Below, in pieces: positions 1 through 64,000 of a stretch of DNA of 64,000 nucleotides. The notes below the pieces were generated by a model. The model did no database searches and was not told where the DNA came from. It saw only the letters and a list, made by a program, of their open reading frames with translations. Source of the DNA: Fabrea salina (Eukaryota; Ciliophora; Heterotrichea; Heterotrichida; Fabreidae); contig JALIHJ010000042.1 of the NCBI GenBank assembly GCA_022984795.1, positions 62,001 to 126,000 on the forward strand. The letters run 5' to 3'. How positions within the stretch are numbered: the first letter of the stretch is position 1; the number at the start of each line of letters is the position of its first letter. The translations under genes and the position numbers were made by a program.

Positions 1-519
1 GCTATAGTGTTTACGCCTTTAGACAGCAAATTCGTAGTGTTTAAGTACTGGATGCACGAACTCACTCCCAGTCTCCCTTTTAAAATCACTCCTGAAATCA
101 CTTACGAAGAAGAAGCTATGAAACTCCAAATCAAAGCTGAAAGCAAAATGGTGCTAACTGAAAGACCTAAAGTGGAGGAGTTCAAAGTTAGCTTTCTGCT
201 GCCTAAAGTGTGCAGCACTCCTTCAGTAGCTGTGAACTTAGGCAGTTTTGAAATGGAAGGAAGCAAAGCTGTGTGGAACATTGGCAACTTAAACACAGAA
301 AAACCATCAATGCTTAACGGCAGAGTTCCCTTTCCTAAGGAGTTTGCTCCAGTTATTAAAGAAACCCAGATGAGTTTAGAAGTGAACTTTTTAGTAATTG
401 GCCACTCAGCCTCAGAAACAAGAGTGGAAAAAGTACTTGCAAAAGGAGAGTCTTACTCGCCTTACAAAGGAGCAAGGTGCGTTTTTCACTCTGGAAAGTT
501 TGAAGTAAGAATGAATTAA
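1..519 (+). CDS. AP-3 mu-like adaptin, C-terminal part (5' end outside window)
   Basis: The reading frame is open from base 1, so only the C-terminal 172 residues are present. They look like the mu-homology domain of a clathrin-adaptor medium chain. A segment near residues 65-105 carries the pattern WNIGNL...P.L.G, and the chain ends in GKFEVRMN, close to the GKFQVR ending of AP-3 mu. The family recognises tyrosine-based sorting signals in cargo on endosomal or Golgi membranes. I prefer AP-3 over AP-1/2/4 from the ending and the short strand pattern, but AP-5 or a muniscin-type domain cannot be excluded. The stop codon overlaps that of a tiny gene on the other strand. Confidence 0.75.
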   Translation, partial: AIVFTPLDSKFVVFKYWMHELTPSLPFKITPEITYEEEAMKLQIKAESKMVLTERPKVEEFKVSFLLPKVCSTPSVAVNLGSFEMEGSKAVWNIGNLNTEKPSMLNGRVPFPKEFAPVIKETQMSLEVNFLVIGHSASETRVEKVLAKGESYSPYKGARCVFHSGKFEVRMN

Positions 520-692
520 GTTGAAAATAAGTAAGAAAGGTAAAGAACAGTTTCAGACTGCTTGTAGTGAGACCTAGGCAGGGGATGGGTAGCTTCTGTC
601 ATGCTAGTTAAGGTGTTTAGGGTTTGATTTAGTTGCTTTTCTAGTTCCTGGATTCTGAGTTTTTGTCTTTGCACCACTTCGTTAACTTCCAT
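516..692 (-). CDS. Small putative coiled-coil protein (58 aa)
   Basis: A 58-residue frame runs from an ATG at 692 to a TAA at 516-518. Residues 5-30 form a clear amphipathic helix with leucines in heptad-like spacing (KLRIQELEKQLNQTL). The rest is short and unremarkable. It starts only 10 bp after the stop of the stalk-like gene on the same strand, and its stop overlaps the AP-3 mu stop. Codon choice up to about residue 48 resembles the neighbours, while the last ten codons are more T-rich. No function is recognised. It could also be the 3' UTR of its neighbour. Confidence 0.45.
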   Translation of the reverse strand: MEVNEVVQRQKLRIQELEKQLNQTLNTLTSMTEATHPLPRSHYKQSETVLYLSYLFST

Positions 693-702
693 TTAATTAC
701 TA

Positions 703-1809
703 TTACACAAAACCACAGCACTTCCTTTTGCTGACTTTTTTGGGTTTACTTGGCCTAATCTGGTGCCTAGGACTTTGCATAGTGATTTCCATACTTAAAG
801 CTGGCGAGTCTGTTCTAGGGTTGGTTTCTTGTTTGAGTGTTTTTTTAGGCTCTTTTTTAAGCTCAGGTTCAAATCCGTTTGAAGCAAACAAGCTTTCCAC
901 TAAAATGCTTGATCCTTGCTCTTTCTCTTCCCAGTGAGTGTTGAGTCCCTCTGCAAAGTTGCTTAGGATCTGGTCTATGTTTATGCTTTTGCGGGCTAAA
1001 CAGTTTGCTTTTTCGCATTTGTCTTTGACTTCCTGGACTTGTTCTTCGTCGTTGGTGTCAGTGTTTTTTAAGTCTTCAATATTTGACTCAGCTTCTTCAA
1101 TGCATCCCATGAGTCTTGAAAGTTTAACTTGGGTGTCTTCGATGTTTTGGGTCAGGTCTTTGATTTCTAGCCAGATTTCAGTTTGTTCGCGTACAAGTGA
1201 GTGGAGTTTATTAGAGGTGTTGGCAACTTGCTTTTCAAAGCAGACTAAGTCGTAGGCTTCAAGAAGCCACTTACACAGAGGCAAAAACTCTTCTTGGATT
1301 TTAGAGTCTCTGACCATAAGTGCTAAGTTGTGCTTTCTTTGAATATGGTGGACTGAGTCGAGTTCTTCTTGGCCTACTAAGGCAGCTGAAAAGTTCTTTA
1401 GGGCTTCTTGGAAAGGGTAAAAGTCCCTAATTAGTCTCTATGTAAAAGGTACCTTAAACCAACTCCAGGACGTTTCTGCAAACCCAAGCATTTTGCAAAT
1501 CCCTCCACTGATTTCTTGAATAAGTGCCATTGAGTTCCCTAGTTCTATGATGCTTTTAACTTGGTACTTGTGGACTGAGTCAGCTATAAACTTAAGCTCT
1601 TTCGCAGATTTTTTGGCTTTGGCAACTATTAGGTAGTGGTTTTTCTCGTTTTCTTGAATGTTTGACTTGCTTTTTTTAAGTTGGAGTTGTAATGAGTTGA
1701 GCTCAGCTTTAAAGCTCCACAAAGCTAACTTGTTGGACTCGATGCCTCTTTTGCAGTCATTTATTAGGTTCTGTTGTTCTTTGAGTAATCCTTTTATTAA
1801 ATCTGACAT
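703..1809 (-). CDS. Free dynein-stalk-like protein with C-terminal CaaX-type tail
   Basis: Two frames join in phase 0 across a 15-nt intron (1438-1452) to give 363 residues. The order is coiled coil (about 1-80), a globular segment (about 85-178), a second coiled coil (about 180-265), then a basic tail. The globular part lines up by eye with the microtubule-binding tip of dynein heavy chain. ICKMLGFAETSW matches the CLLLG..TTDW region, and LPLCKWLLEAYD matches the conserved KW helix that leads into CC2. There are no AAA modules and no linker, so it is a stalk without a motor. It ends SKRKCCGFV, a polybasic stretch with paired Cys and a terminal C-G-F-V that fits a CaaX box. I infer a membrane-anchored microtubule binder. 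The fold is a by-eye match and prenylation is untested. Confidence 0.65.
1438..1452 (-). other. 15-nt intron, phase 0
   Basis: On the minus strand it reads gtaccttttacatag. Removal joins ...SWSWFK to RLIRDF... and restores one frame across the dynein-stalk-like gene. If retained, the final TAG is an in-frame stop. Confidence 0.9.
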
Positions 1810-1848
1810 TCTAATATGTAATTAAAGGTTTAAATTAAGAAATTATAA

Positions 1849-2634
1849 ATGCAGCACTCTAGAAGTACTCTGCAAGTTAGTGGAGACTCTAAACCAAGTC
1901 TTAGAAGACAAGACAATTTATTGACTTTTGTGTAAGTTACAACTAGGAAGTTCAGTGATGAACGTAGAAACCGAGTAAAAAACGGAACTAGACTAAAGCA
2001 AGTAGCTAAGGAATTTAGTAACAGATTTAAAAACCAAGCCCTTACTCAAGAGCAAAACCCTTACTACCACTTAGAGTACTTAGTGAGTTCTGAATACAGG
2101 TCGCCCAGTCCTGGGTTCTCAGAATACACTACTAAAAAAACATTTGTTCCACAACTAGAGTTTAAGAAAAACAACTACTTGCCCAACTACTTACTAGAAA
2201 AGTACAAGCTAATATCTAAGTCACTCCAAGAAGACAAGTACTTTAACAACTTAGAAGCCAACCAAAAGCTCCAAAAACAACTTGCTTCTATCGAAAAAAA
2301 ACCAACCCAAGTAGAACACTTCCAAAAAACACCTAAAGACAACTTAACAACTTCTAGTCTGCTTTGGGAAGACGGAATTCAAAAACTAGACCAAGAAATC
2401 ATCCAAAAAGTAGACGAAGAACTTAAATTAGAAAAACAAGCTATAGAATACATGCTAAAAAAACGCGAACAGTTCAAGCACATGTTTGGAGCCAAAAAAA
2501 AGAAGCAAGTGTTTATTGACCCCCGGTCCGTTAAAAAATTCAACAAGTACTCTTCAGCCAAATCTTTGCCTTTCATCAGAAGTAAAAAACCCATTTCAAA
2601 AATAGCTTCTATTTCAACTAAAAAGCTTCTGTAA
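1849..2634 (+). CDS. Hypothetical basic helical protein (256 aa)
   Basis: The start is the ATG of a TATAAATG motif. A 15-nt intron (1932-1946) splits codon 28 in phase 2. Removing it joins MQHSRSTLQV...TF to VKFSDERR... in one frame. The product is lysine-rich and mostly helical, with a likely coiled coil near residues 175-205 and a basic C-terminus (SKKPISKIAS). No family is recognised. Lys/Ser-rich proteins of this kind are common among ciliate cytoskeletal components, but that is only a guess. It diverges from the stalk-like gene, with start codons 39 bp apart. Confidence 0.8.
1932..1946 (+). other. 15-nt intron, phase 2
   Basis: It reads gtaagttacaactag. The codon GT|G is split. If unspliced, the frame reads GTG TAA and stops at once. 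Confidence 0.88.
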
Positions 2635-2650
2635 GTTCGTTTAAATAAAA

Positions 2651-5600
2651 ATGAATAAGAACCTATCTCAAACTGCTAGTTTGGCTTCTGAGAGTTCGAA
2701 AATCCAAAACTCCTATAAAGACAAAGCTTCTATTGAGAACTCTGTTTTCCAAAAGAAGTTTTTGCCTCCTTTTATCGAAAACATGCGAGAAACCCAAACA
2801 ACTATGATGCAGCGCAGAACGGAGTTAAAAAGAAGTCCACTTTCAGGAGTCAGCAACATGATCCAGAACCTCAGTTCGAACCAAGCTTCCCAAGCTGGAG
2901 GGGTGGCTAGTGAACTACTTAAGTCCACTCAAAAAATGAACTCCAGAATACTTGAAGCTTGGATCAACAACACTGTAGCTGATGCAGAGCACCTAGACAT
3001 TCCTGGGTGCATTCTGAAACCTGAAAACCGCTTGCCCTTAGTTAGGTATGGAATTGACCGAGCAAGTCTAGAGAACGCTGGACTGCCTGCTTCAGAAGTA
3101 GGCAAGCTTTACAGGTCTTTATTTGTGTACTCAATAGGATTTTACCAAATGATCTTAAAAGTACTAGAACACACCAACAACAAGTACACCATAGTAACTG
3201 GGATCTGGAAAGTGTTTGCTGTTCTACTAGAGTACTGTTGCCAACTAGACTACCAAATGATCATAAATACTCTAAACCTCGAAAAACGAGAAGAAATGGA
3301 ACAACTAGAAGCTGAGTACAAAGCCCAAATCCAAGAAATCCAAGAACAAGAAAAACACGTCCAAGAAACTCTTAACCAAAGCAGAATTCAACTCCAACAA
3401 GTCCAAAGAGACCTTCAAAAAGAAATCCAAAAAAGACAGGATCTTGAAGACGAACTAATGCAAAGAGGCTCAGGCCACGAAGAAGAAGTTGCTTTAAGAC
3501 TTAGGTTCGAAGCTAAACTCAACGAAATGTTTGCTAAACAACGCGACTTCGAAACCCGAATTGGACATCTTAACGAAAAAATAGTTGAACAACAAGAACT
3601 CTACAACAAAAAAGTAGAGCAACTTGCCAACCAAAAGAAAAAAGCTGAAAGAGCTGTTGAAATCAAAGTTGAAAAAGAACACGAAGCAAGGGAAGCAGCT
3701 CTTAAGTACGAACAAATATCAATAGTCAACCAAACTTTAGAAGACAAGTTAACTGAAGCCTTAGAAAAAATTAAGGGGCTAAACCACTTACTTAACGACT
3801 CCAGCAATATAGTTACTGACTTTAAGAACCAAATTGCCCAAAAAAACATTAGAATAGAAGACCTCAAGAGCGAACTAGAAGTAATCTACTCCCAAAAGGC
3901 CCAAGTAGAAGACCTTTTGAAAGACCTTAAAGGCGAAAGAAGCGTTTACGAAAAAAGGATTTCAGAGTTAGAAACAGTTTACTCAGAAGAGTGTGAAAAA
4001 CATAACTACTACCAACAAGAGTACTCTAAAATCAAGGAGTCGGACATCCTCAAAACAGTTGAACTCAACAAGTACAAAGACAAAGTCACTGCTCTCCAAA
4101 AAGAAAACTACGAACTCAAAAACCAAAAGTCCACCCTTGAAGTGCAACTAGAAAACGAAACCTGCACAGTTGAAGAGTTCAAAGTTCAAACTGCCAAAAC
4201 TAACGAGTGGATTGAAAAAATGAACAAAGTACGTCGTGTTATTGAAGAAAAAAACGAAAACTTGTCTGCACAACTTGCTTCAGCCACAGAAGAACTCAAT
4301 GACTACAAAGCCATTAACTTAGAACTCAAGTCAGATATTGAAAAACGCAAAAACAAAGAAATCGACCTAGAAAACCAAATCACTAACTTAAACATCAAAA
4401 TGCAAAGTGCTGAACGCCAGTACGAAACCCGAATAGAAACGCTAGAGGACAGAATAGCCAACCTAAACCAAATTTTAGAATCTGAAAAAAAAGTAAGGGA
4501 GTCCTGGATTCAAAGATACGAAGAAGAACAAAAAAGCCACTCAACCACAGTAAAAGAACTCCACAAGACCCAAGAAGAACTCAACCAGTCCAAAATCCAT
4601 ATCCAAACCCTGACTTCTTCAACTGAAGACTCAGGCAACCAAATTGACAACTACCTTAGAAAGAACAAAGAACTCTCAGAAGAAAACAACGAACTCAGGA
4701 TCAAAGTTGAAGAGTTCCAAAGGAAAAGCCGAACTTCAGAAATGCTCATCAAAACTATCGAAACTGAGTACAAAGCAACCATTTCTGAACTAAACCAAGA
4801 AATCGAAACCATTCAAGAACAAAACTTCGAAGGAGTTAACAGGTGCTTGATGGAGACTGAACGAGTGTGGAAGCAAGCTGAAGACAACTTAGAACTTTAC
4901 TACAGCCAAGTGTCTAAAACCAATGACCTTTCTAAAGTCATAGAAAACAAAAACTTAGACATTCAAAAAGAACAAACTAAGTTCAAAGACCTACTTAAAA
5001 ACTGGGAAGGAATTAAGTTCCAAGCTGAGGAGCTAAGGCACTTTATTGAGTACCTAAACCAAGTAGTAGCTCAAAAAGACTCAGAAATCCTTGAAAACTA
5101 CCAAAGCATTCAAACGTTAGAAACCAAATTAGAAAGCTTCAACTCAATCATTCCTGAAGAACTGAGGGAGGAAAATAACCCTTTTGAAGCCCTTTATGAA
5201 AAAATCAACCAGTCTGAAGAAACCATTTCTTCCCTAGAAAACCAAATTGAATCCTTTAAAGAGCAACTTGAGTTTTACCAACAAAAAGAACAAAACAAAA
5301 ACGACGCAGAAACCCAGTTTGAGTTCTTAAAAGAAACTAGTGAAAACGAAGTCCAAACTGAAATAGATATGTCTAACTTCGACAAAGTAATCCAAGAGTA
5401 CCGAAGACAGTCACCTAGGAACTCCCGAGAATCAGCTAGGAACTCCCGAGGAAAACCTAACACACCTGGATCTCAGTCTTCCCAGAGACACCGAACACTT
5501 TCTTCTAAGTCGATTAAAAACAGCTCCCAGCACTCTTTGGGTTCAGAAGTCGGAGGCGATTTTCCTCTTAGAAAAAGACTAAGTCAAGAAGACCCTGAAA

Positions 5601-5872
5601 AACCTGGAAACATTAACACCCAAAAAAGCTACGAAAGCGTTCCTAGAGAAGACGGCATTACTCCTGTGAACTTAAAAAGTATGTACAAGCACGAAGGTGG
5701 TGCTTTCTTTAGTCAAGCTGGAAGTTCCAAAGAGACTCCTAAGTCCGCTAAGCTACCCCAAATCACCAAAAAGGGCGTTAAGCCTACTCCGCCTACTCAA
5801 CGTCCTGAACAAGAGATTAAACGACACTTTAGACAAGTTGCTTCTAGAATGAAGAACGAGACCAATTTTTAA
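2651..5872 (+). CDS. Long coiled-coil protein (1073 aa)
   Basis: An N-terminal serine-rich leader (about 1-95) precedes a compact, non-coiled domain (about 100-210). That domain contains DIPGCILKPENRLPLVRYG and a YRSLFVYSIGFYQMIL helix. From about residue 215 to 895 the chain is almost continuous coiled coil rich in Glu, Lys, Gln and Leu. A disordered Ser/Arg/Pro tail follows, with a short duplication (NSRESARNSRG). The architecture suits a basal-body, centriolar or cortical scaffold, but I recognise no named family. It starts 16 bp after the preceding stop. Confidence 0.85.
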   Translation: MNKNLSQTASLASESSKIQNSYKDKASIENSVFQKKFLPPFIENMRETQTTMMQRRTELKRSPLSGVSNMIQNLSSNQASQAGGVASELLKSTQKMNSRILEAWINNTVADAEHLDIPGCILKPENRLPLVRYGIDRASLENAGLPASEVGKLYRSLFVYSIGFYQMILKVLEHTNNKYTIVTGIWKVFAVLLEYCCQLDYQMIINTLNLEKREEMEQLEAEYKAQIQEIQEQEKHVQETLNQSRIQLQQVQRDLQKEIQKRQDLEDELMQRGSGHEEEVALRLRFEAKLNEMFAKQRDFETRIGHLNEKIVEQQELYNKKVEQLANQKKKAERAVEIKVEKEHEAREAALKYEQISIVNQTLEDKLTEALEKIKGLNHLLNDSSNIVTDFKNQIAQKNIRIEDLKSELEVIYSQKAQVEDLLKDLKGERSVYEKRISELETVYSEECEKHNYYQQEYSKIKESDILKTVELNKYKDKVTALQKENYELKNQKSTLEVQLENETCTVEEFKVQTAKTNEWIEKMNKVRRVIEEKNENLSAQLASATEELNDYKAINLELKSDIEKRKNKEIDLENQITNLNIKMQSAERQYETRIETLEDRIANLNQILESEKKVRESWIQRYEEEQKSHSTTVKELHKTQEELNQSKIHIQTLTSSTEDSGNQIDNYLRKNKELSEENNELRIKVEEFQRKSRTSEMLIKTIETEYKATISELNQEIETIQEQNFEGVNRCLMETERVWKQAEDNLELYYSQVSKTNDLSKVIENKNLDIQKEQTKFKDLLKNWEGIKFQAEELRHFIEYLNQVVAQKDSEILENYQSIQTLETKLESFNSIIPEELREENNPFEALYEKINQSEETISSLENQIESFKEQLEFYQQKEQNKNDAETQFEFLKETSENEVQTEIDMSNFDKVIQEYRRQSPRNSRESARNSRGKPNTPGSQSSQRHRTLSSKSIKNSSQHSLGSEVGGDFPLRKRLSQEDPEKPGNINTQKSYESVPREDGITPVNLKSMYKHEGGAFFSQAGSSKETPKSAKLPQITKKGVKPTPPTQRPEQEIKRHFRQVASRMKNETNF

Positions 5873-5900
5873 ACCTAAGTATGACATCATCTTATTATAA

Positions 5901-6863
5901 ATGGAGACATTAAATCAAACTTTCGTGTGTGACACACATTCTTCCAAAGTTTTTTCCGAACCATTTCATAAGCCCAATTTCAGGTGTCCGAGCCACTCAC
6001 CTATGCAAATAGTTGAGAACAGCCTAAACACTGAGTTCCCTAGGCTCCTTTCCGAGTCCAAGTGGAACATTAAGCTGAAAGAAGTTCTTTACACCGATGC
6101 TTCAAAAGCAACTGTAATAGAGCTTTGTGAGCACTTAAGTGACAGAAAGCTTTATGTTGTGAAAAAAATAATTAAATCCCAAATGAGGGAAAGTGACTTG
6201 GAGTCTGCGAAGCATGGCATGATAACTCACAATCAACTCTGGCACCCCAACATTCTTGAGTCTTACGACTTAATAGAAACCAACCAAGAACTGGTGCAGT
6301 TGCTAGAGTACCTACCTAAGGCTGACTACTTAACAGAAAAACTCGAAACAATGAACGAGCCTTTCAACACCAAGCCTGACGGTGGAGTGAGCAAACTCAA
6401 GTCAATGTGCTTTGACTTACTGCAAGGACTTTCATTCTTGCACTCCCAAGATTTAGTCCACTTAGACATAAAGCCAGGCAACGTGTTGCTGGACAAAAAA
6501 GTTCCTCCAAACGAGTTCCCCAGACTTAAAATATGCGATTTCGGACTTTCCAGAAAGTCAGGCAGTTTTACTAGGGGGGCTTGTGGAAGCGATGGGTACA
6601 TGGCTCCTGAAGTTAAGTCTGGAAAACAAATAACTGGAGTTGCTGACATGTGGAGCTTTGGAATGCTGATTCACAAGTTAGTGGTAGGGTACTTGCCTTG
6701 GGTTCTTAAGTGGAGGCCAGGCGAACCTTTGCCTTGTCACACCAGACATTGGAAAAAGTACCAGGGCACAGGTTTGTTTGAACTTATTGAAGCTTGTCTA
6801 ACTTTAGACCCTTTTGAAAGGATCACAGCTGAGCAAGCCCTTAAGTCCCAGTTCCTAAGTTAA
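5901..6863 (+). CDS. Serine/threonine protein kinase, divergent (320 aa)
   Basis: Most kinase landmarks are present: a lysine in YVVKKI near residue 87, a catalytic loop HLDIKPGN near 187-194, DFGLSR near 213, a MAPEV motif ending the activation segment and a DMWSFG helix F motif. Two departures are visible. The glycine-rich loop is not recognisable, and HRD is replaced by HLD. An active enzyme remains possible because the lysine and both aspartates are kept. The subfamily is unclear. The start follows a TATAAATG motif. Confidence 0.85.
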   Translation: METLNQTFVCDTHSSKVFSEPFHKPNFRCPSHSPMQIVENSLNTEFPRLLSESKWNIKLKEVLYTDASKATVIELCEHLSDRKLYVVKKIIKSQMRESDLESAKHGMITHNQLWHPNILESYDLIETNQELVQLLEYLPKADYLTEKLETMNEPFNTKPDGGVSKLKSMCFDLLQGLSFLHSQDLVHLDIKPGNVLLDKKVPPNEFPRLKICDFGLSRKSGSFTRGACGSDGYMAPEVKSGKQITGVADMWSFGMLIHKLVVGYLPWVLKWRPGEPLPCHTRHWKKYQGTGLFELIEACLTLDPFERITAEQALKSQFLS

Positions 6864-6871
6864 GTGTATAA

Positions 6872-8230
6872 ATGGAGGAAGTAGTTTTGTTTGAGTGTTC
6901 GAACTACTTTTTAAAGGTACCCAAGTCAGCGATTTTTCAAAACAGAATTGCTATAACTCTGAAGTTGTCACAGAAACTAGAAGTTCCTTGTTACTCTTCA
7001 AGTCAAGACAAGAGTCCTAAGTACTTACTGACACTTATAGACTCGCCCAACAAAAACCAACTTAAACAGAAGAGTTTTGGAGTGTTTATAATTCCTCAGG
7101 GACAAGAAAGGTCTTGGTCCTTTTCAAGACTAGAAGGACAACTAGAACTTTTAGAGATGGCAAATACTTCAAGGCTACTGCTTGTGGCTTTGGGACACGG
7201 GTTCATGTTTTCTGACTTAGACTCTATCAAAGAGGACTTGAACCAAGTTGCCCTGGCACTTATGCCTCCTGGGTGCAAAACTTCCAAAATCCCTTTTATG
7301 ACTAATGGACAAATTGGGGAGAAAGTAGTAATATACTTTTCAGACTACATAATTATAGAGGACGTTTTGGAAGGTGAAGTGTACCATAGACAACTGCTTT
7401 TTGCTGGAAACACCAACTTAGTTCAGTCTGAGATCAGAATAAAAGAAACAGACAACCCAGAAAATCCAGTGTACTCTGAAGGGTCTCCTGCGCTTAAGCA
7501 GTGTGCCTTTTTGGAGCCTGACTTTTCTTACTTGCCTTTTGAAGTGATGCGTGCACAGTTGTTAACTTTTGCTTTTAGTTTAGATTCAATACTGAACTCA
7601 GCTCTTTCTAAAGTGTTGGTGTTTGGAAGTGCAGGGTGTGTGCTGCCAATGTTTTTACACAAATCTTTTAGCAACGCAGTAGTTACAGCGGTGGACATCG
7701 ACCCTGTTTTGGTGAATTTGGCGGAAGCTTACTTTGGTGCGAAGCAAAGCGAAACTATGAGCATAGTAATCGAAGACGCTATGGACTACATAGACAAAGC
7801 TGAGACCCAAGACTACATCATTTTTGACATATCTGACGCAAACCAAGTGCTTACTCCGCCTCCTCAGTTTATGAACGTTGAGTACCTTTTTAAACTAAAA
7901 CAGAAACTTAACGAAGGAGGAGTGCTGTCCATAAACATTATAGGCACAGAATCAGAGATCAGCAGCATGGTTGCTTGTGCCAGACAAGTTTTTAGGTTTG
8001 TTTATAAAACTAGGTGCCAAGTAGACACTAACCAGATTATGTTTTGTTTAGACACAGAAAAACCAATTAAGCAGGTGGAAAAAGACTTAGAAGTACTTAA
8101 GCATGGAAAGAACTGGGACTCTACTATGAACCTTGAAAGCTACGCTTCAGGGCTGAAACTAACTGAGTCTGAGAACCCAGCTGCTGCGATTTTACCTAAA
8201 AAGAAGAACAAAAGGAGAAAAAAGCGGTAA
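6872..8230 (+). CDS. METTL13-like methyltransferase (C-terminal domain type)
   Basis: The second half has a spermidine-synthase-like Rossmann fold: motif I VLVFGSAGCVLPMFL (about 249-263), acidic AVDIDPVLVNLAE, then EDAMDYI and the motif IV-like YIIFDI. This arrangement is typical of the C-terminal domain of METTL13/eEF1AKNMT, which methylates the N-terminus of eEF1A. The first half resembles that protein's linker more than a second methyltransferase, so the gene seems to lack METTL13's N-terminal methyltransferase. The end is strongly basic (KKKNKRRKKR) and could be a nuclear signal. The substrate is inferred from family only. It follows the kinase by 8 bp. Confidence 0.8.
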   Translation: MEEVVLFECSNYFLKVPKSAIFQNRIAITLKLSQKLEVPCYSSSQDKSPKYLLTLIDSPNKNQLKQKSFGVFIIPQGQERSWSFSRLEGQLELLEMANTSRLLLVALGHGFMFSDLDSIKEDLNQVALALMPPGCKTSKIPFMTNGQIGEKVVIYFSDYIIIEDVLEGEVYHRQLLFAGNTNLVQSEIRIKETDNPENPVYSEGSPALKQCAFLEPDFSYLPFEVMRAQLLTFAFSLDSILNSALSKVLVFGSAGCVLPMFLHKSFSNAVVTAVDIDPVLVNLAEAYFGAKQSETMSIVIEDAMDYIDKAETQDYIIFDISDANQVLTPPPQFMNVEYLFKLKQKLNEGGVLSINIIGTESEISSMVACARQVFRFVYKTRCQVDTNQIMFCLDTEKPIKQVEKDLEVLKHGKNWDSTMNLESYASGLKLTESENPAAAILPKKKNKRRKKR

Positions 8231-8231
8231 A

Positions 8232-9116
8232 TTAAATTCTTTCTTGAACCCAGTCAGACACTTGGTTTAGAATGCTATGAGCTTCGTGCTCCAAACAAAC
8301 AGAGTGTCCAAGGTTTTCTATCCACATTAGAGTTTTGTCTTTTACTTTGATTCTTTCATACATTTGCTTAGCAAAAACTGCGTCAGTAACGTCGTCATCA
8401 GACCCCTGCACCATCAGACAAGGGCAGTCTATTAAGTGTACGTGGTTCGAAATAAACTCGAATCCATAAAGAATAGCACAAACTGTTCTAATTGAGATTC
8501 CGTCATGTTGCATGTAAGGGTCTGAGTCAATGTAGTCGTAGGCATCAGCATTTCTAATCATTTGTCTTTTGCCGCCTACGCCCAGCCAAGGCACCACTAG
8601 ACGCACAACAGACAGCATTTTTTTCTTCCACCACCTAACAGGAGGGTTTTCTCTGAAGGCTGGAGACGACATTACTAGACCTTCAATATTTAACTCTAGC
8701 GACACAGACAAGTAACTAGCTATAGCTCCTCCCATGCTATGGCCTCCCAAGAATATTTTTTGGCCAGGGTTATGAGAAGCCACTAAATTCACGAAGTTTT
8801 GTGAGTCCCTGATCAATTCATGGAAATCATAAATCTGGAACTTTTTTCCATCACTTTTTCCAAAGCCTTTATAGTCAAAGGCATAAACTTGGACTTTGTG
8901 CAAAGTAAGCAAGTGCGCAAGGTACCCTAGGTAGTTAGAGTGAGCTCCTAAACCATGCAAAAGAACAGCTGTAGCTTTAGGATTTTCAACAGGGTACTTA
9001 TAAGTATGGAGCCTTGTGCCGTCTTCAGACTTAAACTCAAAACAGTTCTCTTCAGGATACCTGAACTCCACACCTGGAACTAATCCAATGAATTTATGGT
9101 ACCAGTTTTCTTCCAT
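8232..9116 (-). CDS. Monoacylglycerol-lipase-like alpha/beta hydrolase
   Basis: This 294-residue serine hydrolase has the order typical of Hydrolase_4/monoglyceride lipases: VLLHGLGAHS oxyanion region, DYKGFGKSDG, nucleophile elbow GGHSMGGA (about 124-131), acid in GSDDDVTD and catalytic histidine in LGHSVCLEH. No signal peptide is seen, so a cytosolic or membrane-associated enzyme acting on mono- or lysoglycerides is likely. Its stop lies one base from the stop of the convergent methyltransferase. Confidence 0.88.
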   Translation of the reverse strand: MEENWYHKFIGLVPGVEFRYPEENCFEFKSEDGTRLHTYKYPVENPKATAVLLHGLGAHSNYLGYLAHLLTLHKVQVYAFDYKGFGKSDGKKFQIYDFHELIRDSQNFVNLVASHNPGQKIFLGGHSMGGAIASYLSVSLELNIEGLVMSSPAFRENPPVRWWKKKMLSVVRLVVPWLGVGGKRQMIRNADAYDYIDSDPYMQHDGISIRTVCAILYGFEFISNHVHLIDCPCLMVQGSDDDVTDAVFAKQMYERIKVKDKTLMWIENLGHSVCLEHEAHSILNQVSDWVQERI

Positions 9117-9138
9117 TAACTAATTATTCACCTATTAA

Positions 9139-10353
9139 ATGGAATATAACATTCTTCGGTTTAACCAACTTGCTATGAAGAAACTTCGCAGCGACTCCTA
9201 CGAGTCTGCTTTTAAACTACTTAAAAAAGCAGAGTTAGCGCTTAAAAAGTTTCCAGAAGAAACAAAGCTGTGGGCAGTCACTTTAAATAACATTGGGTGC
9301 TACTACAAAAAGTTAGCTAAGCCTAAGTTAGCACTACACTACTTAGAAAAGGCACTAGTACTTGAACTCAAAGACAATGAGGACTCGGTAAACATTGCTG
9401 GGACCCACTTAAACATCTGCGCTATCAGGTCCCAACTAGGCGACCACCAACTAGCTTTGGCGCATTCATTGCAAGCTTTGAAAATTCTAACGGAGGAGTA
9501 CTCACACAAAGCTTCTCTTGTTTCAAGCTTAGTCATTGCGTACAACAATGCTGGCTTAGAAAACGAGTACCTGAACAACTTACAGGATGCTTCCCATATG
9601 TTTAAAGCTGGACTTATAGAAGCCTACAGAACTCTAGGCAAAGACCACTTTCTGACAAAGAACTTAACTAGTAACTACTTCAGACTAACTAAAAAGTACC
9701 CAAGTTTAAAGTTCAAAAAAAACAACTTAACTCCTGAACTCCACAAGAAGTGGCACTCCCCTTCTAAGGAGTCAAAATCTGCTTCTCCAAAAAGAAGGTT
9801 TAGAAAACTCTCAATGCAAGAAAACCATCTAAACCAAAACTCACTTAGGTTCTTAACTGGAGAACGCCTTAAACCCATGACCAAACTGAACCCTTTGAAA
9901 AAGCCTTCAGGACTCAGAGCCAGAACTAGTCTCTTCAAGCAACTAGACAAAGGAGTTACTATTATTAAACAACACGAAGAACGCCAAAGAGCTGCTTTAG
10001 TAATTCAAAAGCACTACAGACTTTATAAAGCACGCAAAGACCAAAAAAGATTTGAACAAGACCAAGAAAACTTGCTGGACGAATTTTATAAGTCTAGGTA
10101 CAACCTTTCACCTATCCCACTTAAAAAAATCTACACTTTAGAAATCAGACACGCAAAAGCCACTAAAATCCAAGCTGTCTTTAGAGCTTACTTTGCTAAA
10201 AGGCACTTTAAAAGACTGAGATCTTCAGCTATAACTATCCAGAAACACGTTAGGAAGTACTTAACCAGAAAGATCTATAGGCTAGTTGTAGAAGCCATCG
10301 TTTGCATTCAAAGGAACGCAAAGATTTACCTTTCCAAAAAAGTATTTAAATAA
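9139..10353 (+). CDS. TPR and IQ-motif protein (404 aa)
   Basis: Residues about 1-170 contain tetratricopeptide-type helical pairs (VTLNNIGCYYKKLAKPKLAL, HLNICAIRSQLGDHQLAL). A basic linker follows, then four IQ-like motifs from about residue 290 onward (IQKHYRLYKARK, IQAVFRAYFAKR, IQKHVRKYLTRK, IQRNAKIYLSKK). The IQ motifs suggest calmodulin or centrin binding, and the TPRs suggest a scaffold. This combination is common in ciliate cytoskeletal proteins. No precise orthologue is named. Confidence 0.85.
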   Translation: MEYNILRFNQLAMKKLRSDSYESAFKLLKKAELALKKFPEETKLWAVTLNNIGCYYKKLAKPKLALHYLEKALVLELKDNEDSVNIAGTHLNICAIRSQLGDHQLALAHSLQALKILTEEYSHKASLVSSLVIAYNNAGLENEYLNNLQDASHMFKAGLIEAYRTLGKDHFLTKNLTSNYFRLTKKYPSLKFKKNNLTPELHKKWHSPSKESKSASPKRRFRKLSMQENHLNQNSLRFLTGERLKPMTKLNPLKKPSGLRARTSLFKQLDKGVTIIKQHEERQRAALVIQKHYRLYKARKDQKRFEQDQENLLDEFYKSRYNLSPIPLKKIYTLEIRHAKATKIQAVFRAYFAKRHFKRLRSSAITIQKHVRKYLTRKIYRLVVEAIVCIQRNAKIYLSKKVFK

Positions 10354-10360
10354 ACTTAAG

Positions 10361-10864
10361 TTAGTCAAAATCGATAGAACCGGCTTCATCAAGCATCTTA
10401 CAGTACTGTGCTTTGATTTTCTGCAGTTCTTCATCTTCAGCTTCTATTGAAAGCGAAGTTAACCCTGAAAAGCTATCGCAGCGGTTTCTAGCTTGAGGAG
10501 GTGGAGACACAGGTCTTCCACAGGGGAAAAGTCCGTTTCTTTCTGTTACTTTTAAAGACTCTCTTAGAGGAGAGGAACTACTTGTTCTTTTTTGGTGAGG
10601 CAAAATAGCTTTTTGGGGGTTTTGGGAGGTTTTTTTAAAGGGGTTCTTTGCAATTAGGTTTGGAGTTTGCTTTGAGAGCTTTTTGATTTCTTTGTTGAAA
10701 CTGGATTCATCTGTGTTTTTGTATAGCGAAGAAGTGTTGGTGGAGTAAATGTCTTCTTGATAAGTAGGTGGCACAGCAAACATAAAAGGTAGCTCTACCT
10801 TACTAAGGTTGCTTTTTTGCTTACTTGGACTTTTAAATTTCGGAGCTCTGATATGATTGCGCAT
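10361..10864 (-). CDS. Hypothetical protein (167 aa)
   Basis: This is a low-complexity, probably disordered protein rich in Ser, Pro and Lys. It has a basic N-terminus and a more ordered acidic end (EAEDEELQKIKAQYCKMLDE). The start is a true ATG. It converges on the TPR/IQ gene with 7 bp between stops. No domain is recognised. Confidence 0.7.
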   Translation of the reverse strand: MRNHIRAPKFKSPSKQKSNLSKVELPFMFAVPPTYQEDIYSTNTSSLYKNTDESSFNKEIKKLSKQTPNLIAKNPFKKTSQNPQKAILPHQKRTSSSSPLRESLKVTERNGLFPCGRPVSPPPQARNRCDSFSGLTSLSIEAEDEELQKIKAQYCKMLDEAGSIDFD

Positions 10865-11061
10865 ATTTATATTTCAGAAGCATCTCTGAATTTGTGGCTG
10901 AGTGCTAGGCCTAAAGCTTATGTTGAATATTGGTTGTTTTAATGTTAAAGACTTGATTTGAAATTACTCTGAGATGTAGCATAAAAAGTATTTGGTTTTC
11001 TAAGTACTGCTTGTAAATCAACTAAATAAGACTAAAATGCTTATTGGAACAATATACTTAA

Positions 11062-12669
11062 ATGGTAGAAGCAAATTTATCAACTAAGGTTCAGTTGTTT
11101 ATAAGCGGAAGGTCTTTGAAGGACTTGGACTCCTGGAGCAAAAGTGATCCTTACTGCTCTGTGAGTATCTATGACTCAGTCAGAGGGTGTTATATGGACT
11201 TTTCAAGAACTGAAGTTTTGAAGGACAACCTCAATCCTGACTGGACCACTGCTGTGGAATTAGACTATTACTTTGAAGTTAACCAGCCCTTGCTTTTTGT
11301 TGTGTACGACTATGACTCTTCTAGTTCATCAGAAGAAGTCGGCAGAGTTGAAACCACTCTAGGCCACATCGTAGGTGCTGGAACTGCTTTTCTTGATATT
11401 GAGAGAAGGAATGGGTCTAAGTCTGGAAAACTGATTGTTAGGGCAGAAGAACTTAGAGAGTCACACGAAATTTACTTTTTGCAATTTCAAGGCAAAAAGC
11501 TAGACAAAAAAGATGTTTTTGGCAAAAGCGATCCTTACTTAGTGTTTTACAGACTCAGGAGTGATGGGCAGTGGCTTAAGATTCACTCTACTGAGATAAT
11601 CAAAAGCAACCTCAACCCTATTTGGCAGCCTTTTGAAATCACTTCTCAGAAACTGTGTAACGGCGACTCTAATTGCCAAATCAAGATTGAGTGTTGGGAT
11701 TGGGACAGAAATAGTTCTCATGACTTCATTGGAGAAGTTAACACAACTGTGTCTGGACTTTCTATCGCTGGAGCTAAATTTCCTTTTATCAATGGCAAAA
11801 TTAAAAACAAGAAGAAGAACTACCAGAACTCAGGACAACTGCAAGTGGCTCAGTACTGCGTGAAAAGAGAGTACTCGTTCATTGACTATTTGAGGGGAGG
11901 AACTCAGTTCAGACTTGTGACTGCAGTGGACTTTACTGCTAGCAACGGCGAGTACAGTGATCCCCACTCCCTGCACCACATCAACCCCAACCAACCCAAC
12001 GAGTACCAAAGAGCTATGTGGGCTGTAGGTTCTATTCTCGACAACTACGACTCCCAAAAGTACTACCCTGTGTTTGGCTTTGGAGGCAAACCCAGAACCT
12101 CTACTCAAACGGACCACTGCTTCCCCCTCAACGGCAACCGAGAGAACCCCTTTGTGTCAGGAGTCTACGGAATCATGCAGGCTTACGAAACTGCCCAGTC
12201 CAACATTTCACTTTCAGGACCCACTCTGTTCCAACACGTACTTAGGTCTGCAATTGCAGTGGCCCAATCCACTCCTCCCCAGCAAGTATACTACGTACTC
12301 ATGATACTCACAGACGGAGAAATACACGACATGCGGGAAACCAAGTCACTAGTAGTTGAAGCTTCTTCACTTCCACTGAGCATAATCATCGTAGGAGTGG
12401 GCAACGAGAACTTCCGGAACATGGAAGCACTGGACTCAGACGAAGGACTGCTCAGGGACGACAACGGCAGGTTCGCCAAAAGAGACATAGTTCAGTTTGT
12501 TCCTTTTAAAAAGTTCGGAGGGAACCCCCAACTGCTAGCTAAAGAAGTGCTTGCAGAGATCCCAAAGCAGATCACAGGGTACATGAAAATGATAGGTCAC
12601 GAGCCTGTTTTTATGGAACAAGTCCCAATGAGCCAACTCGGTCCCTCAGCACCTGAAGAGTATCAATAA
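11062..12669 (+). CDS. Copine A
   Basis: The 535 residues have the copine order: two C2 domains (about 1-125 and 130-260), then a von Willebrand A domain (about 275-510). Calcium-binding aspartates are visible in both C2 domains (SKSDPYC...YDYDS and GKSDPYL...WDWDR). The vWA domain carries a metal site, DFTASNG. Copines bind acidic phospholipids in a Ca2+-dependent way. A second gene at 52849-54456 on the other strand is almost identical over the whole coding region (see findings). The similarity stops at the coding boundaries. Confidence 0.95.
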   Translation: MVEANLSTKVQLFISGRSLKDLDSWSKSDPYCSVSIYDSVRGCYMDFSRTEVLKDNLNPDWTTAVELDYYFEVNQPLLFVVYDYDSSSSSEEVGRVETTLGHIVGAGTAFLDIERRNGSKSGKLIVRAEELRESHEIYFLQFQGKKLDKKDVFGKSDPYLVFYRLRSDGQWLKIHSTEIIKSNLNPIWQPFEITSQKLCNGDSNCQIKIECWDWDRNSSHDFIGEVNTTVSGLSIAGAKFPFINGKIKNKKKNYQNSGQLQVAQYCVKREYSFIDYLRGGTQFRLVTAVDFTASNGEYSDPHSLHHINPNQPNEYQRAMWAVGSILDNYDSQKYYPVFGFGGKPRTSTQTDHCFPLNGNRENPFVSGVYGIMQAYETAQSNISLSGPTLFQHVLRSAIAVAQSTPPQQVYYVLMILTDGEIHDMRETKSLVVEASSLPLSIIIVGVGNENFRNMEALDSDEGLLRDDNGRFAKRDIVQFVPFKKFGGNPQLLAKEVLAEIPKQITGYMKMIGHEPVFMEQVPMSQLGPSAPEEYQ

Positions 12670-12722
12670 TTCAATACTTCATAAATTTAAACAACTTCAC
12701 CCTAAAATATTCGCCACATTTA

Positions 12723-15575
12723 ATGTTAAGACGGCTAGGTAAGCTCAGCAGCCTTCAAAAAGTAAGCTTTTCAGAAATCAGTTCTAGTTCCTACTATATG
12801 GAACAGATGTACCAGTCTTGGAAAAACGACCCCAAGTCAGTGCACCCGTCGTGGAACGCTTTTTTCTCTAGTGGAGCACAAACGACCTCAGAAAGCACTC
12901 CCCAAGCCAACGAGATCAAAGAAACCATTAAGGTGCTTTTGTTGCACAGATCCTTCCAGTTCCACGGGTACATGCTAGCTGACTTAGACCCACTTAGACT
13001 GCACTCTTTCGTAGACGAGCATGGAGTTCCCAAGCGAGTTCCGGGGCTGATGAGGGTTGAAAACTACGGGTTTTCAGAAGAAGACATGGAAAGAGTGTTT
13101 GATTTAGGCGATACTATGAGCACAGGGTTCTTGTCAAGTAGTGGCTCTCGCGGAGGCAAGTGGAAACTAAAAGAACTAATTGAAAATGCACAAAGAGTTT
13201 ACTGCGGCAAAATAGGCTTTGAGTTCATGCACATACCTTTTAGGGACGAATCTAACTGGATGAAGCAAAGAATTGAGGTGGACCAACTCATAAAGCACTC
13301 AACTGAAGAGAAAAAGCAACTCTACCAAGTCTTGGCAAGAGCCCACCTTTTAGAGAACTTCTTCATTCGCAAGTTTACAACTCATAAAAGGTTTGGACTT
13401 GAAGGACTTGAGACAGTAATCCTATCTATCGAGTCGGTTATAGAAAGAGCTGTCGAGCAAGGAGTGGACACCTTCTTGATAGGAATGCCTCACAGAGGAC
13501 GTCTTAACGTGCTAGCGAACGTATGCAAAAGTTCACTTTCAGACATGTTCAGTATGTTTTTGGGAACCAATGCTAGGATTCTTGAAGAAGGCGACGTTAA
13601 GTACCACTTGGGTCACACTGTTCAGAGGAACATAAAAGACAAAACTGTAACTATCAGTTTGCTTGCCAACCCTTCCCATTTAGAAGCTGTGAACCCTGTA
13701 GCTTTGGGCAAGACTCGGGCTGTACAGACTTACCAAGACTCGCGCGACAGAGCCATGACTATCCTTGTGCACGGAGACGCAGCTTTGGCTGGCCAAGGAG
13801 TTGTTTACGAGACTCTGCAGATGGAAGACTTGTACCAGTACGGCACAGGAGGAGTTGTTCACATAGTGGCTAACAACAACATAGGGTTCACTACTACCCC
13901 AAGAGAAGCTAGGTCGGGTGCTTTCTGCACTGAAGTTGCTAAAAGCATAGGGGCTCCTATCATTCACGTCAACGGAGACTGCCCTGAAGAAGTTGACTTT
14001 GCCAGCAGAATGGCTGCAGACTGGAGAAAGGAGTTCCGCAAAAGTATTTTTGTGGACATAATTGGGTACAGAAGGTACGGGCATAATGAACTAGACGAGC
14101 CCATGTTCACCAACCCTAAGATGTACCAGCTAATTCACAAACACGAACCTGTTTTTATGCAGTACCAAAAAAAACTTATAGAAGAAGGAGTGTACACCTC
14201 TAAAGACATCGAAAACTACAACAAAACTATTTTTTCTGAGTACGAAGACAACTTTAACTCAGCTAAAGCAGTTAGTGAAGACGATCTAAAGAAAAACAAA
14301 CCTAGAACAGAGTGGTCAGACATAGTAGTTCCTAAAAGTGATCCCAACAGAACAGGAGTGGACTCAAACAGACTCAAGGACTTAGGCACCAAAATGTTCA
14401 CTCTCCCAGAAGACTTTAGTCCCCACGCTTCAGTCAAGAAACTATTCAAGCAAAGGAAGAACTCAGTAGAAACAGGGGAAAACATTGACTGGGCTACAGG
14501 AGAAGCCCTTGCGTTTGCTTCACTGCTAGTTGATGGAATACACGTAAGGATATCTGGACAAGACGTCCAACGAGGAACCTTTTCACAAAGACACTCTGTA
14601 GTTCACGACCAAAAACAAGACATGAAAACCTACATCCCCCTTAACCACATTGAACCCAATCAGGCCTCTTACAACGCTGCTAACTCCCACCTTAGCGAGT
14701 TTGGCGTCTTGGGGTTCGAGTACGGATTTTCACTTACCAACCCTAATGCTTTGGTTCTTTGGGAAGCCCAGTTTGGTGACTTCCTCAACGGAGCCCAAGT
14801 AATCATTGACCAGTTCATATCAGGAGGAGAAGCTAAATGGGGCCAGGAGTCAGGTTTAGTGGTTCTGTTGCCTCACGGCTACGACGGACAGGGTTCAGAG
14901 CATTCTTCAGGAAGGATCGAGCGTATTTTGGGGCTTTCAGCGGAGAACCCCTTTGTGATTCCTTGGGAGCAGCTTAAAGAACGCAGAACTTCTTTCTACA
15001 ACAACTTCCAAGTGATTATTCCATCTACTCCAGCTAACTACTTCCACTTTTTGCGCCGCCAAATACGCCGTGACTTCCGGAAGCCTTTATTTGTGTTTTC
15101 GCCCAAAAGACTTCTGCGCCACAAAGAAGCTACTTCTAACTTGCAGGAGTTCGTGAATGACAGAGCCCTTAGACTCATAGGCGAAGTGGAAACTAACCTG
15201 AACTCTCCTGACCAAATAAGAAAGGTTATTTTGTGTTCAGGACAAGTTTACTACGACATTGCAGACGAAAGGCGCAAAAGAAAGGCCAAAGACATCGTGA
15301 TTGCCCGTGTAGAGCAAATTGCTCCTTTCCCGTTTGACAAAGTCCAGGAGTTAGCTAAAACCTACCCTAACGCCAAGTTCGAGTGGGTCCAAGAAGAGCC
15401 CCTTAACTCTGGATGCTGGACTTACGTTTCTCCTAGAATCGAAACTGCACTTAAAGGCTACGTGTCAGAACCAGTAAACGTTGTGTCAAGGCCACCTTAC
15501 GCAGCATCTGCAACTGGCTACAACCACGTGCACTTGGAAGAACTTAACGAGATCTTAGAAAGGTCCATGGAGTAA
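12723..15575 (+). CDS. 2-oxoglutarate dehydrogenase E1 component
   Basis: At 950 residues it is close to usual length. It decarboxylates 2-oxoglutarate with thiamine diphosphate in the TCA cycle. The short basic N-terminus (MLRRLGKLSSL) looks like a mitochondrial presequence. It is followed by the family's YMEQMYQSWKNDP...VHPSW segment. MPHRGRLNVLANV, GDAALAGQGVVYETL and NNNIGFTT form the cofactor region, and the transketolase-like C-terminal half (GFEYGFSL, LLPHGYDGQG) is complete. No dehydrogenase partner is in the window. Confidence 0.97.
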   Translation: MLRRLGKLSSLQKVSFSEISSSSYYMEQMYQSWKNDPKSVHPSWNAFFSSGAQTTSESTPQANEIKETIKVLLLHRSFQFHGYMLADLDPLRLHSFVDEHGVPKRVPGLMRVENYGFSEEDMERVFDLGDTMSTGFLSSSGSRGGKWKLKELIENAQRVYCGKIGFEFMHIPFRDESNWMKQRIEVDQLIKHSTEEKKQLYQVLARAHLLENFFIRKFTTHKRFGLEGLETVILSIESVIERAVEQGVDTFLIGMPHRGRLNVLANVCKSSLSDMFSMFLGTNARILEEGDVKYHLGHTVQRNIKDKTVTISLLANPSHLEAVNPVALGKTRAVQTYQDSRDRAMTILVHGDAALAGQGVVYETLQMEDLYQYGTGGVVHIVANNNIGFTTTPREARSGAFCTEVAKSIGAPIIHVNGDCPEEVDFASRMAADWRKEFRKSIFVDIIGYRRYGHNELDEPMFTNPKMYQLIHKHEPVFMQYQKKLIEEGVYTSKDIENYNKTIFSEYEDNFNSAKAVSEDDLKKNKPRTEWSDIVVPKSDPNRTGVDSNRLKDLGTKMFTLPEDFSPHASVKKLFKQRKNSVETGENIDWATGEALAFASLLVDGIHVRISGQDVQRGTFSQRHSVVHDQKQDMKTYIPLNHIEPNQASYNAANSHLSEFGVLGFEYGFSLTNPNALVLWEAQFGDFLNGAQVIIDQFISGGEAKWGQESGLVVLLPHGYDGQGSEHSSGRIERILGLSAENPFVIPWEQLKERRTSFYNNFQVIIPSTPANYFHFLRRQIRRDFRKPLFVFSPKRLLRHKEATSNLQEFVNDRALRLIGEVETNLNSPDQIRKVILCSGQVYYDIADERRKRKAKDIVIARVEQIAPFPFDKVQELAKTYPNAKFEWVQEEPLNSGCWTYVSPRIETALKGYVSEPVNVVSRPPYAASATGYNHVHLEELNEILERSME

Positions 15576-15587
15576 CATTTAACTAAT

Positions 15588-18455
15588 ATGAAATACATGG
15601 TTAACTTCCACCCCTCAGGAATGAGACCACTTGAAGAGGAAAAGGAACAACCTACCCCTGACGCCCAAGAAGCTATTCGACTTGCCAGAGGCTTGACTTC
15701 CCACCAGGAAGAAAACGACCTGAACATACTCAAAATAGCTTTTTTCTTGCTGATAGTTATATGCTTCACGTTGGGGTTTTTTGCGTACTACACTTGGAAA
15801 GAAACTGGAACTCAGGCTTTGCTGGCGGTCATAGCCACTTGCCTAGTAACTATGGTAGGGAGTCTTTTGGGGATTATAGGTTCTTTTAAGTCGATAGCCG
15901 AACTTAAATTCAGACACCTCATAATAGCCCGGGAAAGGCCAGCGTACGGGCACGACATTCTGATCAGTGCTTTTTACTTTTTGATAGTGGTGTTTACTTG
16001 TTTCCTGGTGTTTGGAAGTAGGGCCTTGTTTTTTTACGACCACCCGATGTCTTACTTAGAAGCACTTTACAACTCTCCCAGCGGGGCTTGGGCTGAGAAA
16101 TACGGAGAGAAGTCTTTGGAAGAAGTAGAGGAGTGGGCTATTCTAATGACTTCTTTAGTGGGGTACTTGTGTTACTTGACTGCAGTGATCATCACTGTGA
16201 TCACTTACTTGATGTTTGTGCTGAGCACCAACTACGAAGCAATTCACTCTATACTAGAAGTAATCAACTTAGGAGTCATGGTGCTGGCTATGGGGGTAAT
16301 CTACACAGCTTCGTACTGTTTGAACTACAGAAAGGAAATGGGGCTGAAAGAAATAGTTCCCTACACGATTTCAGTGAGTTCTTTGCTGTTAGGTTTGTTT
16401 ATGGTGTGCATCTGTGCGTTGGGCTACGTTATGGCCAGGAAAGAAAAACTCAAGTTAATGAAGTACTACATTGCTGGAAACTTACTTTTAATACTTAGCT
16501 GTTCATTGGTGTTTTGCTTTTCTCTCAGAAAGGCTGAAGAGTTCAAGGAAAACCTAATAGAAAACTGCTTTGACTTTATGGCCCTTGTAGGTGAAGACTT
16601 TGTAGCAAGTTTGGGGTGCGAGCCTAAGTATATTTTGTCTAGTTCCAGTGAAGACTTTTTGAACTGCGAGAAAACTCAACTAAGGTACATTTGGGAAAAC
16701 TCCAACTGGGACTCTAGATATGGATGTCTGAACCCAATGTGCTGTGAAACTTTGGTGACTGAAGCTAAAACTAAGTTTGACTACTTAAGTATTTGTGCAA
16801 TTTCAACAGTGTTTTTAAGTGGCATTGCACTTTGGGGTTGTTACTTCTTTCATAAGAAGTTAAACAGACTAGGAGTGACTCCTCCACAACTCCACAGAGC
16901 AGACTACAAGATTCTGCTGTTTATGATACTGCTTCCAGTAGGTTTGGCGCTTTGTTTGCAGTTTCTGCTTCCAGGGGCTCCTTCTATTCCGCCCTATTTA
17001 GAACCTAAAGTTAAGGTAGACAAAGCTACTTTTGTGGACCAGAGACTGATGAGTTCTGGGTTTTGCTATAGTGGAGCTGAGTTAGGGTTTGAAGGGCCTT
17101 TGTGTGACTCTTGTGAGTTGCATGTGGACGTTTCAGGTTTCAACGGAGTTGTTAAGTCTAGTTCTGAAAGTGTTTCAGCTGCAGGAAACGGGTACAGCTT
17201 TGTCACAAAAGACTACAAGAAGCTTAACGAAGTAGTTAAGAGCTCTAAGTTGTGTCCTTCTTGTCCGTATAAAGAAACTAAGCTGAAAGTAGAAATTTTT
17301 GACGAAAACCAAAACAAACTTACTGAGCAGGAGTTTTCTTACAACCCCGAAAGAGTCCAAGACGAGTACTGGGGAAAGGTTTACCCAAAGGACTCTTTGG
17401 AGTTTGTTGACTTATTAGTTCCTTACTGCGAAACCAAAACTTTGCCAGTGTCTTCCAAAACTTACTCCCACAGGTTCAGTATGGGACCTTACAGAGTGCC
17501 TTACAAAGCTTACTTGAGCTACAAAGAAACCTCAAGGGTTCTCCAAGTAGGAGGTATTCCCATGTACCCCCACAAAATACCTTTTACAGAAGTAGTGCAA
17601 AAGGGTTCAAACTACTCCTTAGCTATTTCTTCTTTAGATCTGCACTCTCTTGTGCCTTTAGAGTCCTACCAAATAGAGATAAGAGAGGGCTACAACAACT
17701 ATACAGGGCCTGTGCTTATGCAAGAGACACAGAACACCAACATCAACCTGCCTGCTGGAACTTACTCAATCAAAGGAACTGCCCAGGGCTACAAAGAAGA
17801 CAGAACCAGTTACTCACTTCAAAAGGACTCTGAACTCAAGCTTTTGTTCACTCCAGATGACTTTCAAGAAAACGAAATAAGGGTAGTTTTGGGGTGGAAA
17901 AACTCAGAAATAGACCTAGACTTAAGAGTTAACTTTATTTTGAACTCGAAGTTTACTTGTGAAGTGAACTTTTCCAACATGGAGTGTGGAGGAGCTAGAC
18001 TGCGAACTTCTTCTAGGCCAGAAGGGCCCTACGCAGAGGAACTTATTGTAAATAGCATAGGGGCTTACCAGTACTTGTTTTACTTGAAAGACTTTAGAAG
18101 ACTCAACGATACCAAAAGCACAAGCATCACTGAGAGCGAAGGGTCTTTGAAAGTTTATGTTAAAAACTACGCAGAGCCCTTGGTAGAGCTTTACATGGAA
18201 AAAGAACTCGACTGGAAAGACTCCAAAAAAGAAGAGTACAGAATTTGGCTAGGGTTCTGTTTGGACGGCAGAAAAGGAGTGGCTTCCATCTTCCCAATAG
18301 AAACTTATATGAACGTGAACGAACAAGTCGAAATGCCTGAAGTATGCCAAGAAGTCTACGGCTCACCTGCAGTCTTTGAACCTGAAGAAGAGTACTCTAT
18401 TGAAGCCGACTTAAGTTTACAAAGCATTCCTCCAGAAATAGTTCTAAGCTCCTAA
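15588..18455 (+). CDS. Large multi-pass membrane protein with extracytoplasmic beta-rich domain
   Basis: It starts 12 bp after OGDH and has 955 residues. About nine hydrophobic segments lie in the first ~465 residues (e.g. IAFFLLIVICFTLGFFAYY, LLLGLFMVCICALGYVMA, ILLFMILLPVGLALCLQFLL). A cysteine-containing loop precedes the eighth. The C-terminal ~490 residues are soluble and beta-rich, with CxxC pairs and NxT/S sites. A segment near 765-830 (VVLGWKNSEIDLDLRV) recalls the DUF2135/YfaP-type beta sandwich. The TM part somewhat resembles tetraspanin-like bundles but is not assignable. Transport or adhesion are both possible. Confidence 0.85.
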   Translation: MKYMVNFHPSGMRPLEEEKEQPTPDAQEAIRLARGLTSHQEENDLNILKIAFFLLIVICFTLGFFAYYTWKETGTQALLAVIATCLVTMVGSLLGIIGSFKSIAELKFRHLIIARERPAYGHDILISAFYFLIVVFTCFLVFGSRALFFYDHPMSYLEALYNSPSGAWAEKYGEKSLEEVEEWAILMTSLVGYLCYLTAVIITVITYLMFVLSTNYEAIHSILEVINLGVMVLAMGVIYTASYCLNYRKEMGLKEIVPYTISVSSLLLGLFMVCICALGYVMARKEKLKLMKYYIAGNLLLILSCSLVFCFSLRKAEEFKENLIENCFDFMALVGEDFVASLGCEPKYILSSSSEDFLNCEKTQLRYIWENSNWDSRYGCLNPMCCETLVTEAKTKFDYLSICAISTVFLSGIALWGCYFFHKKLNRLGVTPPQLHRADYKILLFMILLPVGLALCLQFLLPGAPSIPPYLEPKVKVDKATFVDQRLMSSGFCYSGAELGFEGPLCDSCELHVDVSGFNGVVKSSSESVSAAGNGYSFVTKDYKKLNEVVKSSKLCPSCPYKETKLKVEIFDENQNKLTEQEFSYNPERVQDEYWGKVYPKDSLEFVDLLVPYCETKTLPVSSKTYSHRFSMGPYRVPYKAYLSYKETSRVLQVGGIPMYPHKIPFTEVVQKGSNYSLAISSLDLHSLVPLESYQIEIREGYNNYTGPVLMQETQNTNINLPAGTYSIKGTAQGYKEDRTSYSLQKDSELKLLFTPDDFQENEIRVVLGWKNSEIDLDLRVNFILNSKFTCEVNFSNMECGGARLRTSSRPEGPYAEELIVNSIGAYQYLFYLKDFRRLNDTKSTSITESEGSLKVYVKNYAEPLVELYMEKELDWKDSKKEEYRIWLGFCLDGRKGVASIFPIETYMNVNEQVEMPEVCQEVYGSPAVFEPEEEYSIEADLSLQSIPPEIVLSS

Positions 18456-18466
18456 TAAGTTTAAAT

Positions 18467-19957
18467 ATGCTGAGGCTCAAAGCGCTAAGGTTGTTTTCCA
18501 AGAAAGTCAATAAAATCATAGAAAACGAGTTTTACAACAACCCAGAATTCAGAAGAGCTATGCCCAATATATCCTCTAAACTCCCAGACGCTCCAGAGTT
18601 GCCTAGAGAACCCAGTTACGCAGAAGGACTTCTTTACAAGTACAAGGACAGTCCCAAAATCGAACAAGAAACTACAGAACTTAACGAAAAAACCTTTGTA
18701 GAAGGCTACAAGTCTCCCAGAGGCCCCATCAAGTGGATGTCCCAAGAAGACAAAGACCGAATCCACGCACAAGTTGACTACAAAATGGAAGAGCTAGAAA
18801 GAACAGGACTGTCCAGAGAAGAAATCCTATTCAACCGAGCCAAAGGTTTTCCTCTCAGGGAAGACCCTGTGTTCCAGTACCTCAAGTCCAACAGAGAGGC
18901 CCGTGAAATGATGCTAAAGCCAGGTGAAGAGTTCACTGCTGAAAAAGTAATAGACTACGCCTTGCGCCAAGACACTGGAACTGACAGGTCCAAAACTCTT
19001 TCTAACGAAAGGCCTCTGTACGAGCACGAACTGCCTGAAGGTTACGAATACGATGTCAGGACGGGAAAAACTTACCCTAAAAAGATCAAACCCGAAGACT
19101 ACTATTGGAGCGAAAAACTCGACAAAAAGTACGAAGAGTACAGGAAGTACTTTAAAGGGGCAGGAGCTATGTTTCCTGAAAAGATTCCTCAAAAACATAA
19201 ACTCCGCAGAAGGTACAAACGCCAAGTGAATATTAACGACATCGACTACAGAAACACTGAGTTTTTAAGTCAGTTCATGACTAAAGCTGGCCTTATTAAA
19301 AGCAGATGGCAAACAAAGCTATCCTCCAAAGCCCAAAAAAAGGTTTCAAAAGCTATTAAGCACGCAAGGAACCTCAACCTCTTCACCACCAAAGGGTTTG
19401 TGATGCCTCCTCACAAAAAGAACTTAGAACCTATGCAGTTCCAAAACTTTTCTAAATTTGTGATCCACGCTGAAACAGGAACAGTTTACGCTAAGAAGTA
19501 CGAGTCAGAAGTTTCCAGACAAGACGACTTAGAGTACTACTACACCATTGAAAAAACAGCTAACAAGTTCCATATGGAGAACCCAGACGAAGACTTAGCT
19601 GCCAACAGAGAGCGACTTGAAAAGCTCTTGGACGTAGAACCTCAATTCATACCTAACCAAAAACAACTTGAAATCCTGGAAGCCCAGCACTACTTTAAGT
19701 CCAAAGAAGGGGAAGGAAAAGAAACCTTCGAAAAGCTTTCACAGAACTTAAGTAGTGTTGAGCCAACTGACTTAGCCAGTGTCTTCATTAAAGAAAAAGG
19801 AGCAGACGAAGAGTTACTGAATCTAGAACCCCAAGAACGCCAGGAACAAGACATTTTGAGTTTGTGGGAAGACCTCGCTAACTTCAAAAAACAATGCGGC
19901 ATTCAAACTGGAGGCACTCCTAACTGGGTGCAAGAGTTAGCTAACACACCTAATTGA
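18467..19957 (+). CDS. Mitochondrial ribosomal protein bS18m with long extensions
   Basis: Residues about 247-312 match bacterial S18: RRYKRQVNINDIDYRNTEFL, then F.TKAGLIKSRWQ, then KAQKKVSKAIKHARNLNLF. S18 is a small-subunit protein near the platform. The N-terminus (MLRLKALRLFSKKVNK) fits a mitochondrial presequence. Bacterial S18 has about 75 residues. Here ~245 residues precede it and ~185 follow, with no recognisable domain, so this is a ciliate-type expanded mitoribosomal subunit. It starts 11 bp after the preceding stop and ends in TGA. Confidence 0.85.
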   Translation: MLRLKALRLFSKKVNKIIENEFYNNPEFRRAMPNISSKLPDAPELPREPSYAEGLLYKYKDSPKIEQETTELNEKTFVEGYKSPRGPIKWMSQEDKDRIHAQVDYKMEELERTGLSREEILFNRAKGFPLREDPVFQYLKSNREAREMMLKPGEEFTAEKVIDYALRQDTGTDRSKTLSNERPLYEHELPEGYEYDVRTGKTYPKKIKPEDYYWSEKLDKKYEEYRKYFKGAGAMFPEKIPQKHKLRRRYKRQVNINDIDYRNTEFLSQFMTKAGLIKSRWQTKLSSKAQKKVSKAIKHARNLNLFTTKGFVMPPHKKNLEPMQFQNFSKFVIHAETGTVYAKKYESEVSRQDDLEYYYTIEKTANKFHMENPDEDLAANRERLEKLLDVEPQFIPNQKQLEILEAQHYFKSKEGEGKETFEKLSQNLSSVEPTDLASVFIKEKGADEELLNLEPQERQEQDILSLWEDLANFKKQCGIQTGGTPNWVQELANTPN

Positions 19958-19977
19958 GTTTACAAAGTTTAATTTTA

Positions 19978-21921
19978 TCATTCAGCTTGTGCCTCAATTA
20001 CAGTGAGGAGTTCTAAGTCCTTGGAAACTTGAGTTTTTATTTGGTCTTCAATAGACTTGTTAGCCGATAAGCTCCGAGAAACGGATTTACTGGCTGGTGG
20101 TTTTTTTCTTTGGCGGCCTCTTGATTTGGAGGCTTTGTTGTCTGGGTTGGGAAATAAGTAGTTTTTAACAGGGATTGCACTTACTTCTTTAACACGGGGT
20201 TCTGATTTGACCCTGGTTTTTTCAGACGCAGTTGAGGACTTTCTGACTAGCCTGGGTTCTCTTTCAACGGTGGAGACTTCTCTAGGTTTGGCTTTAGAAG
20301 GGCGTTTAGGTGGTTTTACTTCTTCTTTTTTGGGTTTTAAGTTCTTCACAGGCCTGCATCCGTTTTCCAAAAAGGACTTTAAGTCGTCTTCGCTCTTAGC
20401 AGCTCTTTTAATGCTGGGGTCGAATCTAAAAGGCACTTGCGTAGCAAGGTAAGAGGCAACTTGTAACTTAGTTCTGTAAAGTTGGGGGTCTTCGTTGAGT
20501 ACTCTAGAAAACTGGTTTTTGCCACAGAGGTCGAGGAGACTGATTCCAATGGCTCTTCCAGCGTCTTCTAGGATTTCAATGTCGTAAAAAGGAATTCCTT
20601 TTGAATAAACCTCACTAGAGTTAATAGCTTCAGGTGGTTCTTGTAAAGGCGAAGGATTGATTTGGTTAATGACTTTTCCTGAGTTGTAGTTGGCTTCTAA
20701 AGTGTAGCAACGCACTAAGTTCATAGCTTTAAAAAGAGCTACACGTCCTGAGCCTTCTTTAGACAGTCCGTCTCTTTTGTCCTTAGCGCGCATGTTTTTT
20801 TCCTGGAAACAAGAACCTTCAAAGTCAAAGTTAATACAGTTCAAAGACATTAGTTTGGCAAACAAACAAGTTTCAATTTGTCTTTGGTAGTCCATGTAGT
20901 TTCCGTAAACAAAGATTCCTTTTTTAGAAGCGTGTCCGTGCAAGTCAATGTAGCAGTAAACGCCTTCTTTGCTTTTGCGGTGGTAGTGCATTATCAGTTC
21001 TTTCACTGCGAAAATAGTGGGGTGGTCACTTGCAGAAGGGGTGTTGTAAACTCGATTGAGGTTCATTCCTTTAGTGTCAGTTCGGTAGTGGCCTCTAAAG
21101 ACCCCGTCAGGGTTCAGAATAGGCACTACTTTAAACACAAACTGATCACGCAGAGCTGCTGCCCGAGGGTCGTCACTTACTAAAAACTTAAGAAACCCAT
21201 TCATCATGTGGGAACCAGGAGTTTCTCCTGGATGCACTCTAGAAGAAATAAATACTATTTCCTTTCCTTGGAACTTAAAAGCTCTTTCCTGAGCTTCCGG
21301 AAACAAAGACCCTATTTTTTCTTCGCTTTCAGAAGTAATCCCGGTCTGACTGCTTATAGTTAACACATCGCACTTCCTTCCATCTAAGGAGTGCGTGAGT
21401 AGTTCTTTGTAGAAGTAGATGCCCTTTGCACTAGCTTCTTGACTCAACTCTTCAACTAGTTGGTCGTTTTCTTCGCAGCTCCAAGGGTAAGTAAAGGCAA
21501 ACCAGCACTCAGTCTCTTCAAACAAGTGAACAAAAGTAAGCTCAAACATACTTGCAACCTCCCCAGCTACTCTGAAACTCACAGGTGTGGCTATTCTTTG
21601 CCACTTGCCTTTTGTCTTGACCACTGGTTTCATACCGTCCCGAAACATCTTTCCCTGTAAATTCAAATTTTTGATAGTGAAAGACACTGTTGAAGCTTCG
21701 GGGGCTGTAGCTTTGAAATAAAACCAAGTCCTGCAGGTGTTTTCGTAAGAAGTTCCCATTGCATCCGGGCCTGTCCAAAGACTGTAGTTGTAAGCTGAAT
21801 TCCGAGTGGCTTTTGCAAGGTTTCCTGAATCGAAGTCGCTGGTTATGCTAACTTGGTCTTCTTCGAAGCTAAACGTGCAGTGCTGAGGAACTGACCCTCC
21901 GATAGCCGCTGACTTTTCCAT
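19978..21921 (-). CDS. Cytosolic carboxypeptidase, CCP5/AGBL5-like tubulin deglutamylase
   Basis: This is a 647-residue M14D metallocarboxypeptidase. The N-terminal beta domain has FDSGNL and YSLWTGPDAMGTSYEN...RTWFYF, the pattern of AGBL5/CCP5. The catalytic domain has the zinc site HPGE in SSRVHPGETPGS, PDGVFRGHYRTDTKGMNLNR, the third zinc ligand in YIDLHGH and the catalytic glutamate in YTLEANYNSG. CCP5 enzymes remove branch-point glutamates from tubulin side chains, which suits a heavily ciliated cell. The tail (from about 540) is basic and low-complexity. Confidence 0.92.
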   Translation of the reverse strand: MEKSAAIGGSVPQHCTFSFEEDQVSITSDFDSGNLAKATRNSAYNYSLWTGPDAMGTSYENTCRTWFYFKATAPEASTVSFTIKNLNLQGKMFRDGMKPVVKTKGKWQRIATPVSFRVAGEVASMFELTFVHLFEETECWFAFTYPWSCEENDQLVEELSQEASAKGIYFYKELLTHSLDGRKCDVLTISSQTGITSESEEKIGSLFPEAQERAFKFQGKEIVFISSRVHPGETPGSHMMNGFLKFLVSDDPRAAALRDQFVFKVVPILNPDGVFRGHYRTDTKGMNLNRVYNTPSASDHPTIFAVKELIMHYHRKSKEGVYCYIDLHGHASKKGIFVYGNYMDYQRQIETCLFAKLMSLNCINFDFEGSCFQEKNMRAKDKRDGLSKEGSGRVALFKAMNLVRCYTLEANYNSGKVINQINPSPLQEPPEAINSSEVYSKGIPFYDIEILEDAGRAIGISLLDLCGKNQFSRVLNEDPQLYRTKLQVASYLATQVPFRFDPSIKRAAKSEDDLKSFLENGCRPVKNLKPKKEEVKPPKRPSKAKPREVSTVEREPRLVRKSSTASEKTRVKSEPRVKEVSAIPVKNYLFPNPDNKASKSRGRQRKKPPASKSVSRSLSANKSIEDQIKTQVSKDLELLTVIEAQAE

Positions 21922-21975
21922 CTTTCAAAATTCTTAACTGATTAGGGATAGTACTGGGTACTTTGCTTATAATAA

Positions 21976-22653
21976 ATGGCAAAACAACTTACAGCTTCCG
22001 AGAAAAGCATAAACCCTTATGACAGGAGGTACTCCAAAATGCCCAACCCAAATGAAGACTCTTTAAGGCCTTACAGAGAGTTCTTCCACTCTTGGAAACA
22101 CTCTAAGAGCGAGTTACTTGCTTACATTTACAAATTCTTCAGTGGAGCTTTAGCAGGAACATTCGTAGGTGTACTGGCGATCCACCCTATGATAAGGCAG
22201 TCTCCCTATGCTTTGCGCAAGATACTTATGTCTTTTAGGTACTCTGAATTCTTTCCCTTTGACAATGCTAGGTTGGTTCTCAAAGCTATGGTTCCTAAGT
22301 ACGCCTTGCTAGGAGGAGGAGCTACTTTGTTTGGCCAGATATTGTCTGACTACTACGACAGAGCAATTGACTCAAACAAGGTAACTAAGTACATGACCCT
22401 GGGCTTTGTGGAAGCAGGCATAGCAGGTTACATGCTGACTTCTTGGATGTGGTTTCCTTGTGCCATCATGGGAATGTCAATTGGAGCAATTTTATCAGCA
22501 GGTAAGCCTGCCTCATTTTTAAGACTCCGTGGAGAAGCAGGAATGAAAGCAGTTGAGTACATTGGAGAAGTTTCTGCCGAAGAAAAGCGCAAGCATGCGC
22601 TGCAAGAAGCAAGGATCATGGGAAGTTCAGGAATTATTTTACCAAGGAACTAA
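21976..22653 (+). CDS. Hypothetical membrane protein, possibly mitochondrial (225 aa)
   Basis: It contains several moderately hydrophobic, glycine/alanine-rich segments (FFSGALAGTFVGVLAIHP, YALLGGGATLFGQIL, TLGFVEAGIAGYMLTSWMWF, AIMGMSIGAILSAG). The glycine-rich helices recall Tim17/22/23-type or respiratory-complex accessory proteins, but I cannot match a signature. The start ATG follows TTATAATAA. Its stop overlaps that of the convergent coiled-coil gene by 4 bp. Confidence 0.75.
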   Translation: MAKQLTASEKSINPYDRRYSKMPNPNEDSLRPYREFFHSWKHSKSELLAYIYKFFSGALAGTFVGVLAIHPMIRQSPYALRKILMSFRYSEFFPFDNARLVLKAMVPKYALLGGGATLFGQILSDYYDRAIDSNKVTKYMTLGFVEAGIAGYMLTSWMWFPCAIMGMSIGAILSAGKPASFLRLRGEAGMKAVEYIGEVSAEEKRKHALQEARIMGSSGIILPRN

Positions 22654-24026
22654 CTACTTAAAAGGTTAGCAAAGTGCTTTTTGGCCCTAAGTCTTATTTC
22701 GTGTTGCGAAAAAGGTAAGTGGTCTTCTCCTTCGGTAATTTCGATGTTTTGCAAAGAAGAGTTGACTTTACTTGCAATAGAAGAGTAACTTTTATTTGTG
22801 TTGGGAGTTTGGGTGTTCTGCATATTAAGTGATACCAAAAGCACAGTTATGAGTTCTTCGAGTTTGCTTAAGTGAATCACTACGTTGGGAGTAGTAATCT
22901 TAGGGTCGTTTTGGAAGGTTTGAGTTAAAGGAGGAATATTTAGGTCTTCCAAAGCTTTTAAGTTGCTTAAGATCGCAGGTGAAATGTCTTCGATTTCTTG
23001 GTTCATTTCTTCAGTTCTTTTATGGAGTTGTTTAGACATTTCGTTTAGTCTGTTAGCTTGGTTTTTCAGTTCACTTACGATTTTGTTGTCTTTAAAGTGT
23101 TCTCTTTTAGAAAACATCTCTATTTTAGAGTTAGTTTTGGAAAGTTTGTTTTCTACTTTATCAATGTTTTCACTTAGCTTGACTAAATTGGACCTTAACT
23201 GCCACTCTTGTTCGTAACTGTCTAAGTTGGCTTTTTCAATCTCAGCTAAACTGTCACTGCACAGCGCGTTCCCCATAACCTTAAATCCGTTTTCAAGTTG
23301 GTTGATATAGTCCCTGTACTCAGCTAACTGGTCTTTTTTGTCTTGGACATTCCGACTCCACTGAGCTGAAAGGAACTTTAAGCAGTTTAAGTAGTCTTTG
23401 ATTTCGTGATGGGGAGTTCTAACTCTCCTAGCTGGAGTAGGAGTCATAGACTTTATTTGGGAGTTGATGTTTTGTTGGAGTCTTGAAGCTCTTTCTTCTT
23501 GCATGTAACTTCTTTCTTGGAAGCTTTTGTTGAGTTTTGAGAGTTTTGTCTTGGTGCTGTCTCTTACAGACTGGTTTCTTTTGAACAAGTTGTTGAAGTC
23601 TTCAGCTTGGTTTTTGGTGCGGATGATTTGGCAGGATAGTTTCTTGCCTTCTTTTTTAGCTCCGTAGTTGTTGAACCTGATGTTTTCTATTTTGCTTTGA
23701 AGATTTTTGTTGTTTTTTCTGATTGAGCTGAGTTTTTTCCGAGCAACGTCTATTTTGTTTTCTAGTCTTTCTATTTTTTTGGTTTCTTTTGACTTTTCTT
23801 TGCTCCACTCAAATAAGTGCTTGAATTCTTTTTTGGCTTTTAGGAATTTGTTTTTTGATGACTTGATTTCTTCGCTAAGAGTTTCGCCTTTCCTTTTAAC
23901 TACTTCGTACTGGTGCGTGAAGTAGTCGTTTTTAGACTCTCTGTCAGGACTAGGTGACTCAGCAACCCCAACTGAACCTGTTGAAAACTCAGTTAGAAAA
24001 ATATTAAGTCCGTCGCTGTTTGCCAT
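22650..24026 (-). CDS. Coiled-coil protein (458 aa)
   Basis: Predominantly Lys/Glu/Asn-rich coiled coil occupies about residues 40-350. It is interrupted near 195-215 by a Pro/Arg segment (SMTPTPARRVRTPHHE). A second helical region ends near 420. The layout resembles axonemal docking-complex or ruler-type coiled coils, but I see no decisive motif. Its start lies 13 bp beyond the stop of the neighbouring minus-strand gene. Confidence 0.8.
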   Translation of the reverse strand: MANSDGLNIFLTEFSTGSVGVAESPSPDRESKNDYFTHQYEVVKRKGETLSEEIKSSKNKFLKAKKEFKHLFEWSKEKSKETKKIERLENKIDVARKKLSSIRKNNKNLQSKIENIRFNNYGAKKEGKKLSCQIIRTKNQAEDFNNLFKRNQSVRDSTKTKLSKLNKSFQERSYMQEERASRLQQNINSQIKSMTPTPARRVRTPHHEIKDYLNCLKFLSAQWSRNVQDKKDQLAEYRDYINQLENGFKVMGNALCSDSLAEIEKANLDSYEQEWQLRSNLVKLSENIDKVENKLSKTNSKIEMFSKREHFKDNKIVSELKNQANRLNEMSKQLHKRTEEMNQEIEDISPAILSNLKALEDLNIPPLTQTFQNDPKITTPNVVIHLSKLEELITVLLVSLNMQNTQTPNTNKSYSSIASKVNSSLQNIEITEGEDHLPFSQHEIRLRAKKHFANLLSS

Positions 24027-24039
24027 TTTGTTAGAGTAT

Positions 24040-24804
24040 TTAAGTTATGGACTTTTTCTTCCTTACGCTTTTGTATTTCATGATGTATTTGTTAGGATCG
24101 ATTTCTCCTTTTTTGAACTTTTCAGCCAGTTTAGACTTTTCAAGTTCGTTTTCAAAGTGTCTTTGGGAGTGGTAGTCGTACAGGTGCTTAAGAGTTGAAG
24201 AGTCGAACTCTTCAAATTCTTTCAGAGTGTCAATGGTCCACTCAAGCCTTTTGGAGTACTTGTCTAAGAACTTTTTTTCTTTGGTGATTTGAGAAGAGAC
24301 TTGAGGTAGGTTCTTGGAGTCTTCAAAAGCTTTTTGGATTTTGTCGTAGTTTTCAATCCCAGGACTTTTCCTGGTTCTTCGTGGTTTAAGGTCCAACTGG
24401 GTGCTTTTTTTAATCTGAGGAAGTTTAGGAGTTTCTTCGTAGGTTATAGACAAGGACCTTGCGAACTTAGGAACATGTTTAGTATCTACAAGACAGGACT
24501 TAAACCTTTTGGAGTTTTTTGGTTTCTCTATCAAGGTTTCTTTTTTGGGTGCCTTCAAAGTGCTTCTTAAGAGGTCTTGGGGATTAAAGTTCTTGAAACT
24601 GGTGTTAGACTGGTTTTTTGGAGAAGTGAAAACGGAAGGCAGGGTTTTAGATGTGTTTTCAGATAGCGCTTTTGGTGAATTTAAAGTAAGCAAAAATTTT
24701 TCCTTCTCTTTTAGGTAGATTTCATCAGTTATTTGAAGTGAAGGGTGGGGTTTATGTTGCTCTAAATACTTGAAGTTGTCGAGTTTGAACTCAGTGTTTT
24801 CCAT
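24040..24804 (-). CDS. Hypothetical basic protein (254 aa)
   Basis: I take the ATG at 24804 (MENTEFKLDN), because no ATG lies further upstream in frame. The protein is rich in Lys, Ser and Pro and likely disordered to about residue 160. A helical region follows (YSKRLEWTIDTLKEFEEF) and a basic end (KYKSVRKKKSIT). No family is recognised. It diverges from the 1000-residue gene with only 10 bp between the two start codons. Confidence 0.75.
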   Translation of the reverse strand: MENTEFKLDNFKYLEQHKPHPSLQITDEIYLKEKEKFLLTLNSPKALSENTSKTLPSVFTSPKNQSNTSFKNFNPQDLLRSTLKAPKKETLIEKPKNSKRFKSCLVDTKHVPKFARSLSITYEETPKLPQIKKSTQLDLKPRRTRKSPGIENYDKIQKAFEDSKNLPQVSSQITKEKKFLDKYSKRLEWTIDTLKEFEEFDSSTLKHLYDYHSQRHFENELEKSKLAEKFKKGEIDPNKYIMKYKSVRKKKSIT

Positions 24805-24814
24805 TATTAACTTA
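24805..24814. promoter_or_regulatory. 10-bp divergent intergenic region
   Basis: Two outward-facing ATGs flank only tattaactta, so both promoters and 5' UTRs must lie in these 10 bases or inside the opposing genes. The block ccattattaacttaatgg is close to palindromic. Both starts rest on the longest ATG-initiated frames. Confidence 0.55.
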
Positions 24815-27800
24815 ATGGAAAACTCAAAGCACCAGCAAATCATTTTTGACTATGTTAGGAGTTCCAATTTAGAAAGAATCATCCAAAACAGCATAAGGTC
24901 TTTGATGCAGTCAAACATTCTTCCAGACAACCCTTTCGGAGCCTCTACTAGGCACTACACTTACTTTGCTGCTAAAGACGACCTTTTACGGCTTAAAAAG
25001 AAACTACGCGACATACCTTTGAACGAGTTGGAGTTTGGAGAAGGCTGGAGGATTGGGCACTTGAAAAACGCTTCAGGGATTCCGCAGCTACTTAGGTACT
25101 ACGACCCTCTTTGCCTAGACAAGTTACTTAAGAGAATAGAACCCTTTTGCGAAGAGTACCTCGAAAAAATAAAGGACTACAGAATAGAAGTTAAAGTAAG
25201 TTTAGGCGGAGGAGAAATCTTCAAAGGGAAGTTTCTAGAGGAACCTGGAGTTGCCAAGAACCAGCTAGAAATAGTTACTCACTGCTTCTTAGAAGCACCT
25301 GGGTTTGAAAGGGCTTTTGAAGTGTTTGCTGATTTTGTTTACGAAGACATCATGAGTATTGGGAACCAGAACTTAAACTTCGTGAAAGGTTACTACTTAG
25401 AAAACAGCAACTCCACAGTGCTGCCTTTTGAAAGCATTAAAAGCGACAAAGAAATTTTTGTAAACGAACTCAGGTCTAGCGTTGTACTTCGCAGAGAGGC
25501 TTACTTTAAAGTTCTTCTTTTTACTCAAGAGTTTCAGGGAGCATCTGTTTCCCAAAGCTTCGAGTATGTTTCTGGAGTCAAAAAGTACATTTTGTACCAC
25601 TCGGAACCTGAGGGCAACTACAAGTCTTATGAAAGTTCTGAGTGCTATTCTATTTACGAAACTGTTTTTGGAGACACTGAAGCAGCTCAAAAGTACTCCC
25701 AGGTTTACTACAACGCAGATCAAAATCCACACGAACTAAGTTACATGTCCAATTACTCAAAGTTAAAAGAAGCAGCCATTGCTAAGCACTACAAAAAAGG
25801 CAACAACATCAAAATGCTTTGGGAAATGTTTTTGCTAATACTGAACTCCCCAGACATTCCTAGAAACGATGGAGTCAAAGAAGAACTTTTAGTTATTTTG
25901 AACCACAACAGCTCTAAACTTTACGCCCTCAACAGACTCAACAGTACCCTTCAAACCCTTATTAACAGGTTTTACGACACCAACTCAGAGGACTTCCAGA
26001 AACTTGCCCAAGGAGTTTTTTTTGAGTTTAAAGAAAAAATGATAAGTGCGTTTACCAACGGGTCAACTGCAGAAATGCTTATTGTCAGCGAAATGATCCG
26101 AAAAATGCTTGACTCAGTTTCGCTAAACGGGTCTAAAACACTCCAACTCCACTCTTACACTTTAAGAGTCCTAGAAAGACTCCAAAATTTGTGTTCCAGC
26201 TTAGCACAAAACTCCATTGAACTCCTTTTGAGAAACAGTCCTCTCATCAGCGACTTTGTGCAAACAGTAAGTAAAAAGTTCGGCATTAGAACAACAGTCA
26301 CTCAGAATTCTTTGTTATCTAAAAAACAAACTAAAAAAGTGTTTGACGTCAACAGTCAAAAAAAGCAACTCAAACTAAACGAAACTGAAACTATTGCCCA
26401 CTACTTATCTAAAACAGGACTATTAGGCAATTTAGTTCAGACAAGTAAAGACTTACTGCTTTCGTACCCACTGCTGCCTAACCCTCTGAAATACTTTTCC
26501 AAAAACCTTATGAGTGGCATTTCTAAATTTGATATGTTTTCTAAAAACCAGTTAACTGCCATACAGGAGTTCTGCAACCTGCCTGTAAACATCAGTGAAA
26601 AGGTGTTTATGCACGACCCAGTTAACACCAAGTACAGGTCGCTTAAGTTCCCAAGTTTGTACGGAAGCGAGGAGTCGCTTTTTATCTCTGACATTCAAGA
26701 AATAAACTTTTTTGCCCACTGCTTTGAGCCTTACTTAGCTTCTAAACTTAAATTCCAGGAAATTCTACACAAGAACTACACTTGTGAAGTCATCGGAAGT
26801 GTATGTGGTAAAAGCTTGCTGAGTCAAAGCATTGAGGAAAGCCAACGGATTGAGTGGACTTACAGTTACGACTTCTTTATAGAAGGTCCCTCTTTCAATG
26901 TTAGTATTCAGAACTTTCTGCGCATACTTATTAAGTACGCACTGTGGTTAGACAGTTCTACAGAGGCTACTGTTATTGGCTTCTTTTCGCCTTACTCTAA
27001 AAACCCTATAGCTTCTTTGGAAGACTTGATTAACCCTAAAGAGCGCCAAGTTTCTTATGGACTGCTTTTGTCAGCTTACCAAATTAACACTCCTGTGTGG
27101 CTTAGGTTCTTGGTTCCTTACCAAATTCCCAAAAGTAAAGAATCTAAGTTCTTCATAGTTCACTTGTACTTTAACTTGCACTACAAACCCTTCAACAAAC
27201 ACCAGTGGAGCAGCTTAAGAGCCAACGACCGGTTAGAAGACTTAATTAAGGTCTTTTTCAGTTTAGAAGACTACCAAAAGTACCTAGAAATAGCCCCAGA
27301 CGACTTCGGAGACGAAGACCTTCTAGAGAAACTTTTCAACCACGTGCATGTGTCCTTTAGCGAAGGCCAGTACTACAGGGGGTACCTTTACCTGCTTATA
27401 GCTTACATTTTCCAAAGAAACGAGTCACAGGCCTCCAGAATCCTTACTTTGAACTTCACTCCTCTAGAAATAATATTTGACTTAAGCAAGCAAGCTTACG
27501 CCCTTTTGGACTTAGTTAAACTAGGACTCAACAACCACTCCAAACTAGACAAAGATATTTTTACTAAAGGGTTCCAAGACTTCGTTAGCAAGTGCGAAAA
27601 GTGCATTTACCTTGAAAGAAACATTTACTTAGAAAGCTTGCAACCTGCTATACTAAGAGTGGTCTACGACACCCAAGAACTACTAAACTCCAACCTAGAA
27701 ACCAGTTTGCTAAAGGTCTCCGAAAACCTTAAATGGGTTTACAAAAACATTAACTCTATGAGCAAAGTCTGCGTGCTAAGTGCTCGTGAAGTCTTAAAAG

Positions 27801-27817
27801 AACTTATAAGTCACTAA
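24815..27817 (+). CDS. Large helical protein with possible N-terminal RIIa/Dpy-30-like helix pair (1000 aa)
   Basis: I take the ATG at 24815 (MENSKHQQII). Residues about 5-45 (FDYVRSSNLERIIQNSIRSL, then NILPDNPFG) resemble the two-helix docking/dimerisation fold of RIIa and Dpy-30 proteins, which attaches proteins to AKAP-type helices in radial spokes. The remaining ~950 residues are ordered-looking, mixed alpha and poor in low-complexity sequence, but match nothing I know. A cortical or ciliary scaffold is plausible. The N-terminal assignment is inference. Confidence 0.8.
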   Translation: MENSKHQQIIFDYVRSSNLERIIQNSIRSLMQSNILPDNPFGASTRHYTYFAAKDDLLRLKKKLRDIPLNELEFGEGWRIGHLKNASGIPQLLRYYDPLCLDKLLKRIEPFCEEYLEKIKDYRIEVKVSLGGGEIFKGKFLEEPGVAKNQLEIVTHCFLEAPGFERAFEVFADFVYEDIMSIGNQNLNFVKGYYLENSNSTVLPFESIKSDKEIFVNELRSSVVLRREAYFKVLLFTQEFQGASVSQSFEYVSGVKKYILYHSEPEGNYKSYESSECYSIYETVFGDTEAAQKYSQVYYNADQNPHELSYMSNYSKLKEAAIAKHYKKGNNIKMLWEMFLLILNSPDIPRNDGVKEELLVILNHNSSKLYALNRLNSTLQTLINRFYDTNSEDFQKLAQGVFFEFKEKMISAFTNGSTAEMLIVSEMIRKMLDSVSLNGSKTLQLHSYTLRVLERLQNLCSSLAQNSIELLLRNSPLISDFVQTVSKKFGIRTTVTQNSLLSKKQTKKVFDVNSQKKQLKLNETETIAHYLSKTGLLGNLVQTSKDLLLSYPLLPNPLKYFSKNLMSGISKFDMFSKNQLTAIQEFCNLPVNISEKVFMHDPVNTKYRSLKFPSLYGSEESLFISDIQEINFFAHCFEPYLASKLKFQEILHKNYTCEVIGSVCGKSLLSQSIEESQRIEWTYSYDFFIEGPSFNVSIQNFLRILIKYALWLDSSTEATVIGFFSPYSKNPIASLEDLINPKERQVSYGLLLSAYQINTPVWLRFLVPYQIPKSKESKFFIVHLYFNLHYKPFNKHQWSSLRANDRLEDLIKVFFSLEDYQKYLEIAPDDFGDEDLLEKLFNHVHVSFSEGQYYRGYLYLLIAYIFQRNESQASRILTLNFTPLEIIFDLSKQAYALLDLVKLGLNNHSKLDKDIFTKGFQDFVSKCEKCIYLERNIYLESLQPAILRVVYDTQELLNSNLETSLLKVSENLKWVYKNINSMSKVCVLSAREVLKELISH

Positions 27818-27825
27818 TTATAACA

Positions 27826-28824
27826 ATGGAAAACTGGTCTCGTTTCTCTCCAGAAAAACTAGACGAAGCAGAAAAAGCTTTAATTCAAATGTCTAAAGTA
27901 GACCTTGAAAGAAACTACATTCCAGTAAGCGGAGGCAGGCACTTGTACTGCTTAACCGGAGGTTCAGAAAAGAATCCACCTATTGTCTTTTTGCACGGGT
28001 ACTGCGGAGCAGGAATGATTTACTTCAAAATAGTTAAAGACTTTGCTGAGCACTACAGAGTCTATATACTGGACTTACTAGGTATGGGCCACTCTTCAAG
28101 GCCTGAGTTCACTGCTACTTCTTTAGAAGAGTCTGAAGCCTTTTTTGTTGAAGCAATTGAAGAGTTCAGAAGCATAACTGAACTAGAGAAGTTCATACTT
28201 GTAGGGCATTCTTTTGGAGGCTACGTGGCGTCGTGCTACACAATCAAATACACTAGAAGAGTAGAAAAACTACTTTTGCTTTCGCCTGTAGGGTTTCCTA
28301 GGCGTCCCAAAGGTTTCAATTACTTAGAAAGCATCAGCAAAAGAGACTGGAAGTTTAGGTTTGCTTGGAAAGTTCTTATGTTTTTTTGGGTCAAAAACAT
28401 AACTCCAGTTCAGATTCTAAGGAAAGTTGGACCCCTTTCGTGGTTCATGATTAAGTTCTTTGTTAATGACAGATTTCAAGAACTCACACTTGAAGAACTT
28501 GCACACGTAAAAGACTACCTAGAACAAATCAACCTTATGCCTGCCAGCGGGGAACTTGCTTTAGTGCATATACTCGAACCGGGTGCTTGGGCTTTCAAAC
28601 CTTTGTGCAAACGCCTTAAAGATGTTAGAGTTCCTATGGCTTTTTTCTACGGAGACAGAGATTGGATGAGTCCTGAAGGTGCAGAGCAGACTGCACAGTA
28701 TTCTGGAAAGTCGGTGATTATACATACAATTTCTAACTCAGACCACCACTTGTACTGGGATAACCCAAGGGAGCTCTCTCAAAAAATGATGCGTTCCATT
28801 GAAGACATGAAATATATTAATTAA
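27826..28824 (+). CDS. ABHD4/5-family alpha/beta hydrolase
   Basis: The 332 residues carry FLHGYCGAGM, DLLGMGHSSRP, nucleophile elbow GHSFGGYVA (about 126-134) and a late HHLYWDNP. The last contains the H-x4-D motif characteristic of the ABHD4/ABHD5 (CGI-58) group. Unlike animal ABHD5, the nucleophile serine is present, so it should be catalytic, as in ABHD4, which hydrolyses N-acyl phospholipids. It follows the preceding stop by 8 bp, and its end overlaps the convergent diacylglycerol kinase by 4 bp. Confidence 0.88.
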   Translation: MENWSRFSPEKLDEAEKALIQMSKVDLERNYIPVSGGRHLYCLTGGSEKNPPIVFLHGYCGAGMIYFKIVKDFAEHYRVYILDLLGMGHSSRPEFTATSLEESEAFFVEAIEEFRSITELEKFILVGHSFGGYVASCYTIKYTRRVEKLLLLSPVGFPRRPKGFNYLESISKRDWKFRFAWKVLMFFWVKNITPVQILRKVGPLSWFMIKFFVNDRFQELTLEELAHVKDYLEQINLMPASGELALVHILEPGAWAFKPLCKRLKDVRVPMAFFYGDRDWMSPEGAEQTAQYSGKSVIIHTISNSDHHLYWDNPRELSQKMMRSIEDMKYIN

Positions 28825-30029
28825 TCCTTTACTAAAACCTGCACCTTCTCTGAGATCTCAGACAAATTAATAACTATCCTTTTGGGTTTCATGGCGTAAA
28901 AGTACTCTCCGTCTATCTGCATGTAGACCCTTCTGTTTTCAGGCAACTCGTTAAAGTTCAGAGTAAAGGGTCCTTGGCTTTGAAGCAACTTTTGTGCCCT
29001 TCCAGCAATGATCTGTTCCAGGCCTAAGTCAAACTCTCCTTTAAATATAACAAACTCAAGTTTTCCGTCCCTAGGAGACTGTTCTTGCCAGGTGTTTTCG
29101 CCTTCGCCTGGAGAAGCTGCATCCCAAATAAAGTTATCACCGCCTGCGTAAGTTCTTGAGTTCAAAGCTAAGAACACAGAGGTTTTTTCAGGGAGTCTTT
29201 TGTCGGTGGAGCTGTTATTAAAGATACAACTAGAGTCTTCGTAAAAGGTCGAAGTGATCTCTGGAACTCTTGTGTTTGGCAGACAAAAAATCTTTTTGAA
29301 TCCTTCCCAACAGTAAATCATCCTGTTAAAAATCTTACTAGTGGTTCTTCTTTTGTCAAACCCAACCCCAATCCTTGCATCCAGGCCTACGCTGAAGTAG
29401 TTAGTCATCAGCCTCGAATACACTTTTAAGTCTGAGTCTGACTCGAACTTGAAGTGTTCTCTTTTATAATGGCCATTTTCAGCAGTGATTTTTTCGAAGT
29501 GGCCTGTTTCTTCAACCTCAATACTGATCTGCCAAATGTCTAAAGGCTTTGCTTCGGCTTGTAACCAAGACTCAGCGTATTTAACTAAGTGGCTGAGGTT
29601 TTTCCCAATTAGCTTTTTGGGCGGTTTTCTTCCCCAGCCAAGCATTGCAGCTAGGTCATTTCCAGTTCCGAAAGGCAGAATGCCAAACTCAATCAAAGAA
29701 ATATCTAACTGGTGCTTTAAAAGTTCTTCTATGACCCAAATTAGACTTCCGTCTCCTCCTGCAACTACCACCTTAAACTTTTGGAAAGTTTCCAGAAGGG
29801 ACTTAATTTCTTGAATTCCTTTTTCTCTATCCTCTGGGTTTTGTAAGTCCGCTATTGTAAGTTCGACTTTACCCAAGTTAGTTTTTAAGTTTAAGGAATC
29901 GGAGTGAAGATTAAGATACTTTTTTGCTCTATTAGATCCTGACTTTCCGTTTGCAAAAAGCACTACTGGACTGCTTTGCCGACCTGAATCTGTTTCAGGG
30001 CTAGGCTTTGTTTCAGTCATATTTTTCAT
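28821..30029 (-). CDS. Diacylglycerol kinase, C1-less form
   Basis: A 402-residue protein made almost entirely of the diacylglycerol-kinase catalytic and accessory domains. The ATP site is VVVAGGDGSLIWVIEELL, followed by FGILPFGTGNDLA (about 105-155). The accessory half has YFSVGLDARI, ARNSRTYAGG-like and QIDGEYF segments. It phosphorylates diacylglycerol to phosphatidate. There are no C1, PH or EF-hand domains, so regulation differs from animal isoforms. Two ATGs lie three codons apart and either could be the start. Confidence 0.92.
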   Translation of the reverse strand: MKNMTETKPSPETDSGRQSSPVVLFANGKSGSNRAKKYLNLHSDSLNLKTNLGKVELTIADLQNPEDREKGIQEIKSLLETFQKFKVVVAGGDGSLIWVIEELLKHQLDISLIEFGILPFGTGNDLAAMLGWGRKPPKKLIGKNLSHLVKYAESWLQAEAKPLDIWQISIEVEETGHFEKITAENGHYKREHFKFESDSDLKVYSRLMTNYFSVGLDARIGVGFDKRRTTSKIFNRMIYCWEGFKKIFCLPNTRVPEITSTFYEDSSCIFNNSSTDKRLPEKTSVFLALNSRTYAGGDNFIWDAASPGEGENTWQEQSPRDGKLEFVIFKGEFDLGLEQIIAGRAQKLLQSQGPFTLNFNELPENRRVYMQIDGEYFYAMKPKRIVINLSEISEKVQVLVKD

Positions 30030-30335
30030 TATAACTTATTCGAGAAACAGACTCCATAAGTTACGCCAGAAATGTAAGTTAATTAGGCAGAATTAAGCAG
30101 TTAGAAATTCAGAATACCAGTTGCTTAGTATTAAAAAGCAGTGACAGGCTTTACCGTAATCGCTAGAAATTCTTTCTTTATTTATAAGACTTTGTGTTGT
30201 TAGGGTGTCTTAAGCTTGTTATTTCACTTGAGCTTTGGTTTTTCTTTTCAGTTAAATTTGAGTTGTTCTTGATAGTTATTGCTGTGGTGTTTTGCTAAGC
30301 ACAGTGAATTCTAATATTCAAAATTCAACTAAAAA
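30030..30335. other. Longest intergenic stretch (306 bp)
   Basis: This separates the divergent diacylglycerol-kinase and kinesin genes. It is AT-rich with pyrimidine-rich tracts (30165-30260) and a TTTATTTATAAG segment near 30179. I see no frame of note, no tRNA fold and no repeat. It probably holds both promoters. Confidence 0.5.
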
Positions 30336-32507
30336 ATGGAAGAAGGTTCTGAAAAACTTAAAGTAGGACTGCGAGTGCGGCCCATACTCCAATCAGACCA
30401 AGTTAAAGAAAACTCAGTGATCCTAGATGAAGAAGGGAAAATCACAGTTACAGACGGAGACCACATCTACTCCACTGTTTACGACTCAGTTTTTTCGTCG
30501 CAAAGTTCACAGGCTGAAGTGTTCGAGTTTGTAAAAAAAGGAATTGAAGACACCGCAAAGGGATTTAACTGTACAATATTTGCATACGGACAAACAGGCT
30601 CAGGCAAGACCTACACTATGTTTGGAGAGGACTGGGAAACCAACAACCCAGCTCCTCAAACTTACTTTTTAACCCCCAGAAGACCTCCTAAACCCAAGAA
30701 CTCAGCTCCCAGGACGTTTGAAAATCCCAAGAAGTTCGGAATAGTTCCCAACGCTATTTTTAAGTTGTTTGAAGTCAACCGAAAAAGTTCTTTGACCTTT
30801 TACTGTTCTTTTTTGCAAATATACAACGAAAAGCTTTACGACCTACTGCAAGACCCTGTGAGAGCTAAGCCACTCAATATAAGAGAAGACAAAACCACTG
30901 GGATTTTTGTGGAGAACTTAGCAGAGTATATTGTGGAAACTGCACAGGACTGCTGTTACCTTTTGAAACAAGGAGACCGCAACAGAGTGGTCAGACAAAC
31001 TAAGTTTAACCACCACAGCAGTCGCTCGCATACTATTTTTCAGCTGTTGCTTGAAAGTGACAAAGCTAACAAACGTGGAGGCTTAGTAAGAGCAAAGCTT
31101 AACTTGTGCGATTTAGCTGGTTCTGAATCCTACGACAAAAAAGGCCACATGGCTAAAGACCACATTGTGGAGATGAACAACATCAATAAGTCTTTGAGTG
31201 AGCTTGGAATAGTCATTAGTGCCTTGGCTAAAAACAAAGGAGACCACGTTCCTTACCGCAACTCTAAACTGACAAGGCTTTTACAAGATTCTTTGTCTAG
31301 GAACACCAGAACTATACTGATAGCTACAGTAGCCCCTACTCGTGAATTCGTGGAAGAAACTATTAACACTCTAAAGTTTGCAGACAGAGCTAAACTCGTT
31401 ACTATGAAAGTAAGCAAAAACGAAATATCTGCAACTAACAACGAACTCGTTTCTAAACTTAAAAGCGAAATTTCTTATTTAAAAAACCTACTAAACCTTA
31501 AAAAAGGAGGCGGCATGAGCCAAATCCACCAAAAAATGCAGCAACTAGAGTACGAAAACCAAAAACTAAAAGAACTCACTAAAGAGATCTCAGTAGCCGA
31601 AGTAGAAAACTTAAAAAAAGAAAATAAAAACTTAAGACTTGAACTCCAAAACTTAAAAGAACAAAACGAAACTAAAGACTCTTCTTTCTTCATCACTGAA
31701 ACTGAGTCCCAAAAGTCAGTCCCTAAACACGAATACGAACCCAAAGAAGACACTCCAAGTTTCCAGAGCAAACCTACTCTCCAGCAGTGGAAACAACAAA
31801 ACTATGAAAACGCAATGTCCAACCTCAAGTCCAAAATAGTTTCAGAAGGAAGGTGCCCTGTGTGCACACTCAAGCCCCCCTGCAAGCACTACCAAGACAC
31901 TGAAGAACTCCCTAAGCTCCCCCCAATTGCAAAGCAATCCGATTCCAGAAGAGAAACTCCCATTGCTAGGTTCCTAGAAAGAACTGCTAAAAGCGAACCA
32001 AGACCTGAACCTAAACCTCCGCTGAACAAAAGCTTTGAAACTCCAAACAGAAAAATGACTGTCCGCTACCGGAACAAAAACTCCTTTCTAGAAGAAGCAG
32101 GAGGCTTCCGGGAAATGAAAGAACGCGAAGAAAAGCGCAAAGCTATCCGTGACGCAGAAAACAGACTTGCTAAGCTAGCTAAAATTGAGCAGTTTAAAGA
32201 AGAAAAACTGAAAAAAGAACTTGAAAAGCTAGAAGAAGAAAAACGCAAAGAAGAAGAAGAACTAGCTAAAAAGCGAGCAGCCGAAGCTAAAAGACTCAAG
32301 CACGTTGAAAGACAAAAGCAAAAACTCCAACAGCAAAGAGAACTCAGAAGGAAAGAACAAGAAGAACTCTTAGCTAAACAAGAAAACAAGAAAAAACCCA
32401 AAAAACAGAGAAGAAAAACTATTGACTTGAAAAACGCTAAAAATACTGAGGAAGAATTACTCAAGTCAAACATAAACCAACAAGATGTATTGGACATGGG
32501 AGTTTAA
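30336..32507 (+). CDS. N-terminal-motor kinesin with cysteine cluster and charged tail
   Basis: The motor spans about 7-355: P-loop GQTGSGKT (85-92), NHHSSRSHT switch I, DLAGSE switch II and VPYRNSKLTRLLQDSL. After the P-loop there is a proline-rich insertion of about 30 residues (TPRRPPKPKNSAP). A short coiled coil follows (about 370-450), then a Cys/His cluster RCPVCTLKPPCKHY (near 505) of form C-x2-C-x5-C-x-H that could bind zinc. The tail from about 590 is Lys/Glu-rich and probably a long single helix. I do not assign a kinesin class. Confidence 0.93.
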   Translation: MEEGSEKLKVGLRVRPILQSDQVKENSVILDEEGKITVTDGDHIYSTVYDSVFSSQSSQAEVFEFVKKGIEDTAKGFNCTIFAYGQTGSGKTYTMFGEDWETNNPAPQTYFLTPRRPPKPKNSAPRTFENPKKFGIVPNAIFKLFEVNRKSSLTFYCSFLQIYNEKLYDLLQDPVRAKPLNIREDKTTGIFVENLAEYIVETAQDCCYLLKQGDRNRVVRQTKFNHHSSRSHTIFQLLLESDKANKRGGLVRAKLNLCDLAGSESYDKKGHMAKDHIVEMNNINKSLSELGIVISALAKNKGDHVPYRNSKLTRLLQDSLSRNTRTILIATVAPTREFVEETINTLKFADRAKLVTMKVSKNEISATNNELVSKLKSEISYLKNLLNLKKGGGMSQIHQKMQQLEYENQKLKELTKEISVAEVENLKKENKNLRLELQNLKEQNETKDSSFFITETESQKSVPKHEYEPKEDTPSFQSKPTLQQWKQQNYENAMSNLKSKIVSEGRCPVCTLKPPCKHYQDTEELPKLPPIAKQSDSRRETPIARFLERTAKSEPRPEPKPPLNKSFETPNRKMTVRYRNKNSFLEEAGGFREMKEREEKRKAIRDAENRLAKLAKIEQFKEEKLKKELEKLEEEKRKEEEELAKKRAAEAKRLKHVERQKQKLQQQRELRRKEQEELLAKQENKKKPKKQRRKTIDLKNAKNTEEELLKSNINQQDVLDMGV

Positions 32508-32511
32508 TAAG

Positions 32512-35500
32512 TTATAAAAGTTTGGGCAGTTTGCTAGGCTCTGTTGTAAGTCTTGAGTTGAGTCTTGACTTGGCTCTAGGGCTTAGTGGGTGGTTAGGCT
32601 TTAAAGGGGTGCTTAGTTTTTCTAGTCTGTTTTTAGGGCTTTTGCTTTGGTTCTTTCTTAAGAAGTTCCTAGAGTAGGTCCACTTTTCTCTTTCAAAAGA
32701 AACTGAAATGTAGTTGGCAGTTCTGGACTTGTACTCTGGAGTTTTTACAATCCTTCCGCTCAAGCACTTAATTCTTTCTTTTACAAACTTAATGCTCAAA
32801 GCCATTTCCAGCCATACTGTTAAAAGGTTTCCTCTTAAGGAAGTATTCCAGCCCAGAGACTTAGCTTTTTTCTCCTTTAACTTTCTGATGATCTTTTGCC
32901 ACTTGTCTAAGAACTTCAATTTCCCACACCCATAAATGGTTTCTTCAAGTTGCAACTGATCATTTAGTTGGAAAGACTCTACTATTTTCTTCATTTTGGA
33001 ACTGTACTTAGGAGTGTTTGTGAAACTTCTCAAAAAAGAAGAAACGTCGTCTGTTTCCCCGCTTTGCAGTCGTTTGTTGATTACTTCTTCCCAGATTCTT
33101 TTTGAGTCTTCAGAGTTTATGCTTTCTTGGTTGTTTGAAGCTGACTTAAAGTCTTCTTGGAACTGCTTTGTTAGGTTTAAAGTCTGGTCTGACAGTTGGT
33201 TGCTTGGAGTTTTTTCTGGTTTGGAGTCAATGTACTTATTAACGTCTGCAACTTTTATTCTTCCAATGTTTGCTTTTTTAGGGGGGTTTTTAGGTGTTTC
33301 TGCAAATTGTTGTTTTTTTGAAGGACTGAAGCTATGAGCTAGAGTTAGTAAAGGTTGCACTTGCACACTAGCGTCTGCTTTATCTGTTAAGTAGGATTTT
33401 AGAAGTTTAAGTAGTTTGATTTCAAGGGTGTTTTTGTCTTCAAGTTGGATGTTTAAGAGTTCATTTAAAGGAGGGGATGTTGAGTGCGTGCTTTGCATGT
33501 TGGTTTTGGATACCTTGTGTTGTATTAAGTTAAACAATCTTTCTTGGAAGTTCTTTATTTCAGGTGGAAGTTTAAACTTAGTTATGACGTTGTTTCGTCT
33601 TTGAATAAGAATATCTTTTTTACTCGGTTCTGAACTTCTCTGAGTTTTTTGCGTGCTATCTATGCTGATTTCAGGTTTTATTTGCATGCTAAAGGTAAGC
33701 TCACTGAAATAGTGGACTTTTTGAGTGGCCTTGTTGAGTTTAGGCATGAACTTAGAAAAGTCTTCTTGTAGTGGTCTGGTGTATTTAAAGGTGTTTTTGG
33801 GGTAGATGTTAATAGAAGTAACATCTAAGGTAGATCTTAAGTCCGAAGTTTCAGAGATAATTTCGGAGTTAGTTTGTGTGGTTTTGTTTGCTTTGTTGTA
33901 AACAGTTTCTTTTAAGGAAAAACTAGGGGACTGATTAGCTAAGTCTGGAATGAGGTACTTAACAGAGTCTTTTTGTTGTATTTTTTCATCATAAACTTCT
34001 AAAGCGCCTTTGAGATCCTGTGAAATCTGCTCTATGTCTATGTGGTATGTTTCTTTCGGAGAAAGCTTGGGCTCTGTTGTGGGTTCCCTTGTAGGCTCAG
34101 TTGTAGGCTCTCTTGTAGGGTTATTTGTAAGTTCGTTTCTAGGTTCTTTTCTGAAGTCTTTTATTGGCTCTTTTATTTCTATAGATCCTTTTTTAGGTTC
34201 CTTTCTAAGTTGCTTTTCAGGCTCCTCATAAACTTCACTGAGCAAAATATCTTCATAATTGAATCCTCTATCAGTCTGCGGGTCAGTTATAGTTCCTTTG
34301 CTTTCCACCGAAGTTTTACCCTTACGAGCAGGCTTGTTATTCCTAGGTTCGGGTTTCCTTAAGTTTTGTTTCAAAGGCTTTTTAGCATTTTTCTTACGAA
34401 TATCTGAATACAAGTAAGCATTAATCATCTTCTGCTTGTTTTTTTCACTTTCTTGCAAAATGCTATCAACCGTGTACTCTTCTTGCAACTTAATTATTCT
34501 TTGTCTGACCTTAGTTTCATTGCAGGTAACAGCTATTACATTCAAAGACTCTTTTAAGTCATAAAACTTTTTAAGAAGGTACTCTTGTGTAGTGCTTTCA
34601 GCAAAAATATTTTCTGTGAGCTTTTCTGCGAGTTTAACGAACTTTTGTTTTGCTAAATAGGTTTTTGCTTTTTCCCTGTCTTCGTCAATTAGTTTCGACT
34701 TTTCTAGTAAGTCTAAAAAAGCAACTTTAAGTAACTCACAGTTTCTTTGGGAAGCTTCAAGTTTGTCTTGGGTTTCTTGTCTTTTAGTAAGGTTGAACTT
34801 TAGTTTTCCGTCGATGTTTTTAACGACTTCGTTGGCGTAGATCAGTTTTTTTTCAAGGATTTTTTTGGCTTTGACTAGTTGGTTGATCTTTTTAATAGCG
34901 CTTTGAAAGTTAGTGATTTGTTCGTCTATGTCTAGTTTTTTGATGAGTTCTTCTTCTTTTAACTGGATTCTATACTGAAGTGACTTTTCGTCGTTATAGC
35001 TCATTAAGAACCTGTCCACTTCTAGTCGTTTAGCAAAGGCTGAATCTTCTAGTTGTTTTTCGAGTTGTTTGATTTTGAGTCCAGATTTTTCTTTTACTTT
35101 GCTTAGTTTGTAGTGGTACTTAGCTTCTAGTCGGTTGAACTTAATGTTGTATATTTGAATTTCGTTTTTAAGAATAGTTTCTACCTTGGCATGTTGTCTC
35201 CATGAGTCTTTACTGATGTCTAAAAACTCCATGTCCGTAGTGGGTTCGTACTTGTTCATTTCTTCTAGAAAAGAAACTAACTGGTTGCTTTTGGTGATTT
35301 TTGAAGGAATGTCAATTTGTGACTCGTACTTAAGGTCATCGTCCCTCATAAAAAACTCGTCAAAAATTTCATGAAGTTCTTCTAGTTTTTGCTTGATCTT
35401 TTTGTACTTGTCTGACAGCAAAGTAGCACTTAGGATCTTTTCTTCTAGGTGGACCTCAGGACTCTCTTCGGCAGAGCCTTTAGAAGTGTTTTCTGCAGCA

Positions 35501-35715
35501 AAAAGGTTCCCAAGTTCCCTTTTAAACACTTCTTTGCATATTATTGGGTAAAGTTTAGTTAAGGTCTCAATTATAACCTTTTGTGCAGGTTTTACGAAGA
35601 GTATTTTTCTAATCAGTGACTCTGAAGGTTTAAAGTTCGCAGAGCCCATTCTAATGCCTAGGTTCTGGACGTAGTTGATTAGAATACTCATAAGTCCGCT
35701 TTGCAAGTCTTCCAT
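32512..35715 (-). CDS. Large coiled-coil protein with REPTTEP repeats (1067 aa)
   Basis: An ordered N-terminal helical region (about 1-130) precedes long coiled coil (about 180-420). A disordered Lys/Glu/Pro segment near 525-550 contains tandem REPTTEP heptad-like repeats. Further Ser/Thr-rich sequence leads to a compact region around 870-990 (QLEETIYGCGKLKFLDKWQ). The tail is basic. No family is recognised. It converges on the kinesin with 4 bp between stops and starts 3 bp downstream of the preceding minus-strand gene. Confidence 0.8.
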   Translation of the reverse strand: MEDLQSGLMSILINYVQNLGIRMGSANFKPSESLIRKILFVKPAQKVIIETLTKLYPIICKEVFKRELGNLFAAENTSKGSAEESPEVHLEEKILSATLLSDKYKKIKQKLEELHEIFDEFFMRDDDLKYESQIDIPSKITKSNQLVSFLEEMNKYEPTTDMEFLDISKDSWRQHAKVETILKNEIQIYNIKFNRLEAKYHYKLSKVKEKSGLKIKQLEKQLEDSAFAKRLEVDRFLMSYNDEKSLQYRIQLKEEELIKKLDIDEQITNFQSAIKKINQLVKAKKILEKKLIYANEVVKNIDGKLKFNLTKRQETQDKLEASQRNCELLKVAFLDLLEKSKLIDEDREKAKTYLAKQKFVKLAEKLTENIFAESTTQEYLLKKFYDLKESLNVIAVTCNETKVRQRIIKLQEEYTVDSILQESEKNKQKMINAYLYSDIRKKNAKKPLKQNLRKPEPRNNKPARKGKTSVESKGTITDPQTDRGFNYEDILLSEVYEEPEKQLRKEPKKGSIEIKEPIKDFRKEPRNELTNNPTREPTTEPTREPTTEPKLSPKETYHIDIEQISQDLKGALEVYDEKIQQKDSVKYLIPDLANQSPSFSLKETVYNKANKTTQTNSEIISETSDLRSTLDVTSINIYPKNTFKYTRPLQEDFSKFMPKLNKATQKVHYFSELTFSMQIKPEISIDSTQKTQRSSEPSKKDILIQRRNNVITKFKLPPEIKNFQERLFNLIQHKVSKTNMQSTHSTSPPLNELLNIQLEDKNTLEIKLLKLLKSYLTDKADASVQVQPLLTLAHSFSPSKKQQFAETPKNPPKKANIGRIKVADVNKYIDSKPEKTPSNQLSDQTLNLTKQFQEDFKSASNNQESINSEDSKRIWEEVINKRLQSGETDDVSSFLRSFTNTPKYSSKMKKIVESFQLNDQLQLEETIYGCGKLKFLDKWQKIIRKLKEKKAKSLGWNTSLRGNLLTVWLEMALSIKFVKERIKCLSGRIVKTPEYKSRTANYISVSFEREKWTYSRNFLRKNQSKSPKNRLEKLSTPLKPNHPLSPRAKSRLNSRLTTEPSKLPKLL

Positions 35716-35718
35716 TTA

Positions 35719-37199
35719 TTATCTGTTAAAAGTTTTCAATTGGTAAATGTCGGCAAACTCTTCAGTCCAAATATCTTTTTCTGAAATGTCGGCGTAACTC
35801 ATGTTGAACTTGCATTCTTTGATTTCGGGTGATAGTTGATTGAAGATTATCTTTTTGCGTTTAGGCTTGGAAGCTATCAGCTTTATAGCGTTGGGGTCTC
35901 TAATGCACTCATGGGCTAAGTGACCTATTCCTCTGCAACTGGTGCACACTGTAGGTTTCAGTCTTTGGCTACTTTTAATCAAATTCTCGGAAGTGTGCTT
36001 GCTTAGAGTGCACCCTAAAGAATTAGGGTCTGTTTTTCCGCAACAATAAAACACTCCGCCTTGGTAATCCTGGGAGTGAGTTCTGCATGACCAGTTGAAG
36101 TTGCTTTTCTCAGTAAACAACTTAAGGCAGTTTTTGCATGTAAGTTCCTGTTTTTTTGAGTTTTTGTTGAGTTTCTGTTTCAGAATTTCTATGCTGTATA
36201 TAAGGCCCTTTCGCTGGATTTCCAGTTTTTCAGTCTTTTTAACTAGCTTTTCTATTTCAGAGTTAGCTATTTTAATTTTCCTTCTGAGTTCACTTGTAGA
36301 CTCTTTTACGTTGAATTTGAGAGTTTTTACTTGGCTGAGTTGCTGAGACCTAAAAGAAACTAGTTCATAGTTTTTGTGAATTAAGTTGGAGTTCTGAGTT
36401 TTAACCAAAGTGCATACATATAGTTCGTTTAGAAAAGGCAGTTGATGAAGAGTGTTTTGCAGCTTAATCAAGTTACCTTTCAATGGAGTTTTGAGTATTT
36501 GTTTGCAAGAGCTTAGAAAGCCTCTGAGTTTTTCTCCCAAAAGAATTTTTTCAGAGTTAACTAAGTAGTAATCGTAAGCCTTTGCAACAGCTTGGGTTTT
36601 TAGTGAACTTAGTGAGTTAAGGAAAACACAAAAAAGAGTAATCGGATATGATTTTTAAGCTTTTCATTGTCAAGTGACCTTAAAAAGTCTTTTCTCTGGG
36701 TTAAGCTTGAGTGAAGTAGTTTAGATAACTTGCTAACTGCAAAAATCATGCTTACTTTTTGAGTCTTTTGTTTTGAAGAGTGGATTTGGAACTTCAAGGA
36801 CCCTATTAGAGTCTTTAAAGACTCTAGTTTAAGAGTGTAAGTGCTTGCTTGTTTCTTCAGAGACTGGTTGTCTTTAGTTATTTGATCCCTAGTAACTTTT
36901 TTGTTTTCAATGAGTTTTCTGACTGATTCTAGTTTTTCACGCAGAGCAGTGCTTACTTTTTTAGGTCTGTTGTGAAGAGCTTTAGTAAAGGTAGGCTGAA
37001 TAAAGTCTTTTATGATTCTTTTCGCCACATGAGGGTCAACTTTATCCCTAGAGTCAGTTTTTCTGCTTCTAATTTTATCAGTCAACTGAGTGCTTGTTCT
37101 AGGGCTTACTAAAAAGTTCATGCTAGAAGTTCTTCTGCAAATAGATGTTCTAGGTCTAAATCCTTCAGTTGAACGAGTTGTGGAGGCTTCTATTTCCAT
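35719..37199 (-). CDS. Coiled-coil protein with CHORD-like and CCHC zinc motifs, split across two frames
   Basis: Two consecutive minus-strand frames seem to belong to one gene. The first runs from the ATG at 37199 to a stop at 36609 (coiled coil, ...NEKLKNHIRLLFF). The second is open from about 36655 to 35719 but has no ATG before its last ~30 codons. Near a T6 run (plus-strand A6, 36630-36635) the frames connect by a -1 step, giving about 490 residues. The C-terminal part has CKNC...C..H...YCC...GC...KH, reminiscent of CHORD-type zinc folds, and a zinc knuckle CTSCRGIGHLAHEC (C-x2-C-x4-H-x4-C). A homopolymer assembly error, a real frameshift or ribosomal slippage would all explain the layout. 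Confidence 0.6.
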
Positions 37200-37322
37200 T
37201 TAACTATTTCTTATCAGTATAAATTGCATTCAATAATTCAGTTAAAAAGCCTAAAGTGTTTATAAATCCACCAATTATTCAACTTTAAATATGCAAAGTC
37301 CAATCAGAAAAATAAAAATATA

Positions 37323-38075
37323 ATGTCTTCGTGCATAAGAAAATCTTGGACACCAGAGGTAAACTCCAGTTAGGAAGATAGTGCAATCAGAGACTTAGTG
37401 GGAGAGTTTGGAGATAAACACTGGACACAAGTAGCACAGGCACTCAAAGACAGATATGGACTAAAAGGAAGGTCAGGCAAACAGTGTAGGGAACGCTGGC
37501 ACAACCACCTTGACCCCAGCATCAACAAAAACTGCTGGACAGACCAAGAAGAAGTCACTCTGTTCCAGTATCAAAAAGTTCTGGGGAACCGATGGTCTGA
37601 AATAGCAAAATATCTTCCTGGAAGAACTGATAACTCTATTAAAAACCATTTTTACTCAACAATCAGAAGAAACTTAAGGAGTTACAACAAACGCCTTCCT
37701 AAAGACCAGCAAGTTACTGGTGCTATCAAAGCTATTATAAAAAGGCAAGACCTTGCGCCTTTTTTGTTAGTTCCTTCTTTTGAGCCTTGTTTTTCAAACA
37801 AAGACACTGAGTCAGAGTCCACCATGGAAGAAACTGAAGAAGAAGGATGTTTCACCCTGTTTAAGTTATTTGAAGAAGCCCAGGAACTCAAGTTTGTGTG
37901 CCCTTCTTTTACGAAAAAACCTGCAAGTTTGGAAGCCCCAGTGTTTAAACCTTCAACTCCTATTACAACTTTAACACCTTCTAGGTCAAGAGTTTTCAAG
38001 TTTCCAGACGAAGTTCAGGAAAGCTTTTCTGAAGAACTATGTAAAGGTTGCTTAGATTCTCTGTGGATAAACTAA
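37323..38075 (+). CDS. Two-repeat MYB DNA-binding protein
   Basis: A 15-nt intron (37359-37373) after codon 12 splits the first MYB repeat. Removal gives KSWTPEEDSAI..LV and a complete repeat with the three spaced tryptophans. Repeat 2 ([21 protein letters not shown]...[13 protein letters not shown]) is a classic R3. The product is 245 residues with an acidic C-terminal region (TMEETEEEG). It probably binds DNA as a transcription factor, and plant or protist R2R3-type MYB and Myb-like cell-cycle factors are the nearest relatives. The start ATG is the only one that puts the MYB W1 in frame. Confidence 0.93.
37359..37373 (+). other. 15-nt intron, phase 0
   Basis: It reads gtaaactccagttag. Removal joins SWTPE to EDSAI and restores a full MYB repeat. 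Retention ends in an in-frame TAG. Confidence 0.95.
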
Positions 38076-38098
38076 TGTAAATTTTATACATTCCAGAA

Positions 38099-38512
38099 AT
38101 GGGAAATGGACTCTCTGCAAGTCAAAAATCTTTTTGGCTAGCCTTTATAGGGGGCTTTGGAGCTGTGTGGGCGTTGCCAGCTTCTCAGTTTGAAAAGCTG
38201 TCCTACAAAGTTTCAACTGGCATAGTAGAGACAGAGATTAACTTTAAGCCTGAGTACTTTTCTGAAGCCAACAAAGACTTCCAAACCAAAAAAAGGGACC
38301 AAATCGCTTTGGCAGGGCTTAACTCTTTAGACCAGACAAAAGACACTGAGTGGGAGGAGTTCAAAGGCATGTACTCAGGAGTCATGGAAGAGTACAAGCG
38401 TAAAGAAAAAGAGTGGTTTGAAAAGAAAGAAGAAGCCAAAAAGAATGAAGAACCCTACACAAAGGAACGCCGTGAGTACGAAGCTATCAAAAGGCTAGAA
38501 AAACCTAATTAA
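38099..38512 (+). CDS. Hypothetical small protein with N-terminal hydrophobic segment (137 aa)
   Basis: It begins MGNGLSASQ, which fits the N-myristoylation pattern with G2 and S6. One hydrophobic segment follows (FWLAFIGGFGAVWALPA), then a charged helical region (about 75-137). A membrane-attached small protein is likely, either at the cortex or in mitochondria. No family is recognised. Its stop overlaps that of the convergent MOCS3-like gene. Confidence 0.7.
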   Translation: MGNGLSASQKSFWLAFIGGFGAVWALPASQFEKLSYKVSTGIVETEINFKPEYFSEANKDFQTKKRDQIALAGLNSLDQTKDTEWEEFKGMYSGVMEEYKRKEKEWFEKKEEAKKNEEPYTKERREYEAIKRLEKPN

Positions 38513-39624
38513 AACATTAAAAATTCAGAATGAGTTTCTTGCCAAGACACTAAACCACCTCTGAGGTAACTGGCTTCTAAGCCTTTCTTTGCAAGCAGCC
38601 TAACTGCTTTTGCTGAGTCTTTTCCTTCTTTACACACTAAAACTAATGGCTTGTTGCTGCTATAAAGTTCTGTGTAGCCTTCGATCTCGTGTAGGTTAAC
38701 GTTTTGTGAACCTTGAATGTGGTCTACTTTAAAGTGGTTGGCGTTCCTTAAGTCCAGCACTAAAGCATTGTTAGTTGCTAAAAGCTTTTCTAGTTCTTCA
38801 GAAGTAACTTGTTTGTTAGGCACTTCTTCAACTTTTTCTTCTTCGCCTACAAAAGCTTCGTAGTCATACTCGTGGGGGTTGATTTTTTGGCTGCAAGCAA
38901 TACAGTTGGGGTCCTTGTCCCTCATTTTGAACTCTCTGAACTTGCAAAGCAAAGCGTCGTACATAAGCATTTTGCTTGAAAAAGCAGGAATAGATAGAAT
39001 GAGCTTAATCACTTCTATAGCTTGCAGAGTTCCTAGTACTCCTGGAACTGGGCCTAAAACTCCTACGTCTGAGGCTTTAGTCCACGCCTTTCTCGGAGTT
39101 GCAATTGGAAAGTAGCATCTGTAACAAGGCGAAGGACTCAGAACCATAAGTTGTCCTTCCCACCTTAGTGCAGAGGCTGAGACTACTGGTTTATTGTAGT
39201 AAACTCCTAAATCACTAATCAAGTATCTACTTGGCACATTATCTGTGGCAATTACCAAAACATCGTAGTGAGGAATTATGCCTTGGCTGTTTTGTGCTGT
39301 TAGATGGAAAGGATAAGCATTGCAGGTAACAAATGGGTTGAGGCTTGAAATAGAGTCTTTGGCACTTTGGGCTTTGTTTGTGTTGGGAGTTGTGTGTATG
39401 ACTTGTCTGTGGAGATTGATAGTTTCCACTTTGTCGCCATCAGCAACTCCAATAGTCCCAATGCCTGCTCCTGCGAGGTACAACAGCAAAGGAGACCCTA
39501 AACCTCCAGCCCCCACAACCAGGACCTTGCTGGTTTTAAGTTTCTCTTGAGCTTCTGGACCGAACTCTTTTAGAAGTATTTGTCTGTGGTACCTTTCTAC
39601 TTCTTCTTTAGATAAGCTTGACAT
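38509..39624 (-). CDS. MOCS3/UBA4-like E1 adenylyltransferase-sulfurtransferase
   Basis: The N-terminal ThiF/MoeB domain has VLVVGAGGLGSPLLLYLAGAG (nucleotide site) and DGDKVETINLHRQ. Zinc-type CxxC pairs are at PCYRCYFP and NCIACSQ. A C-terminal rhodanese domain (about 270-371) keeps an active-site cysteine in VLVCKEGKDS and the closing LRGGLVSW. Such proteins activate URM1 and MOCS2A for tRNA thiolation and molybdopterin synthesis. At 371 residues it is compact compared with the human protein. Confidence 0.93.
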   Translation of the reverse strand: MSSLSKEEVERYHRQILLKEFGPEAQEKLKTSKVLVVGAGGLGSPLLLYLAGAGIGTIGVADGDKVETINLHRQVIHTTPNTNKAQSAKDSISSLNPFVTCNAYPFHLTAQNSQGIIPHYDVLVIATDNVPSRYLISDLGVYYNKPVVSASALRWEGQLMVLSPSPCYRCYFPIATPRKAWTKASDVGVLGPVPGVLGTLQAIEVIKLILSIPAFSSKMLMYDALLCKFREFKMRDKDPNCIACSQKINPHEYDYEAFVGEEEKVEEVPNKQVTSEELEKLLATNNALVLDLRNANHFKVDHIQGSQNVNLHEIEGYTELYSSNKPLVLVCKEGKDSAKAVRLLAKKGLEASYLRGGLVSWQETHSEFLMF

Positions 39625-39889
39625 CTTTCTAATGATTTAATGGGCGCAGAAGCTCTGAGAGCACCTGCCCAAAGAAGTATTTACCAGTCACTGATGTTCC
39701 ATCATGCACGTACACTGAGTTCTGACGTGAATTTAGAACTGAGACACTTTATACAACTACCATGATGTTCATGCACCACTCAGACTATGATGAGAATTTC
39801 CATAACTTCTGAAATGCATACTTAGAATGATGACAATACATGCACCACAATCTTACTATTGAAGATACTTTTGTGCTGATTAAGTTAAG
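39625..39889. other. Intergenic region with hairpin and repeated short motifs; possible ncRNA
   Basis: This 265-bp stretch lies between the MOCS3-like start and the stop of the PH-FYVE gene. It contains a nested hairpin at 39642-39670 (GGGC..AG pairing with CTGCCC around GCTC-TGA-GAGC). A motif of the type tgatgttc.atgcac recurs near 39696, 39764 and (partly) 39838. Two ATGATGA and two downstream CTGA words between about 39790 and 39880 resemble boxes C/C' and D/D' of a C/D snoRNA, but no convincing terminal stem is seen. No coding frame is present. Confidence 0.35.
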
Positions 39890-40543
39890 TTAGTTGAGTA
39901 AGCTCCTGCGCTTAAAGTTAGGAGTGTTGTGGATGCTTGCGCTTTTCCTTTTTGTTTCCACTTCTAATTCGCAGTCAGAACAAATTCTGACTAAGTGTGA
40001 GTAGTCTAAGTTGGGCAGAGTTGTTTTGCAAGGCGAACACTTCGCGCACACAGAAACTCCGCATTTTCTGCAGTGGTGTCTCCTTGTAAAGATTCCAAAC
40101 CTTGTGGTACAAATCTAAGTAAGGCTTACTCTGCAGGTTTTACTGAGGAGCCATTTGGGCCTTCTGGCTTGTTTAAGTAGTGAAGTCCACGTATTATACT
40201 CGTTAGTATCCCTTACTTTTAGCTTCCAGTATTTGAGCCCTCCATTTTGGGATCGAAAAATGATGGAAAAAATTTTTTCATCGCTCTGTTCGGATGCCAC
40301 TTCGAAGTCTTGGTTGATGTAAACTTGTTCCAAAGCTATTTTTTGAGATTCAAACAACAAAATGTTGCCGTCGAATTTAAGTGTGAACGAAGTCCAGTCT
40401 TCGCTTTCTGGAGTACTGGGGCTTTCGGAGTTATCCTTGGCTCTGTATAACTGAATTTCTCCTTTTTGGAGCCCCTCTTTCACTAGAACACTGTTTCCTT
40501 CTAAATTAATTGCATTTGTGTTACCCATTATTATGTGCCACAT
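39890..40543 (-). CDS. PH-FYVE protein (phafin-like)
   Basis: A 15-nt intron (40115-40129) joins two exons into 212 residues. Exon 1 is a PH domain (about 25-130; [16 protein letters not shown] ... [13 protein letters not shown]). Exon 2 supplies a FYVE finger: CRIC at the splice, RRHHCRKCG at 149-157, VCAKC and RICSDC. The RRHHCRKCG motif is the hallmark that binds phosphatidylinositol 3-phosphate on endosomes. PH followed by FYVE is the layout of phafins. The intron cuts between the first Cys pair of the finger. The ATG at 40528 (MGNTNAIN) is an alternative start five codons later. Confidence 0.9.
40115..40129 (-). other. 15-nt intron, phase 0
   Basis: On the minus strand it reads gtaagccttacttag. 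Removal links the PH domain to the FYVE finger. Retention gives an in-frame TAG. Confidence 0.95.
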
Positions 40544-40617
40544 GTTTTAGTCTTATGGTTTCAAGTTTGTATCTAAAAATCATACTATATCGGTGCTTTG
40601 GAGTTAGGTTATTAAAT

Positions 40618-42135
40618 ATGAATCTAGACAAACTAGACTTAGTGCTTGTGTTTACAGTCTTGGGGCAGGTCTTTATGTGTCCTTTCACTAAAGTAGAAGA
40701 AAGTTTTAACATACAAGCAACACACGACTTGATGGTTCACGGGTGGAATCTTCAAGTAAAGTTTACTTAGGCTTACGACCACCAGGAGTTCCCTGGAGTG
40801 GTAGACCGCACTTTCTTAGGAGCTTTAGTTGTTTCGGCCCTTAGTTACTTGCCTTTTAAACTAGCGCTTTACTTGGGCAGCACTAAGTTAGTTGGGCTTT
40901 ACATAAGCAGACTAGTTTTAGGAATTTTAAACTTGGTGCCTTGTGTTCTTTTAAAAAGCGAAGTTTCTAGAAAACTAGGCAAAACTGTAGGTTTAGCTTT
41001 TACTTTGTTGACAGCGTGCCAGTTCCATCTGCCGTTTTATATGTCACGCACTCTTCCAAACACCTTTGCATTGTGTGTGTGCTTGTGGGCTTACTACTTT
41101 TGGCTTAAAAACAAATTTAAGCACGTAGCGGGCTGTGTTGCCTTGGGAGGAGTGCTTTTTAGGTGTGACTTAGTAATCCTAGCTGTGTCAATGGGATTGG
41201 TTATGGTTAAGAAACTCCAAGTGAAGTACTTGATAAAATGCTTAGCAATAGGGGTGTTAGTGAGTTTACTAGGAGTCTTGGTTAGTGTACTTGTGGACTC
41301 TTGGTTTTGGGGAAGGTGGACTTGGCCAGAACTCAACGTTTTGATCTACAACACTTACTACAACAAAAGTGCAGACTGGGGAGTAATGCCTTGGCACTGG
41401 TACTTGTCTGTGGCTATTCCTAAGTTGCTTCTGACCCAAATACTTAGTTTTGGCTTTGGTGCTCTTTCACACCAGCCTAGGCTAAAAGTCTTTGACCAGC
41501 GAGTGTCTGATTTGCTGTTTATAGTTGTTTCTTTTGTGTTTTTGTATTCTTTTTTGCCTCACAAAGAACTGAGGTTTTTGTTCCCAGTGATTCCAGCTAT
41601 CAACGTGGTTAATGCTTTGGGGCTTGCAAAGATGTGTTCTTCTATTTACAAGTCAGAACTCAAGAACCTTTGTTTTTTAGCTTTAGGAATTTGTGTGCTG
41701 TTTAGTTCGTGTTTGGGGTCTGTGGCGGGACTTTACGCTTCCTGCAAAAACTACCCTGGAGCAGAGGCACTTAACTTGTTTAACTCAAAGTACACTGAAA
41801 TGCAAGTTTCTGACCCAGAGTTGCCTGTTCCTTACTTACACATAGACACTTTGGCTTCCCAAACAGGGGTTTCAAGGTTTTTGGAACTAAACAGCAACTG
41901 GACTTACAGCAAAGAAGAAAACTTAACAGACCAAGAAAAACTTAAGTTCACTCACTTGATATCTGAAAAGTCCTTTGTGGAGGGGTTTAACCTGTTAACT
42001 CCAGTGAAGGGCTTTCACAGAATAAACTGGAAAGCTGCCAAAGTAGAACTGGCTGAGAAACTTTTCATTCTACAAAGAAAAGACATTGAGTACAGTCCTC
42101 ACAGAGAAGAACTAGAAAAAACTTGTGGGCAATAA
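40618..42135 (+). CDS. ALG12: ALG12 alpha-1,6-mannosyltransferase
   Basis: A 15-nt intron (40756-40770) follows codon 46. Splicing restores the GT22 signature [19 protein letters not shown]...[16 protein letters not shown], which is nearly invariant in ALG12. The 500-residue product is polytopic, with the ER-lumenal HKELRF motif near residue 310. It adds the alpha-1,6-mannose to dolichol-linked Man7GlcNAc2 during N-glycan assembly. Its TAA stop directly abuts the TTA (reverse stop) of the convergent thioredoxin gene. Confidence 0.95.
40756..40770 (+). other. 15-nt intron, phase 0
   Basis: It reads gtaaagtttacttag. Removal restores the ALG12 motif across GWNLQ|AYDHQE. Retention gives an in-frame TAG. 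Confidence 0.97.
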
Positions 42136-42513
42136 TTAACTTACCACTACTTCGTCTAGGATGCTTTGGTTAGTAAGTCTGGCTTCTTCGAGTCTTATCA
42201 TTTCTCTGGCGTTTTCGTACCTAACGAGAGTAGGGACTCCTTTAACCTTTGTTTTGGGGTGCTTCCGGTAAGGGTTGTCAGGGTTGTTTTTCCAGGCTTC
42301 CCTTGGACCTACTTCGCAGATAAGGACTGTTCTTTCTTGGAGCTTGTCAAAAGCAGCTTTGATAAAGGGCTCTGCGCGTTCACAATCGTCGCACCAACTA
42401 ACTCCAGTTTGGGGGTCTTTGCTTCCTGTGAAAAGAGCTAGCACAGGCTCGGCTTTATGTTCTTCTAAGTAGTTTTCAAGCTCTTCAGGGCTTTCCAGTT
42501 TTATTTCTCTCAT
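42136..42513 (-). CDS. TXNDC17/TRP14-like thioredoxin
   Basis: The 125 residues show the TXNDC17 layout: beta strand PVLALFTGS, active site WCDDC (41-44), helix CERAEPFIKAAF and later VPTLVRY with a cis-proline. TRP14-type proteins are cytosolic disulfide reductases fed by thioredoxin reductase. The loop before the active site (KDPQTGVSW) is the family's usual insertion. It lies next to a paralogue on the same strand. Confidence 0.88.
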   Translation of the reverse strand: MREIKLESPEELENYLEEHKAEPVLALFTGSKDPQTGVSWCDDCERAEPFIKAAFDKLQERTVLICEVGPREAWKNNPDNPYRKHPKTKVKGVPTLVRYENAREMIRLEEARLTNQSILDEVVVS

Positions 42514-42555
42514 TTTTATAAGCCAAACGATCTTTAAGTAATTAACTAGAGAGAA

Positions 42556-42975
42556 CTATTCTTCGTCTACATAATCCTCAGAAGAGACTATTGGCAAGTC
42601 TAGTAAGAATTTTTCCAAATCACTTTTTTCATTGGGATCAGGATCAATATCCTCTGCAAGGTCGCCTTCTTCAAGTCTTCCAACTTCTAGTCCTTCTTTG
42701 TACTTAATAAGAGTAGGCAGAATCCTTACTTTGGTCAAAGGATGATTTTTATAAGGATTTTCAGAGTTCCAGTCTTCCTGTTTTGAACCGATATCAAACA
42801 TAAGGACTGTTTCTTCTGGGAACTTTTCGAAAACTTCTTCAATGAACCCTCTTGCTCTACAAGAAGAATAGCACCAGCCTCCACTTGCTATAAAAAGAGC
42901 CAGGACTGAATCGTTAGGGTGCTCTTCTAAGTACCTTTCAAGCTCTTGAGGGCTTTCCAGTTTAATTTCTCTCAT
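42556..42975 (-). CDS. TXNDC17-like paralogue with altered active site
   Basis: The true ATG is at 42975 (MREIKLESPQELERYLEEHP), almost the same N-terminus as the neighbouring paralogue. The 139-residue protein has lost the CxxC: WCYSSC puts three residues between C35 and C39, and the pre-active-site loop is shortened. The cis-proline segment (ILPTLIKY) is kept. An acidic C-terminal extension (about 100-139) is absent from the paralogue. It probably arose by tandem duplication and may be redox-inactive. Confidence 0.85.
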   Translation of the reverse strand: MREIKLESPQELERYLEEHPNDSVLALFIASGGWCYSSCRARGFIEEVFEKFPEETVLMFDIGSKQEDWNSENPYKNHPLTKVRILPTLIKYKEGLEVGRLEEGDLAEDIDPDPNEKSDLEKFLLDLPIVSSEDYVDEE

Positions 42976-42990
42976 TTTAATAAAAATCAA

Positions 42991-43206
42991 ATGAAATGGC
43001 TCCGTACAATGAATACCTGGAACAGAGTCCCTGCAGATCATAAACTGGCAGAAGACTTGTCTAGAAACAAGCACTTCCAAAAATTCATAGTTGGAGTACT
43101 CAACTTGCCTAAAAAAATAGCCGATTATTTAGTTCCTGACGAGGACCTCCAACCCAAAAAGCAGATTTCAGGCAATTCAGAAAATAAAAAAAGTAGTAAT
43201 AAGTAG
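42991..43206 (+). CDS. Small hypothetical protein (71 aa)
   Basis: From the ATG at 42991 the frame gives 71 residues beginning MKWLRTMNTWNRV, with a possible helix (FQKFIVGVLNLPKKIADYL) and a basic, Ser/Asn-rich end. Codon use looks coding. The start is 15 bp from the divergent thioredoxin paralogue's start. No family is recognised. A small mitochondrial protein is conceivable. Confidence 0.6.
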   Translation: MKWLRTMNTWNRVPADHKLAEDLSRNKHFQKFIVGVLNLPKKIADYLVPDEDLQPKKQISGNSENKKSSNK

Positions 43207-43250
43207 TAAGTTTATAGCCATTCTCAAGGGCCCTAGAATTAATTGAATAA

Positions 43251-45605
43251 ATGGCATGGCTATACCCTCCAGCTTTAGGTTGCAGGTTTTCTTTCCTTCA
43301 CCTTCCTTGCGGGAGGTGTGGACACACTATGGACTTATACAATGACTCGTTAGTTTTATTTGGCGGTTTTGACGGTAAAAGATGGCTTAATGACCTACAC
43401 ACTCTCGAAATTTCAAGTTTGGTTTGGAAGCAAGTAAGAGTTCTGGGAGCAGCTCCCCAGCCTAGACAGTATCACACCTCAGAGGTCATTGGTTCTTCAC
43501 TCTACATATTTGGGGGATACAACGGTTCGCACTGGCTAGGAGACCTAGTAATACTGGATTTGAATGAAATGAAGTGGATCTACCCTAGGTGCAAGGGCGA
43601 GTCTCCTTCAGGTAAGGAGGGACACTCTATGGCAGCAATCCAAAACTACTTGTACGTGTTCGGAGGCTGGAATGGGTGTTCGCTTTCAGAGCTCCACCGT
43701 TTGGACACAGCAACTATGCAATGGAAAAGAATAGAAGTCCAGGGGTACTCTCCTAGAGTGTGCGGACACGGCATGACTGTAGTTAAGAACCAGTTGTTTG
43801 TGTTTGGAGGGTTTGATGGTGAGGACTGGGAAAACACCCTTTTTATAATGGACCCCGAAGCCCCTAACCCAACTTGGGTTACTCCAGAAGTGGTTGGTTC
43901 GCCTGCACCCAGGGGGTACCACTCAGCCACACTTGTGAACAGGTATATTTTGGTATACGCTGGCTACAACGGACAGTACATCTTGGGCGACTTAGTTGCG
44001 CTTGACACTGAGTCTTTTACTTGGTCGGTACCTGACCCTTGTCCTGGACACTTTCCCACCGCAAGAAACGCCCATACCATGGCTTTGTATGGTTCGGAGT
44101 TATTTATCTTCGGGGGCTACAACGGGTCACGAGATACAAACGAGTTGCACGTTTTGGAAACTGCAGCTTTTTCTTCGATGCACGACGACTTCAGAGAAGC
44201 TCTTTACTTAAATGAATGGAAAGACATAAAACTAGTGAGTCCAAGGGGGTCGTGCTTAGTGCATTCAGCAGTGGTTAAAGCAAGGTGCCCTTTACTATAC
44301 AGTTCAATTCTACAAAACAATCCAGGCTTACCTGAAACTAGGAAAACGCAGCTGATAGAAGAAGAACTTGGCTACTGCTGCCAAAAAAGCTTAGAAGTGT
44401 TTTGTGAGTACCTTTACTGCGACATCTGCAAAGACCAAATCTCCCAAGAAACCAGAGACGACTTGCTTTTTTTAGCAGTTAAGTACGACTTGCCTAGACT
44501 AAAAGCTTTATGCACAGCCAAAATCCTTGACTTTGCTCTGCCAGACTCTACTTTGGCACTTGACATAAGTAGCTGCTTAGAAGCCCAGGAACTTTCTGAC
44601 TTAACTATCCAAGTAGACTCCCAAAAGTTTAATTTGCACAAAGTTATTATGAGTGCTAGGTGTCCTTACTTTTCAGCTTTGCTTAACTCAGGAATGAAGG
44701 AAACCCGCACTCAGAAAGTCCGCTTTGACAACTTTTCAGCTGAATCTTTTGAACATATAGTAGAGTGGATCTACTCAGACAAGTTTTCTCCTTTGTTTGC
44801 TGATAAAAGCATAGACTTAGAATTAGGAGTTAACTTACTCACAGCTTCTAACTTACTAGGTCTTCAAAGCTTAATGAGGATGACTGAAATCGCTTTGCTT
44901 AAAATTCTCAACTTAGAAAATGTAGTTACTTTGTTTGAAGTGTCTTTTACTTTAGGTGCTTATAAACTGAAGAGTTACTGCTTAAATTTGGTTCTAAAAG
45001 AGTTTGAACAAACTTCTTCTAGAAGGGAATTCAGCCAACTCTCAGAAGCTGCTTTGCAAGAAATAAATGAGTACCTTCCTCCAAGAATGCGCAGACAAGC
45101 CAGTCACTCAGCTAACTTTAATCAAGAAGCTGGACTACTGAAGTTCGAAACAACCCAAAAACCCTCAGACGAACCTGTTATGGTATCAGGTCATGCTGCT
45201 TTAATCCAACACGTTAAAACTTCTTGTCCTGTGAAGAAACTCACTATCAGGGCCAAAAACCCCTCTTCTCCCACCAACATCTTTCCTTCAGAACTGCCTA
45301 CTAATGCCTTGCCTTCTTCTAACCAGCAAAGGCTCCGCATGAAGACTTTTAAAGTCCGCAAACCCAAAGTTAACTTAAAGATCTCAGGAGTAAGACCTTC
45401 AGGTGTACCTGCTCCTAAGTTCTACACTCCCAAGTCTGCCAAAAAGACCATTTTCAAGTCTCCTAAAAGATTCTTAAAAGCAATCCACAAAGAAGAAAGA
45501 AAAGACCCTGCACCTGACTTTTTAGTTATGGGCGGAAGACTCCGAAACACCTTAAAAAAAACTGGGATGCAAATTTGCAATAGTGCCGGGACACTCTACC
45601 CTTAA
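43251..45605 (+). CDS. LZTR1-like kelch and double BTB protein
   Basis: The 784 residues begin with about six kelch repeats (residues ~20-300; repeated LYIFGGYNGS, LYVFGGWNG, LFVFGGFDG). Two BTB-type segments follow: WKDIKLVSPRGSCLVHSAVV.ARCPLL near 322 and LSDLTIQVDSQKFNLHKVIMSARCPYF near 445. Each is followed by helical BACK-like sequence. This kelch-BTB-BACK-BTB-BACK order is that of LZTR1, a CUL3 adaptor that ubiquitinates Ras-family GTPases. The basic C-terminal tail (from about 650) is disordered. Substrate identity is unknown here. Confidence 0.9.
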   Translation: MAWLYPPALGCRFSFLHLPCGRCGHTMDLYNDSLVLFGGFDGKRWLNDLHTLEISSLVWKQVRVLGAAPQPRQYHTSEVIGSSLYIFGGYNGSHWLGDLVILDLNEMKWIYPRCKGESPSGKEGHSMAAIQNYLYVFGGWNGCSLSELHRLDTATMQWKRIEVQGYSPRVCGHGMTVVKNQLFVFGGFDGEDWENTLFIMDPEAPNPTWVTPEVVGSPAPRGYHSATLVNRYILVYAGYNGQYILGDLVALDTESFTWSVPDPCPGHFPTARNAHTMALYGSELFIFGGYNGSRDTNELHVLETAAFSSMHDDFREALYLNEWKDIKLVSPRGSCLVHSAVVKARCPLLYSSILQNNPGLPETRKTQLIEEELGYCCQKSLEVFCEYLYCDICKDQISQETRDDLLFLAVKYDLPRLKALCTAKILDFALPDSTLALDISSCLEAQELSDLTIQVDSQKFNLHKVIMSARCPYFSALLNSGMKETRTQKVRFDNFSAESFEHIVEWIYSDKFSPLFADKSIDLELGVNLLTASNLLGLQSLMRMTEIALLKILNLENVVTLFEVSFTLGAYKLKSYCLNLVLKEFEQTSSRREFSQLSEAALQEINEYLPPRMRRQASHSANFNQEAGLLKFETTQKPSDEPVMVSGHAALIQHVKTSCPVKKLTIRAKNPSSPTNIFPSELPTNALPSSNQQRLRMKTFKVRKPKVNLKISGVRPSGVPAPKFYTPKSAKKTIFKSPKRFLKAIHKEERKDPAPDFLVMGGRLRNTLKKTGMQICNSAGTLYP

Positions 45606-45627
45606 TGTAAACTAATTTATAATAAAG

Positions 45628-46746
45628 ATGAAAAAAGCCAAAGACCCTTCTGAACAGCTACAAGACCTTAGACGTTTGCCTGCCAACAAAAGGTGCTTTG
45701 ACTGCCAACAAGCTGCTTCTACTTATGCTGTAATTGACTTTGGAGTCTTTGTGTGTTCAATTTGTGCGGGGCTCCACAGAGAGTTTTCTCATAGAGTCAA
45801 AGGACTCTCCACGTGTAACTTCAAAGAAGCTGAAGTAGACAAGCTCAAAACTTGTGGCAACGAAGCTAGTGCTAAGCTTTGGATGGGTAAGGCAAACACT
45901 GGAACTAACCCTGTGCCCAATGTTAAGGATTCTAATCGACTCAAAGAATTCCTCAGACTCAAGTACATCAAAAAGGCTTTTTACCAAGAAACCAAACCAC
46001 AAGAAAAACCTAAACCTAAACCACCACAAAAAAACCAGTTTGTAGACTTGTTGGACGCAGGCTCTGAGTGGAATGCTTTCGGGGAGTTTCAAAGCGAACC
46101 TAAAAAAGCACCTCAGAATACAAAACCCAGCATTCCGCCTCCTGATGATTTTCAACCTTTCCAAGAAAGTGCTCCACAGAACCCAGTTCAACAAGCTTCC
46201 AAGCAGAGCTTTGACCCTTTTGGAATCCAAGAACCCCAGAACCCAGTTCAACAACCCCCTAAACAAACCTTTGACCCATTTATAGGTAACCAAGGGCCCC
46301 AGAACCCAGTTCAACAACCCCCAAAGCAAAACTTAATGCCTTTTGGAATCCAAGAACCCCAGAACCCAGTTCAACAACCCCCTAAACAAGCATTTGATCC
46401 ATTTGTAAGCAGCCAAGAACCCCAGAACCCAGTTCAACAACCCCCAAAGCAAAACTTTGAGCAGTTTGTGAGTCCTCAGCCTGCACAACCTCCTAACTTA
46501 GACCCCTTTGCTGAACTAGAAGCCGAACAACATAAAAAACAAGCCCAAGCACAAATGTACATGCAAATCGACCAAATGCTCAAACAACAGTTTGCAATGC
46601 AAGCTAAAATGTACCATGAAAACTATGGAGTACAGTACCCCTACACCTTTGAAAGGTGGCACTCTTTAGTGTTTCCCAAACCTTCAAGTCCCGGAGTCAG
46701 CATTCCTTCAAGAAACCCCTTCGGAACGGCCTTTGGCTTAAAATAA
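45628..46746 (+). CDS. AGFG/HRB-like ArfGAP with DPF and NPF motifs
   Basis: The ArfGAP zinc finger is complete: C23-x2-C26-x16-C43-x2-C46, with the catalytic arginine R51 in GLHR. HRVKGLS...GNEASAKLWMG matches the AGFG (HRB) group. After about residue 130 come a Pro/Gln-rich region, five tandem repeats built on PQNPVQQPPKQ, several DPF-type motifs and a terminal SRNPFGTAF. DPF and NPF motifs bind the AP-2 ear and EH domains, so an endocytic role is likely. The start follows TTTATAATAAAG. Confidence 0.9.
   Translation: MKKAKDPSEQLQDLRRLPANKRCFDCQQAASTYAVIDFGVFVCSICAGLHREFSHRVKGLSTCNFKEAEVDKLKTCGNEASAKLWMGKANTGTNPVPNVKDSNRLKEFLRLKYIKKAFYQETKPQEKPKPKPPQKNQFVDLLDAGSEWNAFGEFQSEPKKAPQNTKPSIPPPDDFQPFQESAPQNPVQQASKQSFDPFGIQEPQNPVQQPPKQTFDPFIGNQGPQNPVQQPPKQNLMPFGIQEPQNPVQQPPKQAFDPFVSSQEPQNPVQQPPKQNFEQFVSPQPAQPPNLDPFAELEAEQHKKQAQAQMYMQIDQMLKQQFAMQAKMYHENYGVQYPYTFERWHSLVFPKPSSPGVSIPSRNPFGTAFGLK
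46174..46485 (+). repeat. Coding tandem repeat, 60/63-nt alternating units
   Basis: The core cagaacccagttcaacaa recurs at 46177, 46237, 46300, 46360 and 46423, a spacing of 60, 63, 60 and 63 nt. Units alternate, so the higher-order period is 123 nt. It encodes the PQNPVQQ repeats of the ArfGAP. Confidence 0.92.
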
Positions 46747-46766
46747 TTCATGTTAATTACTTTAAA

Positions 46767-47846
46767 ATGGGAGCTGTGTGTCAATGCTTTCAGACCCAAA
46801 ATTCTGAAGAAACCAAAAAGTCACTCCTGACCAAAACCAAAGCTTCTGTATCTCTAGACTCAAAACTGAGTATGAACAACTTCAAAGTCCTTAAAGTAAT
46901 TGGGAAAGGCTCGTTCGGAAAGGTCTTATTAGTCTCTAAAAAAGACGATTCGACCCTTTACGCTATGAAAATCCTCAAAAAGAAAGTCGTAGCTGCCACT
47001 AACCAAAAAGACCACACAAAAACCGAACGAGAAATCATGGAAAGCATCAAGAGTCCTTTTATTGTCCAGTTAAAATTTGCCTTTCAAACAGAAACCAAAC
47101 TCTACATGGCTATGGAATACATGAAAGGAGGAGAACTTTTCTTCCACTTACGAAAGTGCGGAAGGTTCACCGAAGAAAGAGCCACTTTCTACGCAGCTGA
47201 GATCCTTTTGGCTTTAGAAGCTCTTCACCAAAAAAACTTTATTTATCGGGACTTAAAGCCTGAAAACGTCTTGCTTGACGAAAGCGGCCACATCAAAATA
47301 ACGGACTTTGGCCTAAGCAAAAGCGGAATGAAAGGAAGCAAAAAAGCTTTTACGTTCTGTGGGACGCCTGAGTACCTTGCACCTGAAGTACTCAGAAACG
47401 AAGGCTACGGAAGGCAAGTGGATTTTTGGAGTTTCGGAGCTTTGTTGTACGAAATGATTTCAGGAGCTCCTCCTCACTACTCCAAAAACAGGAATGAAAT
47501 GTATAACAACGTACTCAACAAGCCCATACCTATGAAACCCCACTTTTCTTCAGCAGCTTGTGACTTGTTGTCTAAGCTTTTGCAAATTGACCCTTCCAAA
47601 AGGCTTTCCAAGATGCAAGAAGTCAAAGCCCATCCCTTTTTTGCTAGGATTAACTGGAGCATGCTGCAGCAACTCAATTTAGAGCCTCCTTTTAAACCTA
47701 GAGTTTCTGATCCTTTAGACACTCGTAACTTCGACACTCAGTTTACTAACCAGCCTCCTGAAGACTCATTTGACGACAAAGCCTCGCTTAACGGGAAAAA
47801 TGAATTCAGAGGGTGGACTTATCAAGAGTCAGGTGCTTTTAATTAA
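46767..47846 (+). CDS. AGC-family protein kinase with lipid-anchor N-terminus
   Basis: I take the ATG at 46767, since upstream in-frame sequence overlaps the ArfGAP. The N-terminus MGAVCQCF carries G2 plus C5 and C7, suited to myristoylation and palmitoylation. Kinase landmarks are intact: GKGSFGKV, YAMKILKKK, YRDLKPENVLL and ITDFGLSK. The activation loop FTFCGTPEYLAPE is a PDK1-type site. The C-terminal tail ends in a hydrophobic-motif-like FRGWTYQE. It belongs with the AKT/S6K/SGK/PKA group. No PH domain is present, so the acyl anchor may replace it. The next gene starts on the very next base. Confidence 0.92.
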   Translation: MGAVCQCFQTQNSEETKKSLLTKTKASVSLDSKLSMNNFKVLKVIGKGSFGKVLLVSKKDDSTLYAMKILKKKVVAATNQKDHTKTEREIMESIKSPFIVQLKFAFQTETKLYMAMEYMKGGELFFHLRKCGRFTEERATFYAAEILLALEALHQKNFIYRDLKPENVLLDESGHIKITDFGLSKSGMKGSKKAFTFCGTPEYLAPEVLRNEGYGRQVDFWSFGALLYEMISGAPPHYSKNRNEMYNNVLNKPIPMKPHFSSAACDLLSKLLQIDPSKRLSKMQEVKAHPFFARINWSMLQQLNLEPPFKPRVSDPLDTRNFDTQFTNQPPEDSFDDKASLNGKNEFRGWTYQESGAFN

Positions 47847-49526
47847 ATGGACCCTATAATTCTGAGTAAGCTTCAAGTTTCTGACTTGTGCCAAGTAGAA
47901 CACTTAATGCAAGAAACTGCACAGAAACTCAAAGACTACGAAGAGGTTTCTCAGATAATACAAGAACTAAAGTCTAACGAAAGCTTTAACAAGCTCTTAG
48001 AGTCAGTGTCTAGAATCGAAAAACTCGAAAGACAGAAAAGACTCTTAGAAAAGTTTAGAGAGCTAGAAGAAATTAGCACTGAGTTCCAAAAAACCAAAGA
48101 CCCCGACAGGTCTTATTCATTATATGAAGAACTACTGAACTTCACTCCTGCAAGTGACTACATGGAAGAACTCAGAAGCACTAGAGTGACTTATATCAAA
48201 CAAGAACTCTCTAGTGTGTTTTCTAACAAGCTAGAAAAGCTCCTTGAAGACATGGGCTGGCCCTTCCAAAGCAGAGGCGAAATCATAGGAATGCATCCTC
48301 ACTTTAAAGAGTTGTTTCTGCAAACCTTTCAAAGACTTGCAAACTTAGACTCTTTAGAAAGCAGTTTAGATACCTTGTGCAAACCAATAGAAAAAAGGAT
48401 AACATACCACTTTTTTTCTGACAAAGAAAGTAACCGAATAGACAAACCTGAGTGGTTGTTTGGGTACACTTTAAAGTGCTTCAGCTTGCATTTTGAGTTT
48501 TGTTATTCATGCTTAGAAAATGATTTGGTGGAAAACTTAGCTTACCTAAAACAATTCATACTTAACAGACTCATAAACAAAGTCAAGCAAAGAGTCCAAG
48601 CTGACCTAAACCAACTTGTAGACTTGCCTGAAAAAAACAAACTGCTACTGCACTATATTGACGAAGTGATTAAGTTTGACTGGAACTGCCAGGAAACCTT
48701 TAGGTTCTGTCCTAACCTTTTGGAACTCTTCACAGTTCCTAAAGTTTTTGAGTTATGGCAAGAAATAGACATTAAGTACTTGCAGTCAGAGTTCTTCAAT
48801 ATCTTCACTGAGGACTCTTGGGAGGCCCAGTGGATTTCTGGTTACAAATTCAATAACATCCGGAGTGTTTTGATGCTCTACAACACACTGGCTTCTAGGT
48901 ACTCCCAAATCTTCAATGAAGAAGTAAGGGCAAGTTTACTACAGAAACTGCAAAACTGGTTGTTTCCTATGGTAGTCCAAACCCATGAAGACCAGTTCAA
49001 CAACTTAAAGCACTCTTTGCTGCACATAGAGTCAAACCCTGAGTTGTGGAAGGAACTCTCAGCTAAGTTTTCAGCTTTAAACCAAAACTTAGTGTCTCTG
49101 CAGCAGTTCCTTTTAACTCTTGACTCAGAGTTCCCAAAACTGCACTTAGAAATCAATATTTTGAAAACAGAAGTAATCAAAAAACTAGTGAACTTAGTTA
49201 TGATCACAGTAGAAGACGTAGTTAAAGACTACACTCGAAGAAATGCCTGGTTTGAACCAAACCAACTCAAAGTGAAGACAGTCAAGAAGTGCATGGAAAA
49301 ACTCAAAGAAGCCACAGCTCCTGAAGTGTTTGCTAAAGTAGTTAACTTCACCCTGCAGCACACAAAAGAAGCCTTTTTGAAAGAAATGAAAGGAAAGAAG
49401 CTCAAAGGACTTTTCGACAACTTAATGACAGACTTAAGATCCCTGTTCAAAGTTATCCCAGACAAAGAAAACACCCTTGAGGCTCTTCAGAGTTCTTTAG
49501 AAGAAATATGCGACTTCACTAAGTAA
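47847..49526 (+). CDS. RINT1/Tip20-like tethering factor
   Basis: The 559-residue helical protein has an N-terminal coiled coil (about 20-80) and the family signature ITYHFFSDKESNRIDKPEWLFGYTL near 190-215. RINT1/Tip20 is a subunit of the Dsl1/NRZ complex that tethers Golgi-derived vesicles at the ER. It is shorter than animal RINT1 (~790). Its ATG immediately follows the kinase stop with no intervening base. Confidence 0.88.
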   Translation: MDPIILSKLQVSDLCQVEHLMQETAQKLKDYEEVSQIIQELKSNESFNKLLESVSRIEKLERQKRLLEKFRELEEISTEFQKTKDPDRSYSLYEELLNFTPASDYMEELRSTRVTYIKQELSSVFSNKLEKLLEDMGWPFQSRGEIIGMHPHFKELFLQTFQRLANLDSLESSLDTLCKPIEKRITYHFFSDKESNRIDKPEWLFGYTLKCFSLHFEFCYSCLENDLVENLAYLKQFILNRLINKVKQRVQADLNQLVDLPEKNKLLLHYIDEVIKFDWNCQETFRFCPNLLELFTVPKVFELWQEIDIKYLQSEFFNIFTEDSWEAQWISGYKFNNIRSVLMLYNTLASRYSQIFNEEVRASLLQKLQNWLFPMVVQTHEDQFNNLKHSLLHIESNPELWKELSAKFSALNQNLVSLQQFLLTLDSEFPKLHLEINILKTEVIKKLVNLVMITVEDVVKDYTRRNAWFEPNQLKVKTVKKCMEKLKEATAPEVFAKVVNFTLQHTKEAFLKEMKGKKLKGLFDNLMTDLRSLFKVIPDKENTLEALQSSLEEICDFTK

Positions 49527-49529
49527 TAG

Positions 49530-51071
49530 TTATTCTGTAGAGTGCTTATTGACTTCTCTCTGAAGGTTGAATCTAGCCCTTTCTTCGTACTTGTCTATGA
49601 AGTACTGGGTGTAAAAGATGCTTTCTCTTTCCAAAAGCTGTTTGAGCACCAAAACTCTTTTCTGATAGTATTCTTCGTCAGAAAAAACAGAGTACTCTTT
49701 CCTCACTTTGCTAGTGTAGCTTTCGTAGTCTTCTGAAGCCAGCACACTCAAGTTCAGGTCTAAAAAGACCTTTTCTTCTTGGGTTTCTGAAATAGGTTTG
49801 TGATTTGTAGCTGCTAAAATGTAGTCTCCCACTACAAAGAACTCTTCCGAAAGGTTGGTGTCTATTACAAACACAGAGTATAGTTCTTTGCTTTTCATTT
49901 CGTCGCTTCTGTCGTCTTCAAAACCTTTGTGGGAAGGGTAAAATATTAAGTCGTGGAAAATCAAGGCCAGCAAAAGCTTGTCTGACCTTTCAAAGGGGGA
50001 CTCTTCTAGTAGCTTGATTAAACTGTGCAGGTGAACCATATTGTGGTGGTGTCTGTATGAGCGTAGGTACTGCATAGAAATCATTTCAAACCAGTTTTCT
50101 GATTTAGATGGATCGATTTCTAGCCTTTCAGTTAATTCTTTCCATATATTTTTGAGTTCTAAGTAGGTGTAGTTTGACTTTTTGTTGATTTCTTTGCGGA
50201 TCTCTGTGCTGCTTAGTTTTAGCTGATCTGCGTTAGAAAGATCCACTAGTATTTCACACAGTGGATTCTTTTGGTTTTCTTGTCTTATTTGGTTGATTTT
50301 CCCAACTGCACTTTGGGTTTTGTTGTTAACATAAATAACTTTGTATTTGGAGTCAGTTCCAGCAGGCCCAATAGGATCCTGGATACTGAAAATGTCTAGT
50401 GCAAGTTCAGGAGCTACTACACTCATAAACCTTTTAACTTGGTATTCTCTAAGAGTGTAGTTCTGAACCAGTTCCTGAAGTTCTTTGTCTTGCAGCATGC
50501 TATCAGAAAGAATCCCTATTCCTAACTCAATGTTTAAAGTCATTGCAGCTGCAGTGAGTAAAAGACAGTGGCCAGGGTGGAAATGGTCAAATGTGCCTCC
50601 TAGTACTCCGTACCTAAAAGCCTCCACTTCAGGGGTTGAAATGTGAATATCTACAGGGAAGTAGGAGTACCTAGGAATCACTGGAAGGTTTATGAACAAT
50701 GGGTCTTGTGTTTGCTTTGCCCGACGGATTTCTCTGATTTGGTCTAAGTCAATGAACGAAGTTAAAGTTTCGCTTTTGATAATAACATCTACAGAGCGAA
50801 TAGCTTTTTCCCTAGACTTGCCGCCTAAGATCTGGGGAAGAATAATTACAAGCGAAGGGTCTAGTTGTTCGAAAGTCCCAATGTAAAGGTTTCCGATCAA
50901 GTTAAAAATAGTAGGGTATGAGCACAACATGTCGTCGTGGAAAGTAAGGTCGCATATGAGTTCTTTCAAAACGTATTCTTTGGCCTGTCTAAGGATAGTT
51001 ACTAGCATCTGTATGCTTTCTGTTGTTTCAACGTGCAGACTTATGTACCCCGTCCAGTAGTTGTATTTCAT
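49530..51071 (-). CDS. Phosphopantetheine adenylyltransferase fused to HD-superfamily domain
   Basis: Residues 1-150 resemble the N-terminal region of eukaryotic CoA synthase. Residues about 152-300 form a nucleotidyltransferase with GGTFDHFHPGH (HxGH at 165-168) and SSTEIR (287-292), the two signatures of phosphopantetheine adenylyltransferase (step 4 of CoA synthesis). The C-terminal ~200 residues match the predicted metal-dependent HD phosphohydrolases: HHHNMVH (341-347), FHD (372-374) and DDRSDE (386-391). There is no dephospho-CoA kinase domain, unlike animal COASY. The HD partner is unexpected and its substrate is unknown. Confidence 0.88.
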   Translation of the reverse strand: MKYNYWTGYISLHVETTESIQMLVTILRQAKEYVLKELICDLTFHDDMLCSYPTIFNLIGNLYIGTFEQLDPSLVIILPQILGGKSREKAIRSVDVIIKSETLTSFIDLDQIREIRRAKQTQDPLFINLPVIPRYSYFPVDIHISTPEVEAFRYGVLGGTFDHFHPGHCLLLTAAAMTLNIELGIGILSDSMLQDKELQELVQNYTLREYQVKRFMSVVAPELALDIFSIQDPIGPAGTDSKYKVIYVNNKTQSAVGKINQIRQENQKNPLCEILVDLSNADQLKLSSTEIRKEINKKSNYTYLELKNIWKELTERLEIDPSKSENWFEMISMQYLRSYRHHHNMVHLHSLIKLLEESPFERSDKLLLALIFHDLIFYPSHKGFEDDRSDEMKSKELYSVFVIDTNLSEEFFVVGDYILAATNHKPISETQEEKVFLDLNLSVLASEDYESYTSKVRKEYSVFSDEEYYQKRVLVLKQLLERESIFYTQYFIDKYEERARFNLQREVNKHSTE

Positions 51072-51209
51072 TTATGTTTATTTATACGACAGTGAGTTTG
51101 GAACGATATGTAGTTGCTTTTGTGGGTGTGAAACTACAAGTGTACTGTGCACCACACAGTTGTATATTCAAGACCCGCTCTTTGTAGCCGAGACTGCACA
51201 GAAAAACTC

Positions 51210-51476
51210 TTAGTTACTAGGGTTAAATCTTCTGGACTCACTCACAGGTTGTATGTTTTCTTTGGCAATGATGTTTCTTTCTCTTTCAATTTGGCAGTCA
51301 AGCCAGGTTTTTTTGAGTCCTCTGCAAACGTAAATAGAGGTCCAGTAGTTGTCTACTTGGCAGTTTCTGAGGTCTAAAAGTTGTCGCATGCAGGAGTCGC
51401 GCCACTTGTAAGTTATTTTTAGCCTGTTGAGCTCTTCTTCTTCTTGTTGGGATATAGGGAAGTAGTCGCTTTCCAT
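51210..51476 (-). CDS. NDUFB7: NDUFB7-like complex I subunit (twin CX9C)
   Basis: The 88-residue protein starts at the ATG at 51476. It has two CX9C pairs, C29-C39 and C51-C61, in the context WRDSCMRQLLDLRNC...VCRGLKKTWLDC, followed by a charged helix with ERER. This matches NDUFB7 (B18), an intermembrane-space accessory subunit of respiratory complex I that is oxidised by the MIA40 pathway. Spacing and the tryptophan before the last cysteine agree with the animal protein. Confidence 0.88.
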   Translation of the reverse strand: MESDYFPISQQEEEELNRLKITYKWRDSCMRQLLDLRNCQVDNYWTSIYVCRGLKKTWLDCQIERERNIIAKENIQPVSESRRFNPSN

Positions 51477-51690
51477 ATTATGAAGTTGTCTAAGTTCATG
51501 CACAAGTTAATATTTGGTTTACGTCAAAGTTTACAAGTAAGTAGTTCCCTCTTAGGCTTGCTGAGTAAGATTTGGTAAAGAATGACCACAAAGTTCTAGT
51601 TACTTAAGTAATTACATTGACTTATATATTCCATTTTTATCCAAATAAAGCCCCCTTTAGGTTACTTAAAGCCACCAATAAAAATTTTAA

Positions 51691-52083
51691 TTAAATGGCT
51701 TGTTGATCAAGCATAATCTTACTAACGCGTCTTTTAGCCCGAGTTCTTTTGTTGAACACAATAACTTTAGAACAAGGAGTCTTAGGAGACACTTCTAAAC
51801 TTCCAGAGACTTCCTTGATTTTACTTTCCTTTAATTTACAGATCTTCTGGAATGCCTCTGCAAGGTTTTCCTGCTTTTTCTGTTGAATTCTTCGCCTGAT
51901 TGCTTTTTTAGTAGATACTGTTGAAGATACACTGAAAATAGAAGCCATAACTTCTTCAGGTTTAGAAGAATAACACAACTTTCGGGAAGAGTGCTCAAAA
52001 GAATCAGTAGGGTTAAGGTCTTGGAGGTAGTAAGCTAACTTTTCCTTGCATGAGATTGTATCGTTCATTTTATTACTTTCCAT
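51691..52083 (-). CDS. Hypothetical basic protein (130 aa)
   Basis: It has a Ser/Lys-rich sequence with a helical middle (KKAIRRRIQQKKQENLAEAF) and a basic end (NKRTRAKRRVSKIML). The clusters of Arg/Lys could act as nuclear signals. No domain is recognised. It diverges from the SDR gene 30 bp away. Confidence 0.65.
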   Translation of the reverse strand: MESNKMNDTISCKEKLAYYLQDLNPTDSFEHSSRKLCYSSKPEEVMASIFSVSSTVSTKKAIRRRIQQKKQENLAEAFQKICKLKESKIKEVSGSLEVSPKTPCSKVIVFNKRTRAKRRVSKIMLDQQAI

Positions 52084-52113
52084 ATTTTAAGTTATTTTCA
52101 CTTTTGTCATATT

Positions 52114-52842
52114 ATGGAAGGAAAGGTTTGCGTAATTACTGGATCTGCTTCTGGAATAGGCTTGGCCATCGCAAAGAGAATGGGACTCCAGGGTGCCAAA
52201 GTAGTAATTAGTTCTCGCAACCAGAAACACATTGAAGAAGCTCTGGCTCACTTAAGAAGTGAAGGAATCCAAGCTGAAGGCATTGTGTGCCATGTTGCTA
52301 AGGACAGAAAGAAACTTGTAGAGTTTGCTGTGGAAAAGTTCGGAGGCATTGACGTTTTAGTATGCAATGCTGCCATTTCCACTCATTTCGGACCTACAAT
52401 AGAGACTACTGAAGAGTCCTTTGACAAAATGATTGAAGTCAACTTAAAAGCTACTTTTCTGCTTATCAAAGAATCAGTGCCCTTTCTAGAAAAAGGCAGA
52501 CAACCCTCTGTTTTGATTGTTTCGAGCATTGCAGGTTACAATCCTAACCCTTTGATGGGCATTTACTCAGTTACTAAAAGTGCTTTGATTTCTCTGACTA
52601 AAATACTTGGCACGGAGCTTGCTGGAAGAGGCATACGAGTCAATGCAATAGCTCCTGGAATCATCAAAACTAAGCTGTCCAAAGTTTTGTGGGATTCTCC
52701 TGAAGCCTCCAACAACCCTATTGGAAGAATAGGCTACTCCGAAGACTGTGCAGGGGCTGCTTTGTTTTTGTGCAGCGAAAACTCTTCTTTTATTACTGGA
52801 GAAACTATTGTGGTTGCTGGGGGAACTCACGCAAGGTTATAG
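52114..52842 (+). CDS. Short-chain dehydrogenase/reductase, DHRS4-like, peroxisomal?
   Basis: A classical SDR of 242 residues: cofactor loop GSASGIG (10-16), NAA (85-87) and the catalytic S138, Y151 and K155 (YSVTK). R35 after the second strand suggests NADPH preference. The closest familiar group is DHRS4-type NADP-retinol/carbonyl reductases. The C-terminal tripeptide ARL fits the PTS1 pattern, paralleling the SRL of DHRS4, so a peroxisomal location is inferred. Confidence 0.92.
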   Translation: MEGKVCVITGSASGIGLAIAKRMGLQGAKVVISSRNQKHIEEALAHLRSEGIQAEGIVCHVAKDRKKLVEFAVEKFGGIDVLVCNAAISTHFGPTIETTEESFDKMIEVNLKATFLLIKESVPFLEKGRQPSVLIVSSIAGYNPNPLMGIYSVTKSALISLTKILGTELAGRGIRVNAIAPGIIKTKLSKVLWDSPEASNNPIGRIGYSEDCAGAALFLCSENSSFITGETIVVAGGTHARL

Positions 52843-52848
52843 TTAATA

Positions 52849-54456
52849 TTACTCATCAACTTCAGGTGCTGAGGGACCGAGTTGGCTCATTGGGACTTGT
52901 TCCATAAAAACAGGCTCGTGACCTATCATTTTCATGTACCCTGTGATCTGTTGAGGAAGTTCTGCAAGCACTTCTTTAGCTAGCAGTTGGGGGTTCCCTC
53001 CGAACTTTTTAAAAGGAACAAACTGAACTATGTCTCTTTTGGCGAACCTGCCGTTGTCGTCCCTGAGCAGTCCTTCGTCTGAGTCCAGTGCTTCCATGTT
53101 CCGGAAGTTCTCGTTGCCCACTCCTACGATGATTATGCTCAGTGGAAGTGAAGAAGCTTCAACTACTAGTGACTTGGTTTCCCGCATGTCGTGTATTTCT
53201 CCGTCTGTGAGTATCATGAGTACGTAGTATACTTGCTGGGGAGGAGTGGATTGGGCCACTGCAATTGCAGACCTAAGTACGTGTTGGAACAGAGTGGGTC
53301 CTGAAAGTGAAATGTTGGACTGGGCAGTTTCGTAAGCCTGCATGATTCCGTAGACTCCTGACACAAAGGGGTTCTCTCGGTTGCCGTTGAGGGGGAAGCA
53401 GTGGTCCGTTTGAGTAGAGGTTCTGGGTTTGCCTCCAAAGCCAAACACAGGGTAGTACTTTTGGGAGTCGTAGTTGTCGAGAATAGAACCTACAGCCCAC
53501 ATAGCTCTTTGGTACTCGTTGGGTTGGTTGGGGTTGATGTGGTGCAGGGAGTGGGGATCACTGTACTCGCCGTTGCTAGCAGTAAAGTCCACTGCAGTCA
53601 CAAGTCTGAACTGAGTTCCTCCCCTCAAATAGTCAATGAACGAGTACTCTCTTTTCACGCAGTACTGAGCCACTTGCAGTTGTCCTGAGTTCTGGTAGTT
53701 CTTCTTCTTGTTTTTAATTTTGCCATTGATAAAAGGAAATTTAGCTCCAGCGATAGAAAGTCCAGACACAGTTGTGTTAACTTCTCCAATGAAGTCATCA
53801 GAACTATTTCTGTCCCAATCCCAACACTCAATCTTGATTTGGCAATTAGGGTCGCCGTTACACAGTTTCTGAGAAGTGATTTCAAAGGGCTGCCAAATAG
53901 GGTTGAGGTTGCTTTTGATTATCTCAGTAGAGTGAATCTTAAGCCACTGCCCATCACTTCTGAGTCTGTAAAACACTAAGTAAGGATCGCTTTTCCCAAA
54001 AAAGTCCTTTTTGTCTAGCTTTTTGCCTTGAAATTGCAAAAAGTAAATTTCGTGTGACTCTCTAAGTTCTTCTGCCCTAACAATCAGTTTTCCTGGATTG
54101 GAAAATTTTTTGTTTTGTAAATTCAAAAAAGCAGTTCCAGCACCTACGATGTGGCCTAGAGTGGTTTCAACTCTGCCGACTTCTTCTGATGAACTAGAAG
54201 AGTCATAGTCGTACACAACAAAAAGCAAGGGCTGGTTAACTTCAAAGTAATAGTCTAATTCCACAGCAGTGGTCCAGTCAGGATTGAGGTTGTCCTTCAA
54301 AACTTCAGTTCTTGAAAAGTCCATATAACACCCTCTGACTGAGTCATAGATACTCACAGAGCAGTAAGGATCACTTTTGCTCCAGGAGTCCAAGTCCTTC
54401 AAAGACCTTCCGCTTATAAACAACTGAACCTTAGTTGATAAATTTGCTTCTACCAT
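52849..54456 (-). CDS. Copine B, near-identical inverted paralogue
   Basis: It has the same 535 residues and domain order as copine A (C2, C2, vWA). By eye the two genes are about 97% identical in DNA over the full coding sequence. Differences cluster in one ~34-bp block (residues ~112-121) and in a few codons at the C2B loop and the end. Upstream and downstream flanks are unrelated. Calcium ligands are retained. The C2B change of DVFGKS to DFFGKS is conservative. Confidence 0.95.
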   Translation of the reverse strand: MVEANLSTKVQLFISGRSLKDLDSWSKSDPYCSVSIYDSVRGCYMDFSRTEVLKDNLNPDWTTAVELDYYFEVNQPLLFVVYDYDSSSSSEEVGRVETTLGHIVGAGTAFLNLQNKKFSNPGKLIVRAEELRESHEIYFLQFQGKKLDKKDFFGKSDPYLVFYRLRSDGQWLKIHSTEIIKSNLNPIWQPFEITSQKLCNGDPNCQIKIECWDWDRNSSDDFIGEVNTTVSGLSIAGAKFPFINGKIKNKKKNYQNSGQLQVAQYCVKREYSFIDYLRGGTQFRLVTAVDFTASNGEYSDPHSLHHINPNQPNEYQRAMWAVGSILDNYDSQKYYPVFGFGGKPRTSTQTDHCFPLNGNRENPFVSGVYGIMQAYETAQSNISLSGPTLFQHVLRSAIAVAQSTPPQQVYYVLMILTDGEIHDMRETKSLVVEASSLPLSIIIVGVGNENFRNMEALDSDEGLLRDDNGRFAKRDIVQFVPFKKFGGNPQLLAKEVLAELPQQITGYMKMIGHEPVFMEQVPMSQLGPSAPEVDE

Positions 54457-54486
54457 TTAATTTCTATACTTAACTGGAATATTACA

Positions 54487-55467
54487 ATGGAACTTCCATA
54501 CATAAAAATAATTCAACTCCAAGCAAGGTTCGACTTTCCTCGCGCAAGAATAAAACGCAGAAAGTTAAAGTTTTCCTACAGTCCAAACCCTGGAGTTCTT
54601 CCTAAGAGTTACTCACCAATGCAACTCCAATCAATATCATCAGCTTCAACTGTAGAGTCTTCTTTTGCAATACCTAAGCACTCGGTGCCTCCTTACGTTT
54701 CAGCAAAGTCCTGGGCAGTATACTCTTCTAAAGGAAAACTACTATACGGAAAAGCTCCAGACCAAAAGAGAGAAATAGCTAGTCTTACTAAAATAATGAC
54801 TTTCTATACAGCTTTAGATTTGATTGATAAGTACTCTGTTCACTGGGAACAAAAAGTCAGAATAAGCCACAATGCAAGCAACTTAATAGGAACTTCTGCA
54901 AATTTGCAGTACGGGGATCAAGTAAGTTTAATTGAGTTACTGTACGGACTGATGCTGCCTTCTGGCAATGACGCTGCTTTAGCAATAGCTGAGTACTTAG
55001 GCTGCTTACTAAACCCCGACTCTCCTTACAAAGCTTTTATTAACCACATGAACACACTTGCCCAGTCACTAGGGTTGAAAAGCACCACTTTCAGGAACCC
55101 CCACGGCTTGTCAATCTCTATAAACACTTCCACAGCCTTTGAGGTTTGCAAACTAGCTTCCCATGCTATGCAAAACCCAGTATTTTCCAGAGTAGTCAGC
55201 ACTAAAGAATACACCTGCAAAGTTTACAACCCCAATTCAGGCTACCGCAACTTAACTTGGAAAAATACAAACAAACTCCTAGGCGAAGAATTTGACGGAG
55301 TTAAAACAGGACAAACCTTCAGGGCAGGTCCTTGTATGTGCGTGAGGGCAAAGGCCAACACTCCCTTCTTCATAACAGTTTTAGCTAGCAAGTCTTTAGA
55401 AGCCCGTTGGAAAGAAATTCCAAAACTCACAGCTTGGGTTAAAACTAAGTTAAATGGAGCTGCTTAA
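54487..55467 (+). CDS. Peptidase S11 (D-alanyl-D-alanine carboxypeptidase-like) protein
   Basis: This 326-residue penicillin-binding-protein fold has all three active-site motifs: SLTK (99-102), SGN (159-161) and KTG (273-275) in GVKTGQTFRAG. HGLSIS and the surrounding core also match bacterial DacA/PBP5-type enzymes. There is no signal peptide and no C-terminal amphipathic anchor, unlike bacterial PBP5. Ciliates make no peptidoglycan, so it either acts on ingested bacterial walls or has another peptide substrate. Bacterial ancestry is likely, though base composition matches the neighbours. Confidence 0.9.
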   Translation: MELPYIKIIQLQARFDFPRARIKRRKLKFSYSPNPGVLPKSYSPMQLQSISSASTVESSFAIPKHSVPPYVSAKSWAVYSSKGKLLYGKAPDQKREIASLTKIMTFYTALDLIDKYSVHWEQKVRISHNASNLIGTSANLQYGDQVSLIELLYGLMLPSGNDAALAIAEYLGCLLNPDSPYKAFINHMNTLAQSLGLKSTTFRNPHGLSISINTSTAFEVCKLASHAMQNPVFSRVVSTKEYTCKVYNPNSGYRNLTWKNTNKLLGEEFDGVKTGQTFRAGPCMCVRAKANTPFFITVLASKSLEARWKEIPKLTAWVKTKLNGAA

Positions 55468-56593
55468 AAACGAAGTAGTTTACTCGCGTCCAGGCAAAGC
55501 TGCCAAGCTGGCGAACTTAACCACAGCTTCTAAAAAAAGACCTAAAGCTAAGGAACTAGACTTGGTGGCAGTTAAGGATATGAAACAAATGCTTGAACAA
55601 GTTCAAAAGGAAAACGAAGAACACGCAGCTGCTTTAAGGGAAAAAAACAAGCCTAAACCCAGTGCTTCTTTCCAAAACGTGTCTAGAGAAACTTACTTCC
55701 ACGCTTTTAGGAATAGAACTGAATCCCCAAGGGTTGGCAGGTACTTTCCTAAAAAGGAATACATAATGCCTAGAGTAGACCACGCTATTCCTTACAAAGA
55801 GCCAAGTACCTCGCCTAGACCCAAGCGCATGTTTATTCCTAACTGCTTGAAGGACGACTTAAACTGCTCTTTAAAAAACAGAAAACTCAAAGGCGTCCAC
55901 ATGAACACTTCAGAGGGGTTTAACGACAAACTCAACCGGACCATTTCAAATGTAGACGAGTACCACCAAAGAGTTGAAAACAAAAACTCAAAATGGAGTC
56001 CTGTTCCTAAAAAAGTTGAACCCAGAATACTCTCAGCTAGAAAGTTCGAGTTGCAAAGAACCAGGGACCCCTTCGTGACCTCCAAAGACCCTCCTAACGA
56101 AAACAGGTTCAGTTTCTACCAGTGCACTTCTATGAACTATGCCAAGAACAAAAGAGTTAACAACATTTACTTTGAAAAAGTATCTGACCGCAAAGAACTC
56201 TACCCCGAAAAGCACAGTCCAGGTCCTTACGACAAAGAAGAGCAAAAACTCATGAGGAGACTTGACACGCACATTACTGAATTCTCTAAAGCTGCCTCCA
56301 GAAAACCTAACCTTGTGAAACAGTCATTAACTACCCCTAAACCCATTCCAGCTTCTACCTACGACAATGCTCACTTTAGACTCAGTGGAACGAGAGGAGC
56401 TTTTAAAATCCCTTGTATGAAAACAACTGCGCCTAGAGACGACCTTATGTATAGAACCATTGAAATGTACAACCTCAACGTTCCTGAAAAGCAGTCTGCC
56501 ACGAGCCCACCTTCTTACATTGGGTACTCTTCAGACGTTTCCAAAATGTTTTCTAAACTCACTAATAGAACTAATACATCCTTTAAAGGGTAA
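55454..56593 (+). CDS. Hypothetical basic protein, possibly microtubule-associated (379 aa)
   Basis: It begins MELLKNEVVY at an ATG inside the last codons of the peptidase gene (14-bp overlap, different frame). The next in-frame ATG is about 43 codons on and would remove a conserved-looking stretch. The protein is rich in Lys, Arg, Ser, Pro and Tyr and contains PGPYD-like turns (HSPGPYDKEE) that recall SHIPPO/microtubule-inner proteins. The family is uncertain. Confidence 0.75.
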   Translation: MELLKNEVVYSRPGKAAKLANLTTASKKRPKAKELDLVAVKDMKQMLEQVQKENEEHAAALREKNKPKPSASFQNVSRETYFHAFRNRTESPRVGRYFPKKEYIMPRVDHAIPYKEPSTSPRPKRMFIPNCLKDDLNCSLKNRKLKGVHMNTSEGFNDKLNRTISNVDEYHQRVENKNSKWSPVPKKVEPRILSARKFELQRTRDPFVTSKDPPNENRFSFYQCTSMNYAKNKRVNNIYFEKVSDRKELYPEKHSPGPYDKEEQKLMRRLDTHITEFSKAASRKPNLVKQSLTTPKPIPASTYDNAHFRLSGTRGAFKIPCMKTTAPRDDLMYRTIEMYNLNVPEKQSATSPPSYIGYSSDVSKMFSKLTNRTNTSFKG

Positions 56594-56623
56594 TACACAA
56601 TACTCTAGTTATGCTACATTAAT

Positions 56624-57667
56624 TCAAAAAAACTGTGACTTGGTAACTAAGAAGCTTCTAAAAACTTGTTCGTACCCAAACTCGGAGTAGTCTGGAAACG
56701 AAGTGGGCACAGCATGCATCAAATTATTCAGTCCCTGCTCAAAATAAGAGGGGTCAGAGTTAGGCTGAGTGGACTCTTTGTCAGCTAGTTCTTTGTTTTC
56801 GAAGTTGTGCTTGGTTTCTTTTTGCGACTCCGGACTGTCCACACGAATGTCTTCTTCTACTTCGTCTTCGTATGCTTTGTACTGAGTGTGGCTTTGGAAC
56901 CGAGAATACTTAGGGTCTTTTTTGACGGTCTTAGCAGAAAACATAACTGTTCTAAAGTTCGCTGCAAAGGTTCTAGTTCCAGAACTAGGGTAGTTTGTCT
57001 TGGATAAAGGAGGCAAAGGGGCGTTTATTTTTTTGCTGGGAGTCTTCACAATAGGAGCTGAGTTGTTGGCCCTCGGAACTGAGTTGTTCCGGGCCCAGGC
57101 TGTTTTTGTTTGCTTCTTGTTTTCTACAGCTTCAACGTCTGTCCACCTATAAAACACATGCGCAAAATTCACACCTGGCAAAAAGTTGTTTTCCCAGTTG
57201 TCTAATGTGCTTTGGCAACTAACTTTTTTCAGACGGCAGTGAGAGTTAACTACCAAGCTTTCTAAGGCCTTAAACTGGAGTCCAAAGCAGTTCTGAGAAA
57301 AGTCGTTTAGGTCCAGGGTGAGGTTAAGCCACTTGTGCTTGGGAAGGTAATACAAAGGAATTCTGGCATGCTGAGGCGAAAAAGAAGACTTAGCTGAAGT
57401 GCTGAAGTATAGACGCCTTTCAGTTCCGTAAGAGTCAGTAATATTTACCTGGAAAGTAAACTTGCTGGTTGAAACCAGAAACAACTGTAGCTGCAGGTAG
57501 CAGTAGGGTACCTGCAATTGGTCTGTTTTTATCCATGAAACACTGGACTCCAGTCTAAATGTGTAGCTTTTAGCTGTAGCGTCGTAAGAGCAGGGTGCTG
57601 ACTTCTTTTTCAAATCTTTTGATTTAGTGTTAATGACTTCGAAGGTTTCGTGGTTACTCTGTAACAT
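56624..57667 (-). CDS. CFAP20-domain protein (CFAP20DC-like)
   Basis: Residues about 10-175 match the CFAP20 fold: YLQLQLFLVSTSKFTFQVNI, RRLYFSTSAK, ARIPLYYLP..KWLNLTLDLNDF and HCRLKKV. CFAP20 is an inner-junction protein of doublet microtubules. The added disordered C-terminal half (about 180-347) resembles the larger CFAP20DC proteins rather than CFAP20 itself (~190 aa). A ciliary role is likely. It is separated by 17 bp from the START gene's stop. Confidence 0.85.
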   Translation of the reverse strand: MLQSNHETFEVINTKSKDLKKKSAPCSYDATAKSYTFRLESSVSWIKTDQLQVPYCYLQLQLFLVSTSKFTFQVNITDSYGTERRLYFSTSAKSSFSPQHARIPLYYLPKHKWLNLTLDLNDFSQNCFGLQFKALESLVVNSHCRLKKVSCQSTLDNWENNFLPGVNFAHVFYRWTDVEAVENKKQTKTAWARNNSVPRANNSAPIVKTPSKKINAPLPPLSKTNYPSSGTRTFAANFRTVMFSAKTVKKDPKYSRFQSHTQYKAYEDEVEEDIRVDSPESQKETKHNFENKELADKESTQPNSDPSYFEQGLNNLMHAVPTSFPDYSEFGYEQVFRSFLVTKSQFF

Positions 57668-57684
57668 TTATCTAACTTATCCAA

Positions 57685-58542
57685 TTACTTACTTTCTAAC
57701 TGATGTATGGTGTTTAAGAGTTCTTGGTAGTAATCAGGTTTTTGCTTGACTCTTTCTTCAAAAATGCTCCCAGGGTACTCCATGCTTTTTGACCTAACTT
57801 CTTTTAAAAAGTAGTACAGTATGTGCTTAGTCACAAAGTTAACTATAAACTGGGGAACTAACTTGAGTTTGGGGTCCATGTGCGCAATGAAACTTACGTG
57901 GGTACTATTAGGCCCTAAGTAAGCAATGTTTAAGCACGCAAGTTTAAGGTCAATTCTAACGTGGTCTTCATCCTGAGCGGGGATTTGGACACCTAAGGTG
58001 CTTCTGGAGTGGATGCTTTTCATAATGATAAGGGCTGAAGCACTATCAATATCGGGTACTCCTAAAGCCCTCATTACAGCTTCTCGGTTTTTAACAGGCC
58101 AAGGCATTCCTGCTTTGTACTGCAAAATTCTTCGAAAACGAGAAGGAGTTCCTAAGTCTTGGGCGTTTTCTAGCATAGTCAGCCAAGTACCTAGCAAATC
58201 AGTTTCTGAAAACAAAGCTAATGTGGGAAGCATAGGTTGGTCCATGTACATTTCGCCCCTGACCATAAAGTTTTTTCCAGAACCTTTTGAGTAAGTCCGA
58301 ATGTTGTCAGAGTTGCAGACTTCAGTCCAGGTAGACACTTCAGACAGCATTTCTTTGCACTCTGACTTCAGGTGCATGTCTTCTAGGAGAATTTGGAATT
58401 CTTCGCAGGACTCAAGTTTTGCCTTTAGATTCTCGTTAGACTTAGCCTCTTCGCAAAGTTGGGACACTAATTCAAAAGCCTTTTCTATTTTTTCTTGGTA
58501 AAAAAGTTCTTTAAGAAGTTCTAGTTTGCTTTGTTCTGACAT
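57685..58542 (-). CDS. START-domain lipid-binding protein
   Basis: The 285 residues have an N-terminal helical part (about 1-75) and a START fold. Typical marks are GMPWPVKNREAVM, the strand VRIDLKLACLNIAYLGPNSTHVSFIAHMDPK and the closing helix VPQFIVNFVTKHILYYFL. START proteins bind and move phospholipids or sterols. There are no TM segments or PH domain. The ligand cannot be told from sequence. Confidence 0.87.
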   Translation of the reverse strand: MSEQSKLELLKELFYQEKIEKAFELVSQLCEEAKSNENLKAKLESCEEFQILLEDMHLKSECKEMLSEVSTWTEVCNSDNIRTYSKGSGKNFMVRGEMYMDQPMLPTLALFSETDLLGTWLTMLENAQDLGTPSRFRRILQYKAGMPWPVKNREAVMRALGVPDIDSASALIIMKSIHSRSTLGVQIPAQDEDHVRIDLKLACLNIAYLGPNSTHVSFIAHMDPKLKLVPQFIVNFVTKHILYYFLKEVRSKSMEYPGSIFEERVKQKPDYYQELLNTIHQLESK

Positions 58543-58567
58543 TTTGTTAGTGATATTGCATGACTTA

Positions 58568-59434
58568 TTAACGCTCTTGTAGACTCTTCATGATTGCTTG
58601 GTTGATTTCTTCGTCTCCAAACTCAGGAGCATCTTGTTTGGACTCTTCTATTACTTGTTTAAGAATAGCTTCTTCGTCTTCTTGTTGACTGGGTTCTTGT
58701 CTAGGTTCTTGTCTAGGTTCTTCCATGAACTCTTCTGTAGGATAGTCTCTAGGGAAAGGCCTAGGCCGCAACGGCTCAAACTCTTCTTCCATAGCCTCAA
58801 ACGTCCTTTCTATGTTTTCAGGTTGCCTTTGTGGACTTTGGGACTCCTGCAGAATTTGGTTGTTGAGTTCCTCAGCATAGATTCTGTCCAGTTCTTCGTT
58901 ATATAACCTAGCAGCTTGGAGGTCAATGTCTTCCTGAGTAGGTTCTTCCCCTCTTTGAAGGATCTCTGTAAGTGCTTGTTCTCTGAAGTCCTGCATTTTT
59001 TGTTCTTCAGCTTGTTGTTTGTACGATGTGGTGCAGTTACCCCTTGCTAAGTGGTGATCGTAGTCCCTCAGAGGAATATACTTCTGACATAAAGGGCATT
59101 GTTCTGTTCGGCTGCTGCATTGAGTAATATGGTCTGCGAACTGGTCGCCTGGAATGTGGGCTTCGCAGAACTGACAAACCTTAGGCCTCTTTGGGCAGTC
59201 GTGCATCCAAAACAAAGCTGGAGTTATAAGTTCTCCGCAGTCAGGACAAGGCTTTGGTTGGTGGACTTCTTGTTGGTGTTTTTCTTTTTCAGCGATAGGA
59301 ATTGGCTCATTGCATTCTTTGCACCTGAAAAAGTTCCTTTCGCAATGAATTTTGTGGAGTTGCATTGAAGCTGATGGAATTTGCTTTCCGCTAATTATGA
59401 CTTACCAGTTGTCACATTCTTCTGTAGCCTCCAT
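58568..59434 (-). CDS. TRAF-type zinc-finger protein with UIM-like C-terminus
   Basis: A 15-nt intron (59391-59405) splits codon 10 in phase 2. The short first exon (29 nt) supplies the first zinc pair, so the protein begins MEATEECDNCGKQIP and totals 283 residues. Successive C2HC fingers cover about residues 7-130 (CPDCGELI...HDC, CQFCEAHI...HITQC, CPLCQKYI...H...NC), as in TRAFD1/XAF1. Two UIM-like helices occur near the end (DEEAILKQVIEES, DEEINQAIMKSL), which suggests ubiquitin binding. REPRQEPSQQ repeats lie between. Confidence 0.88.
59391..59405 (-). other. 15-nt intron, phase 2
   Basis: On the minus strand it reads gtaagtcataattag. It joins a 29-nt first exon (TG|C codon) to the main exon and completes the first zinc finger. 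Unspliced it reads TGG TAA. Confidence 0.95.
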
Positions 59435-59459
59435 TATTATAGTTCCGCTTTGATTTGAA

Positions 59460-60383
59460 ATGTCAGATGAACTCCAGCACACTTATAATATGAAAGTCTT
59501 TGTAGGGAATATACCTAGTGGTGTTTCTGAAGAGTCCTTAAAACAAGAATTCCAAAGATTCGGCGAGTGCCAATTCAACCACTATGTAAGTAACATGTAG
59601 GGGAAGTTTGCATTTGTCGACTTCACAGAAAGAAATACTGGCGAAAAAGCCATTTCCCACATCAATGGCAAAGACTACCACGGGAGTTTTTTAAAAGTCT
59701 GTGAAGTACACTCTTTGCCTTCCAAACCCCAAAAGGTTGTTTCCAGACCAAGCATAAAACCTATTAGCTTCCCTGAAAGCTCCATTTTGCGCAGGCAATC
59801 TTCTTCACTCAGTGAAAAGTCAGCTGAAGGGCTGTATTTCAGGTCGCCGGGAAGTCCCACTCCTGACTCTCCTTCGTTAGTTTTGTCTAGTTTGCAATGC
59901 AAGCAAGCAGAGTCTAGTTTTATCTACCCAAGTCCTATAGCCTCTCCTGGGCTTACTCCCTCTAACTCCTTTATAGGTTCTCCTAGTCAGTCTGAAAGAC
60001 CTTCTCTGGAAAGAAGAGTCTCTTCAGAGGGCTTCATGCAACTTGTCAAAACCACTGCAGACAACTTTACTCGACTCAAAAAATCTTTGAGCGAATCCGA
60101 GTCAAGGGAAGGCCACTATGAAGTACCCATAAAAAGACACAAAAGGCCCAGCGGCGATTCCAAAGGTTCTCCTCAAACCCGAGACTCAAGTATGGTTGCT
60201 GAAGACTTAGACAAGCGCTCTGAAGTTCCTGTTCAAGATGACTCAGTGTTTAAACTACTTAGATCACGCAAAGACCCAGATGACTCACTTGTGAAATGCA
60301 CAGTGTGCAAACGCAAACTCAAACGAAAAAACATTGCTTCTCACGCCCAAACTAAGACCCACAAGTCTAAATTGGCTAAATAA
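59460..60383 (+). CDS. RRM protein with C-terminal C2H2-type finger
   Basis: A 15-nt intron (59586-59600) lies inside the RRM. Spliced, it gives 302 residues with RNP2 VFVGNI (13-18) and RNP1 GKFAFVDF. An in-frame ATG ten codons later (59490, MKVFVGN) is an alternative start, with TATAATATG context. The middle is Ser/Pro-rich, and the end carries CTVCKRKLKRKNIASHAQTKTH, a single C2H2/U1-type finger. RNA processing is the likely role. Its stop directly abuts the ATG of the prenyl synthase. Confidence 0.9.
59586..59600 (+). other. 15-nt intron, phase 0
   Basis: It reads gtaagtaacatgtag. Splicing restores NHY|GKFAFVDF (RNP1). Retention gives an in-frame TAG. Confidence 0.97.
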
Positions 60384-61499
60384 ATGAAAAATCTAAACCG
60401 TCTGCTTTCAAAAGTACTGTTCATCTAGAAATACTTTTCAGTAGAACTTCTAGAAGACTGCAACTTAGCTTGTTCACTGCTAGAAAAACCAGTGGTTCCA
60501 CAGATGAACTCTGAACTGTTTTCCAAGCTCAAAACAGATTTAGATCCCTTTGAACTAGTTAAAGAAGACATGAAAACTTTCAGTCAAGACATACTGGAGG
60601 CCCTTTACACTGGGGACTCCAGCATTGACGACATCACTCAGTACTACTTCAAGTTTCCAGGAAAGCACTTCCGTCCAACTATACTTTTACTTTTATCCAG
60701 AGCTTTGAGTCCACGTTCTGAGTTCCTCAGTGGGTCAGTTGAAAGGCCCCAAAGAGTTTTTGCTGAAGTAATTGAGATGATGCACTGCTCTAGTTTAGTC
60801 CATGATGACGTGATTGACAGGGCTGAAACCCGCAGAGGACAAGTTGCTGTTCACAAACAAGTTGGGAACTTCAAAGCTGTGAAAGGAGGCAACTACTTAA
60901 TGGGAACTGCTTCTTACCACTGCACTAAGTTAGACGACATGAGACTTATGAACTTGATTTCAGAGATCATGGAAAACCTTTCTAAGGGCGAACTCATCCA
61001 AGCAGACGCTGTAAGTGAAGACCTTGAAACACACATAGTGAGTTACTGCCACAAAACTTACTTCAAAACAGCTTCTTTGATAGCACACGGATGCAAAGGC
61101 ATAGGCTACTACGGAGGGTACCCAGAGGAGTGTTTTAACTTTGGCAAGCATTTAGGACTAGCCTTTCAGTACGTAGATGACGTGCTAGACTTTGTAGGAG
61201 ACCAGAAACTGCTGGGAAAACCCAAACTCAACGACATGAGAGAGGGCCTAGCCACAGGGCCTGTTTTGTTTGGGGAAGGAAACAAGATTCTGGACATCGT
61301 AAAAAGGAAGTTCAGTAAAAGCGGAGACATTGAACTAGGAGTAGCTGCAGCTGAAAAACAAGGAATTGACAAAACCCGGCACTTAGCTTTGCTGCACTTG
61401 CACGCTGCTTTGGACTCTTTGCACTTTTTAGACAAAAACAGTTTTGCTTATAAAGCACTTTGCAGTTTAGCATCTAAGATTTACAATAGAGTTAGTTAA
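60384..61499 (+). CDS. Long-chain polyprenyl diphosphate synthase (COQ1/PDSS1-like)
   Basis: A 15-nt intron (60414-60428) after codon 10 joins MKNLNRLLSK to KYFSVELLED. The full product has 366 residues. It has both aspartate-rich motifs: DDVID (first, in MMHCSSLVHDDVIDRAETRRG) and DDVLD (second, in FQYVDDVLDFVGD), plus the GGNYLMGTASY region. These trans-prenyltransferases make the side chain of ubiquinone. The basic, Leu-rich N-terminus from the first exon suits mitochondrial targeting. The small residues before the first motif suggest a long-chain product, but length cannot be fixed by eye. Confidence 0.93.
60414..60428 (+). other. 15-nt intron, phase 0
   Basis: It reads gtactgttcatctag. 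Removing it extends the prenyl synthase to an ATG that abuts the preceding stop. Retention gives an in-frame TAG. Confidence 0.9.
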
Positions 61500-61510
61500 G
61501 TTTGGTATAA

Positions 61511-61690
61511 ATGGTTAAGTTGGTTTTGTTGCTTTGCATAGCTTTATTGGTAGTTGCTCACCAAAGAGTTATGAAAGAAGAACTAATCCAAGAAAGTTTT
61601 ACAGTGGAAAGCTTCCAAGAAGAACAAGTGACCCTGGAAGAATTAGAAACTACTGACTTAGAAGATGACATTATTAGTATAATTGAGTGA
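61511..61690 (+). CDS. Small secreted acidic peptide (59 aa)
   Basis: The ATG sits in a TATAAATG motif 11 bp after the prenyl synthase stop, and the frame ends in TGA. The first ~17 residues (MVKLVLLLCIALLVVAH) form a textbook signal peptide. The remaining ~40 are strongly acidic, with at least 13 Glu/Asp (TLEELETTDLEDD). No cysteines are present. It could be a secreted peptide or propeptide. No family is recognised. Confidence 0.65.
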   Translation: MVKLVLLLCIALLVVAHQRVMKEELIQESFTVESFQEEQVTLEELETTDLEDDIISIIE

Positions 61691-61766
61691 CTAAGTTAAA
61701 TAAGTTGTGAGTTCAAGTGATAGGAGTTTTTTTGCGTTGAGTTAAAACAATGGAATAATTTAAACT

Positions 61767-62252
61767 ATGAATTTAGGGCTATACGAAGGGTATTTTTCGA
61801 AAAAGAATCAGTTTTTTGCCCCTTCTACAGTGAGAAAGCAGAAGCTAGTGGACTTAAAAGAACTTGGAACAAAACTACCAAAAATTAACAGAAACTCTGT
61901 TAAGTCCTCTAAGATCCAGACTGATTTAGCCAAAATCAGTCTTAGCTTCTCAAGCAATTCACCCAATCAAAAAAGACTGAACATCACTCCTTCAAAGAAA
62001 GTAGTGAGCATCTCGCCTCGAAACAGAAACTTAATTAACCTTTCACAAGTGCCTGGTTTCCATAGCGAAGCTTCACCGTGCGCTCCGAATTTCAAGCCTT
62101 CAACTCGTAAAATCAAGGTAGTGCTGCCTTCGATAAATGACCCTGTGTACACTCCTGATGCTTCTTCTAGTGACTTTTGCTTTCCTAAAGAAAACAGATT
62201 GAAAACCAACACCAATAAGCCAAACAGGTCCAACACTCTGTTTGAAATGTAA
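61767..62252 (+). CDS. Hypothetical Ser/Lys-rich protein (161 aa)
   Basis: It is largely disordered, basic and rich in Ser, Asn, Lys and Pro, with a KKNQFF.P...RKQKL start and no recognised domain. It is in the same orientation as the small secreted gene, 76 bp downstream, and converges on the acidic membrane-protein gene. Confidence 0.65.
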   Translation: MNLGLYEGYFSKKNQFFAPSTVRKQKLVDLKELGTKLPKINRNSVKSSKIQTDLAKISLSFSSNSPNQKRLNITPSKKVVSISPRNRNLINLSQVPGFHSEASPCAPNFKPSTRKIKVVLPSINDPVYTPDASSSDFCFPKENRLKTNTNKPNRSNTLFEM

Positions 62253-62280
62253 CCTTTTATTAAGAAATTTCATGAACTAA

Positions 62281-63696
62281 CTAACCAAAAGGATTGGTTT
62301 GGGCCGGAGGAGCTACATACTGCGGTCTGGAAGAAGGGTTGGGTCTGCGTGGCCTGGGGAAGGCAATTTTTCTTGGTTTGGTTTGTGCAGGGGGTCTGGG
62401 TGTGTAGTTGTTTCCTTTTTCTTCTTCGGTTATTTCTGTTTTTGCTTGGTCCTCCTTTTTTTCTGGAAAAGTTTCGGTTATTTGAATACTTTCTTGGGGT
62501 TTCGAAGGGGGCTCGATTCCGTTTTCTTCTCTGAACTCTTGAGTTACTTTTTGGGATTCCTGTGGTTCCTGTGGTTTCTGTGGTTCCTGTGGCTCAAGTG
62601 GTTCCTGTGGCTCAAGTGGTTCAAATGTTTCAAATGTTTGTAGGAGTTCAGGTGTCTTTTGAGGTTCTTGAAACTCTTGAAGTTCATCTGATTTTGGTGG
62701 TTCTTTAAGTTCCTCGAATCCTTCGAGTTCTTCAAGTGGAGGCATAGCGGAGTCAGGTTCCTCATATTCAGGAGGTTTGAGAGTGTCCATTTGAGGGGTG
62801 GTTTCAAGCTTAGACAGTTCTTCCCAAATTTTTTTGTGAGAGTCAATGACTGAACTTTCAAAGGAGCATTGTGCTAGGTGGACTTTTTTGAGTTGACTTA
62901 GTAGCGTGTCTACCTTAGACTGGATTTCAGGGTCTTGGTGGTGTCTAGGAGCTTCTTGATGGATGTTTTTCATAGTACCAAGTAGCTTTTGCAGAGAGTC
63001 GTATTTTTGGTCTAAGACTGCAGCTGTTTTAGATATTACAGACTCGTCAATGGTTTTTCTGGTGTAGGTTACTGTGGACTTGGAAGTTTTTAAAAGTCTG
63101 TAAAGTAAGTATAACAAAATTAAGTAAAAACTTCCAAAAGCCAACTTGGGGTACTCTCTAAACCTTTTGTAAAGGGTTCCTAAGTAGTCTTCGCTTGACT
63201 CAGCAAAGTTGACTAGTTTCTCTAAAGCACTAGAAAGTTCAAGAATTTCTTTGTTGAAGTCTTGCTTGTCAAAATCTGTTTGTTCTACTTTTTCGAAGCT
63301 CTGATTGGCTTCTTGAGTGGAGTCTACTTGGGGTTCTTCCACAGACTCTACTTCAGCGTCGCTAGTTTCCTCAATTGGCTCTTCAGAGTCCTGTGTTTCT
63401 TGGGTAGGTTCAGCTTGGAAGTCGGTAGTTTCCTCAGCAGGCTTTTGAGTTTCTTCTGCCTCTTGAATGAACTCTTCAATAGGTTGTGCTTGGGGTTCTT
63501 GATACTCCGCAATTTTGCTTGAGTCTTCAGTAACTTGCTTTTGAGTTCCACCAGACTCTAGAATCTGGTCTCCCCATGTTAGCTCTGTGTTATCCAGTTG
63601 ATCTAGATTTGGAGCTCTGAATTCTTGATTTTCAACTGGACTTCCAATAACAACTCCTTTCAGAATTAACAGATGTATGACTAGGAAAGCCTTCAT
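62281..63696 (-). CDS. Acidic secretory-pathway membrane protein with EPQ repeats (471 aa)
   Basis: A signal peptide (MKAFLVIHLLILKGVVIGS) precedes a ~140-residue acidic Glu/Gln/Thr segment. A single TM helix (about 184-203, FYLILLYLLYRLL) and a coiled coil (about 215-300) follow. Then comes a Pro/Glu region with tandem EPQEPLEPQEPQKPQEPQ hexamer-like repeats and a basic, Pro-rich end (TKPRKIAFPRPRRP). It is probably a type I protein with its acidic part in the lumen of ER or alveoli. Such a part could bind calcium weakly. No family is recognised. Confidence 0.75.
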   Translation of the reverse strand: MKAFLVIHLLILKGVVIGSPVENQEFRAPNLDQLDNTELTWGDQILESGGTQKQVTEDSSKIAEYQEPQAQPIEEFIQEAEETQKPAEETTDFQAEPTQETQDSEEPIEETSDAEVESVEEPQVDSTQEANQSFEKVEQTDFDKQDFNKEILELSSALEKLVNFAESSEDYLGTLYKRFREYPKLAFGSFYLILLYLLYRLLKTSKSTVTYTRKTIDESVISKTAAVLDQKYDSLQKLLGTMKNIHQEAPRHHQDPEIQSKVDTLLSQLKKVHLAQCSFESSVIDSHKKIWEELSKLETTPQMDTLKPPEYEEPDSAMPPLEELEGFEELKEPPKSDELQEFQEPQKTPELLQTFETFEPLEPQEPLEPQEPQKPQEPQESQKVTQEFREENGIEPPSKPQESIQITETFPEKKEDQAKTEITEEEKGNNYTPRPPAQTKPRKIAFPRPRRPNPSSRPQYVAPPAQTNPFG

Positions 63697-63707
63697 ATTA
63701 AAATTTA

Positions 63708-64000
63708 CTAAATATTTGACATTACAATATCTTGAAACTCTTGAATGTCTATCATTCCGTCTCCGTTTTTATCAACTTCTTTGATTATTTGTTTCCACAC
63801 TTTTTCGTCGTAGGAGCCTCCTTTTTTCAAAATCTTTTTTAGTTCAGAGGCTGAAATCATTCCGTTTCTGTCGCTGTCGAAAACGTTAAAAGCTGCTTTT
63901 AGGCGCTCAGCAGTTAGGTACTTGTTGAAGTCAAAAGAAGCTTTGATGAACTCAGTGTAGTCAATGTACCCGTTTTGGTCAGTGTCCACTTCTCTCATGA
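63708..64000 (-). CDS. EF-hand protein, C-terminal part (CDPK-like), truncated by window
   Basis: The frame is open to the window edge, so the start is missing. Three EF loops are seen: DTDQNGYIDYTE, DSDRNGMISASE and DKNGDGMIDIQE, each with the six ligand positions filled. The spacing and the linker FIKASFDFNKYLTAERLKAAFNVFD match the C-terminal calmodulin-like lobe of calcium-dependent protein kinases. A stand-alone centrin or calmodulin-like protein is less likely. Confidence 0.85.
   Translation of the reverse strand, partial: MREVDTDQNGYIDYTEFIKASFDFNKYLTAERLKAAFNVFDSDRNGMISASELKKILKKGGSYDEKVWKQIIKEVDKNGDGMIDIQEFQDIVMSNI

Follow-up and report, generated by a model that had tools for sequence, protein, structure and literature searches.

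Among the closest described systems to the protein reported here is the stalk and microtubule-binding domain (MTBD) of dynein heavy chains (PF12777). In passages of PMC6629372, the dynein tip is described as primed for binding, with an affinity that depends on stalk register and a grip that the distant motor switches through that register, and two stalk prolines are called universally conserved. The same passages report SRS-MTBD constructs, in which the tip sits on a short, register-fixed coiled coil, lacks a motor and still binds microtubules. Residue roles at the dynein-1 tip are given in passages of PMC12706001, where the residues forming salt bridges with tubulin include E3306 and R3384, and where human dynein-2 has a proline at the position of K3301. 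A description of a free or prenylated dynein stalk was not found in the titles and abstract beginnings of the open-access records listed, and the passages of PMC12338079, PMC6974359 and PMC9365671 do not describe a free-standing stalk; such silence is a weak argument that a free stalk is new.

A gene of the ciliate Fabrea salina encodes a protein that shares with dynein stalks the order arm, tip and arm, two tip tryptophans and a profile match over the whole hairpin. Unlike dynein heavy chains, it has no AAA ring, linker or dynein tail, has lost the prolines at the border of stalk and tip, and has a C-terminal tail of its own. The SRS-MTBD proteins are laboratory constructs held by seryl-tRNA synthetase, whereas the Fabrea protein is natural. 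With the tails of Rab and Ras proteins it has in common a polybasic stretch followed by CC near the end; those proteins carry a GTPase domain, but none was reported by hmmscan in the Fabrea protein, so it would be an unlikely cargo for presentation to GGTase-II by Rab escort protein.

The gene and the architecture of its product

The window analysed is a stretch of 64,000 nucleotides, bases 62001-126000 of contig C40, in an assembly of 18,328,466 bases and 103 contigs. The gene occupies 703..1809 on the minus strand, with its ATG at 1809 and a TAA stop at 705-703, and the frame 1809..703 is open except for a single in-frame TAG. Stretches of 15 or 16 nt of the form GT..AG were removed one at a time, and only one of the ten candidate removals, that of the 15-nt GTACCTTTTACATAG (1438..1452, minus strand, phase 0) within the tip-coding part, left a single open frame, with a spliced product of 363 aa (hereafter the window protein). 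In-frame 15-nt GTA..TAG introns were also read from the sequences of two related genes described below (L020 and L024) and of the Ras-family genes L043 and L061. A second 15-nt GT..AG stretch, at 749-735, could be removed with the frame preserved and would delete five residues of the tail; it ends in AAG, versus TAG in all five introns cited, and was kept as coding. The codon usage score of the gene, taken against 15 dynein loci, was +0.109; 500 synonymous recodings of matched GC content averaged -0.209 (sd 0.038), and none scored above -0.087. Because a single open frame results from intron removal, similar introns occur elsewhere in the genome and the codon usage is dynein-like, we conclude that the gene is very probably real.

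Downstream of the gene, the end of a gene for the medium subunit of an adaptor complex (PF00928) was found. Upstream, about 40 bases (1810-1849) separate its ATG from an apparent divergent frame, recognised by eye, whose start codon would lie near 1850 and which would contain a GTAAGTTACAACTAG intron; positions 1936-2631 gave no Pfam match at E<=0.01. Beyond the divergent frame, a 1075-aa coiled-coil frame at 2645-5872 matches intermediate filaments weakly, at 21.4 bits against a cut-off of 40. On the same contig, a dynein heavy-chain stalk region (C40:56984-57949) ends about 4 kb before the start of the window.

The window protein falls into four parts, all encoded on the minus strand. Residues 2-82 (1564..1806) form a CC1-like coiled-coil arm, with a heptad contrast of 0.40 (p 0.0025, 2000 shuffles) and only two prolines plus glycines in 81 residues. 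Residues 83-185 (1240..1563, intron included) resemble the dynein microtubule-binding domain, as judged by the landmarks ETSWxxFK and PLCKW and by the profile matches given below. The second, CC2-like arm (residues 186-265, 1000..1239) has a heptad contrast of 0.63 (p 0, 2000 shuffles) and one proline or glycine in 80 residues. The remainder, residues 266-363 (706..999), is a probably flexible tail: heptads were not detected in residues 270-363 (p 0.70), where prolines and glycines together make up 11 of 94 residues. Near its end are the polybasic stretch KPKKVSKRK (residues 350-358, 721..747) and the terminal CCGFV (residues 359-363, 706..720), that is, CC together with a CaaX-like CGFV. The frame is complete and includes no AAA ring, linker or dynein tail, and no AAA family was among the 17 families that hmmscan reported for the product.

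Single-sequence fold prediction, run on the unspliced frame with the in-frame TAG read as Q, so that the tip contained five residues encoded by the intron, gave a pLDDT of 52 and a pTM of 0.33. Foldseek with this low-confidence model returned 38 matches, all at E 2.5 or worse and not significant; one of the 38, 8glv_Co (E 3.7, likewise not significant), is a dynein chain.

Relationship to dynein stalks and to other motorless proteins

The Pfam stalk model PF12777 was not reported by hmmscan for the window protein even at E<=10, and a phmmer search of the PDB with the single sequence put mouse dynein-1 stalks on top at an E value of only 0.02. Comparison was then made with an alignment (A3) of stalk tips from the genome's own dynein heavy chains, 15 in number. 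PF12777 had matched 18 places, of which three were excluded: a match on contig C54 that is split into two halves, counted as two, and the motorless protein L018. In hhalign, the single window protein matched A3 with a score of 37.3 (E 3.4e-5, probability 72) over residues 90-191, the part without coiled coil. The best of 58 pieces of window ORFs, which included twelve overlapping segments of the 1075-aa coiled-coil protein nearby, reached 19.95 and the best of 100 shuffles 19.89. Joined with L020, the window protein matched A3 with a probability of 97.6, the decoys and shuffles having been scored against the single protein.

HMMs built with the window protein left out gave concordant results in a search of 1299 sequences, in which an entry was called unrelated if it was neither a dynein nor a motorless stalk. 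A model from dyneins only found the window protein at E 4.5e-5 (best unrelated entry 0.061), a model from dyneins plus L020 and L024 at E 9.7e-8 (0.026), and a model from L020 and L024 only at E 6.3e-5 (0.27). The window protein came after the dyneins and its motorless relatives and ahead of all else. A profile of the window protein, L020 and L024 (A6) was compared with the PDB; at E<=1 it listed 38 rows, of which the top 34 are dynein heavy chains; the best (E 3.7e-13) covers arm, tip and arm (profile positions 27-254). Four of these 34 (8glv_Cn, 8glv_Fm, 9fqr_Hl and 6rzb_C) are entered under other names and also match the stalk of the dynein-2 gene L015. Every row at E<=0.19 is dynein, and the last four rows, beginning with keratin at 0.25 and including laminin and a viral fibre, extend to 0.85, so that among PDB chains dynein heavy chains alone score better than E 0.25. 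In viral and prokaryotic contigs, 346 and 234 pattern matches were obtained and none was confirmed; no relative outside the Fabrea salina genome was found in these collections, eukaryotes being represented by PDB chains only.

Homology of the window protein to dynein stalks is thus well supported by sequence comparison. The earlier note had read the protein by eye as a coiled coil, a dynein tip and a second coiled coil, with no AAA or linker parts. The heptad arms, the profile matches of the tip and the lack of any AAA family agree with that order, and the stalk match itself was borne out by the hhalign score against its controls and by the dynein-only HMM. The HMM search against the stalk family that the note had proposed gave a divided answer: the Pfam model fails to report the window protein, but models built from the genome's own dyneins find it.

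Searching the genome with the window protein recovered L020 on contig C27 (E 6e-4), followed by the dynein gene L015 on contig C30 (E 0.028). A further locus, L022, gave a weak match (E 0.19). With L020 as the query, L024 on contig C34 came first at E 2.3e-60 with 41% identity, followed by the C30 dynein at E 2.7e-10 and by five dynein matches of lower significance. The query L024 gave L020, then the C30 dynein at E 0.0046, and a single faint match at E 0.08. The window gene was not recovered by the genome searches with L020 or L024 at E<=10, and its link to them therefore rests on the forward search, hhalign, the tree and the HMMs. L020 (317 aa) and L024 (325 aa) have their parts in the same order as the window protein. 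They have an intron position in common, which differs from that in the window gene. For PF12777, L020 scored 16.5 bits, below the cut-off of 24, and L024 was not reported at E<=1. These paralogues strengthen the reading of the window protein as a free stalk, and a divergent family of motorless dynein stalks with cysteine-bearing tails appears well supported.

In a fourth motorless protein, L018 (C30:114246-114896, 217 aa), the N-terminus resembles an F-box, at 22.5 bits slightly below the cut-off of 24.3, and is joined to a dynein tip scoring 28.9 bits for PF12777, over the cut-off of 24. Its closest dynein is the gene on contig C64 (E 3.9e-11). From these parts L018 is possibly a microtubule-targeted ubiquitin-ligase receptor.

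The C30 dynein matched DYNC2H1 in the PDB at E 2.3e-63 and dynein-1 at E 4.6e-30, by which L015 is assigned to dynein-2. In a first tree, the window protein, L020 and L024 were grouped with support of 98/94 and placed beside L015 (72/79). When human dynein-2 and mouse dynein-1 were included, the three remained together (89/94) and the link to dynein-2 had support of 42/41. The window protein was a long branch of unsure place in both trees, with 2.42 changes per column in the first. A single origin of the three proteins is likely on these data. Origin from dynein-2 is one possibility: no dynein matches either the window protein or L020 better than L015 does in pairwise searches, but the 42/41 support does not favour this origin, nor does the A6 ranking of PDB chains, in which several axonemal and dynein-1 stalks stand above dynein-2. 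The serine before the tip tryptophan, which L015 has in common with the window protein, is not specific to dynein-2 in this genome. Derivation from the neighbouring dynein gene on C40 was also considered and set aside, the closest relatives being L020 and the C30 dynein instead.

Tip, tail and putative function

We propose, with about an even chance of being right, that the window protein is a static, lipid-anchored tether between microtubules and a membrane, in which a dynein stalk has become an independent gene; lipidation, binding and tethering are all predicted from the sequence. The two arms of about 80 residues would fold back on each other as an antiparallel hairpin and hold a dynein-type microtubule-binding tip. 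Because there is no AAA ring to shift the stalk register, the grip should stay constant, without gating by ATP. A flexible tail, about 95 residues long, would lead from the hairpin base to the polybasic stretch and CCGFV, which may be prenylated and/or palmitoylated and so seated in a membrane. The outcome would be a static link between a microtubule and a membrane. The tie to the cortical km fibres of Stentor that the earlier note had raised is a conjecture, and Stentor is probably not the genus in question.

The state of the tip bears on the binding step. Dynein-1 numbering was checked by six residue letters that agree at one offset. K3301 corresponds to K81, kept in the window protein and also lysine in L015. 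E3306 corresponds to S86, the glutamate being lost, and is E in L020, L024 and L018. R3384 corresponds to K165 and is H, R and R in L020, L024 and L018, respectively. D3334 corresponds to S114, and this serine before the first tip tryptophan is shared with the dynein-2 gene L015 and also occurs in L001, L002 and L014. The two tip tryptophans (W115 and W176 in the window protein) were found in 14 and 15 of 16 dyneins and in all four motorless proteins. The two prolines at the stalk-tip border are both present in 16/16 dyneins, and neither is present in any of the four motorless proteins. We take them to be those called universally conserved in the passages of PMC6629372. Their loss would fit a stalk in which register switching is no longer needed, and a free stalk without them may hold one register, the binding one.

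As the salt-bridge residues have drifted (S86, K165), affinity for microtubules may be low or gone. The main rival to the tether is a dynein-derived stalk that has lost microtubule binding and, attached to a membrane, acts as a coiled-coil scaffold or as a spacer for some other partner. It would account for the missing counterparts of E3306 and R3384, for the absence of the PP of H1 and for the very long branch of the window protein, but the retention of W115, W176 and K81, and of the glutamate in L020, L024 and L018, speaks against it. We consider the scaffold about half as probable as the tether.

The window protein ends in KPKKVSKRKCCGFV, read directly from the sequence, and its last 30 residues hold 8 K/R versus 1 D/E. 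All 30 Ras-family tails examined, from 119 matches in the same genome, have CC or CxC in their last five residues, often preceded by lysines, e.g. KPKKKLKCCYKL. In a rough control on 185 distinct ORFs, each 150 aa or longer, drawn from the window and the collected loci and therefore Ras-enriched and containing many ORFs that are not genes, 31 had such ends; 30 of these lie in Ras-family loci and the remaining one is the window protein. The tail thus resembles, in sequence, the Rab-type tails of the same genome, and the earlier note's view of the polybasic stretch, CC and CGFV as a Ras/Rho-like end stood in so far as a Ras/Rab-like C-terminus is supported. Its expectation that orthologues would keep the C-terminal cysteines held in part among the two full-length paralogues: L020 ends in GCCRTKFFCF and L024 in GCCGIKFCFM, so that both keep CC near the end but have neither CC nor CxC in the last five residues, and neither has a CaaX. 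The 119 Ras-family matches in 18.3 Mb, some of them exon pieces, seem many for a small genome.

A CaaX box has a cysteine four residues from the end, followed by aliphatic a1 and a2 residues. In C360-G-F-V, the cysteine is at the CaaX place, with glycine as a1 and phenylalanine as a2, which we take to be a non-ideal, atypical form. A search for beta subunits of prenyltransferases found three encoded proteins, closest to those of farnesyltransferase (1.3e-90), GGTase-II (1.1e-87) and GGTase-I (4.5e-58). An alternative that would fit the window protein, L020 and L024 alike is palmitoylation of their CC pair. If the stalk were real and CCGFV incidental, the tail would be unlipidated and the protein would reside in the cytosol or in cilia, for instance as a spacer on microtubules. 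Such a protein would explain the poor CaaX and its absence from both full-length paralogues, but leaves unexplained why the window protein is the sole non-Ras locus among the 31 such ends and why both paralogues keep the CC; we regard it as rather improbable.

Two further explanations question the stalk itself. A plain coiled-coil protein, resembling dynein by shared coiled-coil composition, would be consistent with the failure of PF12777 and with weak matches to coiled-coil families (E 0.014-1). Against it stand a hhalign match that lies in the region without coiled coil, decoys from the neighbouring coiled-coil protein that score far lower, and the dynein rows that precede keratin in the A6 search. 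The argument is one of profile statistics and not of structure; on the hhalign decoys and the HMM ranking this explanation was rejected as having a very small probability. The divergent sequence and the dynein gene on the same contig might point to a remnant of a dynein heavy-chain gene in decay, but this was likewise rejected as highly improbable, since the frame is complete with its own start, stop and intron, the codon usage is gene-like, three flanking frames have no AAA match (Pfam, E<=0.01), and the closest relatives are L020 and the C30 dynein rather than the nearby dynein.

Taking the four motorless proteins together, we tentatively suggest, at somewhat less than even probability, that the dynein stalk has been domesticated in this genome as a general adaptor, perhaps on more than one occasion: three proteins with cysteine-bearing, probably lipidated tails would act as static tethers, and one with an F-box-like part may be a ubiquitin-ligase receptor. 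A natural motorless stalk without the border prolines would reveal a use of a permanently set dynein grip, and the window protein would be a small, testable candidate for tying ciliate microtubules to membranes.
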